64,000 nt of DNA from an uncultured Oscillibacter sp. (GTDB taxonomy: Bacteria; Bacillota; Clostridia; Oscillospirales; Oscillospiraceae). The stretch spans positions 2,146 through 66,145 of the forward strand of contig CATNDJ010000008.1 in assembly GCA_950097265.1 (NCBI GenBank). Direction: 5' to 3'. Position numbers and translations under genes: made by a program. Positions 1 through 64,000 of this stretch are shown piece by piece; within the stretch, counting starts at the first letter, position 1, and each line of letters starts with the position of its first letter. The notes under the pieces were generated by a model. The model ran no database searches. It saw only the letters and a list, made by a program, of their open reading frames with translations, and had not been told where the DNA came from.

Positions 1-13
1 CCGCCCCTTCTCT

Positions 14-217
14 CTATTCCGGTCTGATGCCGTAGACCTCAAATCTGCCGAGGATATTTTGCAGGGTCAGCTTCTGGGCCAAAAGCTGCTGGTAGGTGGC
101 CCCCCGCTGCTTCCCCGCCTCCCGGAGCCTGTCCATGTCGGAGAGCACCTTGTCCCGCTCCCGCAGAAGGTCCGTATACATGCGGTCGTAAGCCGCCAGC
201 CGTTCCTGATCCGTCAT
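14..217 (-). CDS. small hypothetical coiled-coil-type protein
   Basis: A 67-residue acidic/basic, heptad-like protein (starts MTDQERLAAYDRMY) that follows ychF directly. An ATG at 232 would also open the frame, but it lies inside the ychF stop region and has no ribosome site. The ATG at 217 is preceded by AAGGCGG at about 5 nt, so that start is preferred; translation is then coupled to ychF. There is no signal peptide or membrane segment, and the middle (about residues 10-50) looks helical with many Arg, Glu and Leu. I do not recognise a family. The tight coupling suggests it is really expressed; its function is unknown. Confidence 0.6.
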   Translation of the reverse strand: MTDQERLAAYDRMYTDLLRERDKVLSDMDRLREAGKQRGATYQQLLAQKLTLQNILGRFEVYGIRPE

Positions 218-224
218 CGCCGCC

Positions 225-1316
225 TTACACATTGAACCGGAAGTAGATCATGTCGCCGTCCTGGACCACGTATTCCTTGCCCTCGCTGCGAAGCAGGCCC
301 TTTTCCCTGGCGGCGGCCACGCTGCCGCAGGCGGCCATGTCAGCGTAGGCGATGACCTCCGCCCGGATGAAGCCCCGCTCGATGTCGGAGTGGATCTTCC
401 CCGCGGCCTGGGGGGCCTTGGTGCCTTTTTTAATCGTCCAGGCCCGGCACTCGTCCTTTCCGTAGGTCAGGAAGGAGATGAGTCCCAGCAGAGTATAAGA
501 GCACTTAATGAGCCGGTCCAGCCCGGACTCCTCCACGCCGATCTCCGCCAGGAACATCTGCTTCTCCTCGCCCTCCAGTTCCGCCACGTCCTGCTCCAGC
601 TTGGCGCAGATGGGCAGGACCTGACTGCCCTCGGCGGCGGCGATTTCGCAGACCTGCCGGTAGTATTGGTTGTTTTCCAGGTCGGAGAAGCCGTCCTCGT
701 CGGTGTTGGCGGCGTAAATGACGGGCTTGAGGGTCAAGAGCTCGCTGGTCCGCAGCAGAGCGGCGTCGTCCGGATCGCACTGGAAGGTCCGGGCCAGCTT
801 CCCCTCATCCAGGTGCTTCTGGAGGGCGGTGAACAGCTCCACCTCGTGGGCGAACTTCTTGTCTCCCTTCAGGGCCTTCGCCGCCTTTTCCACCCGGCGC
901 TGGACCATCTCCAGGTCCGCCATGACCAGCTCCATGTTGATGATGTCGATATCCCGCCGGGGGTCCGTGGAGCCCTCCACATGGATGACGTTTTCGTCGT
1001 CGAAGCAGCGGACCACGTGGACCACCGCGTCGGTCTCCCGGATGTTGGCCAGGAATTTGTTCCCCAAGCCCTCGCCCTTGCTGGCGCCCTTCACCAATCC
1101 CGCGATGTCCACGAACTCGATGACGGCCGGGGTCTTCTTGTCCGGTTCATACATCTCCGCCAGGCGGTCCAGCCGCTCGTCGGGAACGGCCACCATGCCC
1201 ACGTTGGGGTCTATGGTGCAGAAGGGATAGTTGGCGCTTTCCGCGCCCGCGTTGGTGATGGCGTTGAACAGAGTGGATTTCCCCACGTTGGGAAGTCCCA
1301 CGATTCCTAATTTCAT
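225..1316 (-). CDS. ychF: redox-regulated ATPase YchF (Obg-related P-loop protein)
   Basis: A 363-residue protein of full family length. The N-terminus MKLGIVGLPNVGKST carries the G1 P-loop (residues 8-15), followed by the switch region and the DIAGLVKGAS segment typical of Obg/YchF; the C-terminal third is the TGS-like end (PQAAGKIHSDIERGF, ending YFRFNV). In YchF the usual NKxD G4 motif is changed, which makes it prefer ATP; here the equivalent reads YAANTDED. The protein acts in the cytoplasm with ribosomes and in stress responses in characterised species. AAAGGAG lies about 12 nt before the ATG. The divergent neighbour is smc, and a SigA-type promoter is visible upstream. Confidence 0.96.
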   Translation of the reverse strand: MKLGIVGLPNVGKSTLFNAITNAGAESANYPFCTIDPNVGMVAVPDERLDRLAEMYEPDKKTPAVIEFVDIAGLVKGASKGEGLGNKFLANIRETDAVVHVVRCFDDENVIHVEGSTDPRRDIDIINMELVMADLEMVQRRVEKAAKALKGDKKFAHEVELFTALQKHLDEGKLARTFQCDPDDAALLRTSELLTLKPVIYAANTDEDGFSDLENNQYYRQVCEIAAAEGSQVLPICAKLEQDVAELEGEEKQMFLAEIGVEESGLDRLIKCSYTLLGLISFLTYGKDECRAWTIKKGTKAPQAAGKIHSDIERGFIRAEVIAYADMAACGSVAAAREKGLLRSEGKEYVVQDGDMIYFRFNV

Positions 1317-1384
1317 AGTGTTTTACAACTCCTTTATTTTCAAAGGTTCCCGCGGAAGGGTCCGGACAGCCTGCATGTTTTTTT

Positions 1385-1413
1385 ATTATAGCACAGCGCT
1401 CCGCATTTCTCAA
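1385..1413 (-). promoter_or_regulatory. SigA-type promoter of ychF
   Basis: Read on the minus strand: TTGAGA, a 17-bp spacer, then TATAAT. It lies about 70 bp before the ychF start in the divergent ychF/smc intergenic region. Confidence 0.75.
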
Positions 1414-1447
1414 TACTCATTCGCCCGCCTCCTTTACAGATTTTGTC

Positions 1448-1476
1448 TTGAAATGCGGCGCGTTCTCTGATATAGT
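1448..1476 (+). promoter_or_regulatory. SigA-type promoter of the smc-rsfS operon
   Basis: TTGAAA, a 17-bp spacer and TATAGT, ending 50 bp before the smc GTG start. It is back to back with the ychF promoter 35 bp away, so the two divide the 210-bp gap. Confidence 0.7.
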
Positions 1477-1526
1477 TAATTGATTATTGAAGCCCCCTTT
1501 GGCGGAGCTTCGGCAGAGGTGGAAAC

Positions 1527-4500
1527 GTGTATTTAAAAGCGCTGGAAATTCAAGGCTTTAAGTCCTTCCCGGACAAGACCGTCCTGAACTTCGGGGAGGA
1601 CATCACCGCCATCGTGGGACCCAACGGCTCGGGAAAATCCAATATCTCCGACGCCATCCGCTGGGTCATGGGCGAGCAGAGCGCCAAAGGCCTCCGGGGC
1701 GCGAAGATGGAGGACGTCATTTTCGGCGGCACGGAGCAGCGGAATCAGGTGGGCTTCGCCCAGGTGACGCTGGTGCTGGACAACACGGAGCACATTTTCC
1801 CTTCCGTGGAGGAGGCGGAAGTGGCCGTCACCCGGCGGTATTACCGCAGCGGAGAGAGCGAATACTACATCAACCGCCAGTCCGTCCGGCTCAAAGACGT
1901 AACGGAGCTGTTTCTGGACACCGGCCTTGGGCGGGAGGGCTACTCCATCATCGGCCAGGGCAAGATCGACGAAATTCTCTCCACCCGGAGCAGCGAGCGC
2001 CGGGAGATTTTTGAGGAGGCCGCGGGCATCTCCCGCTTCCGCCACCGGAAGGAGGAGGCGGAGCGGAAGCTGGAGCGGACGGAGGAAAACCTGGTCCGCA
2101 TCAACGACAAGATTTCAGAGCTGGAGCTCCAGGTGGAGCCCCTGCGGGACCAGGCGGAAAAGGCAAAGCAGTACCTCATCCTGCGGGACGAGCTGCGGAT
2201 ATTGGAAATCTCCGTATGGCTGGAGAACCTGGACGCGCTGAAAATCAGCGCCCGGAAGCTGGAGATGGACTTCCGGGCCGCCGAGAAGGAGCGGGACGAG
2301 GCCCGGGCCGCCCTGGACGAGCTCTACGCCGAAGGAGAGCGCTTCGGCGAGGAGATGCGCCGGAAGGACATGGAGGCGGAGCAGGTCCGCGCGGAGGCCG
2401 GGGAGCTGGACGCTCAGGCCAAGGACCAGTCCGCCGCCGTGGCGGTGCTGGAAAGCACCATCGCCCACAACCAGGAGAACATCGACCGGGCCCAGGCGGA
2501 GCTGGTGGAGTCCGACAGCCGGGCCGGGGGCCTGGCGGCCCAGTCCGCCCAGGAGAAGGACCGGGCGGAGAGCCTGTCCCGCCGGCTGGAGGAGCTGAAC
2601 AAGGGCCTGGACGCCCTTTTGGAAAAGGCCCGGGCCGCCGCCGAGGAGGCGGGGGGCCAGCAGTCCGAGGCGGAGGCCCTCCGGGGCCGGGAGGCCATGG
2701 CCGTGGCCGCCGCCGCCGATGCCCGGGCGGAAGCCGCCGCCATCGCCGCCGAGAACGGCCAGCTGGAGGAGCGGCGGCAGGCCGTGGAGTCGGAGAAGGC
2801 CGCCGCGGAGGAACAAATGGAACAGGCGCGGAAGGAGGCCAAAGCCAACCGCCGCGCTTTGGAGGACGCCCGGGACGACGCACAGGCCGCCGCCAACATC
2901 ATCGCGGGCCACAGTCTCAAGATGGAGGAGCGGGAAAAGAAAGCCGCCGCCGCCTCGGACAAGCGGATGAAGCTGACCATGGACGCGGGAGCCCTGGAAA
3001 ACCGCATCCGGCTGCTGACGGAGATGGAGAAGGACTACGAGGGCTTCTCCAAGGCCGTGAAGCTGGTGTGCCAGAACAACCTCCGGGGGGTCCACGGCCC
3101 CGTGGCGGGGCTGATGCGGACGGAACAGCAGTATACCGTCGCCATCGAAATCGCCCTGGGGGCGGGCCTCCAGAACATCGTCGTGGACCGGGAGGAGGAC
3201 GCGAAAGCCGCCATCGGCTACCTGAAGCAGCGGGACGGGGGCCGGGCCACCTTCCTGCCCCTCACCGCCATCCGGGGGGAGGAGCTGCGCCAGAGCGGCG
3301 TGGAAAAGGAGTTCGGCTTCGTGGGAATCGCCTCCCGGCTGGTGAGCTTCGACCCCAAGTATCAGAACATCTTCCAGAACCTCCTGGGCCGGACGGTCGT
3401 CGCGGAGGACCTGGACTGCGGCATCGCCCTGGCCCGGAAGTACCACAACGCTTTCCGCATCGTCACCCTGGACGGCCAGGTCATCAACCGGGGGGGCTCC
3501 ATGACCGGCGGTTCCGCGTCCCGAAATTCCGGCGTGCTGAGCCGGGCGGCGGAACTGGAAAAGCTCCACGGCCGCTCCGCCGAAATGCGGGAGCGCCTGG
3601 AGGCCGCCAAGCGGGAGGAAGAGGCGCTCCAGCGGGACCTCTCCGCCGCCCGGTACGACCTGGAGACCGCCGAGGGCCAGCGCCGCCAGGCGGAGGACGA
3701 AGTGCTGCGGCTGGAGGGCGCGAAGAATCACTTTGACATTCTGCTCAAATCTTTGGGCGAGAATTTGGAGAACCTGACGGGAGAGCTGGAGAGCCTCGCC
3801 GGCCACCTGGAGGACAACCGGCGGCGGAAGGAGGCGGCGGAACAGGCCATCGCCCGGCAGGAGGCCCAGGCCGCCCAGTACCGGGAGCAGGCCGGAAAGG
3901 CCCTGTCGGGACAGTCCGAGCTGCTGGCCCAGTCCAGCGCCCTGACCGAGGAGGTCACCGCCAGGAAAGAGGCGCTGGCCGCCCTCACCGCCGAGCGGGA
4001 CGCGGCCGTCCAGCGGGCGGCGGACCTCAGGCGCCTGGCGGCGGAGCTGACGGGAGACCGCCGGCAGAAGGAGGAGACCCTGGGGAATTACCAGGAGGCC
4101 ATCGGCAAGGCCCAGGCGGAAATCGCCCGCCGCCGGAAAGAGCAGAACTCCCTGAATGAACGGCGGCGAAACTGCCAGGAGCGCCTGAGCGCGCTGAACG
4201 AGGAAAAAATGGCCCTGGAGGCCCGGCGCACCGCCCAGAACAAGCGAAGCCAGGAGATGAACGAGAACCTGTTGAACCTGGAGCGCTCCGCCTCCCGGCT
4301 GGAGCAGAAGCTGGCCACCTCCGGCATGGAGGAAAAGCAGATTCTGGACCGCCTCTGGGAGCACTACGAGCTGAGCCACAGCGACGCTCAGGCCCAGCGC
4401 ATCGAGCTGGAGAGCGTCCCCAAAGCCGCCCGGCGCATCGGGGAGCTGAAACGGGGCATCGCCGCCCTGGGCACGCCGAATATCGGGGCCATTGAGGAGT

Positions 4501-5087
4501 ATGAGCGGGTGAACACCCGGTATACTTATTTAACGGACCAGCGGGACGACGTGGAGAAGGCCAAGGGGGAGCTGGAAACCATCATCGGCGGCATCACCGG
4601 GGAGATGACCCGGATTTTCGCCGAGCAGTTCCAGCTTTTGAACGAGAGCTTCAAGGCCACCTTCCTGGAGATGTTCGGCGGCGGACAGGCCCAGCTGGAG
4701 CTGGAGGACGAGTCCGACATCTTAAACTGCGGCATCGACATCAAGGCCCAGCCGCCGGGGAAGACGCTGAAAACCATTTCCCTGCTCTCCGGCGGGGAAA
4801 AAGCCTTTGTGGCCATCGCGCTGTACTTCTCGATTTTGAAGGTCCACCCCACCCCCTTCTGCGTCATGGACGAGATCGAGGCGGCCCTGGACGACGTAAA
4901 CGTCACCCGCTACGCCCGGTACATGCGGGGCCTGACGGGAAAGACCCAGTTCATCGTCATCACCCACCGCCGGGGTACCATGGAGGAGGCCGACGTCTTG
5001 TATGGCGTGACCATGCAGGAAAAGGGCGTCAGCAAAATCCTGACCATCAACTTGAACGACATGGCGAAGGAGCTGGATATTCAGTAA
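1527..5087 (+). CDS. smc: chromosome segregation protein SMC
   Basis: A 1,186-residue structural-maintenance-of-chromosomes ATPase, the family's normal length. N-terminus MYLKALEIQGFKSFPDKT with Walker A GPNGSGKS (about residues 32-39); long Glu/Arg/Ala coiled coil; hinge about 505-640 (glycine-rich NRGGSMTGGSA at its end); second coiled coil; ABC signature LLSGGEKA near residue 1088 and Walker B FCVMDEIEAALDD near 1115. It forms the condensin that compacts and separates the chromosome with ScpAB, which are not in this window. The start is GTG at 1527, with AGAGGTGG as ribosome site. It is the first gene of the operon; ftsY follows after a 52-codon gene, echoing the smc-ftsY linkage seen in many Firmicutes. 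Confidence 0.98.
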   Translation: MYLKALEIQGFKSFPDKTVLNFGEDITAIVGPNGSGKSNISDAIRWVMGEQSAKGLRGAKMEDVIFGGTEQRNQVGFAQVTLVLDNTEHIFPSVEEAEVAVTRRYYRSGESEYYINRQSVRLKDVTELFLDTGLGREGYSIIGQGKIDEILSTRSSERREIFEEAAGISRFRHRKEEAERKLERTEENLVRINDKISELELQVEPLRDQAEKAKQYLILRDELRILEISVWLENLDALKISARKLEMDFRAAEKERDEARAALDELYAEGERFGEEMRRKDMEAEQVRAEAGELDAQAKDQSAAVAVLESTIAHNQENIDRAQAELVESDSRAGGLAAQSAQEKDRAESLSRRLEELNKGLDALLEKARAAAEEAGGQQSEAEALRGREAMAVAAAADARAEAAAIAAENGQLEERRQAVESEKAAAEEQMEQARKEAKANRRALEDARDDAQAAANIIAGHSLKMEEREKKAAAASDKRMKLTMDAGALENRIRLLTEMEKDYEGFSKAVKLVCQNNLRGVHGPVAGLMRTEQQYTVAIEIALGAGLQNIVVDREEDAKAAIGYLKQRDGGRATFLPLTAIRGEELRQSGVEKEFGFVGIASRLVSFDPKYQNIFQNLLGRTVVAEDLDCGIALARKYHNAFRIVTLDGQVINRGGSMTGGSASRNSGVLSRAAELEKLHGRSAEMRERLEAAKREEEALQRDLSAARYDLETAEGQRRQAEDEVLRLEGAKNHFDILLKSLGENLENLTGELESLAGHLEDNRRRKEAAEQAIARQEAQAAQYREQAGKALSGQSELLAQSSALTEEVTARKEALAALTAERDAAVQRAADLRRLAAELTGDRRQKEETLGNYQEAIGKAQAEIARRRKEQNSLNERRRNCQERLSALNEEKMALEARRTAQNKRSQEMNENLLNLERSASRLEQKLATSGMEEKQILDRLWEHYELSHSDAQAQRIELESVPKAARRIGELKRGIAALGTPNIGAIEEYERVNTRYTYLTDQRDDVEKAKGELETIIGGITGEMTRIFAEQFQLLNESFKATFLEMFGGGQAQLELEDESDILNCGIDIKAQPPGKTLKTISLLSGGEKAFVAIALYFSILKVHPTPFCVMDEIEAALDDVNVTRYARYMRGLTGKTQFIVITHRRGTMEEADVLYGVTMQEKGVSKILTINLNDMAKELDIQ

Positions 5088-5100
5088 GGAGGACAAGCGG

Positions 5101-5259
5101 ATGAGAGCTGTTGGAATTGCCGGGGTCGTTTTACTGATTATGGCGATCCCCTTGCTACGGCAATATCGGAACAGTATGGCGCTGCCGGTGATAGGCCTGA
5201 TTTGTTTGGCCGTTGGTGGGCTACTGGTTCGCTGGAGCAGAGTAAATAGTCGGAAATAA
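5101..5259 (+). CDS. 52-residue two-helix membrane protein
   Basis: A short gene set exactly between smc and ftsY. AAGGAGG lies 8 nt before the ATG. Translation gives two hydrophobic stretches (about residues 4-19, GIAGVVLLIMAIPLL, and 26-44, ALPVIGLICLAVGGLLV) separated by a short RQYRNS loop and ending in a basic SRVNSRK tail, so a small hairpin-like membrane protein. The stop is followed at once by the ftsY ribosome site. It uses TTA, CTA, TTG and GTT codons, which are rare in the flanking GC-rich genes, so its base composition differs from its neighbours. No family is recognised. Two good Shine-Dalgarno sites and the exact fit in the operon support a real gene. Confidence 0.75.
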   Translation: MRAVGIAGVVLLIMAIPLLRQYRNSMALPVIGLICLAVGGLLVRWSRVNSRK

Positions 5260-5268
5260 GGAGGACCT

Positions 5269-6141
5269 ATGGGTTTCTTTGACAAGCTGAAAAAAATCAC
5301 CACCAACATGTTCGCCGCCTACACCGAGGCCGACGAGGCCTTCTTCGAGGAGCTGGAGGAAACCCTGATCCTCTCCGACTTCGGTATGGAAATCGCCGTG
5401 GACACGGTGGAAAAGCTCCGGGAGAAGGTCCGAAAGGAGAAGCTCTCCAGCCAGGAGGAGGTCCGGGCCGCCCTGCGGGAGATCATTGTGGACGCGCTGA
5501 ACGTGGGCACCACAGAGGTGAACGTCTCCACCTCCCCCTGCGTCTTCCTCTTCATCGGGGTCAACGGCGTGGGCAAAACCACCTCCATCGGCAAAATGGC
5601 GAATCTCCTGCGCTACGGCGGGAAGAAGTGCCTCCTCTGCGCGGCGGACACCTTCCGGGCGGCGGCGGCAGACCAGCTGGAAATCTGGTCCCAGCGGGCC
5701 AAGGCGGACCTGATTCGCCAGCATGAGGGGGCGGACCCAGGCGCTGTGCTCTTCGACGCCCTTCAGGCCGCCAAGGCCCGGGGCGTGGACGTGGTGCTCT
5801 GCGACACAGCGGGGCGGCTCCACAATAAGGCCAATCTTATGGCGGAGCTGGCGAAGCTCTCGAAAATCATCGACCGGGAGTGTCCCGGCGCGGCCCGGGA
5901 GACTCTGCTGGTGCTGGACGCCACCACCGGACAAAACGGCCTGGTCCAGGCCAAGACCTTCAAGGAGGCGGCGGGCCTGACGGGCATCATCCTCACCAAG
6001 CTGGACGGAACCGCCAAGGGGGGCATCGCCGTGGCCATCGCCCAGGAACTGGGCGTGCCCGTGAAGTTCGCGGGAGTCGGCGAGGACATCGACGACCTCC
6101 GGCCCTTCGATTCCGAGGAATACGCAGAAGCAATTATTTAA
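5269..6141 (+). CDS. ftsY: signal recognition particle receptor FtsY
   Basis: A 290-residue SRP-family GTPase. The N-terminal NF-domain helix bundle ([14 protein letters not shown] onward) is followed by the GTPase G domain with P-loop GVNGVGKTT (about residues 98-106), the [11 protein letters not shown] segment, DTAGRLHNK and [10 protein letters not shown] (about 243-252). It docks SRP-ribosome complexes at the membrane for co-translational insertion. The long acidic A domain of enterobacterial FtsY is absent, which is usual in Firmicutes; membrane binding must rely on the amphipathic N-terminal helix. AAGGAGG lies 6 nt before the ATG. It is in the smc operon; rph follows after 14 bp. Confidence 0.97.
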
Positions 6142-6155
6142 AGGAGGAGGCGCTT

Positions 6156-6878
6156 ATGACCAGAGAGGACGGCCGGGCGTTTAACGAGCTGCGGCCCGTG
6201 ACCATTACCACCGATTTCATCAAATTCGCCGAAGGGAGCTGCCTCATCCAATGTGGGGACACCATGGTCCTCTGCTGCGCCAGCGTGGAAGAGCGGGTCC
6301 CGCCTCACGTCCCCTTCGGGGAAGGCTGGGTGACCGCCGAGTACTCCATGCTGCCCCGGGCCAACCGGGAGCGGAGCCGCCGGGACGTATCCAAGCTGAA
6401 ATTATCCCCCCGAAGCGCCGAAATCCAGCGCCTGGTGGGCCGGTCCCTCCGCTCCGCCGTGGATAGAAGCAAGCTGGGGGAGCGGACCATTACCATCGAC
6501 TGCGACGTGCTCCAGGGAGACGGCGGGACCCGTACCGCCTCCGTCACCGGGGGCTTCGTGGCCCTGGCCCTGGCCTGCCGGAAGCTGGTGGAAAATGGCG
6601 ACCTGGGGGCCAGCCCCATCCGGCACTATGTCACCGGCGTCTCCGCCGGCATTGTGGAGGACGCCCCCCTGCTGGACCTCCGGTACAGCGAGGACAGCCG
6701 GGCCCAGGTGGATCTGAACTGCGTGATGAACGAGCTGGGAGAGCTCATTGAAATTCAGGGCACCGGCGAGGGCCGGGCCTTCAGCCCTGCCGAGCAGCAG
6801 GAGCTGGTCCGGCTCTGCGCCAAGGGCTGCAAGGAGCTGCTGGCAGCCCAGAAGGAAGCGTTGGGAGGGAAATTCTGA
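6156..6878 (+). CDS. rph: ribonuclease PH
   Basis: A 240-residue phosphorolytic 3'-5' exoribonuclease that trims tRNA 3' ends. The start is ATG 6156, preceded by AAAGGAGGAGG; the reading frame is open further upstream, but that part overlaps ftsY in another frame. Recognisable parts are MTREDGRAFNELRPV at the N-terminus, the RSRRDVSKLKLSPRS stretch, EIQRLVGRSLRS (about residues 89-100), DCDVLQGDGGTRTAS (about 114-128) and EIQGTGEGRAFS near 195, all hallmarks of RNase PH. Length matches the family. It overlaps rdgB by TGATG, implying coupled translation. The rph-rdgB pair is common in Gram-positives. Confidence 0.97.
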   Translation: MTREDGRAFNELRPVTITTDFIKFAEGSCLIQCGDTMVLCCASVEERVPPHVPFGEGWVTAEYSMLPRANRERSRRDVSKLKLSPRSAEIQRLVGRSLRSAVDRSKLGERTITIDCDVLQGDGGTRTASVTGGFVALALACRKLVENGDLGASPIRHYVTGVSAGIVEDAPLLDLRYSEDSRAQVDLNCVMNELGELIEIQGTGEGRAFSPAEQQELVRLCAKGCKELLAAQKEALGGKF

Positions 6879-7474
6879 TGGCGGAAAAATTCGTGCTGGC
6901 CACCCACAACCCGGGGAAGCTGGCGGAGATGAAGGCAATCTTGTCCGAGCTGGGCGTGGAGGTCCTCAGCCCCTCCGAGGCGGGGGTGGAGGTGGACGTG
7001 GAGGAGACCGGGACCACCTTCGCCGAGAACGCCATGCTGAAGGCGAAAGCTGTCTGCGCCGCAGCGGGGCTCCCCGCCATTGCCGACGACTCCGGCCTCT
7101 GCGTCAACGCCCTGAACGGCGGCCCCGGGGTCTACTCCGCCCGCTACGGCGGGGAGGGCCTGGACGACGCGGGACGGCGGCGCCTGCTGCTTCAGAACCT
7201 CCGGGGCCAGACCACCCGGGCGGCCCACTTCACCTGCGCCGTGGCCTGCGCGTTCCCCAACGGGGACGCGTTGGAGGCCGAGGGCCGCTGCGACGGGGCC
7301 ATCGCCTTCGCCTCCCTTGGGGAGGGCGGCTTTGGCTACGACCCGGTGTTCCTGATTCCCGAGATGGGAAAGACCTTCGGCCAGATCGGCCCGGAGGAGA
7401 AAAGCAAAATCTCCCACCGCGGGAAGGCCCTGGCGGCTTTCGCAGAGAAGCTGGGAACCTATCTCAAAAAATAG
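6878..7474 (+). CDS. rdgB: XTP/dITP (non-canonical purine NTP) pyrophosphatase
   Basis: A 198-residue HAM1/RdgB-family house-cleaning enzyme that hydrolyses dITP, XTP and ITP to the monophosphates. Motifs: ATHNPGKLAEM at residues 8-18, TFAENAMLKA (about 48-57), ADDSGLCVNALNGGPGVYSA (about 68-87), GYDPVFLIPEMGKTF (about 150-165) and SHRGKALAAF near 180. Length is normal. The ATG overlaps the rph stop. Confidence 0.97.
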   Translation: MAEKFVLATHNPGKLAEMKAILSELGVEVLSPSEAGVEVDVEETGTTFAENAMLKAKAVCAAAGLPAIADDSGLCVNALNGGPGVYSARYGGEGLDDAGRRRLLLQNLRGQTTRAAHFTCAVACAFPNGDALEAEGRCDGAIAFASLGEGGFGYDPVFLIPEMGKTFGQIGPEEKSKISHRGKALAAFAEKLGTYLKK

Positions 7475-7498
7475 ACGTCTGACGCTTAAGGAGAATCT

Positions 7499-7825
7499 AT
7501 GGATTTGACAAGCAAACAGCGGGCCCAATTGCGGGGCCTGGCCAACGGCATCGACACCATCCTGCAAATCGGCAAGGACGGCATCGGGGAAAACCTCATT
7601 AAACAGGCGGACGACGCCCTGGAGGCCCGGGAACTCATCAAGGGCAAGGTGCTGGAGAACAACCTGGACTACGACGCCCGGACCGCGGCGGAGAAGCTGG
7701 CCAAGGCCACCCGCAGCGAGGTGGTCCAGGTCATCGGCACAAAATTTGTTCTCTACCGGGAGACCCACTCGAGACCTAAGGAAAAGCGCATCCAACTGGT
7801 AAGAGAGCGAAAGAAGAAACTCTGA
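7499..7825 (+). CDS. yhbY: YhbY-type CRM-domain RNA-binding protein
   Basis: A 108-residue protein with a single CRM (CRS1-YhbY) domain at residues 1-96: LTSKQRAQLRGLANG start, the QIGKDGIGENLI GxxG-type RNA-binding loop and EVVQVIGTKFVLYRE. The C-terminus is strongly basic (RPKEKRIQLVRERKKKL), which would add nonspecific RNA affinity. Known members associate with pre-50S ribosomal particles. AAGGAG lies 6 nt before the ATG. The position between rdgB and nadD-yqeK agrees with ribosome-assembly/growth operons where yqeI (the Bacillus name) lies beside nadD-yqeK-rsfS. Confidence 0.93.
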   Translation: MDLTSKQRAQLRGLANGIDTILQIGKDGIGENLIKQADDALEARELIKGKVLENNLDYDARTAAEKLAKATRSEVVQVIGTKFVLYRETHSRPKEKRIQLVRERKKKL

Positions 7826-7850
7826 TCCTGTCTGCAAGGGGGCCTCAACT

Positions 7851-9050
7851 TTGAAAATCGGCGTATACGGCGGAGCCTTCAACCCGCCGCACCTGGGACA
7901 TATTACCGCGGCCCGGGCGGTATCCGGGCTTTTGAAGCTGGATAAACTCTTGGTAATCCCCACGGGACATCCGCCCCACAAGACGCTTCCCCCGGGAAGC
8001 CCCACGCCGGAGCAGCGGCTGGAGATGACCCGCCTGGCCATGGAACAGGCCGGATTGGGAGAGCGCATCGAGGTCTCGGACCTGGAGATCCGGCGAGAGG
8101 GCAGCAGCTACACTGCCGACACCCTGGCCCGTTTGAAGGAGCTGTACCCGGAGGACGAGCTGTGGCTGCTGATGGGAACGGACATGTTTCTGACCCTACA
8201 GACTTGGCGGGAACCGGAACGGATTCTCTCCCTGGCGGGAATCGCCGCCTTCGGGCGCAGCGAGGCGGATACGGAGGAGCTGTTCTCCGTCCAGCGGGAC
8301 TATCTCTGCCGCACCTGGCCCCAGGCCCGGATTTTCACCCTCAGCATCCCCGGCGTGGTGGACGTATCCTCCACGGAGCTCCGGGAGAAGCTGGCGAAGG
8401 GAGAGGGCGGCGCCCTGCTGGCCCCGGCGGTGTACGGCTATATCCTCCGGGAGAGGCTCTACGGCACGGCGGCGGACTTAAAAAATCTGCCCCTGGAGCA
8501 GCTTCGGCCCGTGGCCCTGAGCTGCCTGAACCACCGGCGCATCCCCCATGTGCTGGGCACGGAACAGGAGGCCGTCCGCCTGGCGGAGCGCTGGGGGGCG
8601 GACGCGGACAAGGCCCGCCGGGCCGCCCTGCTCCACGACTGCACCAAAAAGCTGAACCTCCCGGAACAGCTGGCCCTGGCGGAGCGGTTTCAGGTCCCCT
8701 TGGACGAAATGGAACGGCGGGAAATCAAGCTCCTCCACGCTAAGACCGGCGCGGGCGTCGCGGAGGCGGTCTTCGGTACGGACGAAGAGATTACCAATGC
8801 CATCCGCTGGCACACCACGGGCCGAGGCGGTATGGCGCTGCTGGAGAAGGTCATTTATCTGGCGGACTACATCGAGCCCAACCGGGATTTCCCCGGCGTG
8901 GAGGAGCTGCGGCGAACCTGTTACGAGGACCTGGACGCCGGGCTGCTGCTGGGCCTGGAAATGACCATCGGGGAGATGGAGGGGAGAAACGCCCCCATCC
9001 ACCCCAAAACCCTGGAAGCCAGGGACGCGCTGAAAGGACAGAGAGAATGA
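7851..9050 (+). CDS. nadD: fused nicotinate-nucleotide adenylyltransferase (NadD) and YqeK-type HD hydrolase
   Basis: A 399-residue two-domain protein. Residues 1-195 are NadD: GVYGGAFNPPHLGHI with the HxGH nucleotidyl-transfer motif, PPHKTLPPGSP, and SSTELREKL near 170; this makes deamido-NAD from nicotinate mononucleotide and ATP. Residues 205-395 are a YqeK-type HD domain, with LLHDCTKK (H262-D263) and WHTTGRGGMALLEKV; characterised YqeK enzymes split diadenosine tetraphosphate symmetrically. In Bacillus these are separate adjacent genes, so this is a fusion. The start is TTG at 7851 with AAGGGGG as ribosome site; no better ATG exists before the conserved MKIGVYGG. The LCP gene begins 1 nt after its stop. 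Confidence 0.95.
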   Translation: MKIGVYGGAFNPPHLGHITAARAVSGLLKLDKLLVIPTGHPPHKTLPPGSPTPEQRLEMTRLAMEQAGLGERIEVSDLEIRREGSSYTADTLARLKELYPEDELWLLMGTDMFLTLQTWREPERILSLAGIAAFGRSEADTEELFSVQRDYLCRTWPQARIFTLSIPGVVDVSSTELREKLAKGEGGALLAPAVYGYILRERLYGTAADLKNLPLEQLRPVALSCLNHRRIPHVLGTEQEAVRLAERWGADADKARRAALLHDCTKKLNLPEQLALAERFQVPLDEMERREIKLLHAKTGAGVAEAVFGTDEEITNAIRWHTTGRGGMALLEKVIYLADYIEPNRDFPGVEELRRTCYEDLDAGLLLGLEMTIGEMEGRNAPIHPKTLEARDALKGQRE

Positions 9051-9051
9051 C

Positions 9052-10662
9052 ATGAGCAATGTTGGAAAGCGGCTGGCGCCCAGCGGAAAGAAGCCAAAGC
9101 CCCCCCGGAAGGGGAAGCTGACCCGCCAGCAAATCATTTTGATCGTGGCGGCCATGATTTTGGCCCTGCTGCTGGCGGGCGTGTTGGCGGTTCGGAGCCT
9201 CTTCGTCCGGCCGGAGCTGCCCAAGCGGAACGACCCCCAGAACGCCGTGGACCTGGACGGAGACGGCGTGCCCGACGAACCGGAGGGCATCGACTACGGC
9301 GACGGCATCCGCCCCTGGGGCGGAGACGGGGAGCGCAAGAGCAAGGACTATTGGACGGTCCTCATCCTGGGCCGGGACACCGGAGGCGGCGGCAACACGG
9401 ATACCATGCTGCTGGCCAGCTACGACGTGACGAACCAAAAGGCCACCGTCATGTCCATCCCCCGGGATACCATGGTCAACGTCCCCTGGGACATCAAACG
9501 GATCAACTCCGTCTATAATTACTACGGCGGCGGCGAACGGGGCATCCAGCACCTCTACAAGGAGATCGCCCAGCTGGTGGGCTTCGAGCCGGACTTCCAG
9601 GTCGTCGTGGAATGGGACGCCGTGGGCGCAATTGTGGACGCCATCGGCGGCGTATACTTCGACGTGCCCCTGGATATGAACTACGAGGACCCCTATCAGG
9701 ACCTGAGCATCCACCAGGCCAAGGGCTACCGCCTCCTAAGCGGGGACGACGCCATGCAGGTCCTGCGCTACCGCCACGACAACAACAGGAAACACGGCTA
9801 TGCCGAAGGAGACCTGGGCCGCATCAAGACCCAGCAGGCCTTCCTGAAGGCCATGGCAGAGCAGGTGCTGAAGCCCAAGAACATGACCAAGGCCGGGCCC
9901 CTCATCGAGGCGTTCAACAAAAACGTAGAAACGGACCTGAGCTTCCAGAACATCCTCTGGTTCGCCCAGTCGGCGGTGCTGGGGGGACTGAAAATGGAGG
10001 ACGTGAACTTCGTCACCATGCCAAATTCGGCGAAGTACGTCTACAGCCGGTCCATCGACAAGCTGACGGGCGGCAGGGACAAAATGCAGAGCTACGTGGT
10101 CCCCAGCGCCAGGAAGCTGCTGGACCTGGTGAACAATGAGCTCAGCCCCTTCACGGAGGTCTTCACCCTGAAGGATCTGGACATCATGTCCGTCAACGCC
10201 GACGGGTCCATCAGCTCCTCCACGGGCTATGTGGAGGATAAGCCCGCGGCCCTCCCGCCCCCCAAGGACGAGCCGGAGGAGGAAAAGCCTGTTCTGGACG
10301 AAAACGGCTATCCCATTGACCCGGAGACGGGCCTGCCCATCACCGTGGACCCGGAGACCGGCGAACCCATTGTTCCCATTGATCCGGAGACCGGAGAGCC
10401 GGTGGTCGTCGTGCCGCCGGACACGGCCACGGAGCCCGGCGAGGGAACACCCTCCAGCGGAAACTCCGGAAGCTCCGCGCCCTCCAATCCCTCCGGCGGC
10501 ACGGCGACGCCTCCGGAAACCCCGGGCACGGCGGACCCTGTTCCGGCGCCGGAGGCGCCCCCGGCTCCTGCGGAGCCCGCTCCCGCGCCGGAGGTCCCGG
10601 CCGATCCCCAGCCCCCGGCGGATCCGGGCTTCACCCTCATCGGGCCGGACCCCGCCGCTTGA
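9052..10662 (+). CDS. LytR-CpsA-Psr (LCP) family cell-wall ligase with acidic proline-rich tail
   Basis: A 536-residue membrane-anchored protein. A basic N-terminus (KPPRKGKLTRQQ) leads into one membrane helix (about residues 26-47). The LCP domain (about 97-260) shows ILGRDTGGGGNTDTM, MSIPRDTMVNVPW near 137 and VLRYRHDNNRKHGYAEGDLGRIKTQQ split over the conserved Arg-rich pocket. LCP enzymes move wall teichoic acid or other undecaprenyl-linked glycopolymers onto peptidoglycan outside the cell. After residue 400 comes a low-complexity tail: three DPETGEP-like repeats, then Pro/Ala/Glu-rich sequence, probably spanning the wall. The gene starts 1 nt after nadD-yqeK and precedes rsfS. Confidence 0.93.
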   Translation: MSNVGKRLAPSGKKPKPPRKGKLTRQQIILIVAAMILALLLAGVLAVRSLFVRPELPKRNDPQNAVDLDGDGVPDEPEGIDYGDGIRPWGGDGERKSKDYWTVLILGRDTGGGGNTDTMLLASYDVTNQKATVMSIPRDTMVNVPWDIKRINSVYNYYGGGERGIQHLYKEIAQLVGFEPDFQVVVEWDAVGAIVDAIGGVYFDVPLDMNYEDPYQDLSIHQAKGYRLLSGDDAMQVLRYRHDNNRKHGYAEGDLGRIKTQQAFLKAMAEQVLKPKNMTKAGPLIEAFNKNVETDLSFQNILWFAQSAVLGGLKMEDVNFVTMPNSAKYVYSRSIDKLTGGRDKMQSYVVPSARKLLDLVNNELSPFTEVFTLKDLDIMSVNADGSISSSTGYVEDKPAALPPPKDEPEEEKPVLDENGYPIDPETGLPITVDPETGEPIVPIDPETGEPVVVVPPDTATEPGEGTPSSGNSGSSAPSNPSGGTATPPETPGTADPVPAPEAPPAPAEPAPAPEVPADPQPPADPGFTLIGPDPAA

Positions 10663-10709
10663 ACCAGCGAGAAACCATTCACATATTTTCAGGAAAGAGA
10701 GGAACGTCT

Positions 10710-11072
10710 ATGACACCGAAGGAGCTGGCCGTTATCGCCGCCAAGGCCCTGGACGAGAAAAAGGGCAAGGAAATCAGCGCCATTGAAATCACCGACCTGA
10801 CCACCCTGGCGGATTACTTTGTCATCGCCACCGGCGGGTCCAACACCCAGATCAACGCCCTGTGCGACGCGGTGGAAAAAGCCATGAAGGAACAGGCCGG
10901 AGAGGCCCCCCTGCACCGGGAGGGCCACCGGGACGGCACCTGGGTGCTGCTGGACTACGGCTGCGTGGCGGTCCACGTGTTCTCCCAGGAGGCCCGGGAG
11001 TTCTATGACCTGGAGCGCCTCTGGTCCGACGGGAAGCCCCTGGATCTGGGGGAAGTACTGACAAAAGACTGA
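10710..11072 (+). CDS. rsfS: ribosome silencing factor RsfS
   Basis: A 120-residue YbeB/Iojap protein that binds L14 and blocks subunit joining under starvation. It shows TPKELAVIAAKAL, the conserved ITDLTTLADYFVIATG (about residues 27-42), HREGHRDGTWVLLDYG and DVVVHVF-like CVAVHVFSQEAREFYDLE (about 86-103). The start at 10710 has AGAGAGG upstream; an earlier ATG at 10659 overlaps the LCP gene and adds 17 residues without conservation or ribosome site. The yhbY - nadD - yqeK - lcp - rsfS order is the classic Firmicutes arrangement. It is the last gene of the operon, ending at a strong hairpin. Confidence 0.95.
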   Translation: MTPKELAVIAAKALDEKKGKEISAIEITDLTTLADYFVIATGGSNTQINALCDAVEKAMKEQAGEAPLHREGHRDGTWVLLDYGCVAVHVFSQEAREFYDLERLWSDGKPLDLGEVLTKD

Positions 11073-11089
11073 ACCGGCGCACAGGCAAA

Positions 11090-11120
11090 GCGGGGGAGAG
11101 ACCTTTGGTCTCTCCCCCGC
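11090..11120 (+). terminator. terminator hairpin after rsfS
   Basis: A perfect 14-bp stem (GCGGGGGAGAGACC / GGTCTCTCCCCCGC) with a TTT loop, followed by the T-rich stretch TCTTCTGATCTCTT rather than a pure U tract. It separates the plus-strand operon from the convergent kinase gene, which ends at 11133. Confidence 0.75.
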
Positions 11121-11132
11121 TCTTCTGATCTC

Positions 11133-14100
11133 TTACCGGCCTCTCAGCACGTTTTCCAGGGTCTCCAGCAGCTTGGCGATGTCGATGGGCTTGGATATAT
11201 GCCCGTTCATGCCGCACAGGAGGGCCGCCTGTTTGTCCTCCTCGAAGGCGTTGGCGGTCATGGCCAGGATGGGAATGGAATTTAGCGCCGGGTCCTCCAG
11301 CGCCCGGATGGCCCGGGTGGCCTCGTATCCGTTCATAACGGGCATCTGCACGTCCATCAGTATCATCTGATAGTAGCCCGGCTCCGACTGCTTGAACATA
11401 TTCAGGGCAATCTGCCCGTTCTCCGCAATCTCCACGGTGAAGCCCGCCTCCTCCAGAATAGCCTGGGCTATCTCCTGGTTCAGCTCGTTGTCCTCCACCA
11501 GCAGGATGCGGCCCAGGTCCAGGGGAAGGGCCTCGCGCTCCCCCTCTTCCTCCGGGAGCTCCTCCTTCTCCACCACGGAGAGCAGGCAGTCCCGAAGCTC
11601 GGAGAGAAACAGGGGCTTGCCGCAGAAGGCGGTGACCCCGGCCTCTTTGGCCTCCTCCTCGATATCGGCCCAGTCGTAGGCGGTGAGGACGATGATGGGC
11701 ACATCTTCCCCGCACTCCTTGCGGATGCGCCGGGTGACCTCAATGCCGTTCATATCCGGCAGCAGCCAGTCGATGACGTAGACGGAGTAGTGGTCCCGCC
11801 GCATGACGGACTGCCGGGTGCGGAGCACCGCTTCCTTTCCCGAGAGGGTCCATTCCGCCCGCAGGCCGATCTGCTGGAGCATGCAGCTCACGCTGTCGCA
11901 GGTGTTAAAGTCGTCGTCCACCACCAGGGCGCGGCAGCCGGTGAGCTCCGGGATGGTGGTGGGCTGCTTCTCGTCGGAGCAAAGGCGGAAAGTGAGGTCC
12001 ACGGTGAACTCCGTCCCCGCGCCCTGGCGGCTCTTGACGTGAATCGACCCGTTCATCATCTCCACGATGTTCCGGGTAATGGCCATGCCCAGGCCGGTGC
12101 CCTGGATGCCGCTGGTGGTGGAATTCCGCTCCCGCTCAAAGGGCTCGAAGATGTGGGAGACAAATTCCTCGCTCATGCCGATGCCCGTGTCCCGGACGCT
12201 GAACTCGTAAGCCGCGTGGCCCGCCGGGGCGGCGGGCTTTTCCTTCACCCGGAGGCTGACGATGCCCCCGGCGGGGGTGTATTTGATGGAGTTGCCCAGC
12301 AGGTTCAAAAGAATCTGATTCAGCCGCAGCCGGTCGCAGAGGATGTCCTCGTGAAGCACGTCCACGGCGTCCATGTACAGCTCCAGCTGCTTGGCGTGAA
12401 CGTCCGCCTGGACGATGCTCCGCAGGCCGTGGAGAATGTCCGGCAGGGAGCAGGGCTTCTCGTCTAAGTACATTTTGCCGCTTTCAATGCGGCTCATGTC
12501 CAGCACGTCGTTGATGAGGCTGAGCAGATGGTTCCCGGAGGTCATGATTTTTTTCAGGTACTCCTCCACCTGCTCCCGGTTGTCGATATGGGTGGTGGCC
12601 AGGGCCGTGAAGCCAATGATGGCGTTCATAGGGGTCCGGATATCGTGGGACATGTTGGAGAGGAAGACGCTCTTGGCCTTGCTGGCCCGGTTGGCCTGGG
12701 CCAGGGCGTCCTCCAGCAGGCTCTTCTTCTCCATCTCGGCCCGGGTCTCCTCGTCCACGCTGCGGAACCCGATAACCGCGCCCCGGCTGGATTCCTCTCC
12801 CCCGACGGGTACGGCCTTCATCTGGAAATAGCGGATCTCGCCGCCGCAGACGGTCCGATAGTTGAGGTAGTAAAGGCCCCGGTCCTGGAGCTCCCGCATC
12901 AGCGTGTCCCCGGAAAAGACCCGGCGGACCAGGTCCCGGTCGTCCACGTAGACGCAGGTCTGGACATACTCTTCCATGGACGCGTCCATCGAGAGCTCCC
13001 CGGAGAAGAGGCGGTCCAGAATGCCGTAGGGGCAGGCATGGGTCCGCAGCGCGCCGCCCCTGCGGGTCTCCAGGTCAAAATAGCAGACCAGGTTGAAATC
13101 CGTGCTCAGGGCCTGAACCAGCTCCTGGTGGCGGCGCTCCTTCCAAAGCTGTTCTTCCCGCTCCTTTTGCTTCTGGGCGGTGCAGTCCACAAGGAAGCGC
13201 TGATAGAACAGCTCGCCGTCCTCCTCAATGAGCTTCACGTTGCCCATGACGTGGAGAACGTCTCCATTGGTGTGGCGGACCCGGTATTCCACGCTGACGC
13301 TGTCCCCCGCATTTTTCAGGGACCTGATGCAGCCCAGCAGCTTCTCCCGGTCCTCCTCCACCACGGAGGTGGCGATGGTGGCGAAGCCGTCCCCGAAGAG
13401 CTCCTCCTGAGACTGGTAGCCCAAAATTTCCAGGGCGGCCCGGTTCACGCTGAGGATGCGGGACCCGTCCAGGCTGTGGCACAGCACGCCGCAGTCCATG
13501 GTGGTAAACAGGGTCTCCAGAGCCTGGTTCTCCCGGCGGAGTTCCTCTTCATAGGCCCGCTCCCGGGTCACGTCGATGCCTACGCCCACGGTGCCCATAA
13601 CGCTGCCGTCCAGGTCGTAAAGGGGGGATTTATAGGTGGTCAGAAGCCGGGTGCCCTCGCCGGTCTGCACGACCTCCTCCGCCACGCCGGTCTTCCTGGA
13701 CTCCATGACAATCCGCTCGGACTCGATGCAGACGGGATCGTCGAACTCCACGTCCCAGATATAGGCGTGCCGCTGGCCCTGAACCTGTTCCTTGGTCTTG
13801 TTGACCGTCTCGCAAAAGCTGTCGTTCACCTTTTCGTGGACGCCGTCCTTGGTCTTGTACCACACCAGGTTCGGGACGCTGTTTATGGCGGCCTCTAAGT
13901 ACTGCCGGGCCTCCCACAGGTCCTTTTCCTGCCGGACAGCCCGCTGCCAGTTTTGAAAGCGGAAGCGAAGCTCCTCCCCGCTCATAGGCAGGACCCACAC
14001 GTCGGTCAGGGCGGAAAACAGTCCCTCCAGCTGCCCGATCTGCTCCCGCTCCGCCAGGGCGATGAGCTCCGCCCCGCCGCCGGACAGGGCCCGGACGGCT

Positions 14101-14285
14101 CCGGCGGCGTCCAGCTCCGTGAGATCGGCAAAGATCACGTCGGCCTGGGCGGCCTGGGCAGAGTCCGGCTCTTCACTCTCCAGGAAGTCGTGGGTAAAGC
14201 GGTCCAGAGGGGCGGCCTCCCGGAGAGGGGCGAAAAGCTCCTGCCGGCGGCCGACGCAATAGAGCCGCAGATGACAATGATACAT
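11133..14285 (-). CDS. hybrid sensor histidine kinase with PAS domains and two receiver domains
   Basis: A 1,050-residue cytoplasmic-looking hybrid kinase. The start at 14285 (MYHCHLRLYCVG) has GGAGGAG 6 nt upstream; an upstream ATG adds 18 residues without a ribosome site. Order: N-terminal region of about 120 residues resembling a degenerate receiver (DVIFADLTEL); PAS (about 135-250), PAS (about 265-385), a third PAS-like module (about 400-520); HisKA with SNMSHDIRTPMNAI (H547); HATPase with NSIKYTPAGG and GTGLGMAITRNI; receiver 1 with D839 (VIDWLLPDMNG); receiver 2 with D978 (ILMDVQMPVMNG) and conserved Lys in GHISKPID. No transmembrane helix is visible, so an internal or soluble signal is likely. 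No separate response regulator adjoins it; the output is unknown. Confidence 0.93.
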   Translation of the reverse strand: MYHCHLRLYCVGRRQELFAPLREAAPLDRFTHDFLESEEPDSAQAAQADVIFADLTELDAAGAVRALSGGGAELIALAEREQIGQLEGLFSALTDVWVLPMSGEELRFRFQNWQRAVRQEKDLWEARQYLEAAINSVPNLVWYKTKDGVHEKVNDSFCETVNKTKEQVQGQRHAYIWDVEFDDPVCIESERIVMESRKTGVAEEVVQTGEGTRLLTTYKSPLYDLDGSVMGTVGVGIDVTRERAYEEELRRENQALETLFTTMDCGVLCHSLDGSRILSVNRAALEILGYQSQEELFGDGFATIATSVVEEDREKLLGCIRSLKNAGDSVSVEYRVRHTNGDVLHVMGNVKLIEEDGELFYQRFLVDCTAQKQKEREEQLWKERRHQELVQALSTDFNLVCYFDLETRRGGALRTHACPYGILDRLFSGELSMDASMEEYVQTCVYVDDRDLVRRVFSGDTLMRELQDRGLYYLNYRTVCGGEIRYFQMKAVPVGGEESSRGAVIGFRSVDEETRAEMEKKSLLEDALAQANRASKAKSVFLSNMSHDIRTPMNAIIGFTALATTHIDNREQVEEYLKKIMTSGNHLLSLINDVLDMSRIESGKMYLDEKPCSLPDILHGLRSIVQADVHAKQLELYMDAVDVLHEDILCDRLRLNQILLNLLGNSIKYTPAGGIVSLRVKEKPAAPAGHAAYEFSVRDTGIGMSEEFVSHIFEPFERERNSTTSGIQGTGLGMAITRNIVEMMNGSIHVKSRQGAGTEFTVDLTFRLCSDEKQPTTIPELTGCRALVVDDDFNTCDSVSCMLQQIGLRAEWTLSGKEAVLRTRQSVMRRDHYSVYVIDWLLPDMNGIEVTRRIRKECGEDVPIIVLTAYDWADIEEEAKEAGVTAFCGKPLFLSELRDCLLSVVEKEELPEEEGEREALPLDLGRILLVEDNELNQEIAQAILEEAGFTVEIAENGQIALNMFKQSEPGYYQMILMDVQMPVMNGYEATRAIRALEDPALNSIPILAMTANAFEEDKQAALLCGMNGHISKPIDIAKLLETLENVLRGR

Positions 14286-14362
14286 AAGCTTTCTCCTCCA
14301 TATGGCAGCGGATCCGGGCGGGCTGAGGGGAAGGGACATTCCCGCCGGTTTTTCTCTATTTT

Positions 14363-14391
14363 ATTTTAACGGTTAAAGCCGCCCGTGTCAA
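14363..14391 (-). promoter_or_regulatory. SigA-type promoter of the hybrid kinase gene
   Basis: On the minus strand TTGACA, a 17-bp spacer and TAAAAT, about 78 bp before the chosen start at 14285. The leader between contains a GC-rich stretch but no obvious regulatory structure. Confidence 0.75.
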
Positions 14392-14502
14392 CCATGGAAG
14401 GAGCTTCAGGCGGAGGGAAACGAAAGGTTTTTCCAAAACGGAAACAGGGCCCACGGCGTTTCAGGCCGTGCGCCCCGCTTCCCTCATCCCCTGCCGGGGA
14501 GC

Positions 14503-14748
14503 TCACACACTGAAATTCAGCTGACGGTAATAGCCGTCGTAGACCCGGGAAATGGGCTTGTCCGCCACGGCGGGCCGCTCCGGCCCGTAGAGCAGGCGTC
14601 CGATCTTGTAGCCCACGCCGTTGATGCACACGGACTCCCCGGCGGTGCGGCCCCCAAATTTCGTCATCCAGGCCAGCGCCTCTCCCACGGTGCAGCCCTG
14701 CCGCAGCCGGCCCTGCTCGTCCCACAGCGGATCGTAACCCAATTCCAT
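14503..14748 (-). CDS. small hypothetical protein
   Basis: An 81-residue protein (MELGYDPLWDEQGRL start; IGRLLYGPERPAVADKP near the end; last residues LNFSV). The ATG at 14748 has GGAGG 11 nt upstream; an ATG at 14766 would add six residues but has no ribosome site. There is no signal peptide, membrane helix or metal motif. Aromatic and Gly residues are spread as in a small folded domain. I do not recognise a family. It has its own SigA-type promoter, and downstream (14453-14471) lies a short hairpin CACGGC/GCCGTG that may end the transcript. It appears to be a monocistronic gene. Confidence 0.65.
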   Translation of the reverse strand: MELGYDPLWDEQGRLRQGCTVGEALAWMTKFGGRTAGESVCINGVGYKIGRLLYGPERPAVADKPISRVYDGYYRQLNFSV

Positions 14749-14791
14749 ATCTGCCACATCCTCCATTCATAATTAACAGCAACCGCTACAT

Positions 14792-14820
14792 ATTGTAGCC
14801 GGAACCTCCGGCAAAAGCAA
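14792..14820 (-). promoter_or_regulatory. putative SigA-type promoter of the 81-residue gene
   Basis: Minus strand: TTGCTT, a 17-bp spacer, TACAAT, about 45 bp before the start at 14748. The spacer itself contains a CCGGAGGTTCCGG inverted repeat, which could be an operator. Confidence 0.55.
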
Positions 14821-14882
14821 TGGCGGGAGTGGAGAAAAAAGGGGGGGATATTCGTGAAAATCATGGCTTGACAAATGGAAAA

Positions 14883-14897
14883 AACGGGGTATCCGTT
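14883..14897 (-). terminator. weak terminator after the vanY-type gene
   Basis: Minus strand: AACGG / CCGTT 5-bp stem with a 5-nt loop followed by TTTTTTCC. It is short but directly downstream of the carboxypeptidase stop at 14910. Confidence 0.45.
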
Positions 14898-14909
14898 GGG
14901 GGGCGGGAC

Positions 14910-15809
14910 TTAGGAGACCTCCAGATATTCCTCCAGGCAGAGCCCCCGGCTCATGATCTCCCCGGCGGCCTCCTCCCCTACATAGCGGTAGTGCCAGGGC
15001 TCGTAGCCGATGCCGGTGATTTCGCTTTTTTCATTGGGGTAACGGAGGATAAAGCCGTATTCGGCACAGTGCTCTATCAGCCATTTCTGCACCGCCGTCT
15101 CCTCCTGGCCGCCGTCCAGGGACTGGTAGGACTTGTCCACAATGTCCACCGCCAATCCCGCCTGGTGCTCGCTGGTCCCGGGGCGGGCCACCCATCGGGC
15201 GGCTTCCGCCTCCGCCTCCTCCCGGCTCCCGGCCTGGGAGAGGCAGGACTGCACCTTCCGCTCAAAGAGCTCCTCCTGCTTCTCCCGCGTCCGGTAGGAG
15301 GAACAGATGGTGGGGCTCAGCCCCTCCGCCCGGCAGGCGTCCATCATCCGCTGGAGGGCCGGATAGGCCCGCTTGTCGATGGAGTGCCCGTTTACCAACT
15401 GGGTGAAGGCCGGGACCTGGAAATCCTCCGGCAGGGGGTGGTCCCTGTTGACCAGAATCAGATTCCAATCGTCCTTGGAGGCTGCGCCCTCCTCCCCGCC
15501 GGAAATCACCGCTCCGGGGACGGCCAGAACGCGGACGGGTTCGCCGCCCCCAGTTCCCGCTGCCGCCGCGGGCCGGGCCGCCCTGTTTCCCGCGGCCTCG
15601 GCCCGGCCCAGCAGGAAACCGCCGGCGAACAACGTCAGCCCCAGCAGGAGCAGAACGGGCAAGAGAGACCTCCGGCCTCTCCGCCGGGGAGACGCGAGGC
15701 GGCGGCGGGGCCTGGGCGCGGCGGGGCCGTCCCATTGGGCGGGCGAAGCGGCGTAGTACTCCCGGTTCGGGAGGGGAAATTCATGTACAGTACAGGAATG
15801 GATGGACAT
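14910..15809 (-). CDS. membrane-anchored D-alanyl-D-alanine carboxypeptidase, VanY/LdcB type (peptidase M15B)
   Basis: A 299-residue protein with a cytoplasmic basic segment (ASPRRRGRRS), one membrane helix (about residues 49-66) and an extracellular M15 domain (about 115-295). Zinc and catalytic motifs: SSYRTREKQ (Arg that binds substrate), SEHQAGLAVDI (HxxxxxxD zinc ligands) and EPWHYRYVG (Glu base and zinc His). Such enzymes trim the last D-Ala or, as LdcB, the L,D bond of peptidoglycan stem peptides. AAAGGAG lies 9 nt before the ATG. Its upstream region carries four 11-bp phased GATGCA-type repeats that also occur before the response-regulator gene at 18735, so the two-component system probably controls it. 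Confidence 0.92.
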   Translation of the reverse strand: MSIHSCTVHEFPLPNREYYAASPAQWDGPAAPRPRRRLASPRRRGRRSLLPVLLLLGLTLFAGGFLLGRAEAAGNRAARPAAAAGTGGGEPVRVLAVPGAVISGGEEGAASKDDWNLILVNRDHPLPEDFQVPAFTQLVNGHSIDKRAYPALQRMMDACRAEGLSPTICSSYRTREKQEELFERKVQSCLSQAGSREEAEAEAARWVARPGTSEHQAGLAVDIVDKSYQSLDGGQEETAVQKWLIEHCAEYGFILRYPNEKSEITGIGYEPWHYRYVGEEAAGEIMSRGLCLEEYLEVS

Positions 15810-15873
15810 AGAAACAGCTCCTTTGCTCTTAAGCTGTCTCTATGATACGGCTTGTCCCCGTCGAAACCGAAAC

Positions 15874-15917
15874 ATTCCTGCATCAAAGCCTCACCATTTT
15901 TGCATCGAATCTGCATC
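15874..15917 (-). promoter_or_regulatory. four 11-bp phased GATGCA repeats before the vanY-type gene (response-regulator box)
   Basis: Minus-strand units of exactly 11 bp: GATGCAGATTC, GATGCAAAAAT, GGTGAGGCTTT, GATGCAGGAAT. The same repeat occurs three times at 18773-18805. Direct repeats with 11-bp period are the binding mode of OmpR/PhoB regulators. A possible -10, TATCAT, follows 26 bp downstream. The array overlaps the last codons of the upstream gene. Confidence 0.65.
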
Positions 15918-16664
15918 GGCGTGCTCATGTCCATAGCTCACCGCGATTTCACTGTCCACGGCTTCCCAGTCCAGCGTGAAGCTGAAATCCAGCTCCCGCC
16001 CGTCCTTCAGAATCCAAAACAAGCTCTTGCAGTCCGGCAGACGGAAGGAAGCGGAGGCGTCAAAGTCCTCCTCCAGGGTGTAATCCAGGCCCAGCCGGTC
16101 CAGGATGGCCTCCCCCAGTTCCCGGGCGGAGGCGTCGATGTAAACACCGTCGACATGGTGGAACACCAGGGACAGGAGCTGCCCGCTCTCCCCGTCCAGA
16201 GTGGCGGAGAGAAAGACGCGCCCCTTTTGGTCATGGGAGGAGGCCATGGTGAAGCTGGCACCGGAGAGGTCCTTCCGGTCCCGGAGATAGTATCGCTCCC
16301 AATTCCAGGAATCGCCGTCGGCCGCCGTGAGCATCCCCGCCGTGTAGGAAGGTAGAAGGCTCCCCAGATCCGCCAGGGCCTCCCGGAGGCGCGCCATTTC
16401 CCGGTCCCGCTCCCCGCCCTCCAGCTCCTGGTTCATGACGGTCAGGTTTTCCGGCATCTCCGCCAGCTGGAGCAGCAGCCAGATCCGCCCCGGCAGGTCC
16501 GGGGGCCTGGCGGGAAAGTTGTTGTCCGCCGCCAGGGGCTCCGTGTGAACGGTCCCAGTGAGCCGCCCATCCTCCAGCGTGGAAAGATGGAGGGGCAGCA
16601 GGGCCAGGGCTGTTACGGTCAGGGCCGTCAGCAGGGGGAAGAGCCAGTTTTTCCAGTTTCGCAC
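15891..16664 (-). CDS. membrane-anchored protein of unknown function in a two-component operon
   Basis: A 257-residue protein with an N-terminal signal-anchor (WLFPLLTALTVTALALLPL, residues 7-25) and a long extracellular part without Cys clusters or known catalytic motifs. The start is GTG at 16664 with GGGAGGGGAGG upstream. It overlaps the sensor kinase end by 37 bp, so it is translated from the same message. Ending residues HEHADADSMQKW overlap the operator of the next gene. By position it resembles accessory proteins that sit in sensor-kinase operons and modulate the kinase from outside, but I see no similarity to a named family and do not assign one. Confidence 0.75.
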   Translation of the reverse strand: MRNWKNWLFPLLTALTVTALALLPLHLSTLEDGRLTGTVHTEPLAADNNFPARPPDLPGRIWLLLQLAEMPENLTVMNQELEGGERDREMARLREALADLGSLLPSYTAGMLTAADGDSWNWERYYLRDRKDLSGASFTMASSHDQKGRVFLSATLDGESGQLLSLVFHHVDGVYIDASARELGEAILDRLGLDYTLEEDFDASASFRLPDCKSLFWILKDGRELDFSFTLDWEAVDSEIAVSYGHEHADADSMQKW

Positions 16665-18073
16665 GGTGATTCCTCCCCTCCCTTCAGATGCACCCGGACC
16701 CGGGCGCCCCGGCCCGGTTCGCTCTCAATCTCCAGCCGCCCGCCGTGGAGGTCTACAATGCGGCTGCACAGGGCCAGGCCCAGCCCCGCGCCTCCCTGGG
16801 CCCGGGCCCGGGACTTGTCCACCATGTAAAAGGCCTCCGTCACCCGCTCCAGCTCCTCTGCCGGAATGCCCTTGCCCTGGTCGGTGACCTGGATGCAGCA
16901 GCCCCCCTCCTCGGAGAAGCCCTCCAGCAAAACCTCCCCGCCGCCCTCCATGGCCTTCCGGGCGTTGTCCAGCAGGTTCACACAGACGGTCTCCATCAAA
17001 TCCGGCTCCATCAGCGCCGCCGCCGGCTCCGCCCGGACGGCAAGCCGGATTCCCGCCTGCCGGAAGGAGGGCTCCATGGCCCCGGCCGCCCGGCGCAGAA
17101 AGGCGTCCAGGGGCACGGGCCGGAAGGAGAAGTCCCGCCGCCCCAGGACGATGAGGTCCAGCAGCTTCCGGCTCAGGGCCTCCAGCCGCCGCCCCTCGCT
17201 GAAAATATACCCGGCGCTCTCCCGAACCTGCCCGGCCGAGGCGGGGCGGGAGCGGAGCAGGTCGGCGTAGCCGATGATGGAGGTCAGGGGGGTTTTAATC
17301 TCGTGGGCGAAGCTGCCGATGAAGTCTTCCTGGCGGCGGGCGGCGGCCTTCAGCTCCGCCACCTGCCGCTGGATGCGCAGGGCCATGACGTTGAAATCCG
17401 CGGAGAGCTGGGCGATCTCGTCGTCCCCGTCCACCCGGACCCGCTGGTCCAGCTCTCCCTCGGCCATCCGCCGGGCGGCGGCGGAGAGGCGGGCCAGGGG
17501 CCGGACCAGCATGGCCGCCACGGCCAGGGACAGCGCCCCCACCGCCCCGGTGAGGACCAGCATCAGGGAGAAAAAGCTCTGGTACTGCTCCGACCGGGAC
17601 CGGAACAGTTCGCTCACCTCCCGGCAGTTCTCCAGGTAGAGAATGCCGTCCTCCAGGGCCAGCGGGCTGGCGGCGTGGAGGAAAATCCGCCCGTCCCCCA
17701 CGGCCTCCATCATCCAGCCCCGCTGTCCCGCAGGGAGCTGAGCGGTCAGCGTCCCCGCGTCCACGGGCAGCGCGCCGCTGCCCCCCAGGGCGCGCCCCTC
17801 CCCGCTGCTGAGGCGAAAGGAGACCGTGCCCTGTCCGGTGGTAATGGTGATGCCCCCGGCGGCCTTGGCCAGCTCCTCCCGGCTGTAGACGGGGTTGAAG
17901 GCCAGCTCCTGGGCCAGGGCGAAGCGCAGGAGGTCGTTTTCCTCATACAGCGCCGCCACCTCCCGGTCCAGCGAGGCGTGGAACTGGGCGTTGATGAGGG
18001 CGTAGCCCCCGGCGGAGCAGGCCAGGGCCGTGATGAGGACCATGCTGCAAAAGAGCTTCCAAAAGAGCTTCAT
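16628..18073 (-). CDS. two-component sensor histidine kinase (HAMP, HisKA, HATPase)
   Basis: A 481-residue membrane kinase. Helix 1 at about residues 7-29, an extracellular sensor of about 135 residues, helix 2 at about 168-190, HAMP linker (VRPLARLSAAARRMAEGEL), HisKA with FAHEIKTPLTSIIGY (H257), and HATPase with NLLDNARKAM (N box), DQGKGIPAEEL (G1) and GGAGLGLALCSRI (G2). All catalytic parts are intact. It autophosphorylates and passes phosphate to the regulator encoded 5 bp upstream at 18079-18735. The downstream unknown protein overlaps its end. An extracellular sensor and a vanY-type gene nearby suggest a cell-envelope signal. Confidence 0.95.
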   Translation of the reverse strand: MKLFWKLFCSMVLITALACSAGGYALINAQFHASLDREVAALYEENDLLRFALAQELAFNPVYSREELAKAAGGITITTGQGTVSFRLSSGEGRALGGSGALPVDAGTLTAQLPAGQRGWMMEAVGDGRIFLHAASPLALEDGILYLENCREVSELFRSRSEQYQSFFSLMLVLTGAVGALSLAVAAMLVRPLARLSAAARRMAEGELDQRVRVDGDDEIAQLSADFNVMALRIQRQVAELKAAARRQEDFIGSFAHEIKTPLTSIIGYADLLRSRPASAGQVRESAGYIFSEGRRLEALSRKLLDLIVLGRRDFSFRPVPLDAFLRRAAGAMEPSFRQAGIRLAVRAEPAAALMEPDLMETVCVNLLDNARKAMEGGGEVLLEGFSEEGGCCIQVTDQGKGIPAEELERVTEAFYMVDKSRARAQGGAGLGLALCSRIVDLHGGRLEIESEPGRGARVRVHLKGGEESPCETGKTGSSPC

Positions 18074-18078
18074 TTCCC

Positions 18079-18735
18079 CTATACCTCCAGGCGGTAGCCC
18101 ACCTTGTACACGGCCACCAGGCGGTTCTCCAGGCCCAGCTTCTTCCGCATCCGCTGGATGTGGAGGTCCACGGTCCGGCTGTCCCCCAAAAACTCCTCCC
18201 CCCAGACCCGCTCATAGATCCGGTCCCGGTAGAGGGCGATGTTCTTATTTTGGACAAAGAGCAGCAGCAGGTCGTACTCCTTGGCGGTCAGGGCCACGGG
18301 AGTGCCGCTCTTCCGCACCACCCGGCTGGCGGTGTCGATCTCAATGTCCGGCGGCAGGGAGAGAACCCGCCCCGTCTTCCCGCAGCGGCGCAGGACGGTC
18401 TCCACCCGGGCCAGCAGCTCCATCAGCTCGAAGGGCTTGACGATATAATCTTCCGCCCCCAGGCGGAGACCCTTCACCCGGTCCTCCAGCTCCCCCCTGG
18501 CGGTGAGGAAGATCACCGGCACCTCCAGGCTCTTGCAGTACTCCAGGACCTCGTAACCGTCGGCCTTGGGCAGCATTACGTCCAGCAGGGCCAGGTCGAA
18601 GGGCTGGGACTCCAGCTTGTCCGCCGCGTCCGCCCCGTCGGGGGCCCAGGCGCAGCGGTAGCCCGCCCCCTCCAGGGCGGTGCGGATGAGATTGGCGATG
18701 GGAGCTTCGTCTTCGGCGATCAGGATTTTGTTCAT
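18079..18735 (-). CDS. OmpR/PhoB-family response regulator
   Basis: A 218-residue regulator. Receiver at residues 1-115: acidic pocket AEDE (about 7-10), phospho-acceptor D52 in LALLDVMLPK, LTAR and KPFE. Winged-helix effector at about 125-217: TAKEYDLLLLF, YERVWGEEFLGDSRTVDLHI and VGYRLEV. The start at 18735 (MNKILIAEDE) has AAAGGAGG 8 nt upstream; the longer frame from 18756 would begin before the ribosome site. It forms an operon with the sensor kinase and the unknown protein. Three 11-bp direct repeats lie 38-70 bp upstream, suggesting autoregulation. Confidence 0.95.
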   Translation of the reverse strand: MNKILIAEDEAPIANLIRTALEGAGYRCAWAPDGADAADKLESQPFDLALLDVMLPKADGYEVLEYCKSLEVPVIFLTARGELEDRVKGLRLGAEDYIVKPFELMELLARVETVLRRCGKTGRVLSLPPDIEIDTASRVVRKSGTPVALTAKEYDLLLLFVQNKNIALYRDRIYERVWGEEFLGDSRTVDLHIQRMRKKLGLENRLVAVYKVGYRLEV

Positions 18736-18772
18736 GGAAATGGCCTCCTTTGTCAAGACGCCTTTTGGAATA

Positions 18773-18805
18773 CAGTCTGCATCGTCCTTCCATCATTCTT
18801 GCATC
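18773..18805 (-). promoter_or_regulatory. three 11-bp phased GATGCA repeats before the response-regulator operon
   Basis: Minus-strand units: GATGCAAGAAT, GATGGAAGGAC, GATGCAGACTG, back to back with exact 11-bp period. The array lies in the divergent gap between the regulator gene and the DUF4397 gene and matches the array at 15874-15917. Likely a binding site for the regulator of this operon; it could act on either divergent gene. Confidence 0.65.
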
Positions 18806-18853
18806 ATGAACCGGGGCGGGGGCTCCGGCATAGACTGTCATAGCCCCATTATG

Positions 18854-18890
18854 AAAGGAGGACGCCGGAACTTCGATTCCGGCTGCTTAT
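18854..18890 (+). promoter_or_regulatory. split ribosome binding site bridged by a hairpin
   Basis: AAAGGAGG at 18854-18861 is 29 nt from the ATG at 18891, too far for normal initiation. Between them lies a 7-bp hairpin, GCCGGAA (18864-18870) / TTCCGGC (18877-18883), loop CTTCGA. Folding it leaves about 9 nt between ribosome site and start, an ideal spacing. Confidence 0.55.
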
Positions 18891-19901
18891 ATGGAACAGA
18901 ATGTAACGCGGCAATCTTCCTCCCCCGCGGGGAGGATGGTCAATGCGGATGAGCCCATGATCCCCCTGCCCAACGTGGGCGAGGGCGGGCCCGTCTACCC
19001 CGGCAACATGGACACCGGCGTGACCGACCCCGGTCAAGTACCCGTGATTCCCCTGCCCAATCCCGGCGAGGGCGGCCCCGTTTACCCCGGCGACATGAAC
19101 GGCGGCGCCGTGGTAGAGCCCGTCATCCCCCTGCCCAATCCCGGCGAGGGCGGTCCGGTCTATCCCGGCAATACCGGCGGCAACCAGGTTTGGACTTGCC
19201 CCGGCGGCGGCTGCGGCGGCATCATCGTCCTGCCCGGCGTCATCGGCGGCGTGTGGCCCGGGGCTGCCAAGGTCCGTTTCCTGAACGCGGGCTACGGCTA
19301 TCCCGCCTTCCGCATTTTCATCAGCCGCCGGCGGTTTGTGAACCTGCTGAACTACGCCTCCGCCACCACCTATGGTCAGGTCAGCGCCGGCTATCAGACG
19401 GTGACCGTCACCGGGACCGACGGCTATGTCTACATCCAGAAAACCATGCCCTTCCAGTCCAACAGCATCACCACCATCGCCATCATCAACACCGCCGGGG
19501 GCCTGGACCTGATGCAGATTACCGACAGCTGCTGCCCGCCCACCAACGGGTTCTCCAGCTTCCGCATCGGGAACCTGGCCTATAACAGCGGGCCTTTGGA
19601 TGTAATTATGAGCGACGGCCGGGTAGTCTGGTCGGATCTGCGGTTCAAGGAGGTCCCCTCCTTCAAGCGCATCATGCCCGGCACCTACCAGTTCTTCTAC
19701 GCCGACACGGACCAGCAGGCCATGCCCGCCCATCTGGATATTGAGACCCTGGATTCCGCCTGGCTGGGGGTGTACCCGCCCCACGAGACTTTCGGCTCGC
19801 TGTATCTGGACGTGGCAAGCAACGCGATTTACAGCGTTTACCTCCTCCAAAGCGGCAGCAACCGGAACAACATTCAGAACCTGATTTTGATGGATCGGTA
19901 A
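18891..19901 (+). CDS. DUF4397-domain protein with N-terminal Pro/Gly repeats
   Basis: A 336-residue protein. Residues 23-94 hold three copies of a 17-residue repeat, IPLPNPGEGGPVYPG plus two residues, spaced 26-29 apart; residues 101-124 are Gly/Cys-rich (WTCPGGGCGGIIVLPG). From about residue 126 there are DUF4397-like beta domains (AKVRFLNAGYGYPAFRIFI; LRFKEVPSFKRIMPGTYQF; ending IQNLILMDR). No signal peptide or membrane helix is seen, so export, if any, is by another route; spore or surface location is possible but unproven. The start ATG 18891 follows a hairpin-bridged ribosome site. The gene is monocistronic and ends at a bidirectional terminator. Function of DUF4397 is not established. 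Confidence 0.85.
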   Translation: MEQNVTRQSSSPAGRMVNADEPMIPLPNVGEGGPVYPGNMDTGVTDPGQVPVIPLPNPGEGGPVYPGDMNGGAVVEPVIPLPNPGEGGPVYPGNTGGNQVWTCPGGGCGGIIVLPGVIGGVWPGAAKVRFLNAGYGYPAFRIFISRRRFVNLLNYASATTYGQVSAGYQTVTVTGTDGYVYIQKTMPFQSNSITTIAIINTAGGLDLMQITDSCCPPTNGFSSFRIGNLAYNSGPLDVIMSDGRVVWSDLRFKEVPSFKRIMPGTYQFFYADTDQQAMPAHLDIETLDSAWLGVYPPHETFGSLYLDVASNAIYSVYLLQSGSNRNNIQNLILMDR

Positions 19902-19908
19902 GGCAAAA

Positions 19909-19934
19909 CGCCCGCGCCCAAGACGGCGCGGGCG
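19909..19934. terminator. bidirectional terminator between the DUF4397 gene and mntP
   Basis: A 10-bp perfect stem CGCCCGCGCC / GGCGCGGGCG with a 6-nt loop. On the plus strand CTTTCCT follows; on the minus strand TTTTGCC follows, so it serves both convergent genes. Confidence 0.8.
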
Positions 19935-19940
19935 CTTTCC

Positions 19941-20510
19941 TCAGAACGTGAGGATTCCCAGGTGCTCCAGCAGGATTTTCAGGCCGATGAGCATCAAAAT
20001 GACGCCCCCCGCCAGCTCCGCCCGGGCCTTGTACCGCAGGCCGAAGACGTTGCCCGCTCTCAGTCCCACGGCGGAGAGGAGGAAGGTGGTGACCCCGATG
20101 AGGGACACGGCGGCGATGATATGTACATCCGGCAGCAGGGCAAAGGTGACCCCCACCGCCAGGGCGTCGATGCTGGTGGCCACGGCCAGGAGGAACATGG
20201 TGCGGAGGTCGAAGGAATCGTCGTGGCACTCCCCGTCCTGGCCGAAGCTCTCCTTGACCATGTTGCCGCCGATGAGGGCCAGGAGGATGAAGGCAATCCA
20301 GTGGTCAAAGGCGTTGATGTAGTGGTCGAAAGCAGAGCCCAGCAGGAAGCCGATGGAGGGCATCAGAGCCTGAAAGCCGCCGAACCACGCGCCGGTGAGG
20401 AGGTAGTGCCGGGGCCGGAGCCTCTGGACGGACAGGCCCTTGCACACGGAGACGGCAAAGGCGTCCATCGAAAGGCCGACGGCAATCAGAAGCAGTTCCA
20501 AAATATCCAT
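19941..20510 (-). CDS. mntP: manganese efflux pump MntP
   Basis: A 189-residue six-helix membrane protein. Two inverted half-repeats each carry the family signature: GLSMDAFAVSVCKGL (about residues 12-26) and ATSIDALAVGVTFALL (about 107-122), with conserved Asp residues in helices. It exports Mn(II). The start ATG 20510 has GAGGGAGG upstream; 16 extra residues in the longer frame have no support. No yybP-ykoY-type manganese riboswitch could be recognised in the 30-60 nt leader. A SigA-type promoter is present. The gene converges with the DUF4397 gene. Confidence 0.94.
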   Translation of the reverse strand: MDILELLLIAVGLSMDAFAVSVCKGLSVQRLRPRHYLLTGAWFGGFQALMPSIGFLLGSAFDHYINAFDHWIAFILLALIGGNMVKESFGQDGECHDDSFDLRTMFLLAVATSIDALAVGVTFALLPDVHIIAAVSLIGVTTFLLSAVGLRAGNVFGLRYKARAELAGGVILMLIGLKILLEHLGILTF

Positions 20511-20542
20511 GGGGGGAGCCTCCCTCTCTATGTAGTTTTTAG

Positions 20543-20572
20543 ATGATACCATATCCATATTCCGGCTGTCAA
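20543..20572 (-). promoter_or_regulatory. SigA-type promoter of mntP
   Basis: Minus strand: TTGACA, 18-bp spacer, TATCAT, about 33 bp before the start at 20510. The spacer contains two near-identical ATATGGATATGG segments that could bind a regulator. Confidence 0.7.
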
Positions 20573-20615
20573 CGAATATGAACCGGGAAGGGGAAAAATG
20601 GCTGTTCCGGCGCTC

Positions 20616-20644
20616 TTGACATTTCCGCCGCCAGGTGTTATAGT
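20616..20644 (+). promoter_or_regulatory. SigA-type promoter of thrS
   Basis: Consensus TTGACA, 17-bp spacer and TATAGT, giving a transcript start near 20651, at the beginning of the T-box leader. Confidence 0.85.
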
Positions 20645-20650
20645 GGCCCT

Positions 20651-20897
20651 GTCAAATTGGCTGTGACGGAGACGGAGCCGCCGGAGGCGCTCAGAGAGGG
20701 ATGCGTGTGCTGTGAGCATCCCGCGCCGGACGGGGGACCTCCACCACTCCCGAGCCGCCCGGGACGACCGGGCCGGGCCCTCCCGTTACCGAGGACGCGA
20801 GCGGCGGCCCGCCTTCGGGCCGCAAGCAGGGTGGAACCGTGGAATGCGTTTTTCGTATCCCACCCCTGATTGATTCGTCAGGGGTGGGATTTCTGCA
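20651..20897 (+). ncRNA. T-box riboswitch leader of thrS
   Basis: Stem I elements CAGAGAGG (about 20690) and GCTGTGAGC (about 20710) match the conserved AG-bulge/distal-loop motifs. A Thr codon ACC at 20743-20745 followed by A is the likely specifier. The T-box core AGGGTGGAACCGTGG lies at 20828-20842. A terminator follows: 13-bp stem at 20857-20869 / 20878-20890 then TTT. Uncharged tRNA-Thr would bind the specifier and the T-box core, replacing the terminator by the antiterminator and letting thrS be read. Confidence 0.93.
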
Positions 20898-20928
20898 TCC
20901 CCGCCCCTCAATACAAGGAGGATTTATC

Positions 20929-22689
20929 ATGAGCGAAGACAGCAGCCTGTACACCTTTGAAAACGAGACCTACCGCAAGACCTATTGGCACACCTGCTCC
21001 CACATCCTGGCCCAGGCCGTGAAGCGCCTGTACCCGGAGGTCAAGCTGGCCATCGGCCCCTCCATCGACGAGGGCTTCTACTACGACATGGACTCCCCCT
21101 TCCCCTTCACCCCCGAGATCATGGAGAAAATTGAGGGCGAGATGCGGAAGATCTGCAAGGAGAAGCTGAAGCTGGAGCGCTTCGAGCTGCCCCGGGAAGA
21201 GGCCGTGAAGTTCATGGAGGAAAAGGGCGAGCCCTACAAGGTGGAGCTCATCAACGACCTGCCTGCCGACGCCGCCATCAGCTTCTACAGGCAGGGCGAG
21301 TTCACGGACCTCTGCGCCGGGCCCCACCTGGACTCCACCGGCCGGGTCAAGGGCAACGCCATCAAGCTGACGGCCTGCAACGCCGCCTACTGGCGGGGAG
21401 ACTCCAACCGGGAGACCCTTCAGCGGATCTACGGCATCGCCTTCCCCAAGAAGGACGAGCTGGACGAATACCTGAAGCGCATTGAGGAGGCCAAAAAGCG
21501 GGACCACCGGAAGCTGGGAAAAGAACTGGGCCTGTTCATGCTCCGGGACGAGGGCCCCGGCTTCCCCTTCTTCCTGCCCAAGGGCATGACGCTGAAAAAT
21601 ACCCTCCTGGACTACTGGCGGCAGGTCCACAAGAAATATGGCTACGTGGAGATCTCCACTCCCATCATGCTGAACCGCCAGCTCTGGGAGCGCTCCGGCC
21701 ACTGGGACCACTACAAAAACAACATGTACACCACGGTCATCGACGAGGTGGACTTCGCGGTGAAACCCATGAACTGCCCCGGCGGCATGCTGGTCTACGC
21801 CAGCGAGCCCCACTCCTATAAGGAGCTGCCCCTGCGGGTGGGCGAGATCGGCCTAGTCCACCGCCATGAGCTCTCCGGCGCCCTCCACGGCCTCTTCCGG
21901 GTCCGCTGCTTCAATCAGGACGACGCCCACGTCTTCATGACCCGGGACCAGATGCAGGACGTGATTCAGGAGACCGTCCGCCTGTTCGACGAGGTCTACT
22001 CCACCTTCGGCCTGAGCTATACCATCGAGCTCTCCACCATGCCGGAAGATCACATCGGCACCGTGGAGGAGTGGGAGCGGAACCAGGACATTCTGAAAGC
22101 CGCCATCACGGACATGGGCAAAGATTTCGTCGTCAACGAGGGAGACGGCGCGTTCTACGGGCCCAAGCTGGACTTCCACCTGTCCGACTCCCTGGGCCGG
22201 ACCTGGCAGTGCGGCACCATCCAGCTGGACAGCCAGCTGCCCGAGCGCTTTGAGCTGGAGTACACCGGCGAGGACGGAGCGAAGCACCGCCCCGTCATGA
22301 TTCACCGGGTGGTCCTGGGCTCCATCGAGCGCTTCATCGGCGTGATTACGGAGCACTTCGCCGGGGCCTTCCCCCTGTGGCTGAGTCCTGTGCAGGTGAA
22401 GGTGCTGACCGTTACCGACCGGGCGGACCAGTACGCCGCGGGTCTTGCCAAGGCCCTGGACGAGAAGGGCTTCCGGGTGGAGACCGACGTGCGCAACGAG
22501 AAGATCGGCAAGAAAATCCGGGAGGCCACCCTGGAGAAAATCCCCTATATGCTGGTGGTGGGCGACCGGGACGTGGAAAACAAGACCGTCTCCGTCCGCA
22601 CCCGGGGCGGCGAGGATCTGGGCGCCATGAGCCTGGAGGACTTCGCCGCAAAGCTGCGGGAAGAGGTTGACAGCAAGGTTATCCTGTAA
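20929..22689 (+). CDS. thrS: threonine--tRNA ligase lacking the N-terminal TGS domain
   Basis: A 586-residue class II synthetase. The start ATG 20929 has AAGGAGG 7 nt upstream; 30 further codons of open frame lie inside the T-box terminator and are not protein. Editing domain with HTCSHILAQA (HxxxH, about residues 20-29) and CAGPH near 125; catalytic core with MNCPGGM (motif with zinc Cys), RHELSGALHGLFRVR (motif 2) and QLDSQLPERFELEY; anticodon-binding domain from about residue 480 (PLWLSPVQVKVL). Family members are usually about 640 residues with a 60-residue TGS domain first; here the protein starts directly at the editing domain. Regulated by the T-box leader. Confidence 0.97.
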   Translation: MSEDSSLYTFENETYRKTYWHTCSHILAQAVKRLYPEVKLAIGPSIDEGFYYDMDSPFPFTPEIMEKIEGEMRKICKEKLKLERFELPREEAVKFMEEKGEPYKVELINDLPADAAISFYRQGEFTDLCAGPHLDSTGRVKGNAIKLTACNAAYWRGDSNRETLQRIYGIAFPKKDELDEYLKRIEEAKKRDHRKLGKELGLFMLRDEGPGFPFFLPKGMTLKNTLLDYWRQVHKKYGYVEISTPIMLNRQLWERSGHWDHYKNNMYTTVIDEVDFAVKPMNCPGGMLVYASEPHSYKELPLRVGEIGLVHRHELSGALHGLFRVRCFNQDDAHVFMTRDQMQDVIQETVRLFDEVYSTFGLSYTIELSTMPEDHIGTVEEWERNQDILKAAITDMGKDFVVNEGDGAFYGPKLDFHLSDSLGRTWQCGTIQLDSQLPERFELEYTGEDGAKHRPVMIHRVVLGSIERFIGVITEHFAGAFPLWLSPVQVKVLTVTDRADQYAAGLAKALDEKGFRVETDVRNEKIGKKIREATLEKIPYMLVVGDRDVENKTVSVRTRGGEDLGAMSLEDFAAKLREEVDSKVIL

Positions 22690-22708
22690 AACAAGCGTAT
22701 AAATGTAA

Positions 22709-22740
22709 GGGACGTATCCGGTTCGGATACGTCCCTTTTT
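22709..22740 (+). terminator. terminator of thrS
   Basis: A 12-bp perfect stem GGGACGTATCCG / CGGATACGTCCC with a GTT loop, followed by TTTTT. A strong intrinsic terminator between the convergent thrS and glgP. Confidence 0.9.
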
Positions 22741-22752
22741 CTCGCTGTCTGC

Positions 22753-25179
22753 TTATTTATGCGGTACGTGCCAGATGTTCTCGGCGTATTGGGCAACGGA
22801 CCGGTCGGCGGCGAAGATGCCGCTGCGGGCAATGTTGTGCAGGCTCATTTGGTTCCACTTGACGGGGTCCTTGTAGGTCTCCACCATGCGCTTCTCCGCC
22901 TGGCAGTACGCGTCGAAGTCCGCCAGGAGCAGATACTCGTCGGCCGGGCTGCCGCCCAGGCCCAGCAGCAGCCGCTGATAGAGGTCGTCGTAGCGCACGC
23001 CGTCCCGGAAGCCGGTGCGCAGGGCGTCCATGGCCCGGCGCAGCTTTTCGTCCCGGTTGTACCAGCGCTGAGGCACGTAGCCCTCCCGCTTCAGGGCCTC
23101 TACTTCGTCGGCGTGGAGGCCGAAGAGGAACATGTTTTCATCCCCCAGGACCTCGTGCATCTCCACGTTTGCTCCGTCCAGGGTGCCGATGGTCAGGGCT
23201 CCGTTCATCATGAATTTCATGTTTCCGGTGCCGCTGGCCTCTTTGCCGGCGGTGGAGATCTGCTGGCTGACCTCGCTGGCGGGCATCAGCACCTCCGCCA
23301 GGGAAACCCGGTAGTTCTCCAGGAAGACCACCTGGAGCTTATCCTTGCAGGCGGGATCGTGGTCGATCTGGTCCGCCAGGGAGTTGATGAGGCGGATAAT
23401 CCGCTTGGCCACCTCGTAGCCCGGGGCCGCCTTGGCGCCGAAGAGGAAGGTGTGGGGCTGGGTGATGGCGCCCGGGTCGTCCCGCAGCTTCTGATACAGG
23501 GCAATGATGTGCAGCACGTTCAAAAGCTGCCGCTTGTACTCGTGGAGGCGCTTGGCCTGTACGTCGAAGATGGCGCCGGGGTTCAGGATGACGCCCCGGC
23601 TCCGCTTGGCATGAACAGCCAGGGCCTCCTTGTTCTTCCGCTTAATCTCCGCCAGCCGGTCCAGCACGGCCCTGTCGCCGGCGTAGGCGTCCAGCTTCTG
23701 AAGGACAGAGGCGTCGGCCAAGTAGGCGTCCCCGCCGGTCAGCTCCCGGATGAGCCCGTCCAGGCCGGGGTTGATTTCACTGAGCCAGCGGCGGTGGTCA
23801 ATGCCGTTGGTGACGTTTTGGAATTTCTTGGGCTCCATGCCGCAGGCGTCCTTGAACACGTCGTTCCGCAGGATATCCGAGTGGAGGGCGGACACGCCGT
23901 TGACGGCCATGCCGCCCGCAATGCACAGGTTCGCCATGCGGACCTGCCCGTCCCAGATGATGGCCATTTCCTTGGTTTTGGCGGGGTCGTGGTAGAAGTC
24001 CTCTACCCGCTTCTGCCAGCGGTTGGAGATCTCCTGGATGATCTGCCAGATACGGGGCAGGCGGCGCTCCATCAGGGTCTGGGGCCAGCGCTCCAGGGCC
24101 TCGGCCAGAACCGTGTGGTTGGTGTAGGCCACAGAGTGGGTGGTGATATACCAGGCGTCGTCCCAGTTCATTCCGGTGTCGTCGATGAGGACCCGCATCA
24201 GCTCCGGGATAACCAGCGTGGGATGGGTGTCGTTGATCTGGATGACGTTTTTCTCGTGGAAGTTTTTCAGCGTCCCGTAGGTGTCCAGGTGCTTGGCGGT
24301 GATGGACTGGACGGTGGCGGAGACGAAGAAATACTGCTGCTTGAGGCGGAGGGACTTTCCCTCGATGTGATTGTCGTCGGGGTAGAGGACCTTGGCGATG
24401 GTCTCCGCCATGGTCTCCTCTTCCGCGGCCTTCAGGTACTCGCCCTGGCCGAAGAGGCTCATGTCAATGGCCTTGGTGGGACGAGGGTCCCACAGGCGCA
24501 GAACGTTGACATGGTCCGTTCCGTATCCCGCGATCTCCATATCGTAGGGAATCGCCTGGATGGTGGTGGCGTTTTCATTGACGGTGTGCAGGTGCCCGTC
24601 GGCCCAGAACTCCCGGACGGTGCCGCCGAAGGAGACCATTTGGGCCTCGGCGGGCTTGGGCAGCAGCCAGGCCGCGCCCAGGTCCTTCCAGTGGTCGGGG
24701 AGCTCCACCTGCTGGCCCTCTACGATTTTCTGCTTAAAGAGGCCCAGCTCATAGCAGATAGAGTAGCCGGTGGCGGGAATCTCCAGGGTGGTCATGGAGT
24801 CCAGGTAGCAGGCGGCGAGACGCCCAAGCCCGCCGTTGCCAAGAGCCGCGTCGGGCTCCATCTCAAAAATGTCTCCCGCCTTGAAGCCCAAGTGCTCCAG
24901 GGCCTCCTTCAGCTGGGGCAGCAGCCCCAGGTTGTAGGCGTTCTTCATCAGGCTCCGGCCCATGAGGAACTCCATAGACAGGTAGTGGACCTGCTTTTTC
25001 TTGTCCCGGCGGGTCTTCTTCCGGGTCTCCACCTCGCGTAAGGCCATCATGTCCCGGAGGACCAGGGCGCTGGCCCGCATCATTTCGCCTTCTGTGGCCT
25101 CGTCGGCGGCTTTGCCGAAATTGGTCATCAGCTTGGCGGACAGGGCTTCTTCCAGTTTTTTTGTCGTAATCGATGCCAT
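22753..25179 (-). CDS. glgP: glycogen/maltodextrin phosphorylase
   Basis: An 808-residue family GT35 phosphorylase that releases glucose 1-phosphate from alpha-1,4-glucan ends. Recognisable blocks: YLSMEFLMGRSL (about residues 60-71), GNGGLGRLAACYLDS (about 115-129), ETHWNDTHPT-like IQINDTHPTLVIPELMR, LHEYKRQLLN, and the pyridoxal-phosphate lysine block EASGTGNMKFMMNGALT near 650. Length is normal. ATG 25179 has GGAG 11 nt upstream; a GTG at 25191 that overlaps the glgA stop (GTGA) is an alternative. Last gene of the minus-strand glycogen cluster, coupled to glgA. Confidence 0.96.
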   Translation of the reverse strand: MASITTKKLEEALSAKLMTNFGKAADEATEGEMMRASALVLRDMMALREVETRKKTRRDKKKQVHYLSMEFLMGRSLMKNAYNLGLLPQLKEALEHLGFKAGDIFEMEPDAALGNGGLGRLAACYLDSMTTLEIPATGYSICYELGLFKQKIVEGQQVELPDHWKDLGAAWLLPKPAEAQMVSFGGTVREFWADGHLHTVNENATTIQAIPYDMEIAGYGTDHVNVLRLWDPRPTKAIDMSLFGQGEYLKAAEEETMAETIAKVLYPDDNHIEGKSLRLKQQYFFVSATVQSITAKHLDTYGTLKNFHEKNVIQINDTHPTLVIPELMRVLIDDTGMNWDDAWYITTHSVAYTNHTVLAEALERWPQTLMERRLPRIWQIIQEISNRWQKRVEDFYHDPAKTKEMAIIWDGQVRMANLCIAGGMAVNGVSALHSDILRNDVFKDACGMEPKKFQNVTNGIDHRRWLSEINPGLDGLIRELTGGDAYLADASVLQKLDAYAGDRAVLDRLAEIKRKNKEALAVHAKRSRGVILNPGAIFDVQAKRLHEYKRQLLNVLHIIALYQKLRDDPGAITQPHTFLFGAKAAPGYEVAKRIIRLINSLADQIDHDPACKDKLQVVFLENYRVSLAEVLMPASEVSQQISTAGKEASGTGNMKFMMNGALTIGTLDGANVEMHEVLGDENMFLFGLHADEVEALKREGYVPQRWYNRDEKLRRAMDALRTGFRDGVRYDDLYQRLLLGLGGSPADEYLLLADFDAYCQAEKRMVETYKDPVKWNQMSLHNIARSGIFAADRSVAQYAENIWHVPHK

Positions 25180-25187
25180 AAGCGTTC

Positions 25188-27053
25188 TCACTCCGCGGAC
25201 TTTTTCTTGCCGGCGGTTCCTTTCTTTGCGGTTGTCTTCTTCACCGTTTTCTTTTCGGTCTTGGCGGTTTTCGAAGCGGTCTTGGAAGCGGTTTTCCGGG
25301 TCTTCTTGGCGGGCTTTTCCTCCGCGGCGGGGGCGGGCTCCTCAGCGGGAGCGGCTTCCTCAACAGGAGCGGGCTCCTCGGCAGGGGCGGCCTCCTCAGC
25401 GGGGGCGGGCTCTTCGACAGGAGCGGGCTCCTCCACAGGGGCGGGTTCCTCAGCGGGGGTAGCCTCTTCGACAGGAGCGGGCTCCTCGGCAGGGGCGGCC
25501 TCTTCAACAGGAGCGGGCTCCTCAGCGGGGGCGGCTTCCACAATAGGAGCGGGCTCTTCCGCAGTCTCCTCCTCGGGGATCTCCACCGCCCGGCGGGTGT
25601 CGGAGTGGATGGGCCAGGTCTGGCCCGTGATGGTGGCATAGATGCGCAGATACTCCCGGGCGCTGCGGGCCCAGCTGAAGTCGCAGGACATCGCCCGCTG
25701 GCGGAGCCGTCCGAAGACGTCGGGATAGTCCTTGTACAGGTACACGGCCTCCCGGATGACATGGAGCATGTCTCCGCTGGAGTAGTTGGCAAAGCTGAAG
25801 CCGTTGCCCGCGTCCCGCCAGGATTCGCAGGGCTGGACGGTGTCTTTCAGGCCGCCGGTCTCCCGGACGATGGGTACCGTGCCATAGCGCATGGCGATCA
25901 TCTGGCTCAGGCCGCAGGGTTCGCTCTTGGAGGGCATGAGGAACAGATCCGCGCCGGCGTAAATGGCCATGGACAAATCCTCGTTGTAGTCCATGCGGAC
26001 GGACATCCGGCCGGGGTACTGCTGGGCGGCCCAGCCGAAGAAGTCCTCATACCGCTGGTCGCCGGTGCCCAGGACCACAAACTGCATGGGCAGTTCCATC
26101 ATGTCGTGGAGTACCTCGCAGATCAAATCCAGGCCCTTGTGGGAGACCAGGCGGCTGACCATGGCCACGATGGGAGTGTGGGGCTCCTCCCGGAGGCCCA
26201 CCATGCGCTGAAGCTCGGCCTTGCAGTCTTCCTTTCCGGTCATATCCTCGGGAGAGAAGTGCTTCAGGATGCGCCCGTCGGTCCGGGGATCGTAGAGCTT
26301 CATGTCGATGCCGTTCAGCACGCCGGAGAGCTTGTTGGAGCACTGGCGCATGACGCCCTCCATCCGGTGGGCGAAGTAGGGCATTTTCAGCTCGTTGGCA
26401 TAGGTGGGAGAGACCGTGCTGACCGCGTCGGAGCAGAGGACCGCGCCTTTGAGCAGGTTCACGTCCCCGTCCATCAGCAGCGTGCCGTCCTTGACCCACC
26501 CGGCGTCCAGGCCGAAGAGCTCACCCAGAACGTAGGGGTTGTACCGGCCCTGGTACTCGATGTTGTGAATGGTGAATACCGTCTTGATGGAGCGGTAGCG
26601 CTCCTCCCGGACGCCGTCGTCCTTCAGATAGATGGGCACCAGGGCGGCCTGCCAGTCGTTGCAGCTGATGACCTCGGGCCAGAACTTGAAGTGGTCCAGC
26701 ATCCGGACCACGGCCCGGGAGAAGAAGGCAAAGCGCTCGCCGTCGTCGGCCTGGCCGTAGAGGGTGCCCCGGTTGAAGTACTGCTCGTTGTCCAGGAAGT
26801 ACCAGGTTACGCCGTCCTTCTCCATGGAGAACAGCCCGCAGTAGTTGTGCCGCCAGGCCAGGTCCACGTAATCATAGCACTCGAACTTCAGCTGGCTTCC
26901 GAAGCGGTCCCGGACCCGCTCATAAAGGGGCAGGACCACGGCCACCTCGGCTCCCTGCTCCGCCAGGGCGGGGGGAAGAGAACCGGCCACGTCGGCGAGG
27001 CCGCCGGTTTTGCAGAAGGGGACCGCTTCGCTGGTCACATACAGGATTTTCAT
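25188..27053 (-). CDS. glgA: glycogen synthase with AEEPAP-repeat and lysine-rich C-terminal tail
   Basis: A 621-residue GT5 glucosyltransferase that adds ADP-glucose to glycogen. The start ATG 27053 (MKILYVTSEAVPFCKTGGLADV split at the KTGGL sugar-nucleotide loop) has AAAAGGAG upstream. The catalytic part, residues 1-490, is complete: SCNDWQAALV, VSRLVSHKGLDLI, GLSQMIAMRYGTVPIVRETGGL. Normal bacterial GlgA ends here, near 480 residues. This one continues with about 85 residues of eight AEEPAP/VEEPAP repeats and a final 40 residues rich in Lys, Thr and Ala (KKTRKTASKTASK), like a histone H1 tail. GlgB of the same cluster has a related tail. Has its own promoter; glgP follows, overlapping. Confidence 0.96.
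   Translation of the reverse strand: MKILYVTSEAVPFCKTGGLADVAGSLPPALAEQGAEVAVVLPLYERVRDRFGSQLKFECYDYVDLAWRHNYCGLFSMEKDGVTWYFLDNEQYFNRGTLYGQADDGERFAFFSRAVVRMLDHFKFWPEVISCNDWQAALVPIYLKDDGVREERYRSIKTVFTIHNIEYQGRYNPYVLGELFGLDAGWVKDGTLLMDGDVNLLKGAVLCSDAVSTVSPTYANELKMPYFAHRMEGVMRQCSNKLSGVLNGIDMKLYDPRTDGRILKHFSPEDMTGKEDCKAELQRMVGLREEPHTPIVAMVSRLVSHKGLDLICEVLHDMMELPMQFVVLGTGDQRYEDFFGWAAQQYPGRMSVRMDYNEDLSMAIYAGADLFLMPSKSEPCGLSQMIAMRYGTVPIVRETGGLKDTVQPCESWRDAGNGFSFANYSSGDMLHVIREAVYLYKDYPDVFGRLRQRAMSCDFSWARSAREYLRIYATITGQTWPIHSDTRRAVEIPEEETAEEPAPIVEAAPAEEPAPVEEAAPAEEPAPVEEATPAEEPAPVEEPAPVEEPAPAEEAAPAEEPAPVEEAAPAEEPAPAAEEKPAKKTRKTASKTASKTAKTEKKTVKKTTAKKGTAGKKKSAE
25314..25571 (-). repeat. in-frame tandem repeat coding the AEEPAP tail of GlgA
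   Basis: A degenerate run of 15-30-bp units such as GGAGCGGGCTCCTC (plus strand) inside glgA, encoding eight (A/V)EEPAP units. The repeat is coding, not a CRISPR. Unit number may vary between strains by slippage. Confidence 0.8.
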
Positions 27054-27155
27054 ATACTTACTCCTTTTCATATCGTCCCTGGGCGCGGGGCCAAGGGGTC
27101 CGGAGCCCGGGGGAGATCGGCGGACAAGAGAACCGCCGGGATGGCGCTTACCCTT

Positions 27156-27184
27156 ATTATACCAAATTGCGGGGCCGGGGTCAA
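27156..27184 (-). promoter_or_regulatory. SigA-type promoter of glgA-glgP
   Basis: Minus strand: TTGACC, 17-bp spacer, TATAAT, 103 bp before the glgA start. With the terminator at 27201-27230 just upstream, this separates glgAP from glgBCD transcription. Confidence 0.8.
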
Positions 27185-27200
27185 TCCGGCCTTTCCATCA

Positions 27201-27230
27201 TAAAAGGGGGACGAGGACGTCCCCCTTTTA
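27201..27230 (-). terminator. terminator after glgBCD
   Basis: Palindromic TAAAAGGGGGACG / CGTCCCCCTTTTA with an AGGA loop; 8-bp GC stem extended by A-T pairs and flanked by T-runs on both strands. It lies just after the glgD stop. Confidence 0.85.
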
Positions 27231-27237
27231 TGAACAT

Positions 27238-28346
27238 TTATACCTTGCTGCCCTTGGCCAGGACTATGGGATAGGTAACGTGGCCCATCAGCGTCCGGCC
27301 CTGAAGGACCTCCACGTCCTTGTCGGCGATGATATAGCTCAGCTGCGCGTCCTTCCGGACGATGGAGTCCTTGAAAATCACGCAGTTGCGCACCACCGCG
27401 CCGGCCTCCACCGTGACGCCGGGGAAGAGAATGGAGTTTTCCACCACGCCCTCAATGGAGCAGCCGTCGCCGAAGAGGGAGTTGATGCACTTCCCGCCGG
27501 GGCCGATATAGGTGGAGCTGAGGTCCGCGTTTTTGGCCCGGACGGGGCGCTGGGCGCAGAACAGGTCCGCCCGGATGGCGGGGTCCAGCAGCTGCATGCT
27601 GCGGTCGTAGTACTCCTGAACGGAGCGGATCTGGGCGGCGTAGCCCTTCCAGATGTAGCTCTGGATGTTCAGCTGGTCCTTCCGGGCCTGGAGCACGTCG
27701 CCCCGCCAGCTGAGCTGGTCCTTGGCGGCGCAGTCCTCCACCAGCTCCAGCAGCAGCTTCTTGGAGACCACGTAGGTCCCCAGGCCCCGGAGGCCCCGGG
27801 GGGTGTGGAGGTTGTAGAAGACCTCGGTGACCCGGCCGCCCTCTCCCAGCTGGAAGTAGGTGCCGTCCTCCGTCATAAAGCTGTCGTTGGCACAGACCAC
27901 CGTAATGTCCGCTCCGGATTTCACATGGCTCTCATAGACGTCGCTCAGGGGCAGGTTGGCAACCAGATCGCCGTCCATCATGACCACGTAATCCTGACGG
28001 ATGTCCTGCAAATAGGTCCGCACGGCGGTCAGGGCCTCCATGTGGCCCCGGTAGGGCATGGCGCCCCAGTCGCCCTTGTAGTTAAAGGGGGGCAGGAGGC
28101 GCAGGCCGCCCCGCTTGCGGCTCAGGTCCCAGTCCTTGCCGGTGCCCAGGTGGTCCAGCAGGCTCTGATAGTGGCCGTGGAGAATAATGCCCACATCGGT
28201 AGCCCCGGCGTTTACCAGGCTGCTGAGGGCGAAATCCACCGCCCGGAACCTCCCGCCGAAGGGAATGGAGGCGGAGGAGCGGATGGAACCCAGCTCCTGG
28301 AGGTTGCCGCGGCGCTCGTAGGTGAAAATGATTCCATGCAGTCCGT

Positions 28347-28350
<4 letters not shown>
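27238..28350 (-). CDS. glgD: glucose-1-phosphate adenylyltransferase subunit GlgD
   Basis: A 370-residue GlgC paralogue. N-terminus [20 protein letters not shown] lacks the glycine-rich AGGQGSRL loop of GlgC, as is typical of the non-catalytic or regulatory GlgD of Firmicutes. The nucleotidyltransferase fold ([25 protein letters not shown]) and the left-handed beta-helix end ([20 protein letters not shown]) are retained. In Bacillus-type systems GlgC and GlgD form a mixed tetramer with altered activity. The ATG overlaps the glgC stop (ATGA) with GAGGAGG upstream; last gene of glgBCD. Confidence 0.95.
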
Positions 28351-29548
<1,198 letters not shown>

Positions 29549-29552
<4 letters not shown>

Positions 29553-31684
29553 GTCTCTTTCAGCTCCTTTGCCTGTTTTTTCGCTCTGGGCTTTCTTGCG
29601 GGTTTTTCAGCCTTGGCCGTCTTGGGGGCTTTCTCCTCCTTGGCGGAGGACTTGACGGCCTTGACCAGGGTCTTGGCGGAGGCCTTGGCCGTTTTGCCCA
29701 CGGCCTTGGCGGTCTTTTCCGCCGCCTTTACGGCGGCGGCTCCGGCGGCCTTGGCGGCTTTGGCGGCCTTGGCCTCCGGGGAGGCGGGCTTGCGGCCCCT
29801 GGGCTTGGGGAAGGTCCCCTCGCCACGCAGGAACACCGCGCCGAAGGCGGGGATGCGGATGGCGGCGGAGTGCTCCTTGCCGTGGGACTCGATGGCCTCC
29901 ACCGGGACGGGCTCGGTGTCTCCGAAGCCGTCGCCGCCGTATTCCACCGCGTCGGTGTTGAAGACGGGGGTATACTGCTTGTGGGCGGGCACGCCCATGC
30001 GGTAGCCCTCGTAAGTATTGGGGGAGAAGTTGACGGCGCAGAGGAGATCCCGGCCCTTCTTGTCCTTCCGGAGGAAGACCACCACGTTGTTATGGTTGTC
30101 GTCCACCACCAGCCACTCGAAGCCCTCCCAGTCAAAGTCGATCTCCCACAGGGCGGGCTCCTTCTTGTAGAAGGCGTTGGCCTCCTTGAAAAAGCGGTGA
30201 ACCTTCCGGTTTTCCTCGTTGTCCAGCAGATACCAGTCCAGGGACTCCTTGTCGTTCCACTCGTGCCACTGGCCCAGCTCCGCGCCCATAAAGAGGAGCT
30301 TCTTGCCCGGATGGGCCAGGAGATAGGCATAGAAGCCCCGGGTGCAGCGGAGCTGGTTCGTGTAGTCTCCGGGCATCTTCCCCACCACGGAGCCCTTCAT
30401 GTGGACCACCTCGTCGTGGGAGATGGGCAGCACGAAGTTTTCGGAAAACGCGTACATCATGGAGAAGGTGATGTTCTTGTGGTGGTCCTGACGGAACCAG
30501 GGGTCCATCTTCAGATACTCGCACATGTCGTTCATCCAGCCCATGTTCCACTTGAGGTTGAACCCCAAGCCCCCAATGTCGGCGGGGCGGCTGACCATGG
30601 GCCAGGCGGTGGATTCCTCGGCGATCATCATCACGCCGGGCTTCACGGAGAAAGCCATGGCGTTCAGCTCCCGGAGGAAGTCGATGGCCTCCAGGTTCTC
30701 GTGCCCGCCGTACTTGTTGGGAGTCCAGGCTCCGCCCTGACGGCTGTAGTCCAGGTAGAGCATGGAGGCCACGGCGTCCACACGCAGTCCGTCGATGTGG
30801 CATTCCTCCAGCCAGAAGCGGGCGGAGGAGAAGAGGAAGCTCTTCACTTCGGGCCGGCCGTAGTCGAAGACCCGGGTGCCCCAGGAGGCGTGCTCCCACT
30901 TGTTGGGATCGCTGTACTCATAGCAGCAGCCGCCGTCGAACTCATAGAGCCCGTGAGAGTCCTTGCAGAAATGGGCGGGAACCCAGTCCAGGATGACGGC
31001 GATGCCGTTTTTGTGCATGTGGTTCACGAACCAGAGGAAGTCCTTGGGGGTGCCGTACCGGGAGGTGGGGGCGAAGTAGCCGGTGCACTGGTAGCCCCAG
31101 GAGCCGTCGAAGGGGTGCTCCAGCACGGGCAGCAGCTCGATGGCGGTGTAGCCCATGTCCTTGACGTAGGCGGCCAGCTCCTTGGCCATATCCTTGTAAT
31201 CGTAGAAGTCCCCGTTGGGGCGCTTCTTCCAGGAGCCCAGGTGCACCTCGTAGATGTTCAGGGGGGAATCGTAAACCTGGTGCTTTTCCCGCTTGGCCAG
31301 GAAAGCGGCGTCCGTCCACTGGAAGCCCTCGATGTCGTAGAGCTTCCCGGCGGTGGCGGGGCGGGTCTCGCAGTGGAAGGCGTAGGGATCCGTTTTCAGC
31401 CGGACCTCCCCGTCGGGGCCGGTGACGGCGTACTTGTAGGATGTGTATTCCCCCAGCCCGGGAATGAAGCCTTCCCAGACCTCGCCGTCCCTGGCGAGGG
31501 TATGAACGCCGGGCCGCCAGTCGTTGAAGTCGCCCACGACGGAAACGCTCTGGGCATGGGGGGCCCAGACCCGGAAGGTCCAGCCCTCCGCATTCTTTTT
31601 CTTATCGGGGTGGGAACCGAACCAGCGCCAGCCGTCCGTCAGGGTCCCGGCGTGGAAGCGTTCGGCCTGATCGTGTTTTGCCAT
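29549..31684 (-). CDS. glgB: 1,4-alpha-glucan branching enzyme with alanine/lysine-rich C-terminal tail
   Basis: A 711-residue GH13 branching enzyme. The start ATG 31684 ([13 protein letters not shown]) has GGAGG 7 nt upstream; the frame is open upstream but crosses the promoter. CBM48 domain at about 30-115 ([20 protein letters not shown]); GH13 barrel with [28 protein letters not shown] (nucleophile Asp), [11 protein letters not shown] (acid Glu) and [15 protein letters not shown]-terminal beta domain to about 628. Residues 629-711 form an unusual tail ([20 protein letters not shown] onward) of mostly Lys and Ala, like histone H1 or bacterial H1-like tails. First gene of glgBCD; SigA promoter 160 bp upstream. 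Confidence 0.96.
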
Positions 31685-31844
31685 AGTCAACCTCCGTGCA
31701 TAGCCGCGGCAGCTCTCCGGAGCCGCGGCTGCCGCTTTTAGGCGAGCGGCCCGCCGATTTCCCGGGCGCCCCTCCGGGACGCCCCGCCCGCCGTCGGGAC
31801 GCGGCGGGCTGCGCATTATGCAAACGATTAGCCATATTGGGAAT
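31685..31844 (-). other. 155-nt glgB leader with two hairpins
   Basis: Between the glgB promoter and start. It holds two strong inverted repeats: CCCGCCG / CGGCGGG (31787-31793 / 31802-31808) and AGCCGCGGC / GCCGCGGCT (31702-31710 / 31722-31730). No T-run follows, so they are not intrinsic terminators; they could be mRNA-stability or regulatory structures. No open reading frame with a ribosome site was seen. Confidence 0.5.
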
Positions 31845-31873
31845 ATTATACTTCTTTTCAAAAATAGCGTCAA
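31845..31873 (-). promoter_or_regulatory. SigA-type promoter of glgBCD
   Basis: Minus strand: TTGACG, 17-bp spacer rich in A/T, TATAAT, 161 bp before the glgB start. The stretch 31874-32024 beyond it, up to the divergent TauE promoter, is AT-richer and shows no gene. Confidence 0.8.
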
Positions 31874-32024
31874 GGACGGTCCTGTCGAAAAAAGCGGCCG
31901 TCTTTTAGCATGTTCCCCCAAATCTGCTTCAAGATTCACAATATTTTTTGGTGACCTTCGGCAAAATAGTCAAAGGATAGGGGGAAAACCGGGCAAAGTG
32001 CGCCAACAAAAAAGCGGCCGCCCG

Positions 32025-32053
32025 TTGATTTTGCCGCCGGGCTGCGGTATGAT
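32025..32053 (+). promoter_or_regulatory. SigA-type promoter of the TauE/SafE-racemase pair
   Basis: TTGATT, 17-bp spacer, TATGAT; 36 bp before the permease start. Confidence 0.75.
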
Positions 32054-32089
32054 AGCAAAACAGTTCAATGGTTTCAGGAGGTTCTTTCC

Positions 32090-32902
32090 ATGCTCCAGTT
32101 CCTGACGCTTCCCCGCATCGACGGCTTCCCTCTCTGGGTGGTGCTGCTGGTCTGCGCGGGCGTGTTCCTGGCGTCCTTCATGGACGCCATCGCCGGCGGC
32201 GGCGGCATCATCTCCGTTCCCACCCACCTCATCGCCTTCGGCAGCCTCCCCGTGCCCTACGCCCTGGGGACCAACAAGGTCTCCGCCGCCATCGGCTCCT
32301 GCTTCTCCACGGGCCGGTTCATTAAAAACGGCTATGTGGACTGGCGGCTCTTCGGCCCCTCCATCGTCCTTGCCCTGGCGGGCTCCGCCATCGGCACCTG
32401 GCTCCAGCACCGGACGCCGGACGCGGTTTTGAAGTACTTACTGCTCTTTGTGCTGCCGGTGGTGGCTTTTATCACCCTCCGGGGCCGGGAGTGGCCCGAC
32501 GAGCCGGGGGAGATCGACCCCAAAAAGCGGCTGGCCATTATCTGGGCGGCGGCCTTTGTCATCGGGGGCTACGACGGGTACTACGGCCCCGGCACGGGAA
32601 CCTTTTTGATGATCATTTTCATCCGGGCCGCCAAGCTGGACACCCGCCACGCGGCGGGAGGCGTAAAGGTCATCAACCTCTCCTCCAACATCGGCAGCCT
32701 GATCACGCAGATGGTCTCGGGCTACGTCTACTGGGGCGTGGGGCTCACCGCCGCCGCGGCCTCCATCGCTGGGCACTACCTGGGCTCCGGCCTGGCCATC
32801 AAAAACGGCAGCAAAATCGTCCGCCCCACGGTCATCGTGGTACTGGTCCTGCTGACGGTGAAGGTGGGCAGCGAGCTTTTATTCCCGGATTTTTGGGGGT
32901 GA
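32090..32902 (+). CDS. TSUP (TauE/SafE) family permease
   Basis: A 270-residue membrane protein with about eight helices. Signature of the family: FMDAIAGGGGIISVPTHL (about residues 30-47) and the second half-repeat IGGYDGYYGPGTGTFLMII (about 160-178). TSUP members export or import organosulfur anions such as sulfite, sulfoacetate or taurine; the substrate here cannot be told. CAGGAGG lies 8 nt before the ATG. The racemase gene starts 4 bp after its stop, so the two are co-transcribed, which might link the permease to an amino-acid-like or sulfonate substrate, but that is inference. Confidence 0.9.
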   Translation: MLQFLTLPRIDGFPLWVVLLVCAGVFLASFMDAIAGGGGIISVPTHLIAFGSLPVPYALGTNKVSAAIGSCFSTGRFIKNGYVDWRLFGPSIVLALAGSAIGTWLQHRTPDAVLKYLLLFVLPVVAFITLRGREWPDEPGEIDPKKRLAIIWAAAFVIGGYDGYYGPGTGTFLMIIFIRAAKLDTRHAAGGVKVINLSSNIGSLITQMVSGYVYWGVGLTAAAASIAGHYLGSGLAIKNGSKIVRPTVIVVLVLLTVKVGSELLFPDFWG

Positions 32903-32906
32903 GCGC

Positions 32907-33614
32907 ATGAAAAAGTCCATCGGCATTTTAGGCGGCATGGGCCCCATGGCCACGGCGGACCTGTTTCAAAAAATCACGGCCCTCACCGACGCCGCCGGAG
33001 ACAACGGGCATATCCGCGTCTACATCGACAGCAACGCCTCCATCCCCGACCGCACCGCCGCCATTCTGGCGGGCGGCGAGGACCCGGTTCCCGCCATGGC
33101 GGATTCCCTGCGGAAGCTGGAGCTCTGCGGGGCGGACTGCGTCGTCATGCCCTGCAACACCGCCCACTACTTCCTCCCCCGGCTGGAGCCGATGACAAAG
33201 CTGCCCTTCCTCAGCATGATTGAGGCGGCGGCGGACGCCTGCCGGGAACGCTTTCCGGGGAAGACGGTGGGGATCCTGGCCACCACCGGCACCCTCTCGG
33301 CGGGGCTGTACCAGGAGGCCCTGGCGGCCCGGGGCGCGCCCTTCCTGGTCCCGGACGAGGCGGAGCAGGGGGCCCTGATGGAGGTCATCTATCGGGGCGT
33401 GAAGGCCGGGGCCCCGCCGGAGGCCTACCGAGAGGCGTTCCTCTCCGTCACGGAGGGCATGGCGCGGCGGGGGGCGGCGTGCTTCCTCCTGGCCTGCACG
33501 GAGCTGCCCCTGGCGGTCCGGGAGCTGGAGCTGGACCTCCCCTGCGCGGACCCCACGGAGGAGCTGGCCAAAGCCGCCGTCCGCTTCTGCGGCTATCCCG
33601 TCCGCACGCAGTGA
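32907..33614 (+). CDS. aspartate/glutamate racemase family protein
   Basis: A 235-residue PLP-independent racemase. N-terminus SIGILGGMGPMATADLF is the family signature. The two catalytic Cys are present: C83 in MPCNTAHYF and C197 in LLACTELPL, with the substrate-binding Asn/Thr beside C83. It is likely an aspartate racemase (D-Asp or D-Glu supply) though RacX/YgeA-type amino-acid racemases look alike. Co-transcribed with the TSUP permease. A hairpin terminator follows. Confidence 0.93.
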   Translation: MKKSIGILGGMGPMATADLFQKITALTDAAGDNGHIRVYIDSNASIPDRTAAILAGGEDPVPAMADSLRKLELCGADCVVMPCNTAHYFLPRLEPMTKLPFLSMIEAAADACRERFPGKTVGILATTGTLSAGLYQEALAARGAPFLVPDEAEQGALMEVIYRGVKAGAPPEAYREAFLSVTEGMARRGAACFLLACTELPLAVRELELDLPCADPTEELAKAAVRFCGYPVRTQ

Positions 33615-33621
33615 AAGAGAA

Positions 33622-33680
33622 AATAGAGGCAAGATGTCTGGTTATATTGTATGACATCCTGTCTCTATTCACGTTTTTTT
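33622..33680 (+). terminator. terminator after the racemase gene
   Basis: An imperfect 17-bp stem, AATAGAGGCAAGATGTC (33622-33638) with GACATCCTGTCTCTATT (33653-33669), one G-U and one mismatch, followed by a run of seven T at 33674-33680. Confidence 0.8.
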
Positions 33681-33711
33681 CATAATTTTTTCACAAATTT
33701 TCCATTTCCCC

Positions 33712-33740
33712 TTTACATTGCCGGGCTGTTTTGGTATAAT
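33712..33740 (+). promoter_or_regulatory. SigA-type promoter of the DAACS symporter gene
   Basis: TTTACA, 17-bp spacer, TATAAT. A leader of about 90 nt follows before the ATG at 33838; no clear regulatory fold recognised. Confidence 0.8.
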
Positions 33741-33837
33741 GTGGCCAATTTGGAGAGGATTTCGGGCGGAGCATTTGTCCAAAACACAGACGCACCGCCG
33801 GAGGGCCCCAAAGATTTTATTTTTATGAGGTGAGTGT

Positions 33838-35049
33838 ATGAGCAAGAAACTCAGCCTGCCGGTGCAGATTTTGATTGCGCTGGTTCTGGGCATCATCGTC
33901 GGCCTGGTCTGCTACTTCGGCGGCTTTGCCGACCTGACGGCCAACTACTTAAAGCCCTTCGGCGACATCTTCGTAAACCTCCTGAAATTCATCGTGGTGC
34001 CCGTGGTGCTCCTGTCCATGATCGACGGCATCATCTCCATGAACGACATGCGGAAAGTGGGCTCCGTGGGCATCAAGACCGTGGCCTACTTCCTGGTCAC
34101 CACGGCCATCGCCTGTGTCATCGGCCTGGTGTTCGCCAACATCTTCAAGGGCGCGGGGTTGTTCCCCGTCCTGGACCCCACGGGAGCGGAGTATGAGGCT
34201 AAGGAGTTCAGCGGCTTCATGTCCACCCTAGTCTCCATCTTCCCCACCAACATGTGGAAGTCCTTCACCGACGCCAACATGCTCCAGGTCATCGTCATCT
34301 CCCTGTTCCTCGGCGGGTCCATCCTGGCCGCCGGAGAAAAGGCGAAGCTCTGCCGGGATTTCGTCTCCTCCGCCTACGCCGTCATTGAAAAGCTGATGGC
34401 CTTCATCATCAGCCTGGCCCCCATCGGTGTGTTCACCTACATGGCCTGGGTCGTGGCCACCCAGGGTTCCGAGATTCTGGTGTCCCTGCTGCTGGTCATC
34501 ATCTGCGCGTACCTGGGCTACATTGTCCACGCCGTGGTGGTGTACTCCGCCTCCGCCCAGGTTTTCGCCGGCATGAGCCCCATCAAGTTCTTCAAGGGCG
34601 CTTTCGCCGCCATGATTTTCGCCTTTACCTCCACCTCCTCTGCGGCCACCCTGCCGGTGTCCAAGGAGTGCGCCGCCGAGCTGGGCGCGGAAGACGACAT
34701 CGCCTCCTTCGTCCTGCCCCTGGGCTCCACCATCAACATGGACGGCACGGCCATCTACCAGTGCGTGGCCACCGTGTTCCTGGCCTCCTGCGCCAACATC
34801 AACCTGACGATTGGGCAGATGGTCATCATCGTGGTGACGGCCACCCTGGCCTCCATCGGTACCGCCGGCGTCTCCGGCGCGGGCATGATCATGCTGGCCA
34901 TGGTGCTGGAAGCCCTGGGCATTCCCGTGGCCTACATCGGCCTCATCGTGGCGGTGGACCGGATTTTCGACATGGGCCGCACCTGCCTGAACGTCACCGG
35001 CGATATCGCCTGTTCCATCTGCGTCACCAAGTGGGAGGGCAAGAAATGA
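33838..35049 (+). CDS. dicarboxylate/amino acid:cation symporter (DAACS, GltP type)
   Basis: A 403-residue membrane transporter. N-terminus SKKLSLPVQILIALVLGIIVG is helix 1. The conserved serine-rich reentrant loop STSSAATLPVS (HP1), the NMDGTAIYQ motif of TM7 and the GVSGAGMIMLAMVL HP2 region are all present, so substrate- and sodium-binding parts are intact. It imports glutamate, aspartate or C4-dicarboxylates, or Ser/Thr (SstT-like), with Na+ or H+. GAGGTGA precedes the ATG. The stop codon runs straight into a conserved 3' structured element also found after pgi. Confidence 0.95.
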   Translation: MSKKLSLPVQILIALVLGIIVGLVCYFGGFADLTANYLKPFGDIFVNLLKFIVVPVVLLSMIDGIISMNDMRKVGSVGIKTVAYFLVTTAIACVIGLVFANIFKGAGLFPVLDPTGAEYEAKEFSGFMSTLVSIFPTNMWKSFTDANMLQVIVISLFLGGSILAAGEKAKLCRDFVSSAYAVIEKLMAFIISLAPIGVFTYMAWVVATQGSEILVSLLLVIICAYLGYIVHAVVVYSASAQVFAGMSPIKFFKGAFAAMIFAFTSTSSAATLPVSKECAAELGAEDDIASFVLPLGSTINMDGTAIYQCVATVFLASCANINLTIGQMVIIVVTATLASIGTAGVSGAGMIMLAMVLEALGIPVAYIGLIVAVDRIFDMGRTCLNVTGDIACSICVTKWEGKK

Positions 35050-35140
35050 TACTTTTCTTGTAAGAAAAGTATCCAAAAGAACTTTACCTCGCTCTGATGG
35101 TCTGGTGATAGACCAAGCCGGAGCGACGGCAACCTAGACT
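35049..35140 (+). repeat. structured 3' element, copy A
   Basis: About 93 nt that start in the DAACS stop codon. A hairpin ATACTTTTCTT / AAGAAAAGTAT is followed by CCAAAAGAACTTTACCTCG, then a second stem CGCTCTG / CGGAGCG closed around TCTGGTGATA, and GACGGCAACCTAGACT. It matches the complement of 49805-49897 at about 80% of positions, with compensating changes in the first stem. It lies between stop codon and terminator. Confidence 0.8.
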
Positions 35141-35145
35141 GGCGC

Positions 35146-35181
35146 AACCGGGGGACCCGACTTGGGTCCCCCGGTTTTTTT
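35146..35181 (+). terminator. terminator after the DAACS gene and 3' element
   Basis: A 13-bp perfect stem AACCGGGGGACCC / GGGTCCCCCGGTT with loop GACTT, followed by a run of T to 35181. Confidence 0.9.
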
Positions 35182-35220
35182 GAGGAAATTTTCAGCTTGG
35201 TGAGATATTATGGCCTCCTG

Positions 35221-35248
35221 AGGGATATCCCTTACAGAAGGGCCCTTC
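35221..35248. promoter_or_regulatory. two adjacent 12-bp perfect palindromes before the ECF sigma gene
   Basis: AGGGATATCCCT (35221-35232) and GAAGGGCCCTTC (35237-35248), 4 bp apart, 30 bp before the sigma-factor start. They sit where an operator or alternative-sigma promoter would lie; no SigA promoter is evident here. Confidence 0.5.
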
Positions 35249-35277
35249 CAAACCAAGCCAAAAGGAGGTGAGACGCG

Positions 35278-35754
35278 TTGACGGACCAGCGGTTCCGGGA
35301 GGCCGTGGAGCTTTACGGCGACATGGTGTTCCGGCTGGCGTACAGCTACCTGAAAAACCGGGCGGATGCGGAGGACGTAATGCAGGAAACCCTGCTGAAG
35401 CTTTACGTGGAGCCAAAGGATTTCGAGTCGCCGGATCACGAGAAGCGGTGGCTTCTCCGGGTGGCGGCCAACGAGTGCAAAAAGCTCCTCCGCTCCCCCT
35501 GGCGGCGGCGGACAGACCCCCTGGACGAGGTGGAGGAGGCCGCGGCCTTCGACCGGCCCGCCCAGTCGGAGCTCTTCCGGCAGGTGATGGCCCTGCCCCC
35601 CAAGTACCGGGCGGCGGTGTACCTCTATTACTACGAGGGCTACTCCGTCAAGGAGACCGGCGAGCTGCTGGGGGCCAAGGCGTCCACCGTCCAAACCTGG
35701 CTCATGCGGGCCAGGGGGCAATTAAAAACCAAACTGAAGGAGGCGGAAGCCTGA
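35278..35754 (+). CDS. ECF-type RNA polymerase sigma factor
   Basis: A 158-residue sigma-70 family protein of extracytoplasmic-function type. Region 2 at about residues 8-75 (YGDMVFRLAYSYLKNRADAEDVMQE split by the RNAP-binding helix; KRWLLRVAANECK) and region 4 at about 95-150 (PPKYRAAVYLYYYEGYSVKE, GAKASTVQTWLMRARGQLK). The start is TTG 35278 with AAAGGAGGTGA upstream; no ATG fits the conserved start. Its stop overlaps the next gene's ATG (TGATG), the usual sigma/anti-sigma arrangement, so its activity is likely held by that membrane protein. Probably autoregulated. Confidence 0.95.
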   Translation: MTDQRFREAVELYGDMVFRLAYSYLKNRADAEDVMQETLLKLYVEPKDFESPDHEKRWLLRVAANECKKLLRSPWRRRTDPLDEVEEAAAFDRPAQSELFRQVMALPPKYRAAVYLYYYEGYSVKETGELLGAKASTVQTWLMRARGQLKTKLKEAEA

Positions 35755-36323
35755 TGATGGACGAGAGTTTATATCGCGAGACCCTTTCCCGGCTCCGGGC
35801 CTCCGACGAGGCGAAAAAGGAGGTCCTTGTAAAAATGAACGAGCTGAACGAAAAGAAGACCATGAAGCGGCCCTTGAAGGCCCTGCGGGCGGTGGCCCTG
35901 GCGGCCATGCTGACCCTGGCCCTGGCGGTGACGGCCAACGCCGCCAGCGACGGCGCGCTGTTTGAGAACATGCGGATTATTTTCCAGGACGATTCCCACA
36001 TCGTGCTGGAGAACGACGCAGGAGAACGGGTGGAGGTCACCGGCGTCTTTGCGGACGCGGAGCTGCGGGACGGAAAGCTGATCCTGACTGTAGACAACGC
36101 GGAATTTGACATCACCGACGAAATCGCGAAAAACGGCGTTTACACCGGGACGGTGAAATCCGCCGGGGGCGCAGACGTGGATGTGACGGTCACCGGCACC
36201 CTGGAGGACTGCGAGGTCCGGCTGTCCTCTCAGGACGGGAATACGGACTATAACATCTCCACGGAGAGCTCCGCCGCCGCGGAAACTTATACCAGCGTCG
36301 TCACCACCACCGTTACAGATTAA
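35754..36323 (+). CDS. membrane-anchored partner (probable anti-sigma factor) of the ECF sigma
   Basis: A 189-residue protein (or 188 from a second ATG at 35757). Residues 1-40 are charged, helical and cytoplasmic (YRETLSRLRASDEAKKEVL), a membrane helix lies at about 45-63 (AVALAAMLTLALAVTANA), and about 125 residues face outside with beta-rich, Asp/Thr-rich sequence ending SVVTTTVTD. No ZAS zinc motif (HxxxCxxC) is present. The overlap with the sigma gene and topology argue for an anti-sigma or signal-sensing role, but the helix also resembles a signal peptide ending ANA-A, so a secreted form is possible. Terminator follows. Confidence 0.75.
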   Translation: MMDESLYRETLSRLRASDEAKKEVLVKMNELNEKKTMKRPLKALRAVALAAMLTLALAVTANAASDGALFENMRIIFQDDSHIVLENDAGERVEVTGVFADAELRDGKLILTVDNAEFDITDEIAKNGVYTGTVKSAGGADVDVTVTGTLEDCEVRLSSQDGNTDYNISTESSAAAETYTSVVTTTVTD

Positions 36324-36330
36324 GCCAAAA

Positions 36331-36357
36331 CCGCCGGAGGGTTCGTCCCTCCGGCGG
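36331..36357. terminator. bidirectional terminator between anti-sigma gene and glnS
   Basis: An 11-bp perfect stem CCGCCGGAGGG / CCCTCCGGCGG, loop TTCGT. Minus-strand reading gives TTTT after the stem (for glnS); plus-strand reading gives TCCTGCTTTATTT. Confidence 0.85.
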
Positions 36358-36364
36358 TCCTGCT

Positions 36365-38053
36365 TTATTTCTTGAAGCTGTCCTTCAGGCTGACGCTCCG
36401 GTTGAACACCAGGCGGCCCGGGGCGCTGTCCTTGCTGTCCAGGCAGAAGTAGCCCTGCCGCAGGAACTGGAAGTTTGCCGGGGCCTCCGCCTCCGCCAAG
36501 GAGGCCTCCACCTTGCAGCCCGTCAGCACCTCCAGGGAGTTGGGGTTCAGGCACTCGATAAAGTCCTTGTCGGCGGCGTCGGGGTTCTCGTCGGAGAAGA
36601 GGTTGTCGTACAGCCGGACCTCCGCGTCCGCGGCGGTGGCGGCGTCCACCCAGTGGATGGTGGCCCCCTTGACCTTCCGGCCGTCGGCGGGGTCTCCTCC
36701 CCGGCTCTCGGGGTCGTACTCGCAGAGGATCTCCGTCACGTTCCCCGCCCCGTCCTTCACGCAGCCGGTGCAGCGGATGAGATAGGCTCCCTTCAAACGG
36801 CACTCCGGACCGCCGGGGTAGAGGCGCTTGTACTTGGGCACAGGGGTCTCCAGAAAGTCTTCCGCCTCCACCCAGAGAGTCCGGGAGAAGGGGACCTCCC
36901 GGGTCCCGGCGGCGGGATCCACGGGGTTGTTTTCCACGGTAACCGTCTCCGTCTTCCCCTCGGGGTAGTTGGTCACCGTCAGCTTCACGGGCCGGAGGAC
37001 CGCCATGACCCGCTCCGCCGTGGCGTTCAGGTCCTCCCGCAGGCAGTGCTCCAAAAAGCCGTACTCCACCACGCTGGCGGCCTTTGCAACGCCGATGCGC
37101 TCGCAGAAATTCCGGATGGACCGGGGGGTGTAGCCCCGGCGGCGGAGACCGCAGAGGGTGGGCATCCGGGGGTCGTCCCAGCCGGAGACCCGGCCTTCCT
37201 CCACCAGGCGGCGGAGCTTGCGCTTGCTCATCACCGTGTGGTCGATGCCGAGGCGGGCAAACTCAATCTGCCGGGGTTTCGCCGGCAGGTCGCAGTGCTC
37301 CACCACCCAGTTATAGAGGGGCCGGTGGGCCTCAAATTCCAGCGAACAGAGGGAGTGGGTGATACCCTCCAGGGCGTCCTGGATGGGGTGGGCGAAGTCG
37401 TACATGGGGTAGATGCACCACTTGTTCCCGTGGCGGTGGTGGGGCAGATGGTTGATCCGGTAAAGCACCGGGTCCCGCATGTTGAAGTTGCCGCTATTAA
37501 GGTCGATCTTGGCCCGGAGGGTCATGGCCCCGTCGGGGAACTCCCCGGCCCGCATCCGCCGGAAAAGGTCCAGGCTCTCCTCCATGGGCCGGTCCCGGTA
37601 GGGGCTCCGGGCGGGCACGCCCACGCCGCCCCGGTACTCCTTGAACTCCTCCGGGCTGAGCTCACAGACGTAGGCCAGGCCCTTTTTAATCAGGCCCTCC
37701 GCCTGGCGGTAGTCCTCCTCAAAGTAGTCGGAGCCGTAGAAGAAGCGGTCCCCCCAGTCGAAGCCCAGCCAGTGGATGTCCTCTTTGATGGCCTCCACAA
37801 ATTCCTCGTCCTCCTTGGTGGGGTTCGTGTCGTCCATCCGGAGGTTGCAGAGCCCCCCGTATTTTTCGGCGGTGCCGAAATCAATGGTCAGGGCCTTGCA
37901 GTGGCCGATGTGCAGGTAGCCGTTAGGCTCCGGGGGAAAGCGGGTGTGGACCGTCATGCCCTCATACTGCCCGCCGGGGGCGACGTCCTCCTCGATAAAC
38001 GCGTGGATGAAATTCCGGCTTTCCAGCTCCGGCGCTTTGATCTCGTCCGCCAT
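36365..38053 (-). CDS. glnS: glutamine--tRNA ligase
   Basis: A 562-residue class I synthetase. The start ATG 38053 (MADEIKAPELESRNF) has GGGAGG 9 nt upstream; 34 further open codons cross the promoter. HIGH motif in PPEPNGYLHIGHCKA (about residues 38-52) and KMSKS equivalent VMSKRKLRRLVEE (about 265). The DDTNPTKEDEEF and GFDWGDRFFYGSDYF blocks and the C-terminal beta-barrel anticodon domain identify GlnRS rather than GltX. Most Firmicutes make Gln-tRNA through GatCAB; GlnRS in clostridia is a known ancient acquisition. Own promoter, monocistronic. Confidence 0.96.
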   Translation of the reverse strand: MADEIKAPELESRNFIHAFIEEDVAPGGQYEGMTVHTRFPPEPNGYLHIGHCKALTIDFGTAEKYGGLCNLRMDDTNPTKEDEEFVEAIKEDIHWLGFDWGDRFFYGSDYFEEDYRQAEGLIKKGLAYVCELSPEEFKEYRGGVGVPARSPYRDRPMEESLDLFRRMRAGEFPDGAMTLRAKIDLNSGNFNMRDPVLYRINHLPHHRHGNKWCIYPMYDFAHPIQDALEGITHSLCSLEFEAHRPLYNWVVEHCDLPAKPRQIEFARLGIDHTVMSKRKLRRLVEEGRVSGWDDPRMPTLCGLRRRGYTPRSIRNFCERIGVAKAASVVEYGFLEHCLREDLNATAERVMAVLRPVKLTVTNYPEGKTETVTVENNPVDPAAGTREVPFSRTLWVEAEDFLETPVPKYKRLYPGGPECRLKGAYLIRCTGCVKDGAGNVTEILCEYDPESRGGDPADGRKVKGATIHWVDAATAADAEVRLYDNLFSDENPDAADKDFIECLNPNSLEVLTGCKVEASLAEAEAPANFQFLRQGYFCLDSKDSAPGRLVFNRSVSLKDSFKK

Positions 38054-38089
38054 AGCGAAGTCCTCCCAAGTAAAGTAAAATGACATCTT

Positions 38090-38118
38090 ATTATACCGAA
38101 CCGGGGAGAGGATTGCAA
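38090..38118 (-). promoter_or_regulatory. SigA-type promoter of glnS
   Basis: Minus strand: TTGCAA, 17-bp spacer, TATAAT, 37 bp before the start at 38053. Confidence 0.8.
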
Positions 38119-38156
38119 GGGGGATTTTTAGGGCCTCCCCCGGCGGAAACTCCATC

Positions 38157-38185
38157 TTGTCAAGGCCCCGGGAAATTGTTATAAT
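38157..38185 (+). promoter_or_regulatory. SigA-type promoter of the M60-SLH operon
   Basis: TTGTCA, 17-bp spacer, TATAAT, 64 bp before the M60 peptidase start; divergent from the glnS promoter. Confidence 0.8.
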
Positions 38186-38248
38186 TTACACATAACGGCA
38201 GTTTCCGGGGTCTTCCGCCCCGGACGCGGAAAAGAGAGGACACCTCCT

Positions 38249-41200
38249 ATGCGCATCAGACAACGCATATTATCCCTGCTGCTGGCCGGGGCGCTGCTGG
38301 TCCCCGGGCTCCCGGCGGCGGAGGCCGCCTGGGGTGGCGAGGACACGGGCTCCGTCTCCGCCACGGTCCGGGTGGACTGGCCCCAGACCCTGGAGGCCCT
38401 CCGGGACCGGAGGGTCCGGGCGGAGCTGTACCAGGAGGGCCGCTCCCTGGGAATCCTGGATTTGACGAGAGAAGACGGCCGGGCGGACCTGGGGGGCTAT
38501 CCCGCCTCCGTGGCCCTGCGGAACCAGGACGGCGGGGCCCTGGGCGGCGGCCGGTGGCCCGGGTATCTGGACCTGACCGTCTCCGGCCTGCCCCAGGGGG
38601 ATTATGCCCTGGAGTTCACCGGGGACGGCTACGCGGACTGCCGCCAGGAACTGACCGTCGGCCGGTACTCCCAGCATGTCACATTGGGCACGGCGGACGG
38701 CTCCTTTACCCTGGGGGACGTAAACGGCGACGGCCGGGTCAATCACCGGGACCGGGAGGAGCTGGCGGATGCCCTGGGCTCCGGCCGGCGGCGGGACCTG
38801 GAGCGCTATGACCTGAACGGCGACGGCGCAGTGGACGTGTACGACCTGGCCGCCGTCAGCCGGAACCTGAGGGCGGAGGGCCGCCCCGAGGTCCGGGACA
38901 CGAACCTGCTGGCCCCGCCGGTGGAGGAGATCCGCCTGGGGGCGGGCGCCGGGCTGGCCTCCGGCGCTCTGGAAGATCTGTTCAAGAACAACGGCGAAAC
39001 CGTCACCCTGTCCGGCATGCCCTTAGAGCTTGCCGTCTCCCTGGAGGAGCCGGTGGAGATGGAGGAAATACAGATCATTTCCCCCGAAGGGCCCGAGGCC
39101 ATGCGGGCGGGCTCCGTCGTCGTGTCCTACGAGGACGGGACCCAAGAGTCCTTCCCCTTTGACCTCTCCCTGCCTGAGGGAATCCACGCCATCGGCCCCG
39201 CGGAGGGCACCAGCGTGGTGAAAATCTCCCTGGGCCGCCGGGTGGCGGTCAAGGAAATCGTCATCACCGTCACCCGCACCCAGGGCGGGGATTACACCAC
39301 GGTAGAGTCCATCCAGTTCCTCCGGGAGATCGTCCCGGAGCGCCCCTCCGCCGCCTCCGGCGTGGTGCGGAACCTCACCGCCGTCCCCGGAAACGAGCGG
39401 GTCAGCCTCCGCTGGAGCGAGGTTCCCAACGTCTCCGGCTACCGGGTGGACTACTGGCCTCAGGACGGCGGCAGCCGCCGTTCCCTGCGGACGGACGTGC
39501 CCCGGGCGGAGGTCACGGGGCTGGAGAACCTGAAAACCTACCTGTTCACCGTCACCCCCGTAGACGGAACCTGGGAGGGAACCGCCTGCGACCCCGTAGC
39601 CGCCGCGCCCCAGCCCGCCAGGGCTCCCAGCGCCCCGGACATGGTGAGCGTGAGCCCGCTGGACGGCGCATTGTCCGTGAGCTGGAAGGCCGCGGAAAAC
39701 GCCACGTTCTACGAGGTCTGGTACAAGGCGGAAAGCGAGTCCGCCTTCCGCCAGTGGGGCGGCCGCCTCAGCGGAACCGGCGCCGTCATCACGGATCTGA
39801 CCAACGGCGTCACTTACTCCATCTACATCCAGGCGGGAAACAGCCTGGGCGTCAGCGGGCCCTCCCGCACCGCCCTGGGAACTCCCGCCGCCGTGGACTA
39901 CTCCCGCCCGGAGGGTATTCCCTCCGAGGGCGTGCTGGACTGGCGGGACATTGAAAAGGTCTGGCTGGCCGCGCCCTACAACGTGTCGCCCACCGCCTAC
40001 CCCGCCTCCCGGCCCTTCCGGCCGGAGTTTATGGCCGACGGCGATTTCAGCACCCACTGGACCTCCCATTCCTATGGCGACGGCAACTGGTGGGACAGCA
40101 AGCAGGTCTTCGCCTCCTTCAAGGAGCCCGTGGACCTCAGCGCCGTCATCTGGGTCCCCCGGCTGGACGGGGGCTACCCCAGCAACCTCCAGCTCTACAC
40201 CGTCACCGTTTGGCGGCAGGGGGACGACCTGAAGGGCCCCGGGACGCTGGCGTCCCCGAATCCCCTCCAGGGGGGCGACGCCTCGGACCACAACACCTGG
40301 CTGGGCGTGGGGAACAATCCCGCCGCGACGAAGTTCGCCGTGATGCCCTTCCAGCCCATGACGGACGTGGTGCAGATCGCCGTCACCGTCGAGCAGGTGG
40401 GCTACACGGCGGCGAGCCTGTCGGAGCTGATGTTTATGGAGTACGACCCGGCCCATTGTCTGCCGGACAACATCGCGGACCTGTTTGCCGGCGAGCTGCG
40501 GACCGCCCTGCGCCCCGGCGTCTCCCTGGCGGACGTGGACGCCCTGCGGCTGCGGCTGGAGGGCGATGAGCGAAAATACTACCTGAATCCGGACACCCTG
40601 TCGGACGAGCTGGACCTGGCGGAGGAACTTCTGCAAAACGGGGCCTCCTCCGGCGTGCTGCTGAATGGCGTCCAGTCCCGGGACGGCGGGGCGGACGGCA
40701 AAAAGTACGGTCAGGGCGGCAGCGTCCTCCAGCCCCTAGGAGTCGCCGCCAAGGCGAAGCAGGAGCTGACCATTTACGCCTCCGGCATCCCGGCCGGGCA
40801 GAAGCTGACGGTGTACGCCAGCCAGTTCAACGCCGAGGCCTCCGCCTGGCAGGCGGAGATCGGGACCCTCTCCAACGGGCGGAACGTGCTGACGGTACCC
40901 CAGATCGGCAGCCAGAACACCCCCCGGGGCGGCAGCCTCTATCTGACCTACGGCGGGCCGGAGCCCGGGAACATCCGCCTCCACATCCGCCGGGGAACGG
41001 ACATCCCGGTGCTGGAGCTGGCGGACTGGTACGCCATGAGCGACAGCCGGAGAAGAGACGAGCTGGACCGCTACGCCGGGGAGCTGGAAGCCTACGTCTC
41101 CGGCCTGGGCCCGGCCGGCGCCTCCCTGCAAACCGACATTTTCAACGTCACGGAAATCTCCACCCCCACCATGCTGCTGTCCCTCCCCGCCGCCGCGGCC

Positions 41201-43132
41201 CTGAACGGTGCGGGCCGGAGCCGAGCGGAGCGGGCCGAGACCCTGTATCAGGCCGTCCTGGCCTGGGAGGACGTCATGCACGTCTGCAAAATTACCCAGG
41301 GCATCGACCGTACCCGGGAGGAAAACGACATGCACTCCCGCCAGAACATCCGCTGCATGCAGATGTTTGCCGGAGCCTTCATGTACGCCGCGGGGAGCCA
41401 CATCGGCATCGGCTACGGCTCCTGCGCCGGAATGGTCTGCGGAAAGCCCATCAGCTCCATGGGCCCCTCCGACGCGGCCAACCGGCTCTACGGCTGGGGC
41501 ATCGCCCACGAAATCGGGCACAACATGGATAAGCTGGGGAAAGCGGAAATCACCAACAACATCTATTCCCTGATGGTCCAGACCTTCGACGGGAAGCAGA
41601 ACACCCTCCCCTCCCGCCTGGAGAAAAGCGGGAAATACAAGGCTGTCTTCAACAAGACCGCCCAAGGCCTCCCCGGGGACTCCAGCGACGTCTTCGTGCA
41701 GCTGGGCCTCTATTGGCAGCTCCACCTGGCCTATGACGGCGGGGACAAACCCTTCGATTTCTACAACCGCTTTTTCAAAGCCTGGAAGGCCGGGACCTAT
41801 TTTGGCGGCGAGGCGGGCTATCAGGACCGGGTGGCCCGAACCGCTTCCGCCGTGGCGGACCGGAATCTGACGGAGTTCTTTACCCGCTGGGGCATGTCCC
41901 TCAGCGAGGGCACCAGGGCGGCGCTGAAAAAGTACCCGGAGGAAACCCGGGCCCTCTGGTATCTGAACGACCGGAGCCGCCGGGAGCGGCTGGCAAGCGC
42001 TCCGGCGGGCCAGGGAACCGTCTCTCTGACGGCGGCCCTGGAGGGAGAGAAGACGGTCCGGCTGGCCATCGCTTCCACCATCTCCCAGGGCACGGTTCAA
42101 GGCTATGAGATCCTCCGTAACGGCGCGCCAATCGCCTTTACCACGGAGAAAACCTATACGGACGTCATCGGCTCGGCCAACCACCGGACCTTTACCTACA
42201 GCGTCCGGGCCTACGATACCTTGGGGAACCTTATCGCCGGGGCCGCGGCGGACGAGCTGCGGATCGCCTACGACAAGACCGTCCCGGCGGACGCTTACAC
42301 GCTGAACCGAAACGGGACCACCGTCACCTTTACCCTGCGGGAGGAAACCCCGGTTTCCGGCCTGAAAATCACGGGGGCCCCCGCCTCCGGCCCGTTCGCC
42401 GTCACCGTCACGGACAAGGACGGAAAAACCACCGCCGCCCGCTCCGGCGACTTCAAAGAGGGAAACCAGGCGGCGGACGGCGGGAGCGGCTACCTGACCT
42501 ACTTCCAGAAGCCCGGCGCGGAGGCGGCGGACACCCGCATCTGGACCTATGACGCGAAAACCGTCGTTGTCACCGGCGTGCCGGAGGGGGCGAATCCCCA
42601 GCTCATCAGCTACGCCGGGGACGACGTGGCCTTCCTGGAGAACGGGGCCGTGGGCGTGCTGTCCAAAGCGTACCGCTACGGCACGGAGGCCAATCAAGTC
42701 ATCCCCGCCGGGACGCTGATTGTCACCGGAACTTACCGGGGCGACCCGGCCTATCAGACCGTGAAGATCGAAGGACGCTTTACCCGGACCCTCCTCACCG
42801 GCGGGGAGGACGGGGTGGAAACCTCTACGGAGGCCCGCTGGATGGACGGAAGGGCCCTGCTCTTCGCCGAGGTCCCCAAGGACGGCAAGGTCTGCGACAT
42901 CAGCGACGGCCTGTTTATCTTCATCCCCAACGTCCAGAAGGAAGCGGAGCTCCAGGGCGGGGCCAGCGCGTGCAATGCCGCCGCCCTCCTGCCCGCCCAG
43001 ATGCGGGCGGTGCTCTCCCGGACGGACCGGCCCACCCAGGCAGAAAGCCAGCGGGTGACGGCGGAGACCCTTTGGATCAACACCCCCGGCGGGGAGGACC
43101 TGCCGGCCATCGTATTGGAGGAAGGCGAATGA
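38249..43132 (+). CDS. secreted M60-family (enhancin-like, mucin-type) metallopeptidase with dockerin, FN3 and discoidin domains
   Basis: A 1,627-residue secreted protein. Signal peptide about residues 1-26 (ILSLLLAGALLVPGLPAAEA). A complete dockerin lies at about 155-205: two calcium loops, DVNGDGRVNHRD (from D157) and DLNGDGAVDVYD (from D188). Then a galactose-binding-like domain (about 220-365), two fibronectin type III domains (about 370-455, 456-550), a discoidin/F5-8C-like domain (about 570-730), and the M60 domain with zinc motif HEIGHN (H1087, E1088, H1091) preceded by the conserved GSHIGIGYGSC. FN3-like and unknown beta domains fill 1,240-1,627. M60 enzymes cut O-glycosylated mucins. 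GGACACC-type ribosome site upstream; the ATG of the SLH gene overlaps its stop. Confidence 0.9.
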   Translation: MRIRQRILSLLLAGALLVPGLPAAEAAWGGEDTGSVSATVRVDWPQTLEALRDRRVRAELYQEGRSLGILDLTREDGRADLGGYPASVALRNQDGGALGGGRWPGYLDLTVSGLPQGDYALEFTGDGYADCRQELTVGRYSQHVTLGTADGSFTLGDVNGDGRVNHRDREELADALGSGRRRDLERYDLNGDGAVDVYDLAAVSRNLRAEGRPEVRDTNLLAPPVEEIRLGAGAGLASGALEDLFKNNGETVTLSGMPLELAVSLEEPVEMEEIQIISPEGPEAMRAGSVVVSYEDGTQESFPFDLSLPEGIHAIGPAEGTSVVKISLGRRVAVKEIVITVTRTQGGDYTTVESIQFLREIVPERPSAASGVVRNLTAVPGNERVSLRWSEVPNVSGYRVDYWPQDGGSRRSLRTDVPRAEVTGLENLKTYLFTVTPVDGTWEGTACDPVAAAPQPARAPSAPDMVSVSPLDGALSVSWKAAENATFYEVWYKAESESAFRQWGGRLSGTGAVITDLTNGVTYSIYIQAGNSLGVSGPSRTALGTPAAVDYSRPEGIPSEGVLDWRDIEKVWLAAPYNVSPTAYPASRPFRPEFMADGDFSTHWTSHSYGDGNWWDSKQVFASFKEPVDLSAVIWVPRLDGGYPSNLQLYTVTVWRQGDDLKGPGTLASPNPLQGGDASDHNTWLGVGNNPAATKFAVMPFQPMTDVVQIAVTVEQVGYTAASLSELMFMEYDPAHCLPDNIADLFAGELRTALRPGVSLADVDALRLRLEGDERKYYLNPDTLSDELDLAEELLQNGASSGVLLNGVQSRDGGADGKKYGQGGSVLQPLGVAAKAKQELTIYASGIPAGQKLTVYASQFNAEASAWQAEIGTLSNGRNVLTVPQIGSQNTPRGGSLYLTYGGPEPGNIRLHIRRGTDIPVLELADWYAMSDSRRRDELDRYAGELEAYVSGLGPAGASLQTDIFNVTEISTPTMLLSLPAAAALNGAGRSRAERAETLYQAVLAWEDVMHVCKITQGIDRTREENDMHSRQNIRCMQMFAGAFMYAAGSHIGIGYGSCAGMVCGKPISSMGPSDAANRLYGWGIAHEIGHNMDKLGKAEITNNIYSLMVQTFDGKQNTLPSRLEKSGKYKAVFNKTAQGLPGDSSDVFVQLGLYWQLHLAYDGGDKPFDFYNRFFKAWKAGTYFGGEAGYQDRVARTASAVADRNLTEFFTRWGMSLSEGTRAALKKYPEETRALWYLNDRSRRERLASAPAGQGTVSLTAALEGEKTVRLAIASTISQGTVQGYEILRNGAPIAFTTEKTYTDVIGSANHRTFTYSVRAYDTLGNLIAGAAADELRIAYDKTVPADAYTLNRNGTTVTFTLREETPVSGLKITGAPASGPFAVTVTDKDGKTTAARSGDFKEGNQAADGGSGYLTYFQKPGAEAADTRIWTYDAKTVVVTGVPEGANPQLISYAGDDVAFLENGAVGVLSKAYRYGTEANQVIPAGTLIVTGTYRGDPAYQTVKIEGRFTRTLLTGGEDGVETSTEARWMDGRALLFAEVPKDGKVCDISDGLFIFIPNVQKEAELQGGASACNAAALLPAQMRAVLSRTDRPTQAESQRVTAETLWINTPGGEDLPAIVLEEGE

Positions 43133-44373
43133 AACGTTTGTTATCCGGCCTTCTGGCCCTGTGCCTGCTCTGCGCCCTGCCGGTAACGGCGGCCGCCCGG
43201 GACTCCCTCACCCTCTCCTGCCGGGAGCGGGGCGGCGAGGTCCGCCTCACCCTGGAGGGCCTGGACCGGCAGGCCTACGCCCTCCAGCTGGAGCTGATTC
43301 TGGAGGGCGAATGCCCCGAGGCCCGCTTTGAATCCCTGCCCCGGGGCGTCTACAGCCCGGACTGCCATGTGGAAACGGACCGGGACGAGACCGCCGTCAC
43401 CATCTACCTGGTGGCGGAGGACGAACCCCTGACGGGCCGTTCCCTGGATCTGGGGACGCTGATCCCGGGGAGCGCGTTCCGCCTCCCCGCCCGGGCGGAG
43501 CTGCTGCTGCTGGACCGGAGCCTGCAGCCCATCTCTGAGGGCCGAATCCCCCTGGAGGAAAGCGAGGACGGAGACGGCGGCCTGAGCCGGGTCCACATCG
43601 TCCAGGCGGAGCACGGCACTGTGGCCGTCCGGCCCGCCGGGGCCAAGGAGGGCGAGACGGTGACTCTGAACGTCGTCCCCGACGCAGGATACGCCCTGGA
43701 GGCCATCGCCGCCCGGGACAGCCGGGAGCGGGAGGTTTCCCTGACCCGGGACGGGCTGAACCGCTATACCTTCTCCATGCCCGCCCTGGACGTGGAGGTG
43801 ACGGCTTCCTTTGTTCCCGGCGGGGAACTGGCCTTCCAGGACGTGCGGCCGGGAGACTGGTGCTACGACGCGGTGCGCTACGTCTTCGAGGCGGGGCTGA
43901 TGAACGGCACCTCCGCCACGGCCTTTACCCCCAACGCCTCCACCACCCGGGGGCAGATTGTGGCGATCCTCTACCGGCTGGAGGGCTCTCCCGTCACGGG
44001 GGCAAACCAGTTCAGCGACGTGGCCCCCGGGGCCTACTACGCCGCCGCCGTCTCCTGGGCTTCCGGCAGCGGAATTGTCAACGGCTACAGCGACGGGACC
44101 TTCCGGCCTAACAACCTGATTACCCGGGAGCAGATGGCGGCTTTCCTGTACCGCTACGCCTCCCGGAAGGGCCGGGATGTGTCCGGCCGGGCGGAGCTCA
44201 GCGCCTTTGCCGACGCGGGGCAAATCGCGTCTTACGCCGTGGAGCCCCTGAGCTGGGCCGTGGCGGCGGGGCTCATCAACGGCGTTGCCGCCGGCTCCCT
44301 TTCCCCCGGCGGGAACGCCAGCCGGGCCCAGGTGGCGGTGATCCTCAGCCGCTTCGTGCAGAACGTGCACTGA
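43129..44373 (+). CDS. SLH-domain surface protein, N-terminus possibly cohesin-like
   Basis: A 414-residue secreted protein starting at ATG 43129, which overlaps the M60 stop (ATGA); GGAGGAAGG lies just upstream. Signal peptide about 1-23 (LLSGLLALCLLCALPVTAAA). Residues 25-140 are a beta-rich domain (VRLTLEGLDRQAYALQLEL; AVTIYLVAEDEPLTG; LDLGTLIPGSAF) whose strand order and turn spacing recall cohesins, though similarity is weak. Residues about 155-230 resemble an InlB B-repeat (EHGTVAVRPAGAKEGETVTL). Three S-layer homology domains follow (about 233-290, 293-352, 355-414; FQDVRPGDWCYDAVRYVFEA, FSDVAPGAYYAAAVSWA, FADAGQIASYAVEPLSWA), which bind secondary wall polymer. It should sit on the cell wall beside the co-expressed peptidase. 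Confidence 0.88.
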   Translation: MKRLLSGLLALCLLCALPVTAAARDSLTLSCRERGGEVRLTLEGLDRQAYALQLELILEGECPEARFESLPRGVYSPDCHVETDRDETAVTIYLVAEDEPLTGRSLDLGTLIPGSAFRLPARAELLLLDRSLQPISEGRIPLEESEDGDGGLSRVHIVQAEHGTVAVRPAGAKEGETVTLNVVPDAGYALEAIAARDSREREVSLTRDGLNRYTFSMPALDVEVTASFVPGGELAFQDVRPGDWCYDAVRYVFEAGLMNGTSATAFTPNASTTRGQIVAILYRLEGSPVTGANQFSDVAPGAYYAAAVSWASGSGIVNGYSDGTFRPNNLITREQMAAFLYRYASRKGRDVSGRAELSAFADAGQIASYAVEPLSWAVAAGLINGVAAGSLSPGGNASRAQVAVILSRFVQNVH

Positions 44374-44391
44374 GGCCCAAGTGAAAAAGAG

Positions 44392-44423
44392 AACCGGCGG
44401 ACCAAAATGGTCCGCCGGTTTTT
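44392..44423. terminator. bidirectional terminator between the SLH gene and ilvA
   Basis: A 13-bp stem AACCGGCGGACCA / TGGTCCGCCGGTT with an AAA loop, then TTT; A-rich on the other side (GAAAAAGAG), so it can act for both convergent genes. Confidence 0.88.
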
Positions 44424-44443
44424 CATGACGCCTAAAATAGCGC

Positions 44444-45631
44444 TCACCGCATGAGGTAGCCCTTGGACAGCAGCTCCAGCTGCAGGGCCTCGGCGTGGCG
44501 GCTGTCCCGGGTCTCCAGCACCATGGTGACGATGCAGGCCCCCACGTCGGATTCCTTGTCCTCCCGGTTGTGGTTCACGCTGATGATATTGGCTCCGCTG
44601 TCCGCCACCACCTGGAGCATCCGCAGGAGGCTCCCGGGCTTGTCCTCCACCTTGGTGGTCAGCTCCACCAGGCGGCCCGCCTTAGACAGGCCCTTGGTAA
44701 TGATGCGGGAAAGGGTGGTTACGTCCACATTGCCCCCGGAAACCAGGCAGACGGTCTTCCGCCCCTCGGTCTTCACCTTGCCGAACATGCAGGCGGCCAC
44801 GCTCGTGGCCCCGGCTCCCTCGGCCACGGTCTTCTGTTCCTCCATCAGCGCCAGGATGGCGGAGGCGATCTCGTCCTCAAAAACGGTGACCACCTCATCC
44901 ACGTATTCCCGGCACAGCGCGAAGGTCAAATCCCCGGGCCGCTTCACGGCGATGCCGTCGGCAATGGTGGCCACGCTCTGGAGGGACGTGGGTTCTTTGG
45001 CGAGAAGGGAGAGGTACATGGACGGCGCCCCCGCCGCCTGGACGCCGACGACCCGGCAGTCCGGCTTCAGCTGCTTGACGGCGTAGGCCACGCCGCTGAT
45101 GAGCCCGCCGCCGCCGATGGGGACCACCACCTGCTCCACGTCCGGGAGCTGCTCTAAAATCTCCAGGCCGATGGTGCCCTGCCCGGCGATGACATAGGGG
45201 TCGTCAAAGGGATGGGCGAAGGTATAGCCCTCCTCCCGGCAGAGTCGCCGGGCCTCCGCCGCCGCGTCGTCGTACACGCCGGGGACCAGCACCACTTGGG
45301 CACCGTAGCCCTTGGTGGCCTCCACCTTGCTGATGGGGGCCCCGGCGGGCATGCAGATGACGGAGGGGATGCCCAGCCGGGCGGCGGACAGGGCGATGCC
45401 CTGGGCGTGGTTCCCGGCGGAGCAGGCGATGACGCCCTTTTCCGCCTCCTCCGCCGTCAGGGAGCGAATCTTATTGAAGGCCCCTCGAAGCTTGAAGGAG
45501 CCGGTGAGCTGAAGGTTCTCCGCCTTGATGTAGAGATCCCGGCCCAGCTTGGGGGCGGGGTCCAGGGGGGTCCGGCGGGCGACGCCCTCCAGGGCCCTCT
45601 GGGCGTCTCGTATCATGTCCAAGGTCAACAT
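44444..45631 (-). CDS. ilvA: threonine ammonia-lyase (dehydratase) with C-terminal ACT domain
   Basis: A 395-residue PLP enzyme that deaminates threonine to 2-oxobutanoate. PLP lysine K47 in QLTGSFKLRGA; phosphate loop GGGGLISG near residue 175; SAGNHAQGIALSA near 82. Residues about 320-395 form one ACT domain (AGRLVELTTKVEDKPGSLL). The size and single ACT agree with the roughly 400-residue clostridial/TdcB-like type rather than the 500-residue biosynthetic IlvA with two ACT modules; the role (isoleucine synthesis or threonine fermentation) is not settled. It follows the SSS symporter by 38 bp. Confidence 0.93.
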   Translation of the reverse strand: MLTLDMIRDAQRALEGVARRTPLDPAPKLGRDLYIKAENLQLTGSFKLRGAFNKIRSLTAEEAEKGVIACSAGNHAQGIALSAARLGIPSVICMPAGAPISKVEATKGYGAQVVLVPGVYDDAAAEARRLCREEGYTFAHPFDDPYVIAGQGTIGLEILEQLPDVEQVVVPIGGGGLISGVAYAVKQLKPDCRVVGVQAAGAPSMYLSLLAKEPTSLQSVATIADGIAVKRPGDLTFALCREYVDEVVTVFEDEIASAILALMEEQKTVAEGAGATSVAACMFGKVKTEGRKTVCLVSGGNVDVTTLSRIITKGLSKAGRLVELTTKVEDKPGSLLRMLQVVADSGANIISVNHNREDKESDVGACIVTMVLETRDSRHAEALQLELLSKGYLMR

Positions 45632-45669
45632 GGTCTACCCCTTTCCGCGGGTCCTTTCCCGCTGCGAAA

Positions 45670-47115
45670 TTACCGCGCCTTCCCCGCATCCAGGAAGACG
45701 GAGGGACGGCTCTTGCAGGTGGCCAGGCTCACGGCGATCAGCGCGATGCCGCAGGCGATGGTCCCCGGTACGGCGGAGCCCAGGCCAAAGGGCTCCCCCG
45801 CCAGCTTCCAGCCGATGCAGACGGTGAAGCCGGCGGCCATGCCGGCGATGACCCCGGCGGAGGTGGCCTTCCTCCAGAAGAGGGCGGCAAAGGCCGGAAT
45901 GCCCGCCGCCGCCGCGTAAAAGCTCCAGGCGAACATGAGGATGTTGTAGGCGTTTTTGATGTAAAGCGCAATGACCAAAGCGCCCAGAGGCAGGATGATG
46001 GAGAACACCCGGGAGAGGAGGATTTCCGTCTTGTCCTTCATCTCCGGGAAGAAGGTCTTGCCGATATCGTGGACACAGGTCTGGACGCTGACCAGCAGAT
46101 AGCTGTCCGCCGTGGACATGATGACGGAGAGGATGCCCGCCAGGGCCAGGCCCGTCAGTCCGATGGGCAGCACGTGGATGGCCAGGGCGGGGACCACAGC
46201 GTCGGTGGTGCCATAGACGGCCAGGGCGTCATCCCCGATGACCTGGTGGGCGGCCACGCCCATGAAGTACACCAGGGCGATGGTGACGCCGTAAACGGCG
46301 GTGCCCAGGAACATGCCCTTCTTGGCGGAGCCCCGGTCCTTGGCGGCGAAGGCCCGCTGCCACATCTCCGCCCCCGCCATGGTGAAAACCAGGTAGGTGA
46401 CGATGTCCCCCAGGATGCTGCCGTTGAGATAAGGCTTCGCCAGGGCCGGGTCCAGGTTCGCCAGGAAGGCGGAGAAGCCGCCGATGCTCCTGAGGGACGC
46501 CGCAGGAATGAAGATGTATACGAACAAAATCAGCATATAAAACTGGAGCACGTCGGTATACACCACGCCGAAGAGGCCGCTGGACGCGGTATAGACCATG
46601 AAGATGATGCAGGCGATCAGAGCTCCGGCCTCAAAGCTGAGGCCCACCTGGCCCCCCAGCATGTTGATGATGGTGGCGGTGGCCGTCACCTGGGAGGCCA
46701 CGGTGCCCATCATGGTGAAGGCCACCATGGCCGCCAGCATGATTTTCGCCGTCCTGCCGAAGCGGCGCTCAAAGAGGTCCGGGATGGAGGTCACGTCGTA
46801 CTTCATGCCGATATCGGAAATCTTTCCGGCGATGCCGGAGAAGATGAACATGCCCAGAAGATAGGGAACGGCGGTGAGCACCGCCTTGGTGCCGCTGGAG
46901 TAGGCCACCCCGGCCCGTCCCATGAGTCCGCTGCCGCCGATGATGGTGGCGCAGACCGTGGCCATCATCACCAGGGACCCCAGGGACCGGCCCGCTACGT
47001 AGTAGTCCCCGGTATTCTTGATGCGGCGGACGAAATACACGCCCACCACCACCATGGAGATGAGGTACAGGGCGATGATGCCCAAATCCAAAACGCTGAG
47101 CTGAGTGTGATCCAT
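45670..47115 (-). CDS. sodium:solute symporter (SSS family)
   Basis: A 481-residue transporter with about 13 helices. N-terminus LDLGIIALYLISMVVVGVYF, followed by the family hallmark TGDYYVAGRSLG and ATIIGGSGLMGRAGVAY; GILSVIMSTADSYLLV is the conserved Na+-site helix. SSS substrates include proline, pantothenate, sugars and monocarboxylates. Co-transcription with threonine dehydratase hints at an amino acid or oxo-acid, but this is inference. AAAGGCAGC precedes the ATG. A weak promoter (TCGACG, 17 bp, TATACT) lies at 47243-47271. Confidence 0.92.
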   Translation of the reverse strand: MDHTQLSVLDLGIIALYLISMVVVGVYFVRRIKNTGDYYVAGRSLGSLVMMATVCATIIGGSGLMGRAGVAYSSGTKAVLTAVPYLLGMFIFSGIAGKISDIGMKYDVTSIPDLFERRFGRTAKIMLAAMVAFTMMGTVASQVTATATIINMLGGQVGLSFEAGALIACIIFMVYTASSGLFGVVYTDVLQFYMLILFVYIFIPAASLRSIGGFSAFLANLDPALAKPYLNGSILGDIVTYLVFTMAGAEMWQRAFAAKDRGSAKKGMFLGTAVYGVTIALVYFMGVAAHQVIGDDALAVYGTTDAVVPALAIHVLPIGLTGLALAGILSVIMSTADSYLLVSVQTCVHDIGKTFFPEMKDKTEILLSRVFSIILPLGALVIALYIKNAYNILMFAWSFYAAAAGIPAFAALFWRKATSAGVIAGMAAGFTVCIGWKLAGEPFGLGSAVPGTIACGIALIAVSLATCKSRPSVFLDAGKAR

Positions 47116-47242
47116 GCTGCCTTTCCCTTTCCGTTTCCATTGCCTGCCCTCACGTCGAAGTCCTCAAAAAAAGAAGTCTTTCCGTCCGCCGCGCCGGAGG
47201 AGAAACGCCGTCTCCGTTGCGGGAGCCTACCATATTAAGGAC

Positions 47243-47271
47243 AGTATAGCAGAAAAAGGAAATTCCGTCGA
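47243..47271 (-). promoter_or_regulatory. putative promoter of the symporter-ilvA operon
   Basis: Minus strand TCGACG, 17-bp spacer, TATACT; the -35 is poor but the -10 and spacer fit. It ends about 130 bp before the start. The rest of 47116-47352 shows no gene. Confidence 0.5.
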
Positions 47272-47344
47272 GAGCTTTTGGAAGAATTTTATAGCTAAAG
47301 TAAAGATTTTTGGTGAAAATACCGGAGCTCCGCTCTCCTGGAAC

Positions 47345-47377
47345 CAAAAAAATGCGGCGTCCCGTTAAGACGCCGCA
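47345..47377 (-). terminator. terminator of the CapA-like gene
   Basis: Minus strand: 9-bp stem TGCGGCGTC / GACGCCGCA, 7-nt loop, followed by TTTTTTT. It lies 65 bp after the gene's stop at 47442. Confidence 0.85.
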
Positions 47378-47441
47378 AGGATTTCCGGTTGATGCGAAAA
47401 GCTCTGATCAAGGTTTTCCGGGCAGACCCCGCCGTGCGCGG

Positions 47442-48512
47442 TCAGTAGGGCAGCTTGGCCTTCCCGTCCATGAAGTCCAGCACCTGCCGGCGCTGGTCCC
47501 CGTCCTCGATGGGGGCGGGACAGTAGTTGTTCACCTTACCCCCGGTGTGGACGTAGCAGGGAATCAGCTCCGAGGACGCCTCCGCCAGCTTCCCGTCCTC
47601 CACCCGGAGGATGAGCTGGTAGATGACGGTCCGGTTTCTCGGCCCCCGGCTGCCGCCGAAGCAGAAGTTCCCCAGAGAGTAGACGATTTCTTTTCCCTTG
47701 TAAATCTCCCGGGGCTGAAGCACATGGGGATGGTTCCCCAGTACCAGGTCCGCGCCGTTGTCGACCAGGCGGCGGGAGGCCCGGACCCGCCAGGCCTCCG
47801 GCGTGTGGACGCCCTCGGCTCCCCCGTGGTAGAAGACCACCTGGAAATCGGAGTCCTGTTCCGCCGCCTTGATGCGCCGGATGATGGCCTCCGCCTGGCT
47901 CTCCTCCCAGAGACCGTGGCAGATAACGGCCACGCGGTATCCGAATTTCTCCAGGTAAAACGTCCGGTCGTTGCCGCCGTACTCCAGCCCGGCGGCGGAG
48001 ACGGCCTTTACCGTATCCTTGTAGCCCGCCGCACCGTAGTCCCCCGTGTGGTTGTTGGCCAGGGAGACAGCCTCCACGCCGGAGGAGGTCAGGATGCCCG
48101 TGTTGGCCGTGGGGGCCCGGAACCAATAGGCGGGGTCCGTGCTTTTTTCCTTGGGGGCGAGTTCCCGGTCCGTCAGCACATTCTCCAGGTTCACCACGGT
48201 GAAGTCGTCGGCCTCAAAAATGGGCCGGACGTACTGGAGGAAGTATTCCGGCCCCTGCCTGGCGGCGACGTCCAGGAAGTTCCCCGCCGCCCGTTTGCCG
48301 TGGAGGGAGGCCAGCAGCATGTCCCCCGTGAAGCTGGCCACGAGGCCGAAGGACTCCGGCGTCTCCCCGGTCCGGGGCATGGGCCCGTCAAATTCCGGCA
48401 GGTCCGGCTCCCACAGCAGGGGGTCGTTGGGGTCCGTGGGGTTCCACTCCGCCGCCGCCGCAGGGACGGCCAGCAGCAGGACCGCCAGAAGAATGGCCAG
48501 ACAGCGCTTCAT
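47442..48512 (-). CDS. secreted CapA-family (PGA_cap) metallophosphatase-like protein
   Basis: A 356-residue protein with a signal peptide (CLAILLAVLLLAVPAAAA). Its CapA/PgsA metallophosphoesterase-like domain spans about residues 58-300: ASFTGDMLL, DFTVVNLENVLT, SLANNHTGDYGAAGY, GNHPHVLQPREIYKGKEIVY, all metal-binding blocks of the family. Named members act in poly-gamma-glutamate synthesis or capsule anchoring; no pgsBC genes are here, so the real substrate is unknown. Its start follows the mtlD region but is read on the same strand, about 30 bp after mtlD ends, so co-transcription with mtlD cannot be excluded. Own terminator. Confidence 0.9.
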   Translation of the reverse strand: MKRCLAILLAVLLLAVPAAAAEWNPTDPNDPLLWEPDLPEFDGPMPRTGETPESFGLVASFTGDMLLASLHGKRAAGNFLDVAARQGPEYFLQYVRPIFEADDFTVVNLENVLTDRELAPKEKSTDPAYWFRAPTANTGILTSSGVEAVSLANNHTGDYGAAGYKDTVKAVSAAGLEYGGNDRTFYLEKFGYRVAVICHGLWEESQAEAIIRRIKAAEQDSDFQVVFYHGGAEGVHTPEAWRVRASRRLVDNGADLVLGNHPHVLQPREIYKGKEIVYSLGNFCFGGSRGPRNRTVIYQLILRVEDGKLAEASSELIPCYVHTGGKVNNYCPAPIEDGDQRRQVLDFMDGKAKLPY

Positions 48513-48544
48513 GGGCTTCCCTCCTCACGTTTCCTTTCAGGCGC

Positions 48545-49702
48545 TTACTTTTTGGCGGCGGCCAGGGCCCGGTACACGTCCAGGATGCGGCCGAACAGGG
48601 GATTCTCGGGCTTCAGGCCGGAGTAGGCCGCCAGGGCGGCGGCGGGGCCCTCCGCCTTGACCTTGGCCTGGAGCTCCACGCTCTGGGGGTCCTCCAGGCA
48701 GTCGAAGCGCAGGGCGGCGGCGGCGCCGAAGATCAGGTGGTCCACCGGCAGGCCGTAGGAGGCGGTGGTGGTCAGGGGCTTGATGAGCCGGTCGCCGGGC
48801 TCCAGCTTCCGAATGGGCTCCCGGCCCACCCGCAGCACCTCGTCCTCCAGGAAGGGGTTCTGATAGCGGGCGAAGATCTTTTCCACGTAGGCGTGATGGA
48901 CCTCCGGGTCGAAGCCAAATTCCTTGATGAGCCCCTCGCCGCTCTCAGAGATGGCGGCGTGGACAATTTCCCCGATGACCGGGTCCGCGATGCTGTCCTT
49001 GATGGTTGCGTAGCCTTTGAGATAGCCAAGGTACGCGCAGATCGCGTGTCCGCTGTTCAGGGTGAACAGCTTCCGCTCCAGGTAAGCCATGAGGTTGTCC
49101 GCGAAGGTCAGGCCGGGGATGTCCGGCTTTTCGCCCTTCCAGGCGGCAGCCTCCACGTCCCACTCGCAGTACCGCTCCACGGCGGCGTCCAGAATGTTGT
49201 CAAAGCTGGGCTTGGGGCAGATGCGGTCCACGGCGCAGTCGGCAAAACCGATGTTGGCTTCCAGGAAGGCGATTTCCTCCTGGCTCAGGTGCTTCACCAC
49301 CTCGTTTTTCAGGCGGGTGGTGGTCCGCAGGCCGTTCTCGCAGCAGACTACGTTCATGGGCTCGGTATTCCCGGCCTGGATGCGGGCCTGGACGCCCCCC
49401 GCGATGGACTTGGCGATGATGGGCAGCACGTTGGGCCCCACGGCGGTGGTGATGAGGTCGCATTGGGCCACCTTCTCCGCGAACGCCGGAGAGGTGGAGA
49501 TCACGCCGTCCACATTGCTGATGGCGATTTCCCCGGGCTCCTTGTCCAGGATGTGGACGGTGTAGCCGTGGTCTTTGTTCAGCGCCTCGATGATGGGTTC
49601 CACCACGTCGGCGAAGGTGACGTGCCAGCCCGCCTGAGAGAGCAGGGCCCCGATGAAGCCCCGGCCGATGTTGCCCGCGCCGATCTGAATTGCCTGTTTC
49701 AT
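48545..49702 (-). CDS. mtlD: mannitol-1-phosphate 5-dehydrogenase
   Basis: A 385-residue long-chain polyol dehydrogenase. The start ATG 49702 (MKQAIQIGAGNIGRGFIGALL split at the NAD loop GxGxxG, residues 8-13) has AAGGAGGAG 6 nt upstream. Conserved CCENGLRTTTRLKN, FADCAVDRICP and the active-site SGHAICAYLGYLKGY match MtlD. It oxidises mannitol 1-phosphate to fructose 6-phosphate. The gene is 5 kb from the mannitol-type PTS gene, with glmS between. Its upstream region has GATTG repeats like those before the deoR-led PTS operon. pgi lies upstream on the same strand. Confidence 0.95.
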   Translation of the reverse strand: MKQAIQIGAGNIGRGFIGALLSQAGWHVTFADVVEPIIEALNKDHGYTVHILDKEPGEIAISNVDGVISTSPAFAEKVAQCDLITTAVGPNVLPIIAKSIAGGVQARIQAGNTEPMNVVCCENGLRTTTRLKNEVVKHLSQEEIAFLEANIGFADCAVDRICPKPSFDNILDAAVERYCEWDVEAAAWKGEKPDIPGLTFADNLMAYLERKLFTLNSGHAICAYLGYLKGYATIKDSIADPVIGEIVHAAISESGEGLIKEFGFDPEVHHAYVEKIFARYQNPFLEDEVLRVGREPIRKLEPGDRLIKPLTTTASYGLPVDHLIFGAAAALRFDCLEDPQSVELQAKVKAEGPAAALAAYSGLKPENPLFGRILDVYRALAAAKK

Positions 49703-49720
49703 AGTGCTCCTCCTTGAAAT

Positions 49721-49735
49721 GATTGTTTTTGATTG
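49721..49735. promoter_or_regulatory. two 10-bp phased GATTG repeats before mtlD
   Basis: Plus-strand GATTGTTTTT followed by GATTGAGTAA (starting 49721 and 49731), 20-35 bp before the mtlD start. The same GATTG 10-bp unit occurs four times in the deoR promoter at 58277-58310, though in the other orientation relative to the gene. Confidence 0.5.
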
Positions 49736-49765
49736 AGTAATCGATTTCGCAGTCACTGGAACAGA

Positions 49766-49792
49766 GGCCGCCTCGCCCTGAGCGGGGCGGCC
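49766..49792 (-). terminator. GC hairpin after the pgi 3' element
   Basis: GGCCGCC (49766-49772) pairs with GGCGGCC (49786-49792). It lies downstream of pgi copy B of the 3' element, as a terminator does at copy A, but there is no T-run on the minus strand, so termination would be weak or Rho-assisted. Confidence 0.5.
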
Positions 49793-49804
49793 CCTTAACT
49801 AGAG

Positions 49805-49897
49805 AGTCTTCGTTGCCGTCGCTCCGGCTTGGAATATCACCAGACTGTCAGAGCGAGATAAAGCTCTTTTGGTAACTTTTCTCTCGAGAAAAGTTAC
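49805..49897 (-). repeat. structured 3' element, copy B
   Basis: Minus-strand copy starting in the pgi stop codon: hairpin GTAACTTTTCTC / GAGAAAAGTTAC (perfect 12-bp palindrome around TC), then CCAAAAGAGCTTTATCTCG, CGCTCTG / CGGAGCG stem around TCTGGTGATA, and GACGGCAACGAAGACT. It aligns without gaps to 35049-35140; changed bases in the first stem are matched on both arms. Confidence 0.8.
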
Positions 49898-51231
49898 TTG
49901 CCGAGTTTCGCTTCCAGCTCAGCCTTCTGGGCCTCGTAACCGGGCTTGCCCAGCAGGGCGAACATGTTCTTCTTGTAGGCCTCCACGCCGGGCTGGTCGA
50001 AGGGGTTGACCTCCAGCAGGTAGCCGGACAGGCCGCAGGCGTACTCGAAGAAATAGATGAGCTGGCCCAGGGAACCGGCGCTCTTGCCGTCGGTTTCCAC
50101 GATGACGTTCGGCACGCCGCCCTCGGTGTGGGCAAGCAGGGTGCCCTCCATGGCCTTGTCCCGGATGTAGTCCATGGACTCCCCGGCCAGGAAGTTCAGC
50201 CCGTCGCCGTTGACCTCGTCCCGGGGCACCAGGAGCTGATGTTCGGAGGCCCCCAGGCGGACCACGGTCTCGAACATGATGCGCCGGCCGGCCTGGATAT
50301 ACTGGCCCATGGAGTGGAGGTCCGCGGTGAACTCCACGCTGGCGGGGAAGAGGCCCTTGCCGTCCTTGCCCTCGCTCTCGCCGTAGAGCTGCTTCCACCA
50401 CTCCAGCATGAAGCGGAAGGCGGGGTCGTAGCAGGCCAGCACCTCAATGCTCCAGCCCTTGCGGTACAGCGCGTCCCGGAGGGCGGCGTAGGTCCAGGCG
50501 GGGTTTTCATAGGAGGCGGTCTCGCACACCTTCATCATCTTGGCCGCGCCGCCCATGAGCTCCTCAATGTCGATTCCAGCCACGGCGATGGGCAGCAGGC
50601 CCACGGCGGTGAGGACGGAGTACCGCCCGCCCACGCCGTCGGGCACCACGAAGCTCTCCCAGCCCTCCTCGTTGGCCAGGGACTTCAGGGCCCCCCGGGC
50701 CTTGTCGGTGGTGGCGTAGATGCGGCCCTTGGCCCCGGCCTTGCCGTATTTCTTCTCCAGGGCGTCCCGGAAGAAGCGGAAGGCCACGGCGGGCTCGGTG
50801 GTGGTGCCGGATTTGGAGATGACATTGACGGAGAAATCCTCGTCCCCGATGAGGTCGAAGACCTCCTGCATGGCATCGGCGGAGAGGCCGTTGCCCACGA
50901 AGTAGATATTGGGGGTTTTCTTCCCCTTTTTCTGGTTGTAGTTAGGGGAGCAGAGGTATTCGATGACGCCCCGGGCCCCCAGGTAGCTCCCGCCGATGCC
51001 GATGACCACCAGGGCCTTGGAGTCGCCCTGAATCTTTTTGGCGGCGGCCTGGATGCGGGCGAACTCCTCCTTGTCGTAGTCCACGGGGAGGCGGACCCAG
51101 TCGGTGAACTCGTGGCCCAGGCCCGTGTGCTTCTGGAGCTTCTCCTGGGCCTCGGCCAGCCGGGGAGCGGCGGCGGCCTGGTAGTCGGCAGGGATAAAGT
51201 TTTCGATCTGGAAGGATTTGACGTTCAGCAT
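49894..51231 (-). CDS. pgi: glucose-6-phosphate isomerase
   Basis: A 445-residue SIS-fold isomerase linking glucose 6-phosphate and fructose 6-phosphate. The start ATG 51231 ([12 protein letters not shown]) has AAAGGAAG upstream; 40 extra open codons cross the promoter. Motifs: [18 protein letters not shown] (about residues 76-93), [16 protein letters not shown] (about 137-152), [14 protein letters not shown], and the C-terminal catalytic Lys in [13 protein letters not shown]. The length (about 445-450) is the Gram-positive type. The gene has its own promoter, divergent from glmS, and its stop overlaps the structured 3' element. Confidence 0.97.
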
Positions 51232-51297
51232 GATGCAGCTTCCTTTCCGTGAGGTCTCATAATTTTTGTGGCTTCCGCTGAAAGCGGACCTGGAAAC

Positions 51298-51326
51298 AGT
51301 ATAACATTTTGTCAAGTCGACGGCAA
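51298..51326 (-). promoter_or_regulatory. SigA-type promoter of pgi
   Basis: Minus strand TTGCCG, 17-bp spacer, TATACT, about 67 bp before the start. The TTGACA inside the spacer is too close to the -10 to be used with it. Confidence 0.6.
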
Positions 51327-51372
51327 GACGGGGGAAAGAAAAAGTTGGCAAAATTTTCGGGACGCCTCTAAG

Positions 51373-51401
51373 TTGACATTTCCTGGGGCTGTCAGTATAA
51401 T
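51373..51401 (+). promoter_or_regulatory. SigA-type promoter of glmS
   Basis: Perfect consensus TTGACA, 17-bp spacer, TATAAT. The leader is only about 30 nt, so there is no room for a glmS ribozyme, which many Firmicutes have here. Confidence 0.88.
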
Positions 51402-51434
51402 GCAGAGAGCTTATAATGCAAGGAGGAACGTCTC

Positions 51435-53273
51435 GTGTGTGGAATCGTAGGCTTTGTGGGCCGGGAACAGGCCGCGCCTATTTTACTGGAGGGGCTCCGG
51501 CAGATGGAGTACCGGGGCTATGACTCGGCAGGCGTGGCCGTCCGGTCGGAGGAAAAGGGTCTCCAGGTCCGCAAGTCCAAGGGCCGCTTACAGATTCTGG
51601 CGGACCTGACCCATGAGGGCGCGGACCTGGAGGGAACCCTGGGCATCGGGCACACCCGCTGGGCCACCCACGGGGAGCCCAACGATGTGAACGCCCACCC
51701 CCACGTCAGCGGGGACGGAAAAATCGCCCTGGTACATAACGGCATCATCGAAAATTACTTGGAACTGAAAGAGCTCCTCACCCGGCGGGGGGTGGTTTTT
51801 ACCTCCGAGACGGACACCGAGGTAGTAGCCCACCTGCTGGAGTTCCACTACCAGGAGTGCGGGAATATGCTGGAGGCCGTGGGCCGGTGCCTCAGGCGCA
51901 TCGAGGGGTCCTACGCCTTCGGCATCATCTGCTCGGACTACCCCAACGCCCTCATCGCCGCCCGGAAGGACAGCCCCCTGATCATCGGCTTTGGAGAGGG
52001 GGAAAACTTCATCGCCTCCGACGCCACGGCCATTATCCGGCACACCCGGGACGTGGCCTATATGAACGACGGGGAAATCGCCGTGCTGACGGCTCAGAGC
52101 GTGGACGTGTTCGACGGGGAGGGAAACCCCATCGAGAAGGAACACAGCCGCATCGACTGGGACGCGGCCTCCGCTGAAAAGGGCGGCTATCCCCACTTCA
52201 TGTTCAAGGAGATTCTGGAGCAGCCGGAGGCTTTGCAGAAGACCATCTCCCCCCGCATCCGGGAGGGCCGGGTGGTGCTGGACGACATCCGCCTGACGGC
52301 GGACTACGCGAAAAGCATCTCCCACATCTACATGATCGCCTGCGGCTCCGCCTATCACGCGGGGGTGGTGGGCAAGTACACCTGGGAACGTCTGCTCCGC
52401 CGCCCGGTGGAGGTGGTATTGGCCTCGGAGTTCCGCTACAGCGAGCCGCTGGTGGATGAACATACCCTGGTCATCGCCATCAGCCAGTCCGGGGAGACCC
52501 TGGACACCATGGCCGCCCTCCGGGAGGCCAAGCGCCTGGGAGGCCGGACCCTGGCCATCTGCAACGTGGTGGGGTCCTCCATCGCCCGGGAGGCGGACGA
52601 CGTGCTCTACACCTGGGCCGGGCCGGAAATCGCCGTGGCCACCAGCAAGGGCTACTCGACGCAGCTGGCGGCGCTGAACCTGGTGGGCCTCTATCTGGCG
52701 GACCTGCTGGGGACGGTGGAGAAAAGCGAGTACGATGCGATTTTAAGTGAGCTCCAGGCCCTGCCGGAGAAGATGCGGAAGTATCTCACGAACTTCGAGG
52801 ACACGAAGTATTTCGCCTCCCGGTTCTTCAACCACGACAGCATCTTCTTCATCGGCCGGAATCTGGACTACGCCATGGGCCTGGAGGGGTCCCTGAAGCT
52901 CAAGGAAATCAGCTACATCCACTCGGAGGCCTACGCCTCCGGGGAGTTGAAGCACGGGACCATCTCCCTCATCGAGCCGGGGACGCTGGTGGTGGCCCTG
53001 GGGACCTATGGGGCCCTCTTCGACAAGGCCATGAGCAACGTGGTAGAGGTGAAGGCCCGGGGGGCCACGGTGCTGGCCGTCACCACAGAAGGCTTCCGGG
53101 AGAAGATGGAGAAGACCGCCGACGCGGTCATCGCCGTGCCGGAGACCCATCCCCTGCTCCAGCCGTCCCTCTCCATCGTGCCCCTCCAGCTGTTCGCCTA
53201 TTACGTGGCGCTGCAAAGAGGCTGCGACATCGACAAGCCCCGGAATCTGGCCAAGTCTGTAACCGTAGAATAA
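51435..53273 (+). CDS. glmS: glutamine--fructose-6-phosphate aminotransferase (isomerizing)
   Basis: A 612-residue enzyme giving glucosamine 6-phosphate for peptidoglycan. Start GTG 51435 with AAGGAGG upstream. After Met removal Cys2 (CGIVGFVG) is the N-terminal glutaminase nucleophile; [13 protein letters not shown] and [12 protein letters not shown] follow. Two SIS isomerase domains lie at about residues 285-425 and 455-600 ([48 protein letters not shown]), ending in [12 protein letters not shown], the family's conserved end. No glmS ribozyme is seen in the short leader, so control must be elsewhere. A strong terminator follows. Confidence 0.98.
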
Positions 53274-53284
53274 TAGACATAAAG

Positions 53285-53324
53285 ACAGCCGGGCCTCACA
53301 GCCGTGAGGCCCGGCTGTTTTTTT
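53285..53324 (+). terminator. terminator of glmS
   Basis: A 15-bp perfect stem ACAGCCGGGCCTCAC / GTGAGGCCCGGCTGT, loop AGCC, followed by TTTTTT. It overlaps the end of the convergent dehydrogenase gene by two bases. Confidence 0.9.
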
Positions 53325-54585
53325 AGACTACGCCGAAATGCTTGAATAAAATCTTCTCCGCCTCGGAGTTCCAGAGGCCGCCGTGGGCGTCGCAGCAGTC
53401 CGCCAGGCGGGCGAACAGCGGGTCCGTCCGGCCCTTTTCCCGGAAATCCTCGATGGCGGTGAGGGGCATGTCGAACTGCGTGTAGGTCAGCTTCTTCCAG
53501 CCGGGGATGTGGGGAAGGTTTTTCGTGGTCTCCACGATGGAGTCCATGCCGCCCACGTGGGTGACCATGACGGCGGGGCGGATTTTTCCCCCGGCGGCCA
53601 GGCGGAAGGCCTCTTTCAAATCCTCCGTGGTGCCCCCGGTGGTTCCGATGACATGGGTGGAGGCGTAGTGGCAGTTGTACAGGTTGATGGCGGCGGAGAA
53701 GTCCCTGTCCGTGGGGCCGGAAAAAAAGTTCATGCACCCGTCATAGCCCAGGAGCCGGTCTCCCAGCTCCGCCAGGGAGCGGATGGCGTTGTAGACGAAA
53801 ATGTCGTCGTAGCCCCTTCCGCCGGTGAGGGCCATGAGCTCGGCGAACTCGTCGGCGCACCGGCTGGGGTTGACGTACACCAGGCGGATGCCCCGGGCGG
53901 CGGCCAGGGACTCCGGAATGAGCCGCCGGGCCCGGGCGATGCGCTCGTCCGAGAGGTCCGTCACCACAATCATGGCGGGCTTTTTCTCCAGGGTCATAGG
54001 GTACTCGATGGCCTCCAGGCCCATGGGCCCGCAGCCTCCCAGGATGAGGACGCTGCCTCCCTCCCGGATGCCCATCAGGTGCTCGTGGCTGCGGCGGCCG
54101 GTGTGGTAGCAGCCGTGATAGCCCCCCACCACACAGCTCAGGGGTTCCCCCAGGCTGGCCTCGAAGTAGCTCTCGCCGCCGTAGTGGAGGAGACAGCCCA
54201 GCTCCATCACCTCCGGCGGGACGATGCAGTAGGTGCAGGCCCCGCCGAAGGTGGGATAAGAGTACCCGGGGGAAGCCAGGCTTCCCTTGTAGTTCAGGGC
54301 GGGCTGCTGGGCGAATTTCTCACCGGGAGCAAATTCGCCCAGCCACTTCTTTCCCACCTTCACAATGTCTCCGGCGAACTCGTGGCCGATGATGACGGGG
54401 TGCGCGTCCACGTCCTGGGGGCAGCGCCTGTGGGCCTTGCCCTGGACCAGCAGCTTATAGGTGGACATGCAGATGCTGTCGCTCATGACCCGGACCAGAA
54501 TTTCGTCTTCCCGGATGTCCGGCAGGTCGAATTCCTCCAGGCGGATGTCGTAAGCGCCGTAGAGACGCACACCCTTTGCCCGCAT
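53323..54585 (-). CDS. zinc-type (MDR) sugar-phosphate dehydrogenase, L-sorbose-1-phosphate reductase-like
   Basis: A 420-residue medium-chain dehydrogenase. N-terminus with GVRLYGAYDIRLEEFDLP; catalytic zinc ligands C39 (SDSICMSTYK), H68-E69 (IIGHEF); Rossmann loop ILGGCGPMGLEAIEYP; and FSGPTDRDFSAAINLYN. The SICMSTYK start and PVIIGHEFAG agree with the SorE family, which interconverts L-sorbose 1-phosphate and glucitol 6-phosphate; galactitol-1-phosphate dehydrogenases are related, so the exact substrate is open. It follows the PTS gene after 4 bp, in the deoR-fruK-PTS operon, so it most likely acts on the incoming sugar phosphate. Confidence 0.85.
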   Translation of the reverse strand: MRAKGVRLYGAYDIRLEEFDLPDIREDEILVRVMSDSICMSTYKLLVQGKAHRRCPQDVDAHPVIIGHEFAGDIVKVGKKWLGEFAPGEKFAQQPALNYKGSLASPGYSYPTFGGACTYCIVPPEVMELGCLLHYGGESYFEASLGEPLSCVVGGYHGCYHTGRRSHEHLMGIREGGSVLILGGCGPMGLEAIEYPMTLEKKPAMIVVTDLSDERIARARRLIPESLAAARGIRLVYVNPSRCADEFAELMALTGGRGYDDIFVYNAIRSLAELGDRLLGYDGCMNFFSGPTDRDFSAAINLYNCHYASTHVIGTTGGTTEDLKEAFRLAAGGKIRPAVMVTHVGGMDSIVETTKNLPHIPGWKKLTYTQFDMPLTAIEDFREKGRTDPLFARLADCCDAHGGLWNSEAEKILFKHFGVV

Positions 54586-54589
54586 GAAT

Positions 54590-56473
54590 TTACTCCAGGC
54601 CGTTCAGCAGCTTGTAGAGCTGGTCCACGCCGGCGTTATCCACCAGCTTGTCGGTGTCCTCTTCGGTCTCGGCCACCTCGACGATTTTGCCCAGGATGCC
54701 CAAGTGGTCCTCGCCGGTGGAGGCGATGCCCACCACCAGGCGGACCAGCTCGTCGCCCCACTGGATGCCCTCGGGATAGGTCATGACGATGAGGCCGGTT
54801 TTCTTGATGGCCTTCCGGGATTCCTCAGTGCCGTGAGGGATGGCCACGTGGCTGCCGATGGCCACGGAGAAGCTCTTCTCCCGGTCCAGCATGCCCTGAA
54901 TGTAGGCTTCCTCCACATAGCCGCTTTCCACCATCAATTTGCCCACGGCCTTGATGGCCTCCTCAGGGCTGACGGGCTTGCAGTTCAGGATGATGTTCTT
55001 TTTCTCCAGGAGAATCTCAGCGGGAGCGGCGGGGGACTCTTCGGCGGGGGCGGCGGCGGGCGCGGGAGCGGCCCCGCCCTTCCGGGCCTCCAGCAGCTCC
55101 TTCACCAGCACGTCGTACTCCGGCGCGCCCATGAAGTTCTTGATGGGGATAATCCGGGCCTGGGGAGCCCGCTGGGCGGCCCGGCCGGACAGCTCGTGGT
55201 GGGTGACGACGATCTGGCAGTCGCCGGGGATCTCGCCCACGGGGTAGTGGATGACTTCAATATCCGTGATGCCCGCATCCTTCAGCTTGTTCCGGACCAT
55301 GGTGGCCCCCATGGCGGAGGAGCCCATGCCCGCGTCGCAGGCGAAGACAATTTTCTTAACGTCCTTGGCGGAGACGGAAGCGCCGGAGGCAGCGGCGGGA
55401 ATCGCCTGGCCCTTGGAGGCGGCCTTGCTGGCGGCTACCTGCGCCTGGGCCTCTTCCAAGCTGGCGTCCTTGCCGAAGAACTTCAGCAGGAAGACGGAGA
55501 TGAGGAAGCTGACCACGGCGGCGATTCCAATGCCCGCGATGTTGGCAAAGTACCCGCCCTTGGGGGTCATGAGCATCTCGGCGATGATGCTGCCGGGAGA
55601 GGCCGCGGCTACCAGGCCGCCGCCCAGGATGGAGAGGGTGAAGATGCCCACGATGTTGCCGATCATGGGCCCCAGAATCACGATGGGGTTCATGAGGACA
55701 TAGGGGAAGTAAATCTCATGGATGCCGCCCACGAACTGGATGACGGCGGCGGCGCCGGCGGAAGAGCGGGTCTCGCCCTTGCCCGCCACGCAGTAGGCCA
55801 GCAGGAGGCCCAGGCCGGGGCCGGGGTTGGACTCAATCATGAAGAGGATGGACTTGCCCATTTCCATGGCCTGGTCCGTTCCGATGGGGGTAAATACGCC
55901 ATGGTTAATGGCGTTGTTCAGGAAGAGCACCTTGGCGGGCTCCACCAGGACGGCGGTGAGAGGCAGCAGGCTCCGGTCCACCAGGAACTGCACGCCCGCG
56001 CCCAGCCAGTCGGTGAGGGCCACGCAGACGGGGGCGATGACATAGATGGACAAGATGGCCAGGACCGCGCCGATGATGCCCACGGAGAAGTTATTGACCA
56101 CCATCTCAAATCCGGCGGGGATATGGCCTTCCATGGCCTTGTCAAACTTCTTGATGCACCAGCCGCCCAAGGGTCCGCAGATCATGGCCCCGATGAACAT
56201 GGTGGCGTCCGTGGCGGCGATGGCGCCCAGGGTGGCCAGAGCGCCTGTCACCGCGCCCTTCTGGCCGCCCACGGCCTTGCCGCCGGTGTAGCCGATCAGA
56301 ATGGGGAGCAGGAACCGAAGCATGGGCCCCACCATGCCGTTAATGGTCTCGTTGGGGAACCAGCCGTCCGGAATGAAGAAGGCGGCGATGAGGCCCCAGG
56401 CGATGAAGGCTCCGATGTTGGGCATAACCATGCCGCTGAGGAACCGTCCAAACTTTTGGACTCTTTCTTTCAT
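54590..56473 (-). CDS. mtlA: mannitol-type PTS transporter EIICBA
   Basis: A 627-residue fused phosphotransferase permease. EIIC at residues 1-345 (GRFLSGMVMPNIGAFIAWGL; NNAINHGVFTPIG; GGIHEIYFPYVLM) with about six to eight helices; EIIB about 370-460 with the phospho-cysteine C379 in FACDAGMGSSAMG; an Ala/Pro/Gly linker (AAPAPAAAPAEESPAAPAE); EIIA about 485-627 with phospho-histidine H547 in VAIPHGTEESR. All three catalytic parts are intact. It imports and phosphorylates mannitol or a close polyol. AAAGGACG precedes the ATG. The neighbouring dehydrogenase is not MtlD, so the substrate may not be mannitol; the mannitol-1-phosphate dehydrogenase gene lies 5 kb away. Confidence 0.93.
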   Translation of the reverse strand: MKERVQKFGRFLSGMVMPNIGAFIAWGLIAAFFIPDGWFPNETINGMVGPMLRFLLPILIGYTGGKAVGGQKGAVTGALATLGAIAATDATMFIGAMICGPLGGWCIKKFDKAMEGHIPAGFEMVVNNFSVGIIGAVLAILSIYVIAPVCVALTDWLGAGVQFLVDRSLLPLTAVLVEPAKVLFLNNAINHGVFTPIGTDQAMEMGKSILFMIESNPGPGLGLLLAYCVAGKGETRSSAGAAAVIQFVGGIHEIYFPYVLMNPIVILGPMIGNIVGIFTLSILGGGLVAAASPGSIIAEMLMTPKGGYFANIAGIGIAAVVSFLISVFLLKFFGKDASLEEAQAQVAASKAASKGQAIPAAASGASVSAKDVKKIVFACDAGMGSSAMGATMVRNKLKDAGITDIEVIHYPVGEIPGDCQIVVTHHELSGRAAQRAPQARIIPIKNFMGAPEYDVLVKELLEARKGGAAPAPAAAPAEESPAAPAEILLEKKNIILNCKPVSPEEAIKAVGKLMVESGYVEEAYIQGMLDREKSFSVAIGSHVAIPHGTEESRKAIKKTGLIVMTYPEGIQWGDELVRLVVGIASTGEDHLGILGKIVEVAETEEDTDKLVDNAGVDQLYKLLNGLE

Positions 56474-56549
56474 AGATGAACGTCCTTTCTCATGAATATA
56501 TCAGGGTCAGGAAGCGGCGCGCCGCCTCCCGGCTAAGGGAAAACAAAGG

Positions 56550-57467
56550 TCAGAACAGGGGCAGGAGCTTCCGAATCTCCTCCCCGGTGGCAAGGCCCTC
56601 GGAAAAGGCGGTGGCGGACCCGGCGGCGGCCCCCATGCGGTGGGCGGCGGCGTAGTCCCGGGTCTCCAGCCAGCCGGCCAAAAACCCGGCCACCATGGAG
56701 TCCCCCGCGCCTACGGAGCGGCGGGCCGTTCCCGGGGGCACCCCCAGGCGGCGGGCCGCGCCGGTCTCGTCCAGCAGCAGCGACCCGTCCCCGGCCATGG
56801 AGACCAGGATGTTCCGAGCCCCCTGCTCCTGAAGATTTTCGGCGCAGGAGAGGATTTCCGCTTCCGTGAGGGAGCCCTTTCCGAAGAGCTCCCCCAGCTC
56901 GGCGCTGTTGGGCTTGACGAGGAAGGGGCGGCGGGCCAGGACCCCCTTCAGCACGTCCCGGGCGGCGTCCACTACCGTCAGCACGCCCCTGCCTTCCACC
57001 CGGGCTAGAATGGTCTGATACACGTCCGCAGGCAGTCCCGCAGGCAGGGACCCGGCCAGGACCAGGGCGTCTCCCTCCTTCAGGCGGTCCAGCTTTTGAA
57101 GCAGAGCCTCCAGGGCGGCGGGGGGAATGGCGGGGCCCTGGCTGTTGATTTCCGTCTCGCCGCCGCCTCCGCCGGAGCGGATCTTGACGTTGACCCGGGT
57201 CAGGCCCTCCTCCAGCCAGACGAAGTCCGCAGGGACTCCCCCGGCCTTCAGGCCGTCCTCCAGGGCCCTGCCGGTGAAGCCGGCCAGGAAGCCCAGGGCC
57301 GTGGTCTCCACCCCCAGGCTGTGGAGCACCGTGGAGACGTTGACGCCCTTGCCGCCGAAGTGCATGTGCTCCCGGCTGGTGCGGTTCAATCCCCCGGCCC
57401 GGAAGCCGTCCACCAGGACCTCGTAATCCAGGGCGGGGTTCAGCGTTACCGTATAAACCACGCTCAC
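56550..57467 (-). CDS. fruK: 1-phosphofructokinase-type (PfkB) sugar-phosphate kinase
   Basis: A 305-residue PfkB/FruK-family kinase. TVTLNPALDYEVLVDGF at the N-terminus is the FruK/LacC hallmark; HFGGKGVNVSTVLHSLG (about residues 37-53) and the C-terminal signature GAGDSMVAGFLAGWLE with catalytic Asp near 255 are present. Known members act on fructose 1-phosphate or tagatose 6-phosphate and make the 1,6-bisphosphate. In this operon either is possible: a tagatose 6-phosphate role would fit a galactitol-type pathway, a fructose 1-phosphate role a sorbose/fructose one. Its ATG overlaps the deoR stop. Confidence 0.88.
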   Translation of the reverse strand: MSVVYTVTLNPALDYEVLVDGFRAGGLNRTSREHMHFGGKGVNVSTVLHSLGVETTALGFLAGFTGRALEDGLKAGGVPADFVWLEEGLTRVNVKIRSGGGGGETEINSQGPAIPPAALEALLQKLDRLKEGDALVLAGSLPAGLPADVYQTILARVEGRGVLTVVDAARDVLKGVLARRPFLVKPNSAELGELFGKGSLTEAEILSCAENLQEQGARNILVSMAGDGSLLLDETGAARRLGVPPGTARRSVGAGDSMVAGFLAGWLETRDYAAAHRMGAAAGSATAFSEGLATGEEIRKLLPLF

Positions 57468-58207
57468 ACCTCCCTGACGTCCGTGTACTCCCGGTACCGC
57501 CGGTCCGGCAGGCGGTCCGTGATGATGCAGGCGGCTTCAATGGGGAACATCACCGCCGCCGTCACCTGACCGAATTTGCTGGAGTCCGCCAGCACGTAGA
57601 CCTCCTGGGCCCGGTCCGCCGCCAGGGACTTCACGGCGGCCTCCTCCGGGTCCGGGGTGGTGAAGCCCTGGGCGATGGTCACGCCGTTGGCCCCCAGGAA
57701 GGCCTTGGTGAAGTTGTACCGCCCCAGGGCGGCCAGGGTCTCCGCGCCGATGAGGGCCATGGTGCCCGCCTTGAGCATCCCCCCCAGCACGTGGGTCCGG
57801 AGATTCCGCTCCATCAGGCGGCAGGCGCATTCGATGCTGTTGGTCAGAAACAGGGCCTTTGAGGTCCGCAGATGCTCGGCCATTTGGAGGACCGTGGTGC
57901 CCGCGTCCAGGAAGACCACGTCGTCGTTCCCGATGAGCCCGGCGGCGTATTGGGCGGCCCGGTCCTTCTCCTGGGTGAAAAGCCCCCGTTTCGTCTCCAT
58001 GTCCAGCTCCTCGCTGTGGAACTCTCCGCCCATCAGCATGGCGCCGCCGTGGACCTTGCTCAGCTTCCCCTGCTTGGCCAGCGCGTTCAAATCCCGCCGG
58101 ATGGTGGCCTCGGAAGCGCCCGTCACCTGACAGAGGTCCGTCACCGTGGCGGCCCGCCGCTGGGCCAGCTCCTTCAGAATCCGCTCCGCGCGTTGTTCAG
58201 CCAGCAT
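57464..58207 (-). CDS. DeoR-family sugar operon repressor
   Basis: A 247-residue regulator. Helix-turn-helix at about residues 6-57 (RAATVTDLCQVTGASEATIRRDL split), sugar-phosphate-sensing domain from about 75 (DVVFLDAGTTVLQMAEHL; LTNSIECACRL; VLGGMLKAGTMALIG; ADSSKFGQV). These read sugar phosphates, often fructose 1-phosphate or tagatose derivatives, to leave the operator. GGGGGGTGA precedes the ATG. First gene of the operon with fruK, the PTS and the dehydrogenase. Four CAAT repeats with 10-bp period span its own -35 box, so it is likely autorepressed. Confidence 0.93.
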   Translation of the reverse strand: MLAEQRAERILKELAQRRAATVTDLCQVTGASEATIRRDLNALAKQGKLSKVHGGAMLMGGEFHSEELDMETKRGLFTQEKDRAAQYAAGLIGNDDVVFLDAGTTVLQMAEHLRTSKALFLTNSIECACRLMERNLRTHVLGGMLKAGTMALIGAETLAALGRYNFTKAFLGANGVTIAQGFTTPDPEEAAVKSLAADRAQEVYVLADSSKFGQVTAAVMFPIEAACIITDRLPDRRYREYTDVREV

Positions 58208-58260
58208 AGTTCACCCCCCTCTTCATGACTGAAATTGGTTGATTTAGGTTTTCCTCGCTT

Positions 58261-58289
58261 ATAATACCGCCATTTTCAATCAAAGTCAA
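58261..58289 (-). promoter_or_regulatory. SigA-type promoter of the deoR-PTS operon
   Basis: Minus strand TTGACT, 17-bp spacer, TATTAT, about 54 bp before the deoR start. The -35 lies inside the phased CAAT repeat array. Confidence 0.78.
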
Positions 58290-58310
58290 TAGAGGTCAAT
58301 CAAAGCCAAT
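58277..58310 (-). promoter_or_regulatory. 10-bp phased CAAT array (probable DeoR-family operator)
   Basis: Plus strand CAAT at 58277, 58287, 58297 and 58307, each inside units like CAAAGTCAAT; on the minus strand (G/T)ATTGNCTTT units. Exact 10-bp phasing over the -35 region suggests repressor binding on one DNA face. A further inverted ATTGGTTGATT lies at about 58233. Confidence 0.6.
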
Positions 58311-58358
58311 CATAAAAAATCGGGCAGGAAATTTGTGCAGTCCGTCAAAGGACATACC

Positions 58359-59495
58359 TTACAGCGTCTTGATAAAGCGCTCTACCCGGTCCAGGCCCTC
58401 CTTCAGGTCCGCGTCGGAGTAACAGTAGCTCAGGCGCATGTAGCCCTCGGTGCCGAAGTACACGCCGGGGATGAGGCCCACCAGGCCCTCCTTCAGCATC
58501 TTCTCGCAAAAGCTGAGGGAGTCCATGCCGTACCGCTTGATGTTGATGAACATGTAGAAGGCCCCCTCCGGCTTCTGGACCTCCAGGCCCATATCCGTGA
58601 GGCGGTGGTATACGTAGTCCCGGCGCTTGCGAAACAGCTCCGTCATGGAGGAGGCGTCGCTCTCCAGGGCGGTTACGCAGGCGGGCTGGACGAAGGCGGG
58701 AGCGGAAACCACGGCGTACTGGTGGAAAATCTGCATCCGGTCCCGGATGGGCGCGTCCGCCAGGCACCAGCCCAAGCGCCAGCCGGTCATGGCATAGGGC
58801 TTGGAGAAGCTGTTGATGACGATGATCCGGTCCCGCATGTCCTGGTATTCCGCGAAGCTGTGGTAGTCCTCCGTGTAGACCAGGCTCCGGTACACGTCGT
58901 CGCAGAGGACGAAGATGGGTTTGTCCTTCAAAACCCCGTGGACCGCGTCCAGGGTCTCCCGGGTGTAGATGCAGCCGGTGGGGTTGTTGGGCGAGGTGAG
59001 GACGATGGCTTTCGTCCTGGGCGTAATGGCGGCCTCCAGGGCCCGGGGGTCGATCTGGAAGCGGTTGTCCTCCGTGGGCAGGGCCACGGGCACGCCCCGG
59101 CAGAGCTGCGTGATGGACTCGTAGAGGCTGAAGGCCGGAGTGGGGATGATGACCTCATCCCCGGGGTTCAGCACGGTGGACAGGCCGATGAAAAGGCTCT
59201 CCGTGGCCCCGATGGTCAGGATGATCTCGTCGGGGGAATATTTGAGGCCGTGGGCCCGCTCCTCGTACCTGGAGATGGCCTCCAGCATGTAGGGGTAGCC
59301 GTTGCCGGGGGGATAGTGGGTGTCGTTCCGGTCCAGGGCGGCCTTGGCGGCCTCCTTCACCGCGTCCGGGGTGTTCTGGTCCGGCTCGCCGATGGTCAGG
59401 GCGCAGGCGCCGGGGGTGTCCCGCACCAGAAAGGTGAAGCGGCGGATGCCGGACAGCTCCAGGCCCAGCACGGCGCGGTTCAATGTCAGGTCCAT
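58359..59495 (-). CDS. PLP-dependent aminotransferase class I/II (PatA/AspC type)
   Basis: A 378-residue fold-type I aminotransferase. The start ATG 59495 (MDLTLNRAVLGLELSG) has AAGGAG 10 nt upstream; a GTG at 59504 is only 1 nt from that site. Motifs: IGEPDQNTPDAVKEAA, YPPGNGYPYMLEAI, SPNNPTGCIY (Asn binding PLP), CDDVYRSLVY, and the Schiff-base lysine in NSFSKPYAMTGWRLGW. Substrate specificity cannot be told; the family includes aspartate, aromatic and N-acetyl-diaminopimelate aminotransferases. Monocistronic with a consensus promoter. Confidence 0.92.
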   Translation of the reverse strand: MDLTLNRAVLGLELSGIRRFTFLVRDTPGACALTIGEPDQNTPDAVKEAAKAALDRNDTHYPPGNGYPYMLEAISRYEERAHGLKYSPDEIILTIGATESLFIGLSTVLNPGDEVIIPTPAFSLYESITQLCRGVPVALPTEDNRFQIDPRALEAAITPRTKAIVLTSPNNPTGCIYTRETLDAVHGVLKDKPIFVLCDDVYRSLVYTEDYHSFAEYQDMRDRIIVINSFSKPYAMTGWRLGWCLADAPIRDRMQIFHQYAVVSAPAFVQPACVTALESDASSMTELFRKRRDYVYHRLTDMGLEVQKPEGAFYMFINIKRYGMDSLSFCEKMLKEGLVGLIPGVYFGTEGYMRLSYCYSDADLKEGLDRVERFIKTL

Positions 59496-59527
59496 AGGAA
59501 TCACGCTCCTTCTTATAGTACGAGACC

Positions 59528-59556
59528 AGTATAAGCGCAGCGCGGGGGCTTGTCAA
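59528..59556 (-). promoter_or_regulatory. SigA-type promoter of the aminotransferase gene
   Basis: Minus strand TTGACA, 17-bp spacer, TATACT, 33 bp before the start at 59495. Confidence 0.82.
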
Positions 59557-59572
59557 CGCTTTAAAGCGAAAA

Positions 59573-59593
59573 GGACGCCGCAAAACGGCGTCC
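59573..59593 (-). terminator. terminator of the 25-codon peptide gene
   Basis: Minus strand: 8-bp stem GGACGCCG / CGGCGTCC, loop TTTTG, followed by TTTT. It is 10 bp beyond the peptide stop. Confidence 0.8.
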
Positions 59594-59603
59594 CCGGCGG
59601 GGC

Positions 59604-59681
59604 TTAACGGTCGCTGGGCAGCCAGCAGTCCTGGAAGATCAGGTCGTCCACGTCCCCGGCAGCGGTTTTAAAGATGCTCAC
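59604..59681 (-). CDS. 25-residue peptide gene
   Basis: A very short reading frame with AAAAGGAGG 7 nt before a GTG start and an intrinsic terminator 10 bp after the TAA. The peptide reads M-SIFKTAAGDVDDLIFQDC-WLPSDR: an acidic middle, one Cys, one Trp, no membrane stretch. No SigA promoter was recognised before it, so it may be read from leakage past the alcohol dehydrogenase terminator at 59757-59792. No family is recognised; a signalling peptide, RiPP-like precursor or leader are all possible, and an accidental frame cannot be excluded. The paired ribosome site and terminator argue for a real gene. Confidence 0.55.
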   Translation of the reverse strand: MSIFKTAAGDVDDLIFQDCWLPSDR

Positions 59682-59756
59682 GGCAGGTCCTCCTTTTGTT
59701 TATGAGACTATTTGACAGTCTATGCGGCCGAAGCGGAAATGTTTCCTGGGGCGGGC

Positions 59757-59792
59757 AAAAAAATTCCTCCTCCCTGAGGAACAGGGAGGAGG
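59757..59792 (-). terminator. terminator of the punA-mtaD-adh operon
   Basis: Minus strand: 11-bp stem CCTCCTCCCTG / CAGGGAGGAGG, loop 5 nt, followed by AATTTTTTT. It comes right after the alcohol dehydrogenase stop at 59801. Confidence 0.88.
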
Positions 59793-59800
59793 AGAGAAAC

Positions 59801-60964
59801 TCACAGGCTCATCCGGTAGATGTTTACGATGTCCTCTGCGCTGAGGGGAACGAAGGTCTTGTCAAAGCCGGCAGTCCGGGCCTTCCGCGCCATCTCCGGG
59901 AAGTACTCCGGCCCGATGCCCAGTTCCGTCAGCGTGGATGGGAGGCCCATGGAAGTGAAAAACTCCCGGGTCTTCCCAATGGCGGCTTCCGCCAGCTCCC
60001 GGGCGGGCAGGGACCCGTCCAGCCCCCAGACGGCGGTCCCATACCGGGCGAAGCGGGCCTCGGTCTTCTCATTTAAGACATAGCGCATCCAGTTGGGGGT
60101 CAGGATGGCCAGGCCCACGCCGTGGGTCACGTCGTAGAAGGCGGAAAGCTCGTGCTCCATCCGGTGGACGCTCCAGGCAACGGGCTTGCCCATGTCCAGG
60201 AAGCCGTTGATGGCCCAGGCGGCGTTCCACATCAGGTTGGCCCGGGCTTCGTAGTCGTCCGGGGTCTCGATGGCCTTGGGACCGTACTTGACGCAGGAGC
60301 GGAGGATGGCTTCCGCCAGGCTCTCCGCCAGATAGTTGTCCTCAATGGGGCTGAAGTAGTTCTCGAAGGTGTGGGACATGATGTCCGCCGTGCCCGCGGC
60401 GGTCTGGGCGGCGGGGAGCGTGTAGGTGTAGGTGGGGTCCAAAATGGACACGGCGGGATAGCAGCAGGGCCCGGCGAAGGACTCCTTTTCGTTGGTCTCC
60501 GGGTTGGAGATGACGGCGATGTCGTCCATCTCGGAGCCGGTGGCCGCCATGGTCAGCACGGTGAAGAGGGGCAGGGCCCGCTCCGGCGTAAGCTTCCTGC
60601 CCGGCAGGTCCCAGGGGTCCCCGTCGTAGTAAAATCCGGCGGCGATGCCCTTGGCGCAGTCGATGACGCTGCCGCCCCCCAGGGCCAGCACGCCGTCCAG
60701 CCCCTGCTCCCGGCAGAGGCGCACGCCCTCCCGGACCGTGGCGATGCGGGGATTGGGCTCCACGCCGGGGAGCTCGGCCCATTGAATATCGTGGGCCTTC
60801 AGCTGTTCGGCGGCCGCGTCGAAGACGCCGTTTTTCTTGACGCTGCCCCCGCCGTAGACCACCAGCACCTTGCCGGCCCGGGCGGCGATTTCCGCCCCCA
60901 GCTTTTGAATCTGGCCCTGGCCGAAGTGGACCACCGTGGGAATGGAGTAGGTAAAGTTTTTCAT
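59801..60964 (-). CDS. iron-containing alcohol dehydrogenase (BdhA/YqhD type)
   Basis: A 387-residue group III alcohol dehydrogenase. N-terminus NFTYSIPTVVHFGQGQIQKLG; NAD(P) loop VVYGGGSVKKNG and LALGGGSVIDCAKGIA; metal ligands in TADIMSHTFE, SVHRMEHELS and DVTHGVGLAIL. Such enzymes reduce aldehydes (butyraldehyde, short chains) with NADPH or NADH. Of two neighbouring ATGs the second (60964) has GGAGG at 5 nt; the first is only 2 nt from it. It lies 27 bp after the deaminase, third in the purine-salvage operon. Why an alcohol dehydrogenase is here is not clear. Confidence 0.93.
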   Translation of the reverse strand: MKNFTYSIPTVVHFGQGQIQKLGAEIAARAGKVLVVYGGGSVKKNGVFDAAAEQLKAHDIQWAELPGVEPNPRIATVREGVRLCREQGLDGVLALGGGSVIDCAKGIAAGFYYDGDPWDLPGRKLTPERALPLFTVLTMAATGSEMDDIAVISNPETNEKESFAGPCCYPAVSILDPTYTYTLPAAQTAAGTADIMSHTFENYFSPIEDNYLAESLAEAILRSCVKYGPKAIETPDDYEARANLMWNAAWAINGFLDMGKPVAWSVHRMEHELSAFYDVTHGVGLAILTPNWMRYVLNEKTEARFARYGTAVWGLDGSLPARELAEAAIGKTREFFTSMGLPSTLTELGIGPEYFPEMARKARTAGFDKTFVPLSAEDIVNIYRMSL

Positions 60965-60990
60965 CATGCCCTCCTGTCGGTTTCACATGG

Positions 60991-62289
60991 TCAGCCGTGC
61001 AGCCGCCGGGCGGCGGCGTTGGCCTCGTGCAGAATTTTGTCCGCGTCCAAGGTTAAAAATTCGCCGTTCTCGTAGAGGATCTTCCCGTCCACCATGGTCA
61101 TCGCCACGTCGCTTCCCTGAGCGGAATAGACCGTCAGAGCCAGGGGGTCGAAATTGGGAACCATGTGGGGCCGGGTCAGGTCCAAGGCGATGATATCCGC
61201 CTTTTTGCCCACGGCCAGCTCGCCGGTGTCTTCCCGGCCCTGGAGTTTCGCTCCATTGCGGGTGGCCATGGCCAGGAGCTCCGCGGGCTTCAAAATGGTG
61301 GGGTCCCGGTGGAAGCCGTTGTGGAGAACGGCGGCCAGGTGCAGCTCCTCCAGCATATTCAGGTTGTTGTTGCTGGCCGCTCCGTCGGTGCCCAGGGTGA
61401 CGTTCAGCCCCAGGTCCAGCATTCGCTGGATGGGGGCGAAGCCGCTGCCCAGCTTCATGTTGCTGGTGGGGTTGTGGACGGGGCTGACCCCCTTTTCCAG
61501 CATCAGGGCCATGTCCTCCTCCGTCACAAAGACGCAGTGGGCGGCGGCGGTGGGACGGTCGAAGGCGCCCAGGTCGTAGAACCACCGGGCCGGAGTCTTG
61601 CCGTATTTCTCCACGCACTCGTCGTGCTCCTTTTTCGTCTCGGAGAGGTGGATGTGCATCCGGCCCCCCAGGGTCTTGCAGTCCGCGCTGTAGGGCCCCA
61701 CGATATGCTCGAAGCAGGTGTACTCCGCGTGGACGGCGAAGTCGATGCGGACCCGGCCGTCCCCTGCTCCGTGATAGTCCTTGAAGAGCTGGATGGACTC
61801 TTTCGCCCGGAAGTTCTCGGCGTAGGTCTCGTCCTTATTGAAGCACTGGACGGGGCGAGAGATGTTGGCCTTGATCCCGCAGGCCAGGGCGTTCTCCACG
61901 GCGGTCTGGGGCTCGAAGTACATGTCGGAATAGCTGGTAGTGCCGGTGGAGAGCATCTCCAGCAGGGCCAGCTGGTTGCCCAGCTTGATGTCCTCTGCCG
62001 TCAGCTTGTCCTCAATGGGCATGATCTTGCCGAAGAGCCACTCCTGTAGGCTCAAATCGCTGCCCACGCCCCGGAGCAGCACCATGGGGCTGTGGCCGTG
62101 GCAGTTGATGAGGCCCGGGAGCAGCAGGCGGCCGGACATGTCCTTCTCCCGGTCGTAGGGAGCCTGGGGCCTGTCCGTCCCGATGTAGTCGATGGTATCC
62201 CCGTCCACGCCCAGCCAGGCGTTTTCCAGGCAGCGGAAGCCCGCTCCGTCGGCGGCGAGGATGTCGCAGTGTTTCAGCAGCAGCTTCAT
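60991..62289 (-). CDS. mtaD: 5-methylthioadenosine/S-adenosylhomocysteine deaminase
   Basis: A 432-residue amidohydrolase. The start ATG 62289 (MKLLLKHCDILAADG) has GGAGG 9 nt upstream. Metal motifs: PGLINCHGHSPM (HxH), FAVHAEYTCFEH, RMHIHLSETKKEHDECV, AAHCVFV and LGTDGAASNNNLNML. The HLSET and NPTSNMKLGSG blocks are typical of the MtaD/SsnA branch that deaminates MTA or SAH to inosine derivatives; guanine- or chlorohydrolase-like substrates cannot be excluded. It lies 19 bp after the purine nucleoside phosphorylase gene, consistent with purine or methionine salvage. Confidence 0.93.
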   Translation of the reverse strand: MKLLLKHCDILAADGAGFRCLENAWLGVDGDTIDYIGTDRPQAPYDREKDMSGRLLLPGLINCHGHSPMVLLRGVGSDLSLQEWLFGKIMPIEDKLTAEDIKLGNQLALLEMLSTGTTSYSDMYFEPQTAVENALACGIKANISRPVQCFNKDETYAENFRAKESIQLFKDYHGAGDGRVRIDFAVHAEYTCFEHIVGPYSADCKTLGGRMHIHLSETKKEHDECVEKYGKTPARWFYDLGAFDRPTAAAHCVFVTEEDMALMLEKGVSPVHNPTSNMKLGSGFAPIQRMLDLGLNVTLGTDGAASNNNLNMLEELHLAAVLHNGFHRDPTILKPAELLAMATRNGAKLQGREDTGELAVGKKADIIALDLTRPHMVPNFDPLALTVYSAQGSDVAMTMVDGKILYENGEFLTLDADKILHEANAAARRLHG

Positions 62290-62308
62290 AAAGTCGTTTC
62301 CTCCTGTC

Positions 62309-63136
62309 TCAAACTTCAATGGCGGCTATGACAGCTTTCATGTAATCGCTGAAGGGCCCGGCGATCCGCTCCGCCGTCTCGTCCACCTCTTCGCCGCTCA
62401 GGGGCCGGTCCAGCACCCCGGCGGCCATGTTGGTGATGACGGACAGGGCCAGCAGGGGGAGCCCGCAGTGGGCGGCGGCAAGGGCCTCCGTGACGGTGGA
62501 CATGCCCACGGCGTCCGCGCCTAAGGCTCGGGCGGCCCGGATTTCCGCCGGAGTCTCGAACTGGGGGCCGGGGAAAAACATGTAGGTCCCCTCATGGACC
62601 CGGAGGGGAAAACCTTTGGCGCAGTCCAGGGCCAGGGCCCGGAGCCGGGGCGTGTACGCCCGGGACATGTCGAAGAACCGGGGGCCGAAGTCCTCCGCGT
62701 TGGGCCCACGGAGGGGGCTCGGCCCGTTCAGCTTGATGTGGTCCCGGATGACCATGACATCCCCGGGGCGGTAGTCCGTGTTGACGCCCCCGGCGGCGTT
62801 GGTGAGGACGAGGGTTTTGACCCCCAGCAGCTTCAGCACCCGGACGGGGACGACCAGTTCCTCAAAGGTATAGCCCTCGTAGGAGTGAAAGCGGCCGGAC
62901 ATGCAGACCACCCGTTTTCCCGCCACCGTGCCGAAGATCAGCTTCCCGGCATGGGAAGCCACGGTGGAAAGCAGGAAACGGGGGATGTCCGCGTAGTCCA
63001 CGGTCACCGGGTCCTCAATCTCCCGGGCAAAGGGCCCCAGGCAGGAGCCCAGGACGACGCCGGTTTCCGGGACAAGGTCCGTCTTTGTCCGCAGAAAATC
63101 CGCGGCAACCTGGAAGTACTCGCGGGTATAGGCCAT
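62309..63136 (-). CDS. punA: purine nucleoside phosphorylase (punA type, trimeric family)
   Basis: A 275-residue phosphorylase. The start ATG 63136 (MAYTREYFQVAADFL) has AGGAGG upstream; an ATG at 63178 would extend over the leader. Motifs: GVVLGSCLGPFA phosphate loop, VASHAGKLIFG, SGRFHSYEGYTFEELV, VLTNAAGGVN, FPGPQFETPAEIRAARALG with the purine-binding Glu, and GMSTVTEALAA. This is the low-molecular-weight trimeric type that splits inosine and guanosine with phosphate. First gene of the operon punA-mtaD-adh. Confidence 0.96.
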   Translation of the reverse strand: MAYTREYFQVAADFLRTKTDLVPETGVVLGSCLGPFAREIEDPVTVDYADIPRFLLSTVASHAGKLIFGTVAGKRVVCMSGRFHSYEGYTFEELVVPVRVLKLLGVKTLVLTNAAGGVNTDYRPGDVMVIRDHIKLNGPSPLRGPNAEDFGPRFFDMSRAYTPRLRALALDCAKGFPLRVHEGTYMFFPGPQFETPAEIRAARALGADAVGMSTVTEALAAAHCGLPLLALSVITNMAAGVLDRPLSGEEVDETAERIAGPFSDYMKAVIAAIEV

Positions 63137-63168
63137 GGGCGAAGCCACCTCCTGGCAGTGATATCCTG

Positions 63169-63197
63169 ATTTTAACACAGGTCCGGGGGAGTGTCAA
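63169..63197 (-). promoter_or_regulatory. SigA-type promoter of the punA operon
   Basis: Minus strand TTGACA, 17-bp spacer, TAAAAT, about 33 bp before the start at 63136. Confidence 0.8.
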
Positions 63198-63301
63198 TCT
63201 GGCGGAAGGGCCCTCTCCCCCCTTTTCCTTTGGCGCGTCCGGTGGTATACTGTCCCTATCCGAACCCCATTCTTTCAATTTACCGACGGAGGGACAAGCC
63301 C

Positions 63302-64000
63302 ATGTATGAGCTGATTCAGGCTTCCGAGAGGAGCTATTACATCCAGAGCCCGGCCAAGATCGGCCTGGTCCGGCTGAACGAAACCGGCGTCTGCCTCATC
63401 GACAGCGGCAGCGACAAGGACGCGGGCCGGAAGGTCCGCCAGCTTCTGGACGCCCACGGCTGGAGGCTGGAGGCCATCTACAACACCCACTCCAACGCTG
63501 ACCACATCGGGGGAAACCGCTACCTGCAAAACCAGACGGGCTGTAAAATCTATGCCCCGGGCATTGAATGCGCCTTTACCCGCCGCCCGATTCTGGAGCC
63601 CTCCTTCCTCTACGGGGGCTACCCCTGCAAGGATCTGCGCCACAAGTTCCTCCTGGCCCAGGAGAGCGGGGCGGAAGAGCTGACGCCGGACCTCCTGCCG
63701 GAGGGCTTTGAGATGATCCCCCTGCCGGGGCACTTCTTCGACATGGCGGGCTACCGGGCGCCGGACGGTGTGGCGTACCTGGCGGACTGCCTCTCCAGCC
63801 GGGAGACCCTGGACAAGTACCGGATCGCCTTCCTCTATGACGCCGCCGCCTACCTGGACACCCTGGAGAAGGTGAAAGCCATGGAGGCCCGGCTGTTCGT
63901 CCCCGCCCACGCGGAGGCGGCGGAGGACGTGTCCGCCCTGGCCCAGTACAACATCGACCGGGTGCTGGAGACCGCGGACAAAATCGCCGCCCTCTGCCGG
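63302..64000 (+). CDS. metallo-beta-lactamase-fold hydrolase (3' end cut by the window)
   Basis: At least 233 residues, ending at the window edge. GGAGGG lies 9 nt before ATG 63302. A metallo-hydrolase fold is clear: LIDSGSDKDAG, the NTHSNADHIGGN metal loop (residues 61-72), PLPGHFFDMAGY, YLADCLSS and FVPAHAE. The usual HxHxDH is H63-S-N65-A-D67-H68, so the second His is Asn; later metal ligands are in place. This may be a family trait rather than damage. A weak promoter (TTTTCC, 17 bp, TATACT) is at 63223-63251. The substrate is unknown; COG0491-type enzymes hydrolyse thioesters, lactones and similar bonds. Confidence 0.88.
   Translation, partial: MYELIQASERSYYIQSPAKIGLVRLNETGVCLIDSGSDKDAGRKVRQLLDAHGWRLEAIYNTHSNADHIGGNRYLQNQTGCKIYAPGIECAFTRRPILEPSFLYGGYPCKDLRHKFLLAQESGAEELTPDLLPEGFEMIPLPGHFFDMAGYRAPDGVAYLADCLSSRETLDKYRIAFLYDAAAYLDTLEKVKAMEARLFVPAHAEAAEDVSALAQYNIDRVLETADKIAALCR

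Follow-up and report, generated by a model that had tools for sequence, protein, structure and literature searches.

How a dockerin-bearing peptidase might be kept at the bacterial surface, and whether the protein encoded next to it provides the binding partner, are the questions raised by a gene pair in a 64,000-nucleotide stretch of DNA from an uncultured Oscillibacter sp. (contig CATNDJ010000008.1), which is referred to as the window. The two genes code for an M60 metallopeptidase with an internal dockerin and, directly downstream, for a surface protein with SLH domains (Table 1). With a probability of about 0.7, we regard them as a minimal one-to-one docking unit at the cell surface, in which a divergent cohesin on the wall protein takes the dockerin of the adjacent M60 enzyme.

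The M60 peptidase and the SLH surface protein

The preliminary description of the upstream gene product as a 1,627-residue M60 enzyme with calcium loops at D157 and D188 and a HEIGHN zinc site was borne out by the open reading frame, the sequence and Pfam. The dockerin is of type I, scoring 37.3 bits with Dockerin_1 (cut-off 22.9) and containing both loops, while this simple two-loop pattern is missing in 5 of 66 dockerins. The peptidase domain scored 72.7 bits with Peptidase_M60 (cut-off 25.8), and its HExxH zinc site and downstream glutamate (HEIGHN...KAE) are kept in all 14 aligned homologues. The M60 family is linked to the cleavage of O-glycosylated mucin-like substrates, and the enzyme is therefore a probable O-glycopeptidase, for which a mucin-type substrate would follow from the family alone.

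Several features come in addition to those described before, namely a B-repeat in the SLH protein and two fn3 stretches (the first at residues ~368-458), a sub-threshold F5/8-C match (both by Pfam) and a beta domain before the dockerin in the enzyme. The B-repeat is missing from some relatives (L013, L014). The beta domain of ~110 residues lies immediately N-terminal to the dockerin, is conserved in the alignment and was predicted with good confidence; it is probably an X-module, making the pair X-Doc-like. A model of the combined X-dockerin region reached a mean pLDDT of 64.3, and a Foldseek search with it gave no match at E<=1e-3, with type II XDoc chains at ranks 2 and 4 (E ~0.01). Because the model is poor in the dockerin part, we take this search as a hint only.

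Table 1. Features of the gene pair, with positions in the window
Feature	Position	Strand	Basis
Gene for M60 peptidase (presumably secreted) with internal dockerin, 1,627 aa	38249..43132	+	ORF list and sequence
Conserved beta domain, residues 35-148, abutting the dockerin; X-module-like position	38351..38692	+	homologue alignment and model
Dockerin type I module, residues 155-207	38711..38869	+	PF00404, 37.3 bits
Calcium loop 1, residues 157-168	38717..38752	+	sequence
Calcium loop 2, residues 188-199	38810..38845	+	sequence
Peptidase_M60 domain, residues 1005-1215	41261..41893	+	PF13402, 72.7 bits
HEIGHN zinc site, residues 1087-1092	41507..41524	+	sequence; alignment of homologues
Gene for SLH surface protein, 414 aa	43129..44373	+	ORF list and sequence
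ATGA overlap of upstream stop and downstream start	43129..43132	+	sequence
Cohesin-like N-domain (predicted), residues ~22-145	43192..43563	+	AlphaFold2 model, Foldseek, conservation
B-repeat (Flg_new_2, PF18998; InlB-type) between N-domain and SLH domains	43591..43818	+	Pfam
Three SLH domains	43834..44337	+	PF00395

The downstream gene starts with the ATG at 43129 and the upstream stop codon TGA occupies 43130-43132, so the overlap amounts to four bases (ATGA) instead of the single base assumed before. As already described, the encoded protein contains three SLH domains and a beta-rich N-domain. The former were found by Pfam with 122.4 bits (43834-43956, 44011-44139 and 44206-44337, converted from genome coordinates), whereas the N-terminal ~120 residues gave no Pfam match above the cut-off and were predicted as all-beta. 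The genome of the window contains 65 SLH matches and two PF04230 matches, which makes anchoring via the SLH domains plausible.

Comparison of the N-domain with cohesins

The AlphaFold2 model of the N-domain consists of ten strands (pLDDT 88.9). A Foldseek search with this model yielded 15 PDB matches at E<=1e-3, of which 14 were cohesins as judged by their entry titles, and the sole exception was cobra venom factor. The top solved match was a cohesin-like module of Clostridium perfringens (2jh2, 1.4e-4), and the entries 2vo8 and 2o4e from the same species were also among the matches. Thus, the model is nearest to solved cohesins and not to another fold, but the superposition on the 14 cohesins is loose (TM 0.38-0.53 by query and 0.32-0.44 by target, rmsd 6.7-9.6 Å).

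At the sequence level, the cohesin profile PF00963 matched none of 32 N-domains at E<=10 and none of seven further divergent N-domains, and its application at E<=10 to 44 genomes, 36 of them with an N-domain locus, gave no match on any N-domain. Likewise, profile searches of the PDB sequences found no cohesin. In a profile-profile comparison, as suggested in the preliminary description, cohesin obtained the best score (22.1 over 73 columns), compared to at most 19.5 for 10 control domains (26 columns or fewer) and at most 10.9 for 40 column shuffles, but the support was weak with a p value of 0.0032 and a probability of 10%, and with 33 sequences the values were 0.035 and 1.5%.

Among 49 N-domain sequences, Y72 (49/49), Q32 (43/49) and T70 (40/49, model numbering) are conserved positions that are located on the predicted strands 3 and 6 and would face outward. 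The dockerin-binding face of cohesins uses strands 3 and 6. The earlier proposal of a divergent cohesin matching the dockerin of the enzyme is partly supported by predicted structure and genetics: the fold search, the linkage to the M60 gene, the swapping and fusion of anchors and the lone dockerin of the genome speak in favour of it, while a sequence match to cohesins is missing.

Linkage, anchors and divergence in other genomes

The survey of relatives proposed earlier found the pair of genes in each of the 13 named relatives with an N-domain, and in dozens more; one named record containing it is Oscillibacter sp. 1-3 (NZ_KE159703.1). We collected 64 N-domain genes, 46 of them (that of the window and 45 others) by searches with the SLH protein or the N-domain, 16 via M60 and 2 via a list of dockerins, and every one of them lies directly downstream of an M60 gene. 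The M60 partners carry a dockerin in 61 cases, as called with a custom HMM, while two are cut by contig ends and one is broken. The custom HMMs for dockerin, N-domain, SLH and M60 were partly built from the counted sequences, except for 15 later-found loci (L174-L188) outside the building set of the dockerin HMM, all of which score E<=1.4e-9 with it. Because of this linkage between N-domain and M60 genes, we rejected the chance placement of an ordinary SLH protein beside an M60 gene. Two weak N-domain matches were dropped, one (G125, 4.4e-4) resembling a LysR-type regulator by eye at a locus without M60, the other (G383, 0.008) at a locus with neither an N-domain match nor M60.

An N-domain alignment (A1) used to detect N-domain genomes found 18 of them. 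Among 205 sampled genomes of the family without PF00963, the dockerin profile PF00404 was present in 14 of the 15 A1-detected genomes and in 33 of the 190 others (Fisher 2.5e-9), a co-occurrence arising because the two genes adjoin. Exactly one PF00404 match at E<=0.001 was found in 14 of the 17 A1 genomes containing any. A dockerin together with neither PF00963 nor an A1 match occurred in 33 of 300 sampled genomes; reading their loci revealed the pair, or the variant with a membrane tail, in 11 of these, one (G180) was cut by a contig end, and 21 were left without an explained partner.

The N-domain is retained while the type of anchor differs: 57 of the 64 proteins carry SLH domains, five a membrane tail, and two are interrupted. 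In four genomes, the M60-dockerin protein is fused to SLH domains, and three of the four fusions contain a weak N-domain-like stretch before them (6-10 bits). The distances of the N-domain in 50 pairs correlate with those of the enzyme's domains at r values of 0.62-0.82, compared to 0.40 with the SLH domains of its own protein; SLH distances correlate poorly with all domains (0.40-0.56), so the difference lies in part with the SLH domains themselves. N-domain residue 34 (E or not) was associated with position 13 of dockerin loop 1 (R or not; 23/5 vs. 6/12, Fisher 0.0015), but we gave this no weight because these are fixed-offset positions and relatedness was uncorrected. Beyond the single gene pair, we lean towards the view that a cohesin family beyond the reach of current sequence models provides M60 dockerins with private docks for one enzyme each, order-wide; the dock would be fixed and the anchor exchanged (SLH or membrane tail) or fused, and some of the dockerins that seem orphaned in gut Firmicutes may have hidden partners of this kind.

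Proposed docking, alternatives and known systems

In the proposed mechanism, the SLH protein would be exported and attached to the wall through its three SLH domains, with the sequence-divergent cohesin displayed at the outer end. The M60 metallopeptidase is the product of the overlapping and presumably co-transcribed upstream gene; it would be exported as well, and its dockerin, beside the beta domain with which it probably forms an X-Doc-like pair, would plug into the cohesin of the SLH protein, thereby keeping the probable O-glycopeptidase at the cell surface.

The same genetics would be compatible with contact anywhere on the enzyme, as regards both linkage and anchor swapping, and the N-domain might contact another part such as the first fn3 region, leaving the dockerin with another role or partner. 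After removal of the other domains, the partial correlation of the N-domain with this fn3 region is indeed the second of 45 (0.387), and that with the dockerin shows no excess (0.094, rank 21 of 45), but the dockerin distance is noisy with its 58 columns and the correlation was calculated without a tree model. As the fold search points to cohesins and 61 of the 64 enzymes bear a dockerin, we consider such a contact quite unlikely. It also appears unlikely that the dockerin is a calcium-stiffened structural module and the N-domain a carbohydrate-binding or spacer beta-sandwich, with the genes sharing regulation only. Dockerins do often occur in the absence of a Pfam cohesin (in the family sample, 47 of 133 genomes with a dockerin), and the profile link of the N-domain to cohesins is weak; however, all 64 N-domain genes collected lie beside an M60 gene, the domain persists through changes of the anchor, its divergence tracks the enzyme more than the SLH domains, and 14 of its 15 best solved matches are cohesins.

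Very unlikely in our view is that the unit belongs to a larger unseen cellulosome-like complex of the organism or community, with the SLH protein as one anchor among several. In favour of this, PF00963 matched elsewhere in 3 of the 18 A1 genomes (E<=0.01), two genomes contain 7 and 6 dockerins (G070 and G147), and the assembly of the window is 91.5% complete. Against it, this assembly gave a single PF00404 match at E<=1, located in the M60 enzyme, and no PF00963 match, so the pairing of dockerins with other scaffoldins considered in the preliminary description was not seen there; nor did it contain the several dockerin enzymes and multi-cohesin scaffoldins of a cellulosome or mucinolysome. The single dockerin of most A1 genomes points in the same direction.

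If the one-to-one docking is true, gut bacteria would use the cohesin-dockerin plug to anchor one enzyme at their surface instead of assembling several on a scaffold, and seemingly partnerless dockerins would gain a partner. Surveys demanding a Pfam cohesin together with a Pfam dockerin would then undercount such systems, and engineering would gain a small pair of binding modules. Provided that the enzyme is an O-glycopeptidase, these commensals would carry an enzyme that cuts mucin on the wall of their own cells.

The docking principle is already known, while the variant described here was not found in the literature searched. SLH-anchoring scaffoldins of cellulosomes, as a class described in PMC11557425, similarly combine SLH domains and at least one cohesin in one surface protein that receives a dockerin. 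The present protein has the three wall-binding SLH domains, and its candidate cohesin is cohesin-like by predicted fold, but it has no cohesin match by sequence and is missed by PF00963, and it would receive one adjacent peptidase instead of a scaffoldin or many cellulases. The Limousia mucinolysome (Akresi et al. 2026, PMC12997984), a cohesin-dockerin system for mucin breakdown in gut Firmicutes, likewise comprises peptidases with dockerins and a cohesin protein anchored to the wall (cSca5, with a sortase motif). It involves many enzymes and several scaffoldins, in contrast to one enzyme and one hidden candidate cohesin here, and was identified by requiring matches to the Pfam models of cohesin and dockerin together; the terms M60, SLH and Oscillibacter are absent from the main text of that paper. 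The same source mentions X82 cohesins of C. perfringens with dockerins, which are single, non-cellulosomal and located on glycoside hydrolases, whereas the candidate cohesin here is on an SLH anchor; the three C. perfringens entries among the Foldseek matches, with 2jh2 at the top, represent this group. M60-like/PF13402 peptidases are described from host-associated microbes (Nakjang et al. 2012, PMC3267712) and share the M60 domain and this type of habitat with our enzyme. The available text of that paper does not contain the word cohesin or describe a pair of M60 and neighbouring SLH protein, and its table of domains occurring together with M60 contains entries for Dockerin type 1 (2, 2) and for S-layer homology (3, 1), presumably as numbers of domains and proteins. 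Finally, non-cellulosomal links were proposed to fix cohesin/dockerin proteins of ANME archaea at the cell surface (PMC9012536), which resembles the attachment proposed here, although those domains were found by standard annotation and belong to other organisms and proteins.

Gene pair and its occurrence in related genomes

The preliminary description had placed an M60-dockerin gene directly before an SLH gene, and this arrangement was confirmed by the open reading frames and Pfam domains, the sequence at the junction reading as an ATGA overlap. Pfam recognised Peptidase_M60, two fn3 stretches and Dockerin_1 in the M60 protein, along with a sub-threshold F5/8-C match, and three SLH domains plus a Flg_new_2 B-repeat in the SLH protein. 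No match exceeded the cut-off in the N-terminal region of the latter (about residues 22-145, the N-domain), which carries two cysteines (model positions 41 and 58) that many close relatives share, a possible disulfide pair. The genome (2.49 Mb, 139 contigs, 91.5% complete) contains one PF00404 (Dockerin_1) match at E<=1 and 65 SLH matches, and no PF00963 (Cohesin) match at either E<=0.001 or E<=10. Two matches to PF04230 were also recorded, a pyruvyl-transferase family associated with the anchoring of SLH proteins.

Coordinates of the gene pair and of two further loci
Feature	Sequence	Position
M60 gene	window	38249-43132
SLH gene	window	start ATG 43129
N-domain	window	43192-43563
L147, dockerin protein and 962-aa protein	G291	~2-6856
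L144, 956-aa frame	G156	1-2871

Genome contigs scanned with the SLH protein as query matched at 35 loci (L numbers denote loci, G numbers sampled genomes). The M60-dockerin gene lay directly upstream at all 13 N-domain loci among them (L002-L014), and the other 22 aligned only from query residue 159 onward. Searching 300 genomes of the family with alignment A1 (14 N-domain homologues) gave matches in 18. A1 misses divergent N-domains, and reading of the loci puts the number of genomes with an N-domain at 36 or more of the 300. An M60 gene stood just upstream at all 18 loci and PF00404 matched in 17; the remaining genome, G050, has an M60 frame truncated where its contig stops. At the thresholds used, PF00404 occurred in 133 of the 300 genomes, PF00963 in 95 and both in 86. 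Among the 205 genomes lacking PF00963, A1 matched in 15, dockerins occurred in 47, and 14 had the two together (Fisher 2.5e-9), a co-occurrence which is not independent of linkage because the dockerin sits in the adjacent gene.

Of the 300 genomes, 43 had an M60 gene by a PF13402 (Peptidase_M60) search, and these loci were classed by reading, with a dockerin defined by PF00404 or our own HMM. A separate N-domain-SLH gene followed the M60-dockerin gene in 30, including two with the SLH part cut at the contig end (G182, G222), one with a broken M60 frame (G091) and one whose dockerin was detected by our own HMM only (G071). Three others had an N-domain-SLH gene beside an interrupted M60 gene, which was cut in G050 and G282 and broken in G118, where a search for the dockerin found none. 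The contig stops right after the M60-dockerin gene in G180, SLH is fused to the M60-dockerin protein in four loci of one genus, a membrane tail replaces SLH on the N-domain protein in three (G202, G216, G294), and the last two (G156, G073) had neither dockerin nor N-domain by the HMMs used. Across 345 genomes of the order, alignment A4 matched 24 places in 23 genomes: seven already known, 15 new, all consisting of an M60-dockerin and an N-domain gene, and two weak ones, rejected as unrelated when the loci were read.

The proposed survey of the gene pair yielded in total 64 distinct N-domain proteins, with the M60 gene preceding in 64 of 64 and a dockerin in 61. Linkage was partly a selection criterion for 18 of these loci because they were collected via M60 (16) or a dockerin list (2); the other 46, including that of the window, were collected independently of it. 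The anchors comprise 57 SLH, five membrane tails and two interrupted SLH frames (L131, L184). In L131 (G118; assembly 99% complete, ~20 contigs), both genes appear with broken frames, reflecting either joint decay or an assembly error.

Fold of the N-domain compared with cohesins

An AlphaFold2 model built from the 14 homologues of A1 was confident and all-beta, with ten strands (pLDDT 88.9, pTM 0.83). Foldseek against 350,542 PDB chains returned 15 matches at E<=1e-3, of which 14 are cohesin entries as judged by title, the best being 2jh2, a cohesin-like module of C. perfringens, and the sole other one cobra venom factor. The superposition is loose, since TM-scores were 0.38-0.53 by query and 0.32-0.44 by target, with an rmsd of 6.7-9.6 Å. 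The proposed modelling gave a beta fold with cohesins nearest among solved structures, which agrees with the suggested divergent cohesin. Sequence searches were negative: the Pfam scan gave no cohesin match for 32 N-domain members or for seven further ones, PF00963 at E<=10 across 44 genomes never fell on an N-domain, and profile searches of the PDB with the N-domain found no cohesin. By sequence, the N-domain does not formally belong to Pfam Cohesin. When a profile of 49 N-domains was aligned with one of 20 cohesins that Pfam recognises in this bacterial family, the two were in register across 73 columns. The cohesin profile outscored every control, both the ten other domains and the 40 column shuffles, although the probability was only 10%; the result with 33 N-domains was weaker (p 0.035).

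Predicted conserved surface and covariation

Dockerins sit on the 8-3-6-5 face of cohesins in solved complexes. On the predicted strands 3 and 6 of the N-domain, positions taken as outward-facing from strand alternation rather than from coordinates are strongly conserved (Q32 in 43, T70 in 40 and Y72 in 49 of 49 sequences). Position E34 is less constant, with E in 29 of the 49 and T in 17; on strands 2, 7 and 8 the majority of alternating positions vary.

Over 50 of the 64 pairs, N-domain distances correlated with those of the enzyme domains at 0.62-0.82 and less, at 0.40, with those of the SLH domains in the N-domain's polypeptide, a contrast that belongs partly to SLH because its correlations are poor (0.40-0.56) whichever domain it is compared with. 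These distances would fit an N-domain tied to the enzyme with a replaceable anchor. Dockerin and N-domain showed no excess partial correlation (0.094, rank 21 of 45 domain pairs), which counts against a specific contact between them, though the dockerin is short; the first fn3 region and the N-domain ranked second (0.387). The top value (0.390) joined the dockerin to the conserved beta domain just before it, as an X-Doc pair would show, and Foldseek gave a weak hint of such a pair. L112 and L118 have a longer, non-canonical stretch where the first calcium loop of the dockerin would lie, and their N-domain is well conserved.

Known systems and further loci

We consider the inference of a wall-anchored docking pair a good one. 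The SLH protein would work like the anchoring scaffoldins, a described class combining cohesins with SLH or other anchors (PMC11557425), with one putative cohesin and with binding as a proposal. The associated-domain table of an M60 family survey includes dockerin and SLH (PMC3267712), and the mucinolysomes of Limousia, detected on the condition that Pfam cohesins and dockerins both occur, use cohesin-dockerin assembly, with peptidases that bear dockerins and a cohesin protein anchored by sortase (PMC12997984). Non-cellulosomal pairs are reported from archaea (PMC9012536). Searches of open-licence PMC papers listed none whose title and opening abstract lines treat the present gene pair.

Loci L137-L140 (G288, G207, G152, G077) encode fused proteins of ~2,200 aa in which SLH domains at the C-terminus are joined to M60-dockerin. 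A stretch before SLH in three of these four resembled the N-domain (6-10 bits; E<=0.0021 when four sequences were searched; p 0.0008 and probability 24% by profile comparison), which is no more than suggestive of an N-domain-like stretch inside the fused proteins. In five N-domain proteins (L141, L142, L143, L187, L188), SLH gives way to a membrane tail, preceded in three by a TG-type motif (PATGDE, QTGDSN). The L144 frame matches PF00963 weakly and resembles a dockerin at its C-terminus; it adjoins an M60 gene in which no dockerin was found. In L147, from the same genus sample, a different protein bears a dockerin at its C-terminus, and the protein after it has an unassigned N-terminus, cohesin-like by eye (no PF00963 match), then repeats that by eye resemble Big_2, and SLH domains; this is possibly the same docking principle with another enzyme.
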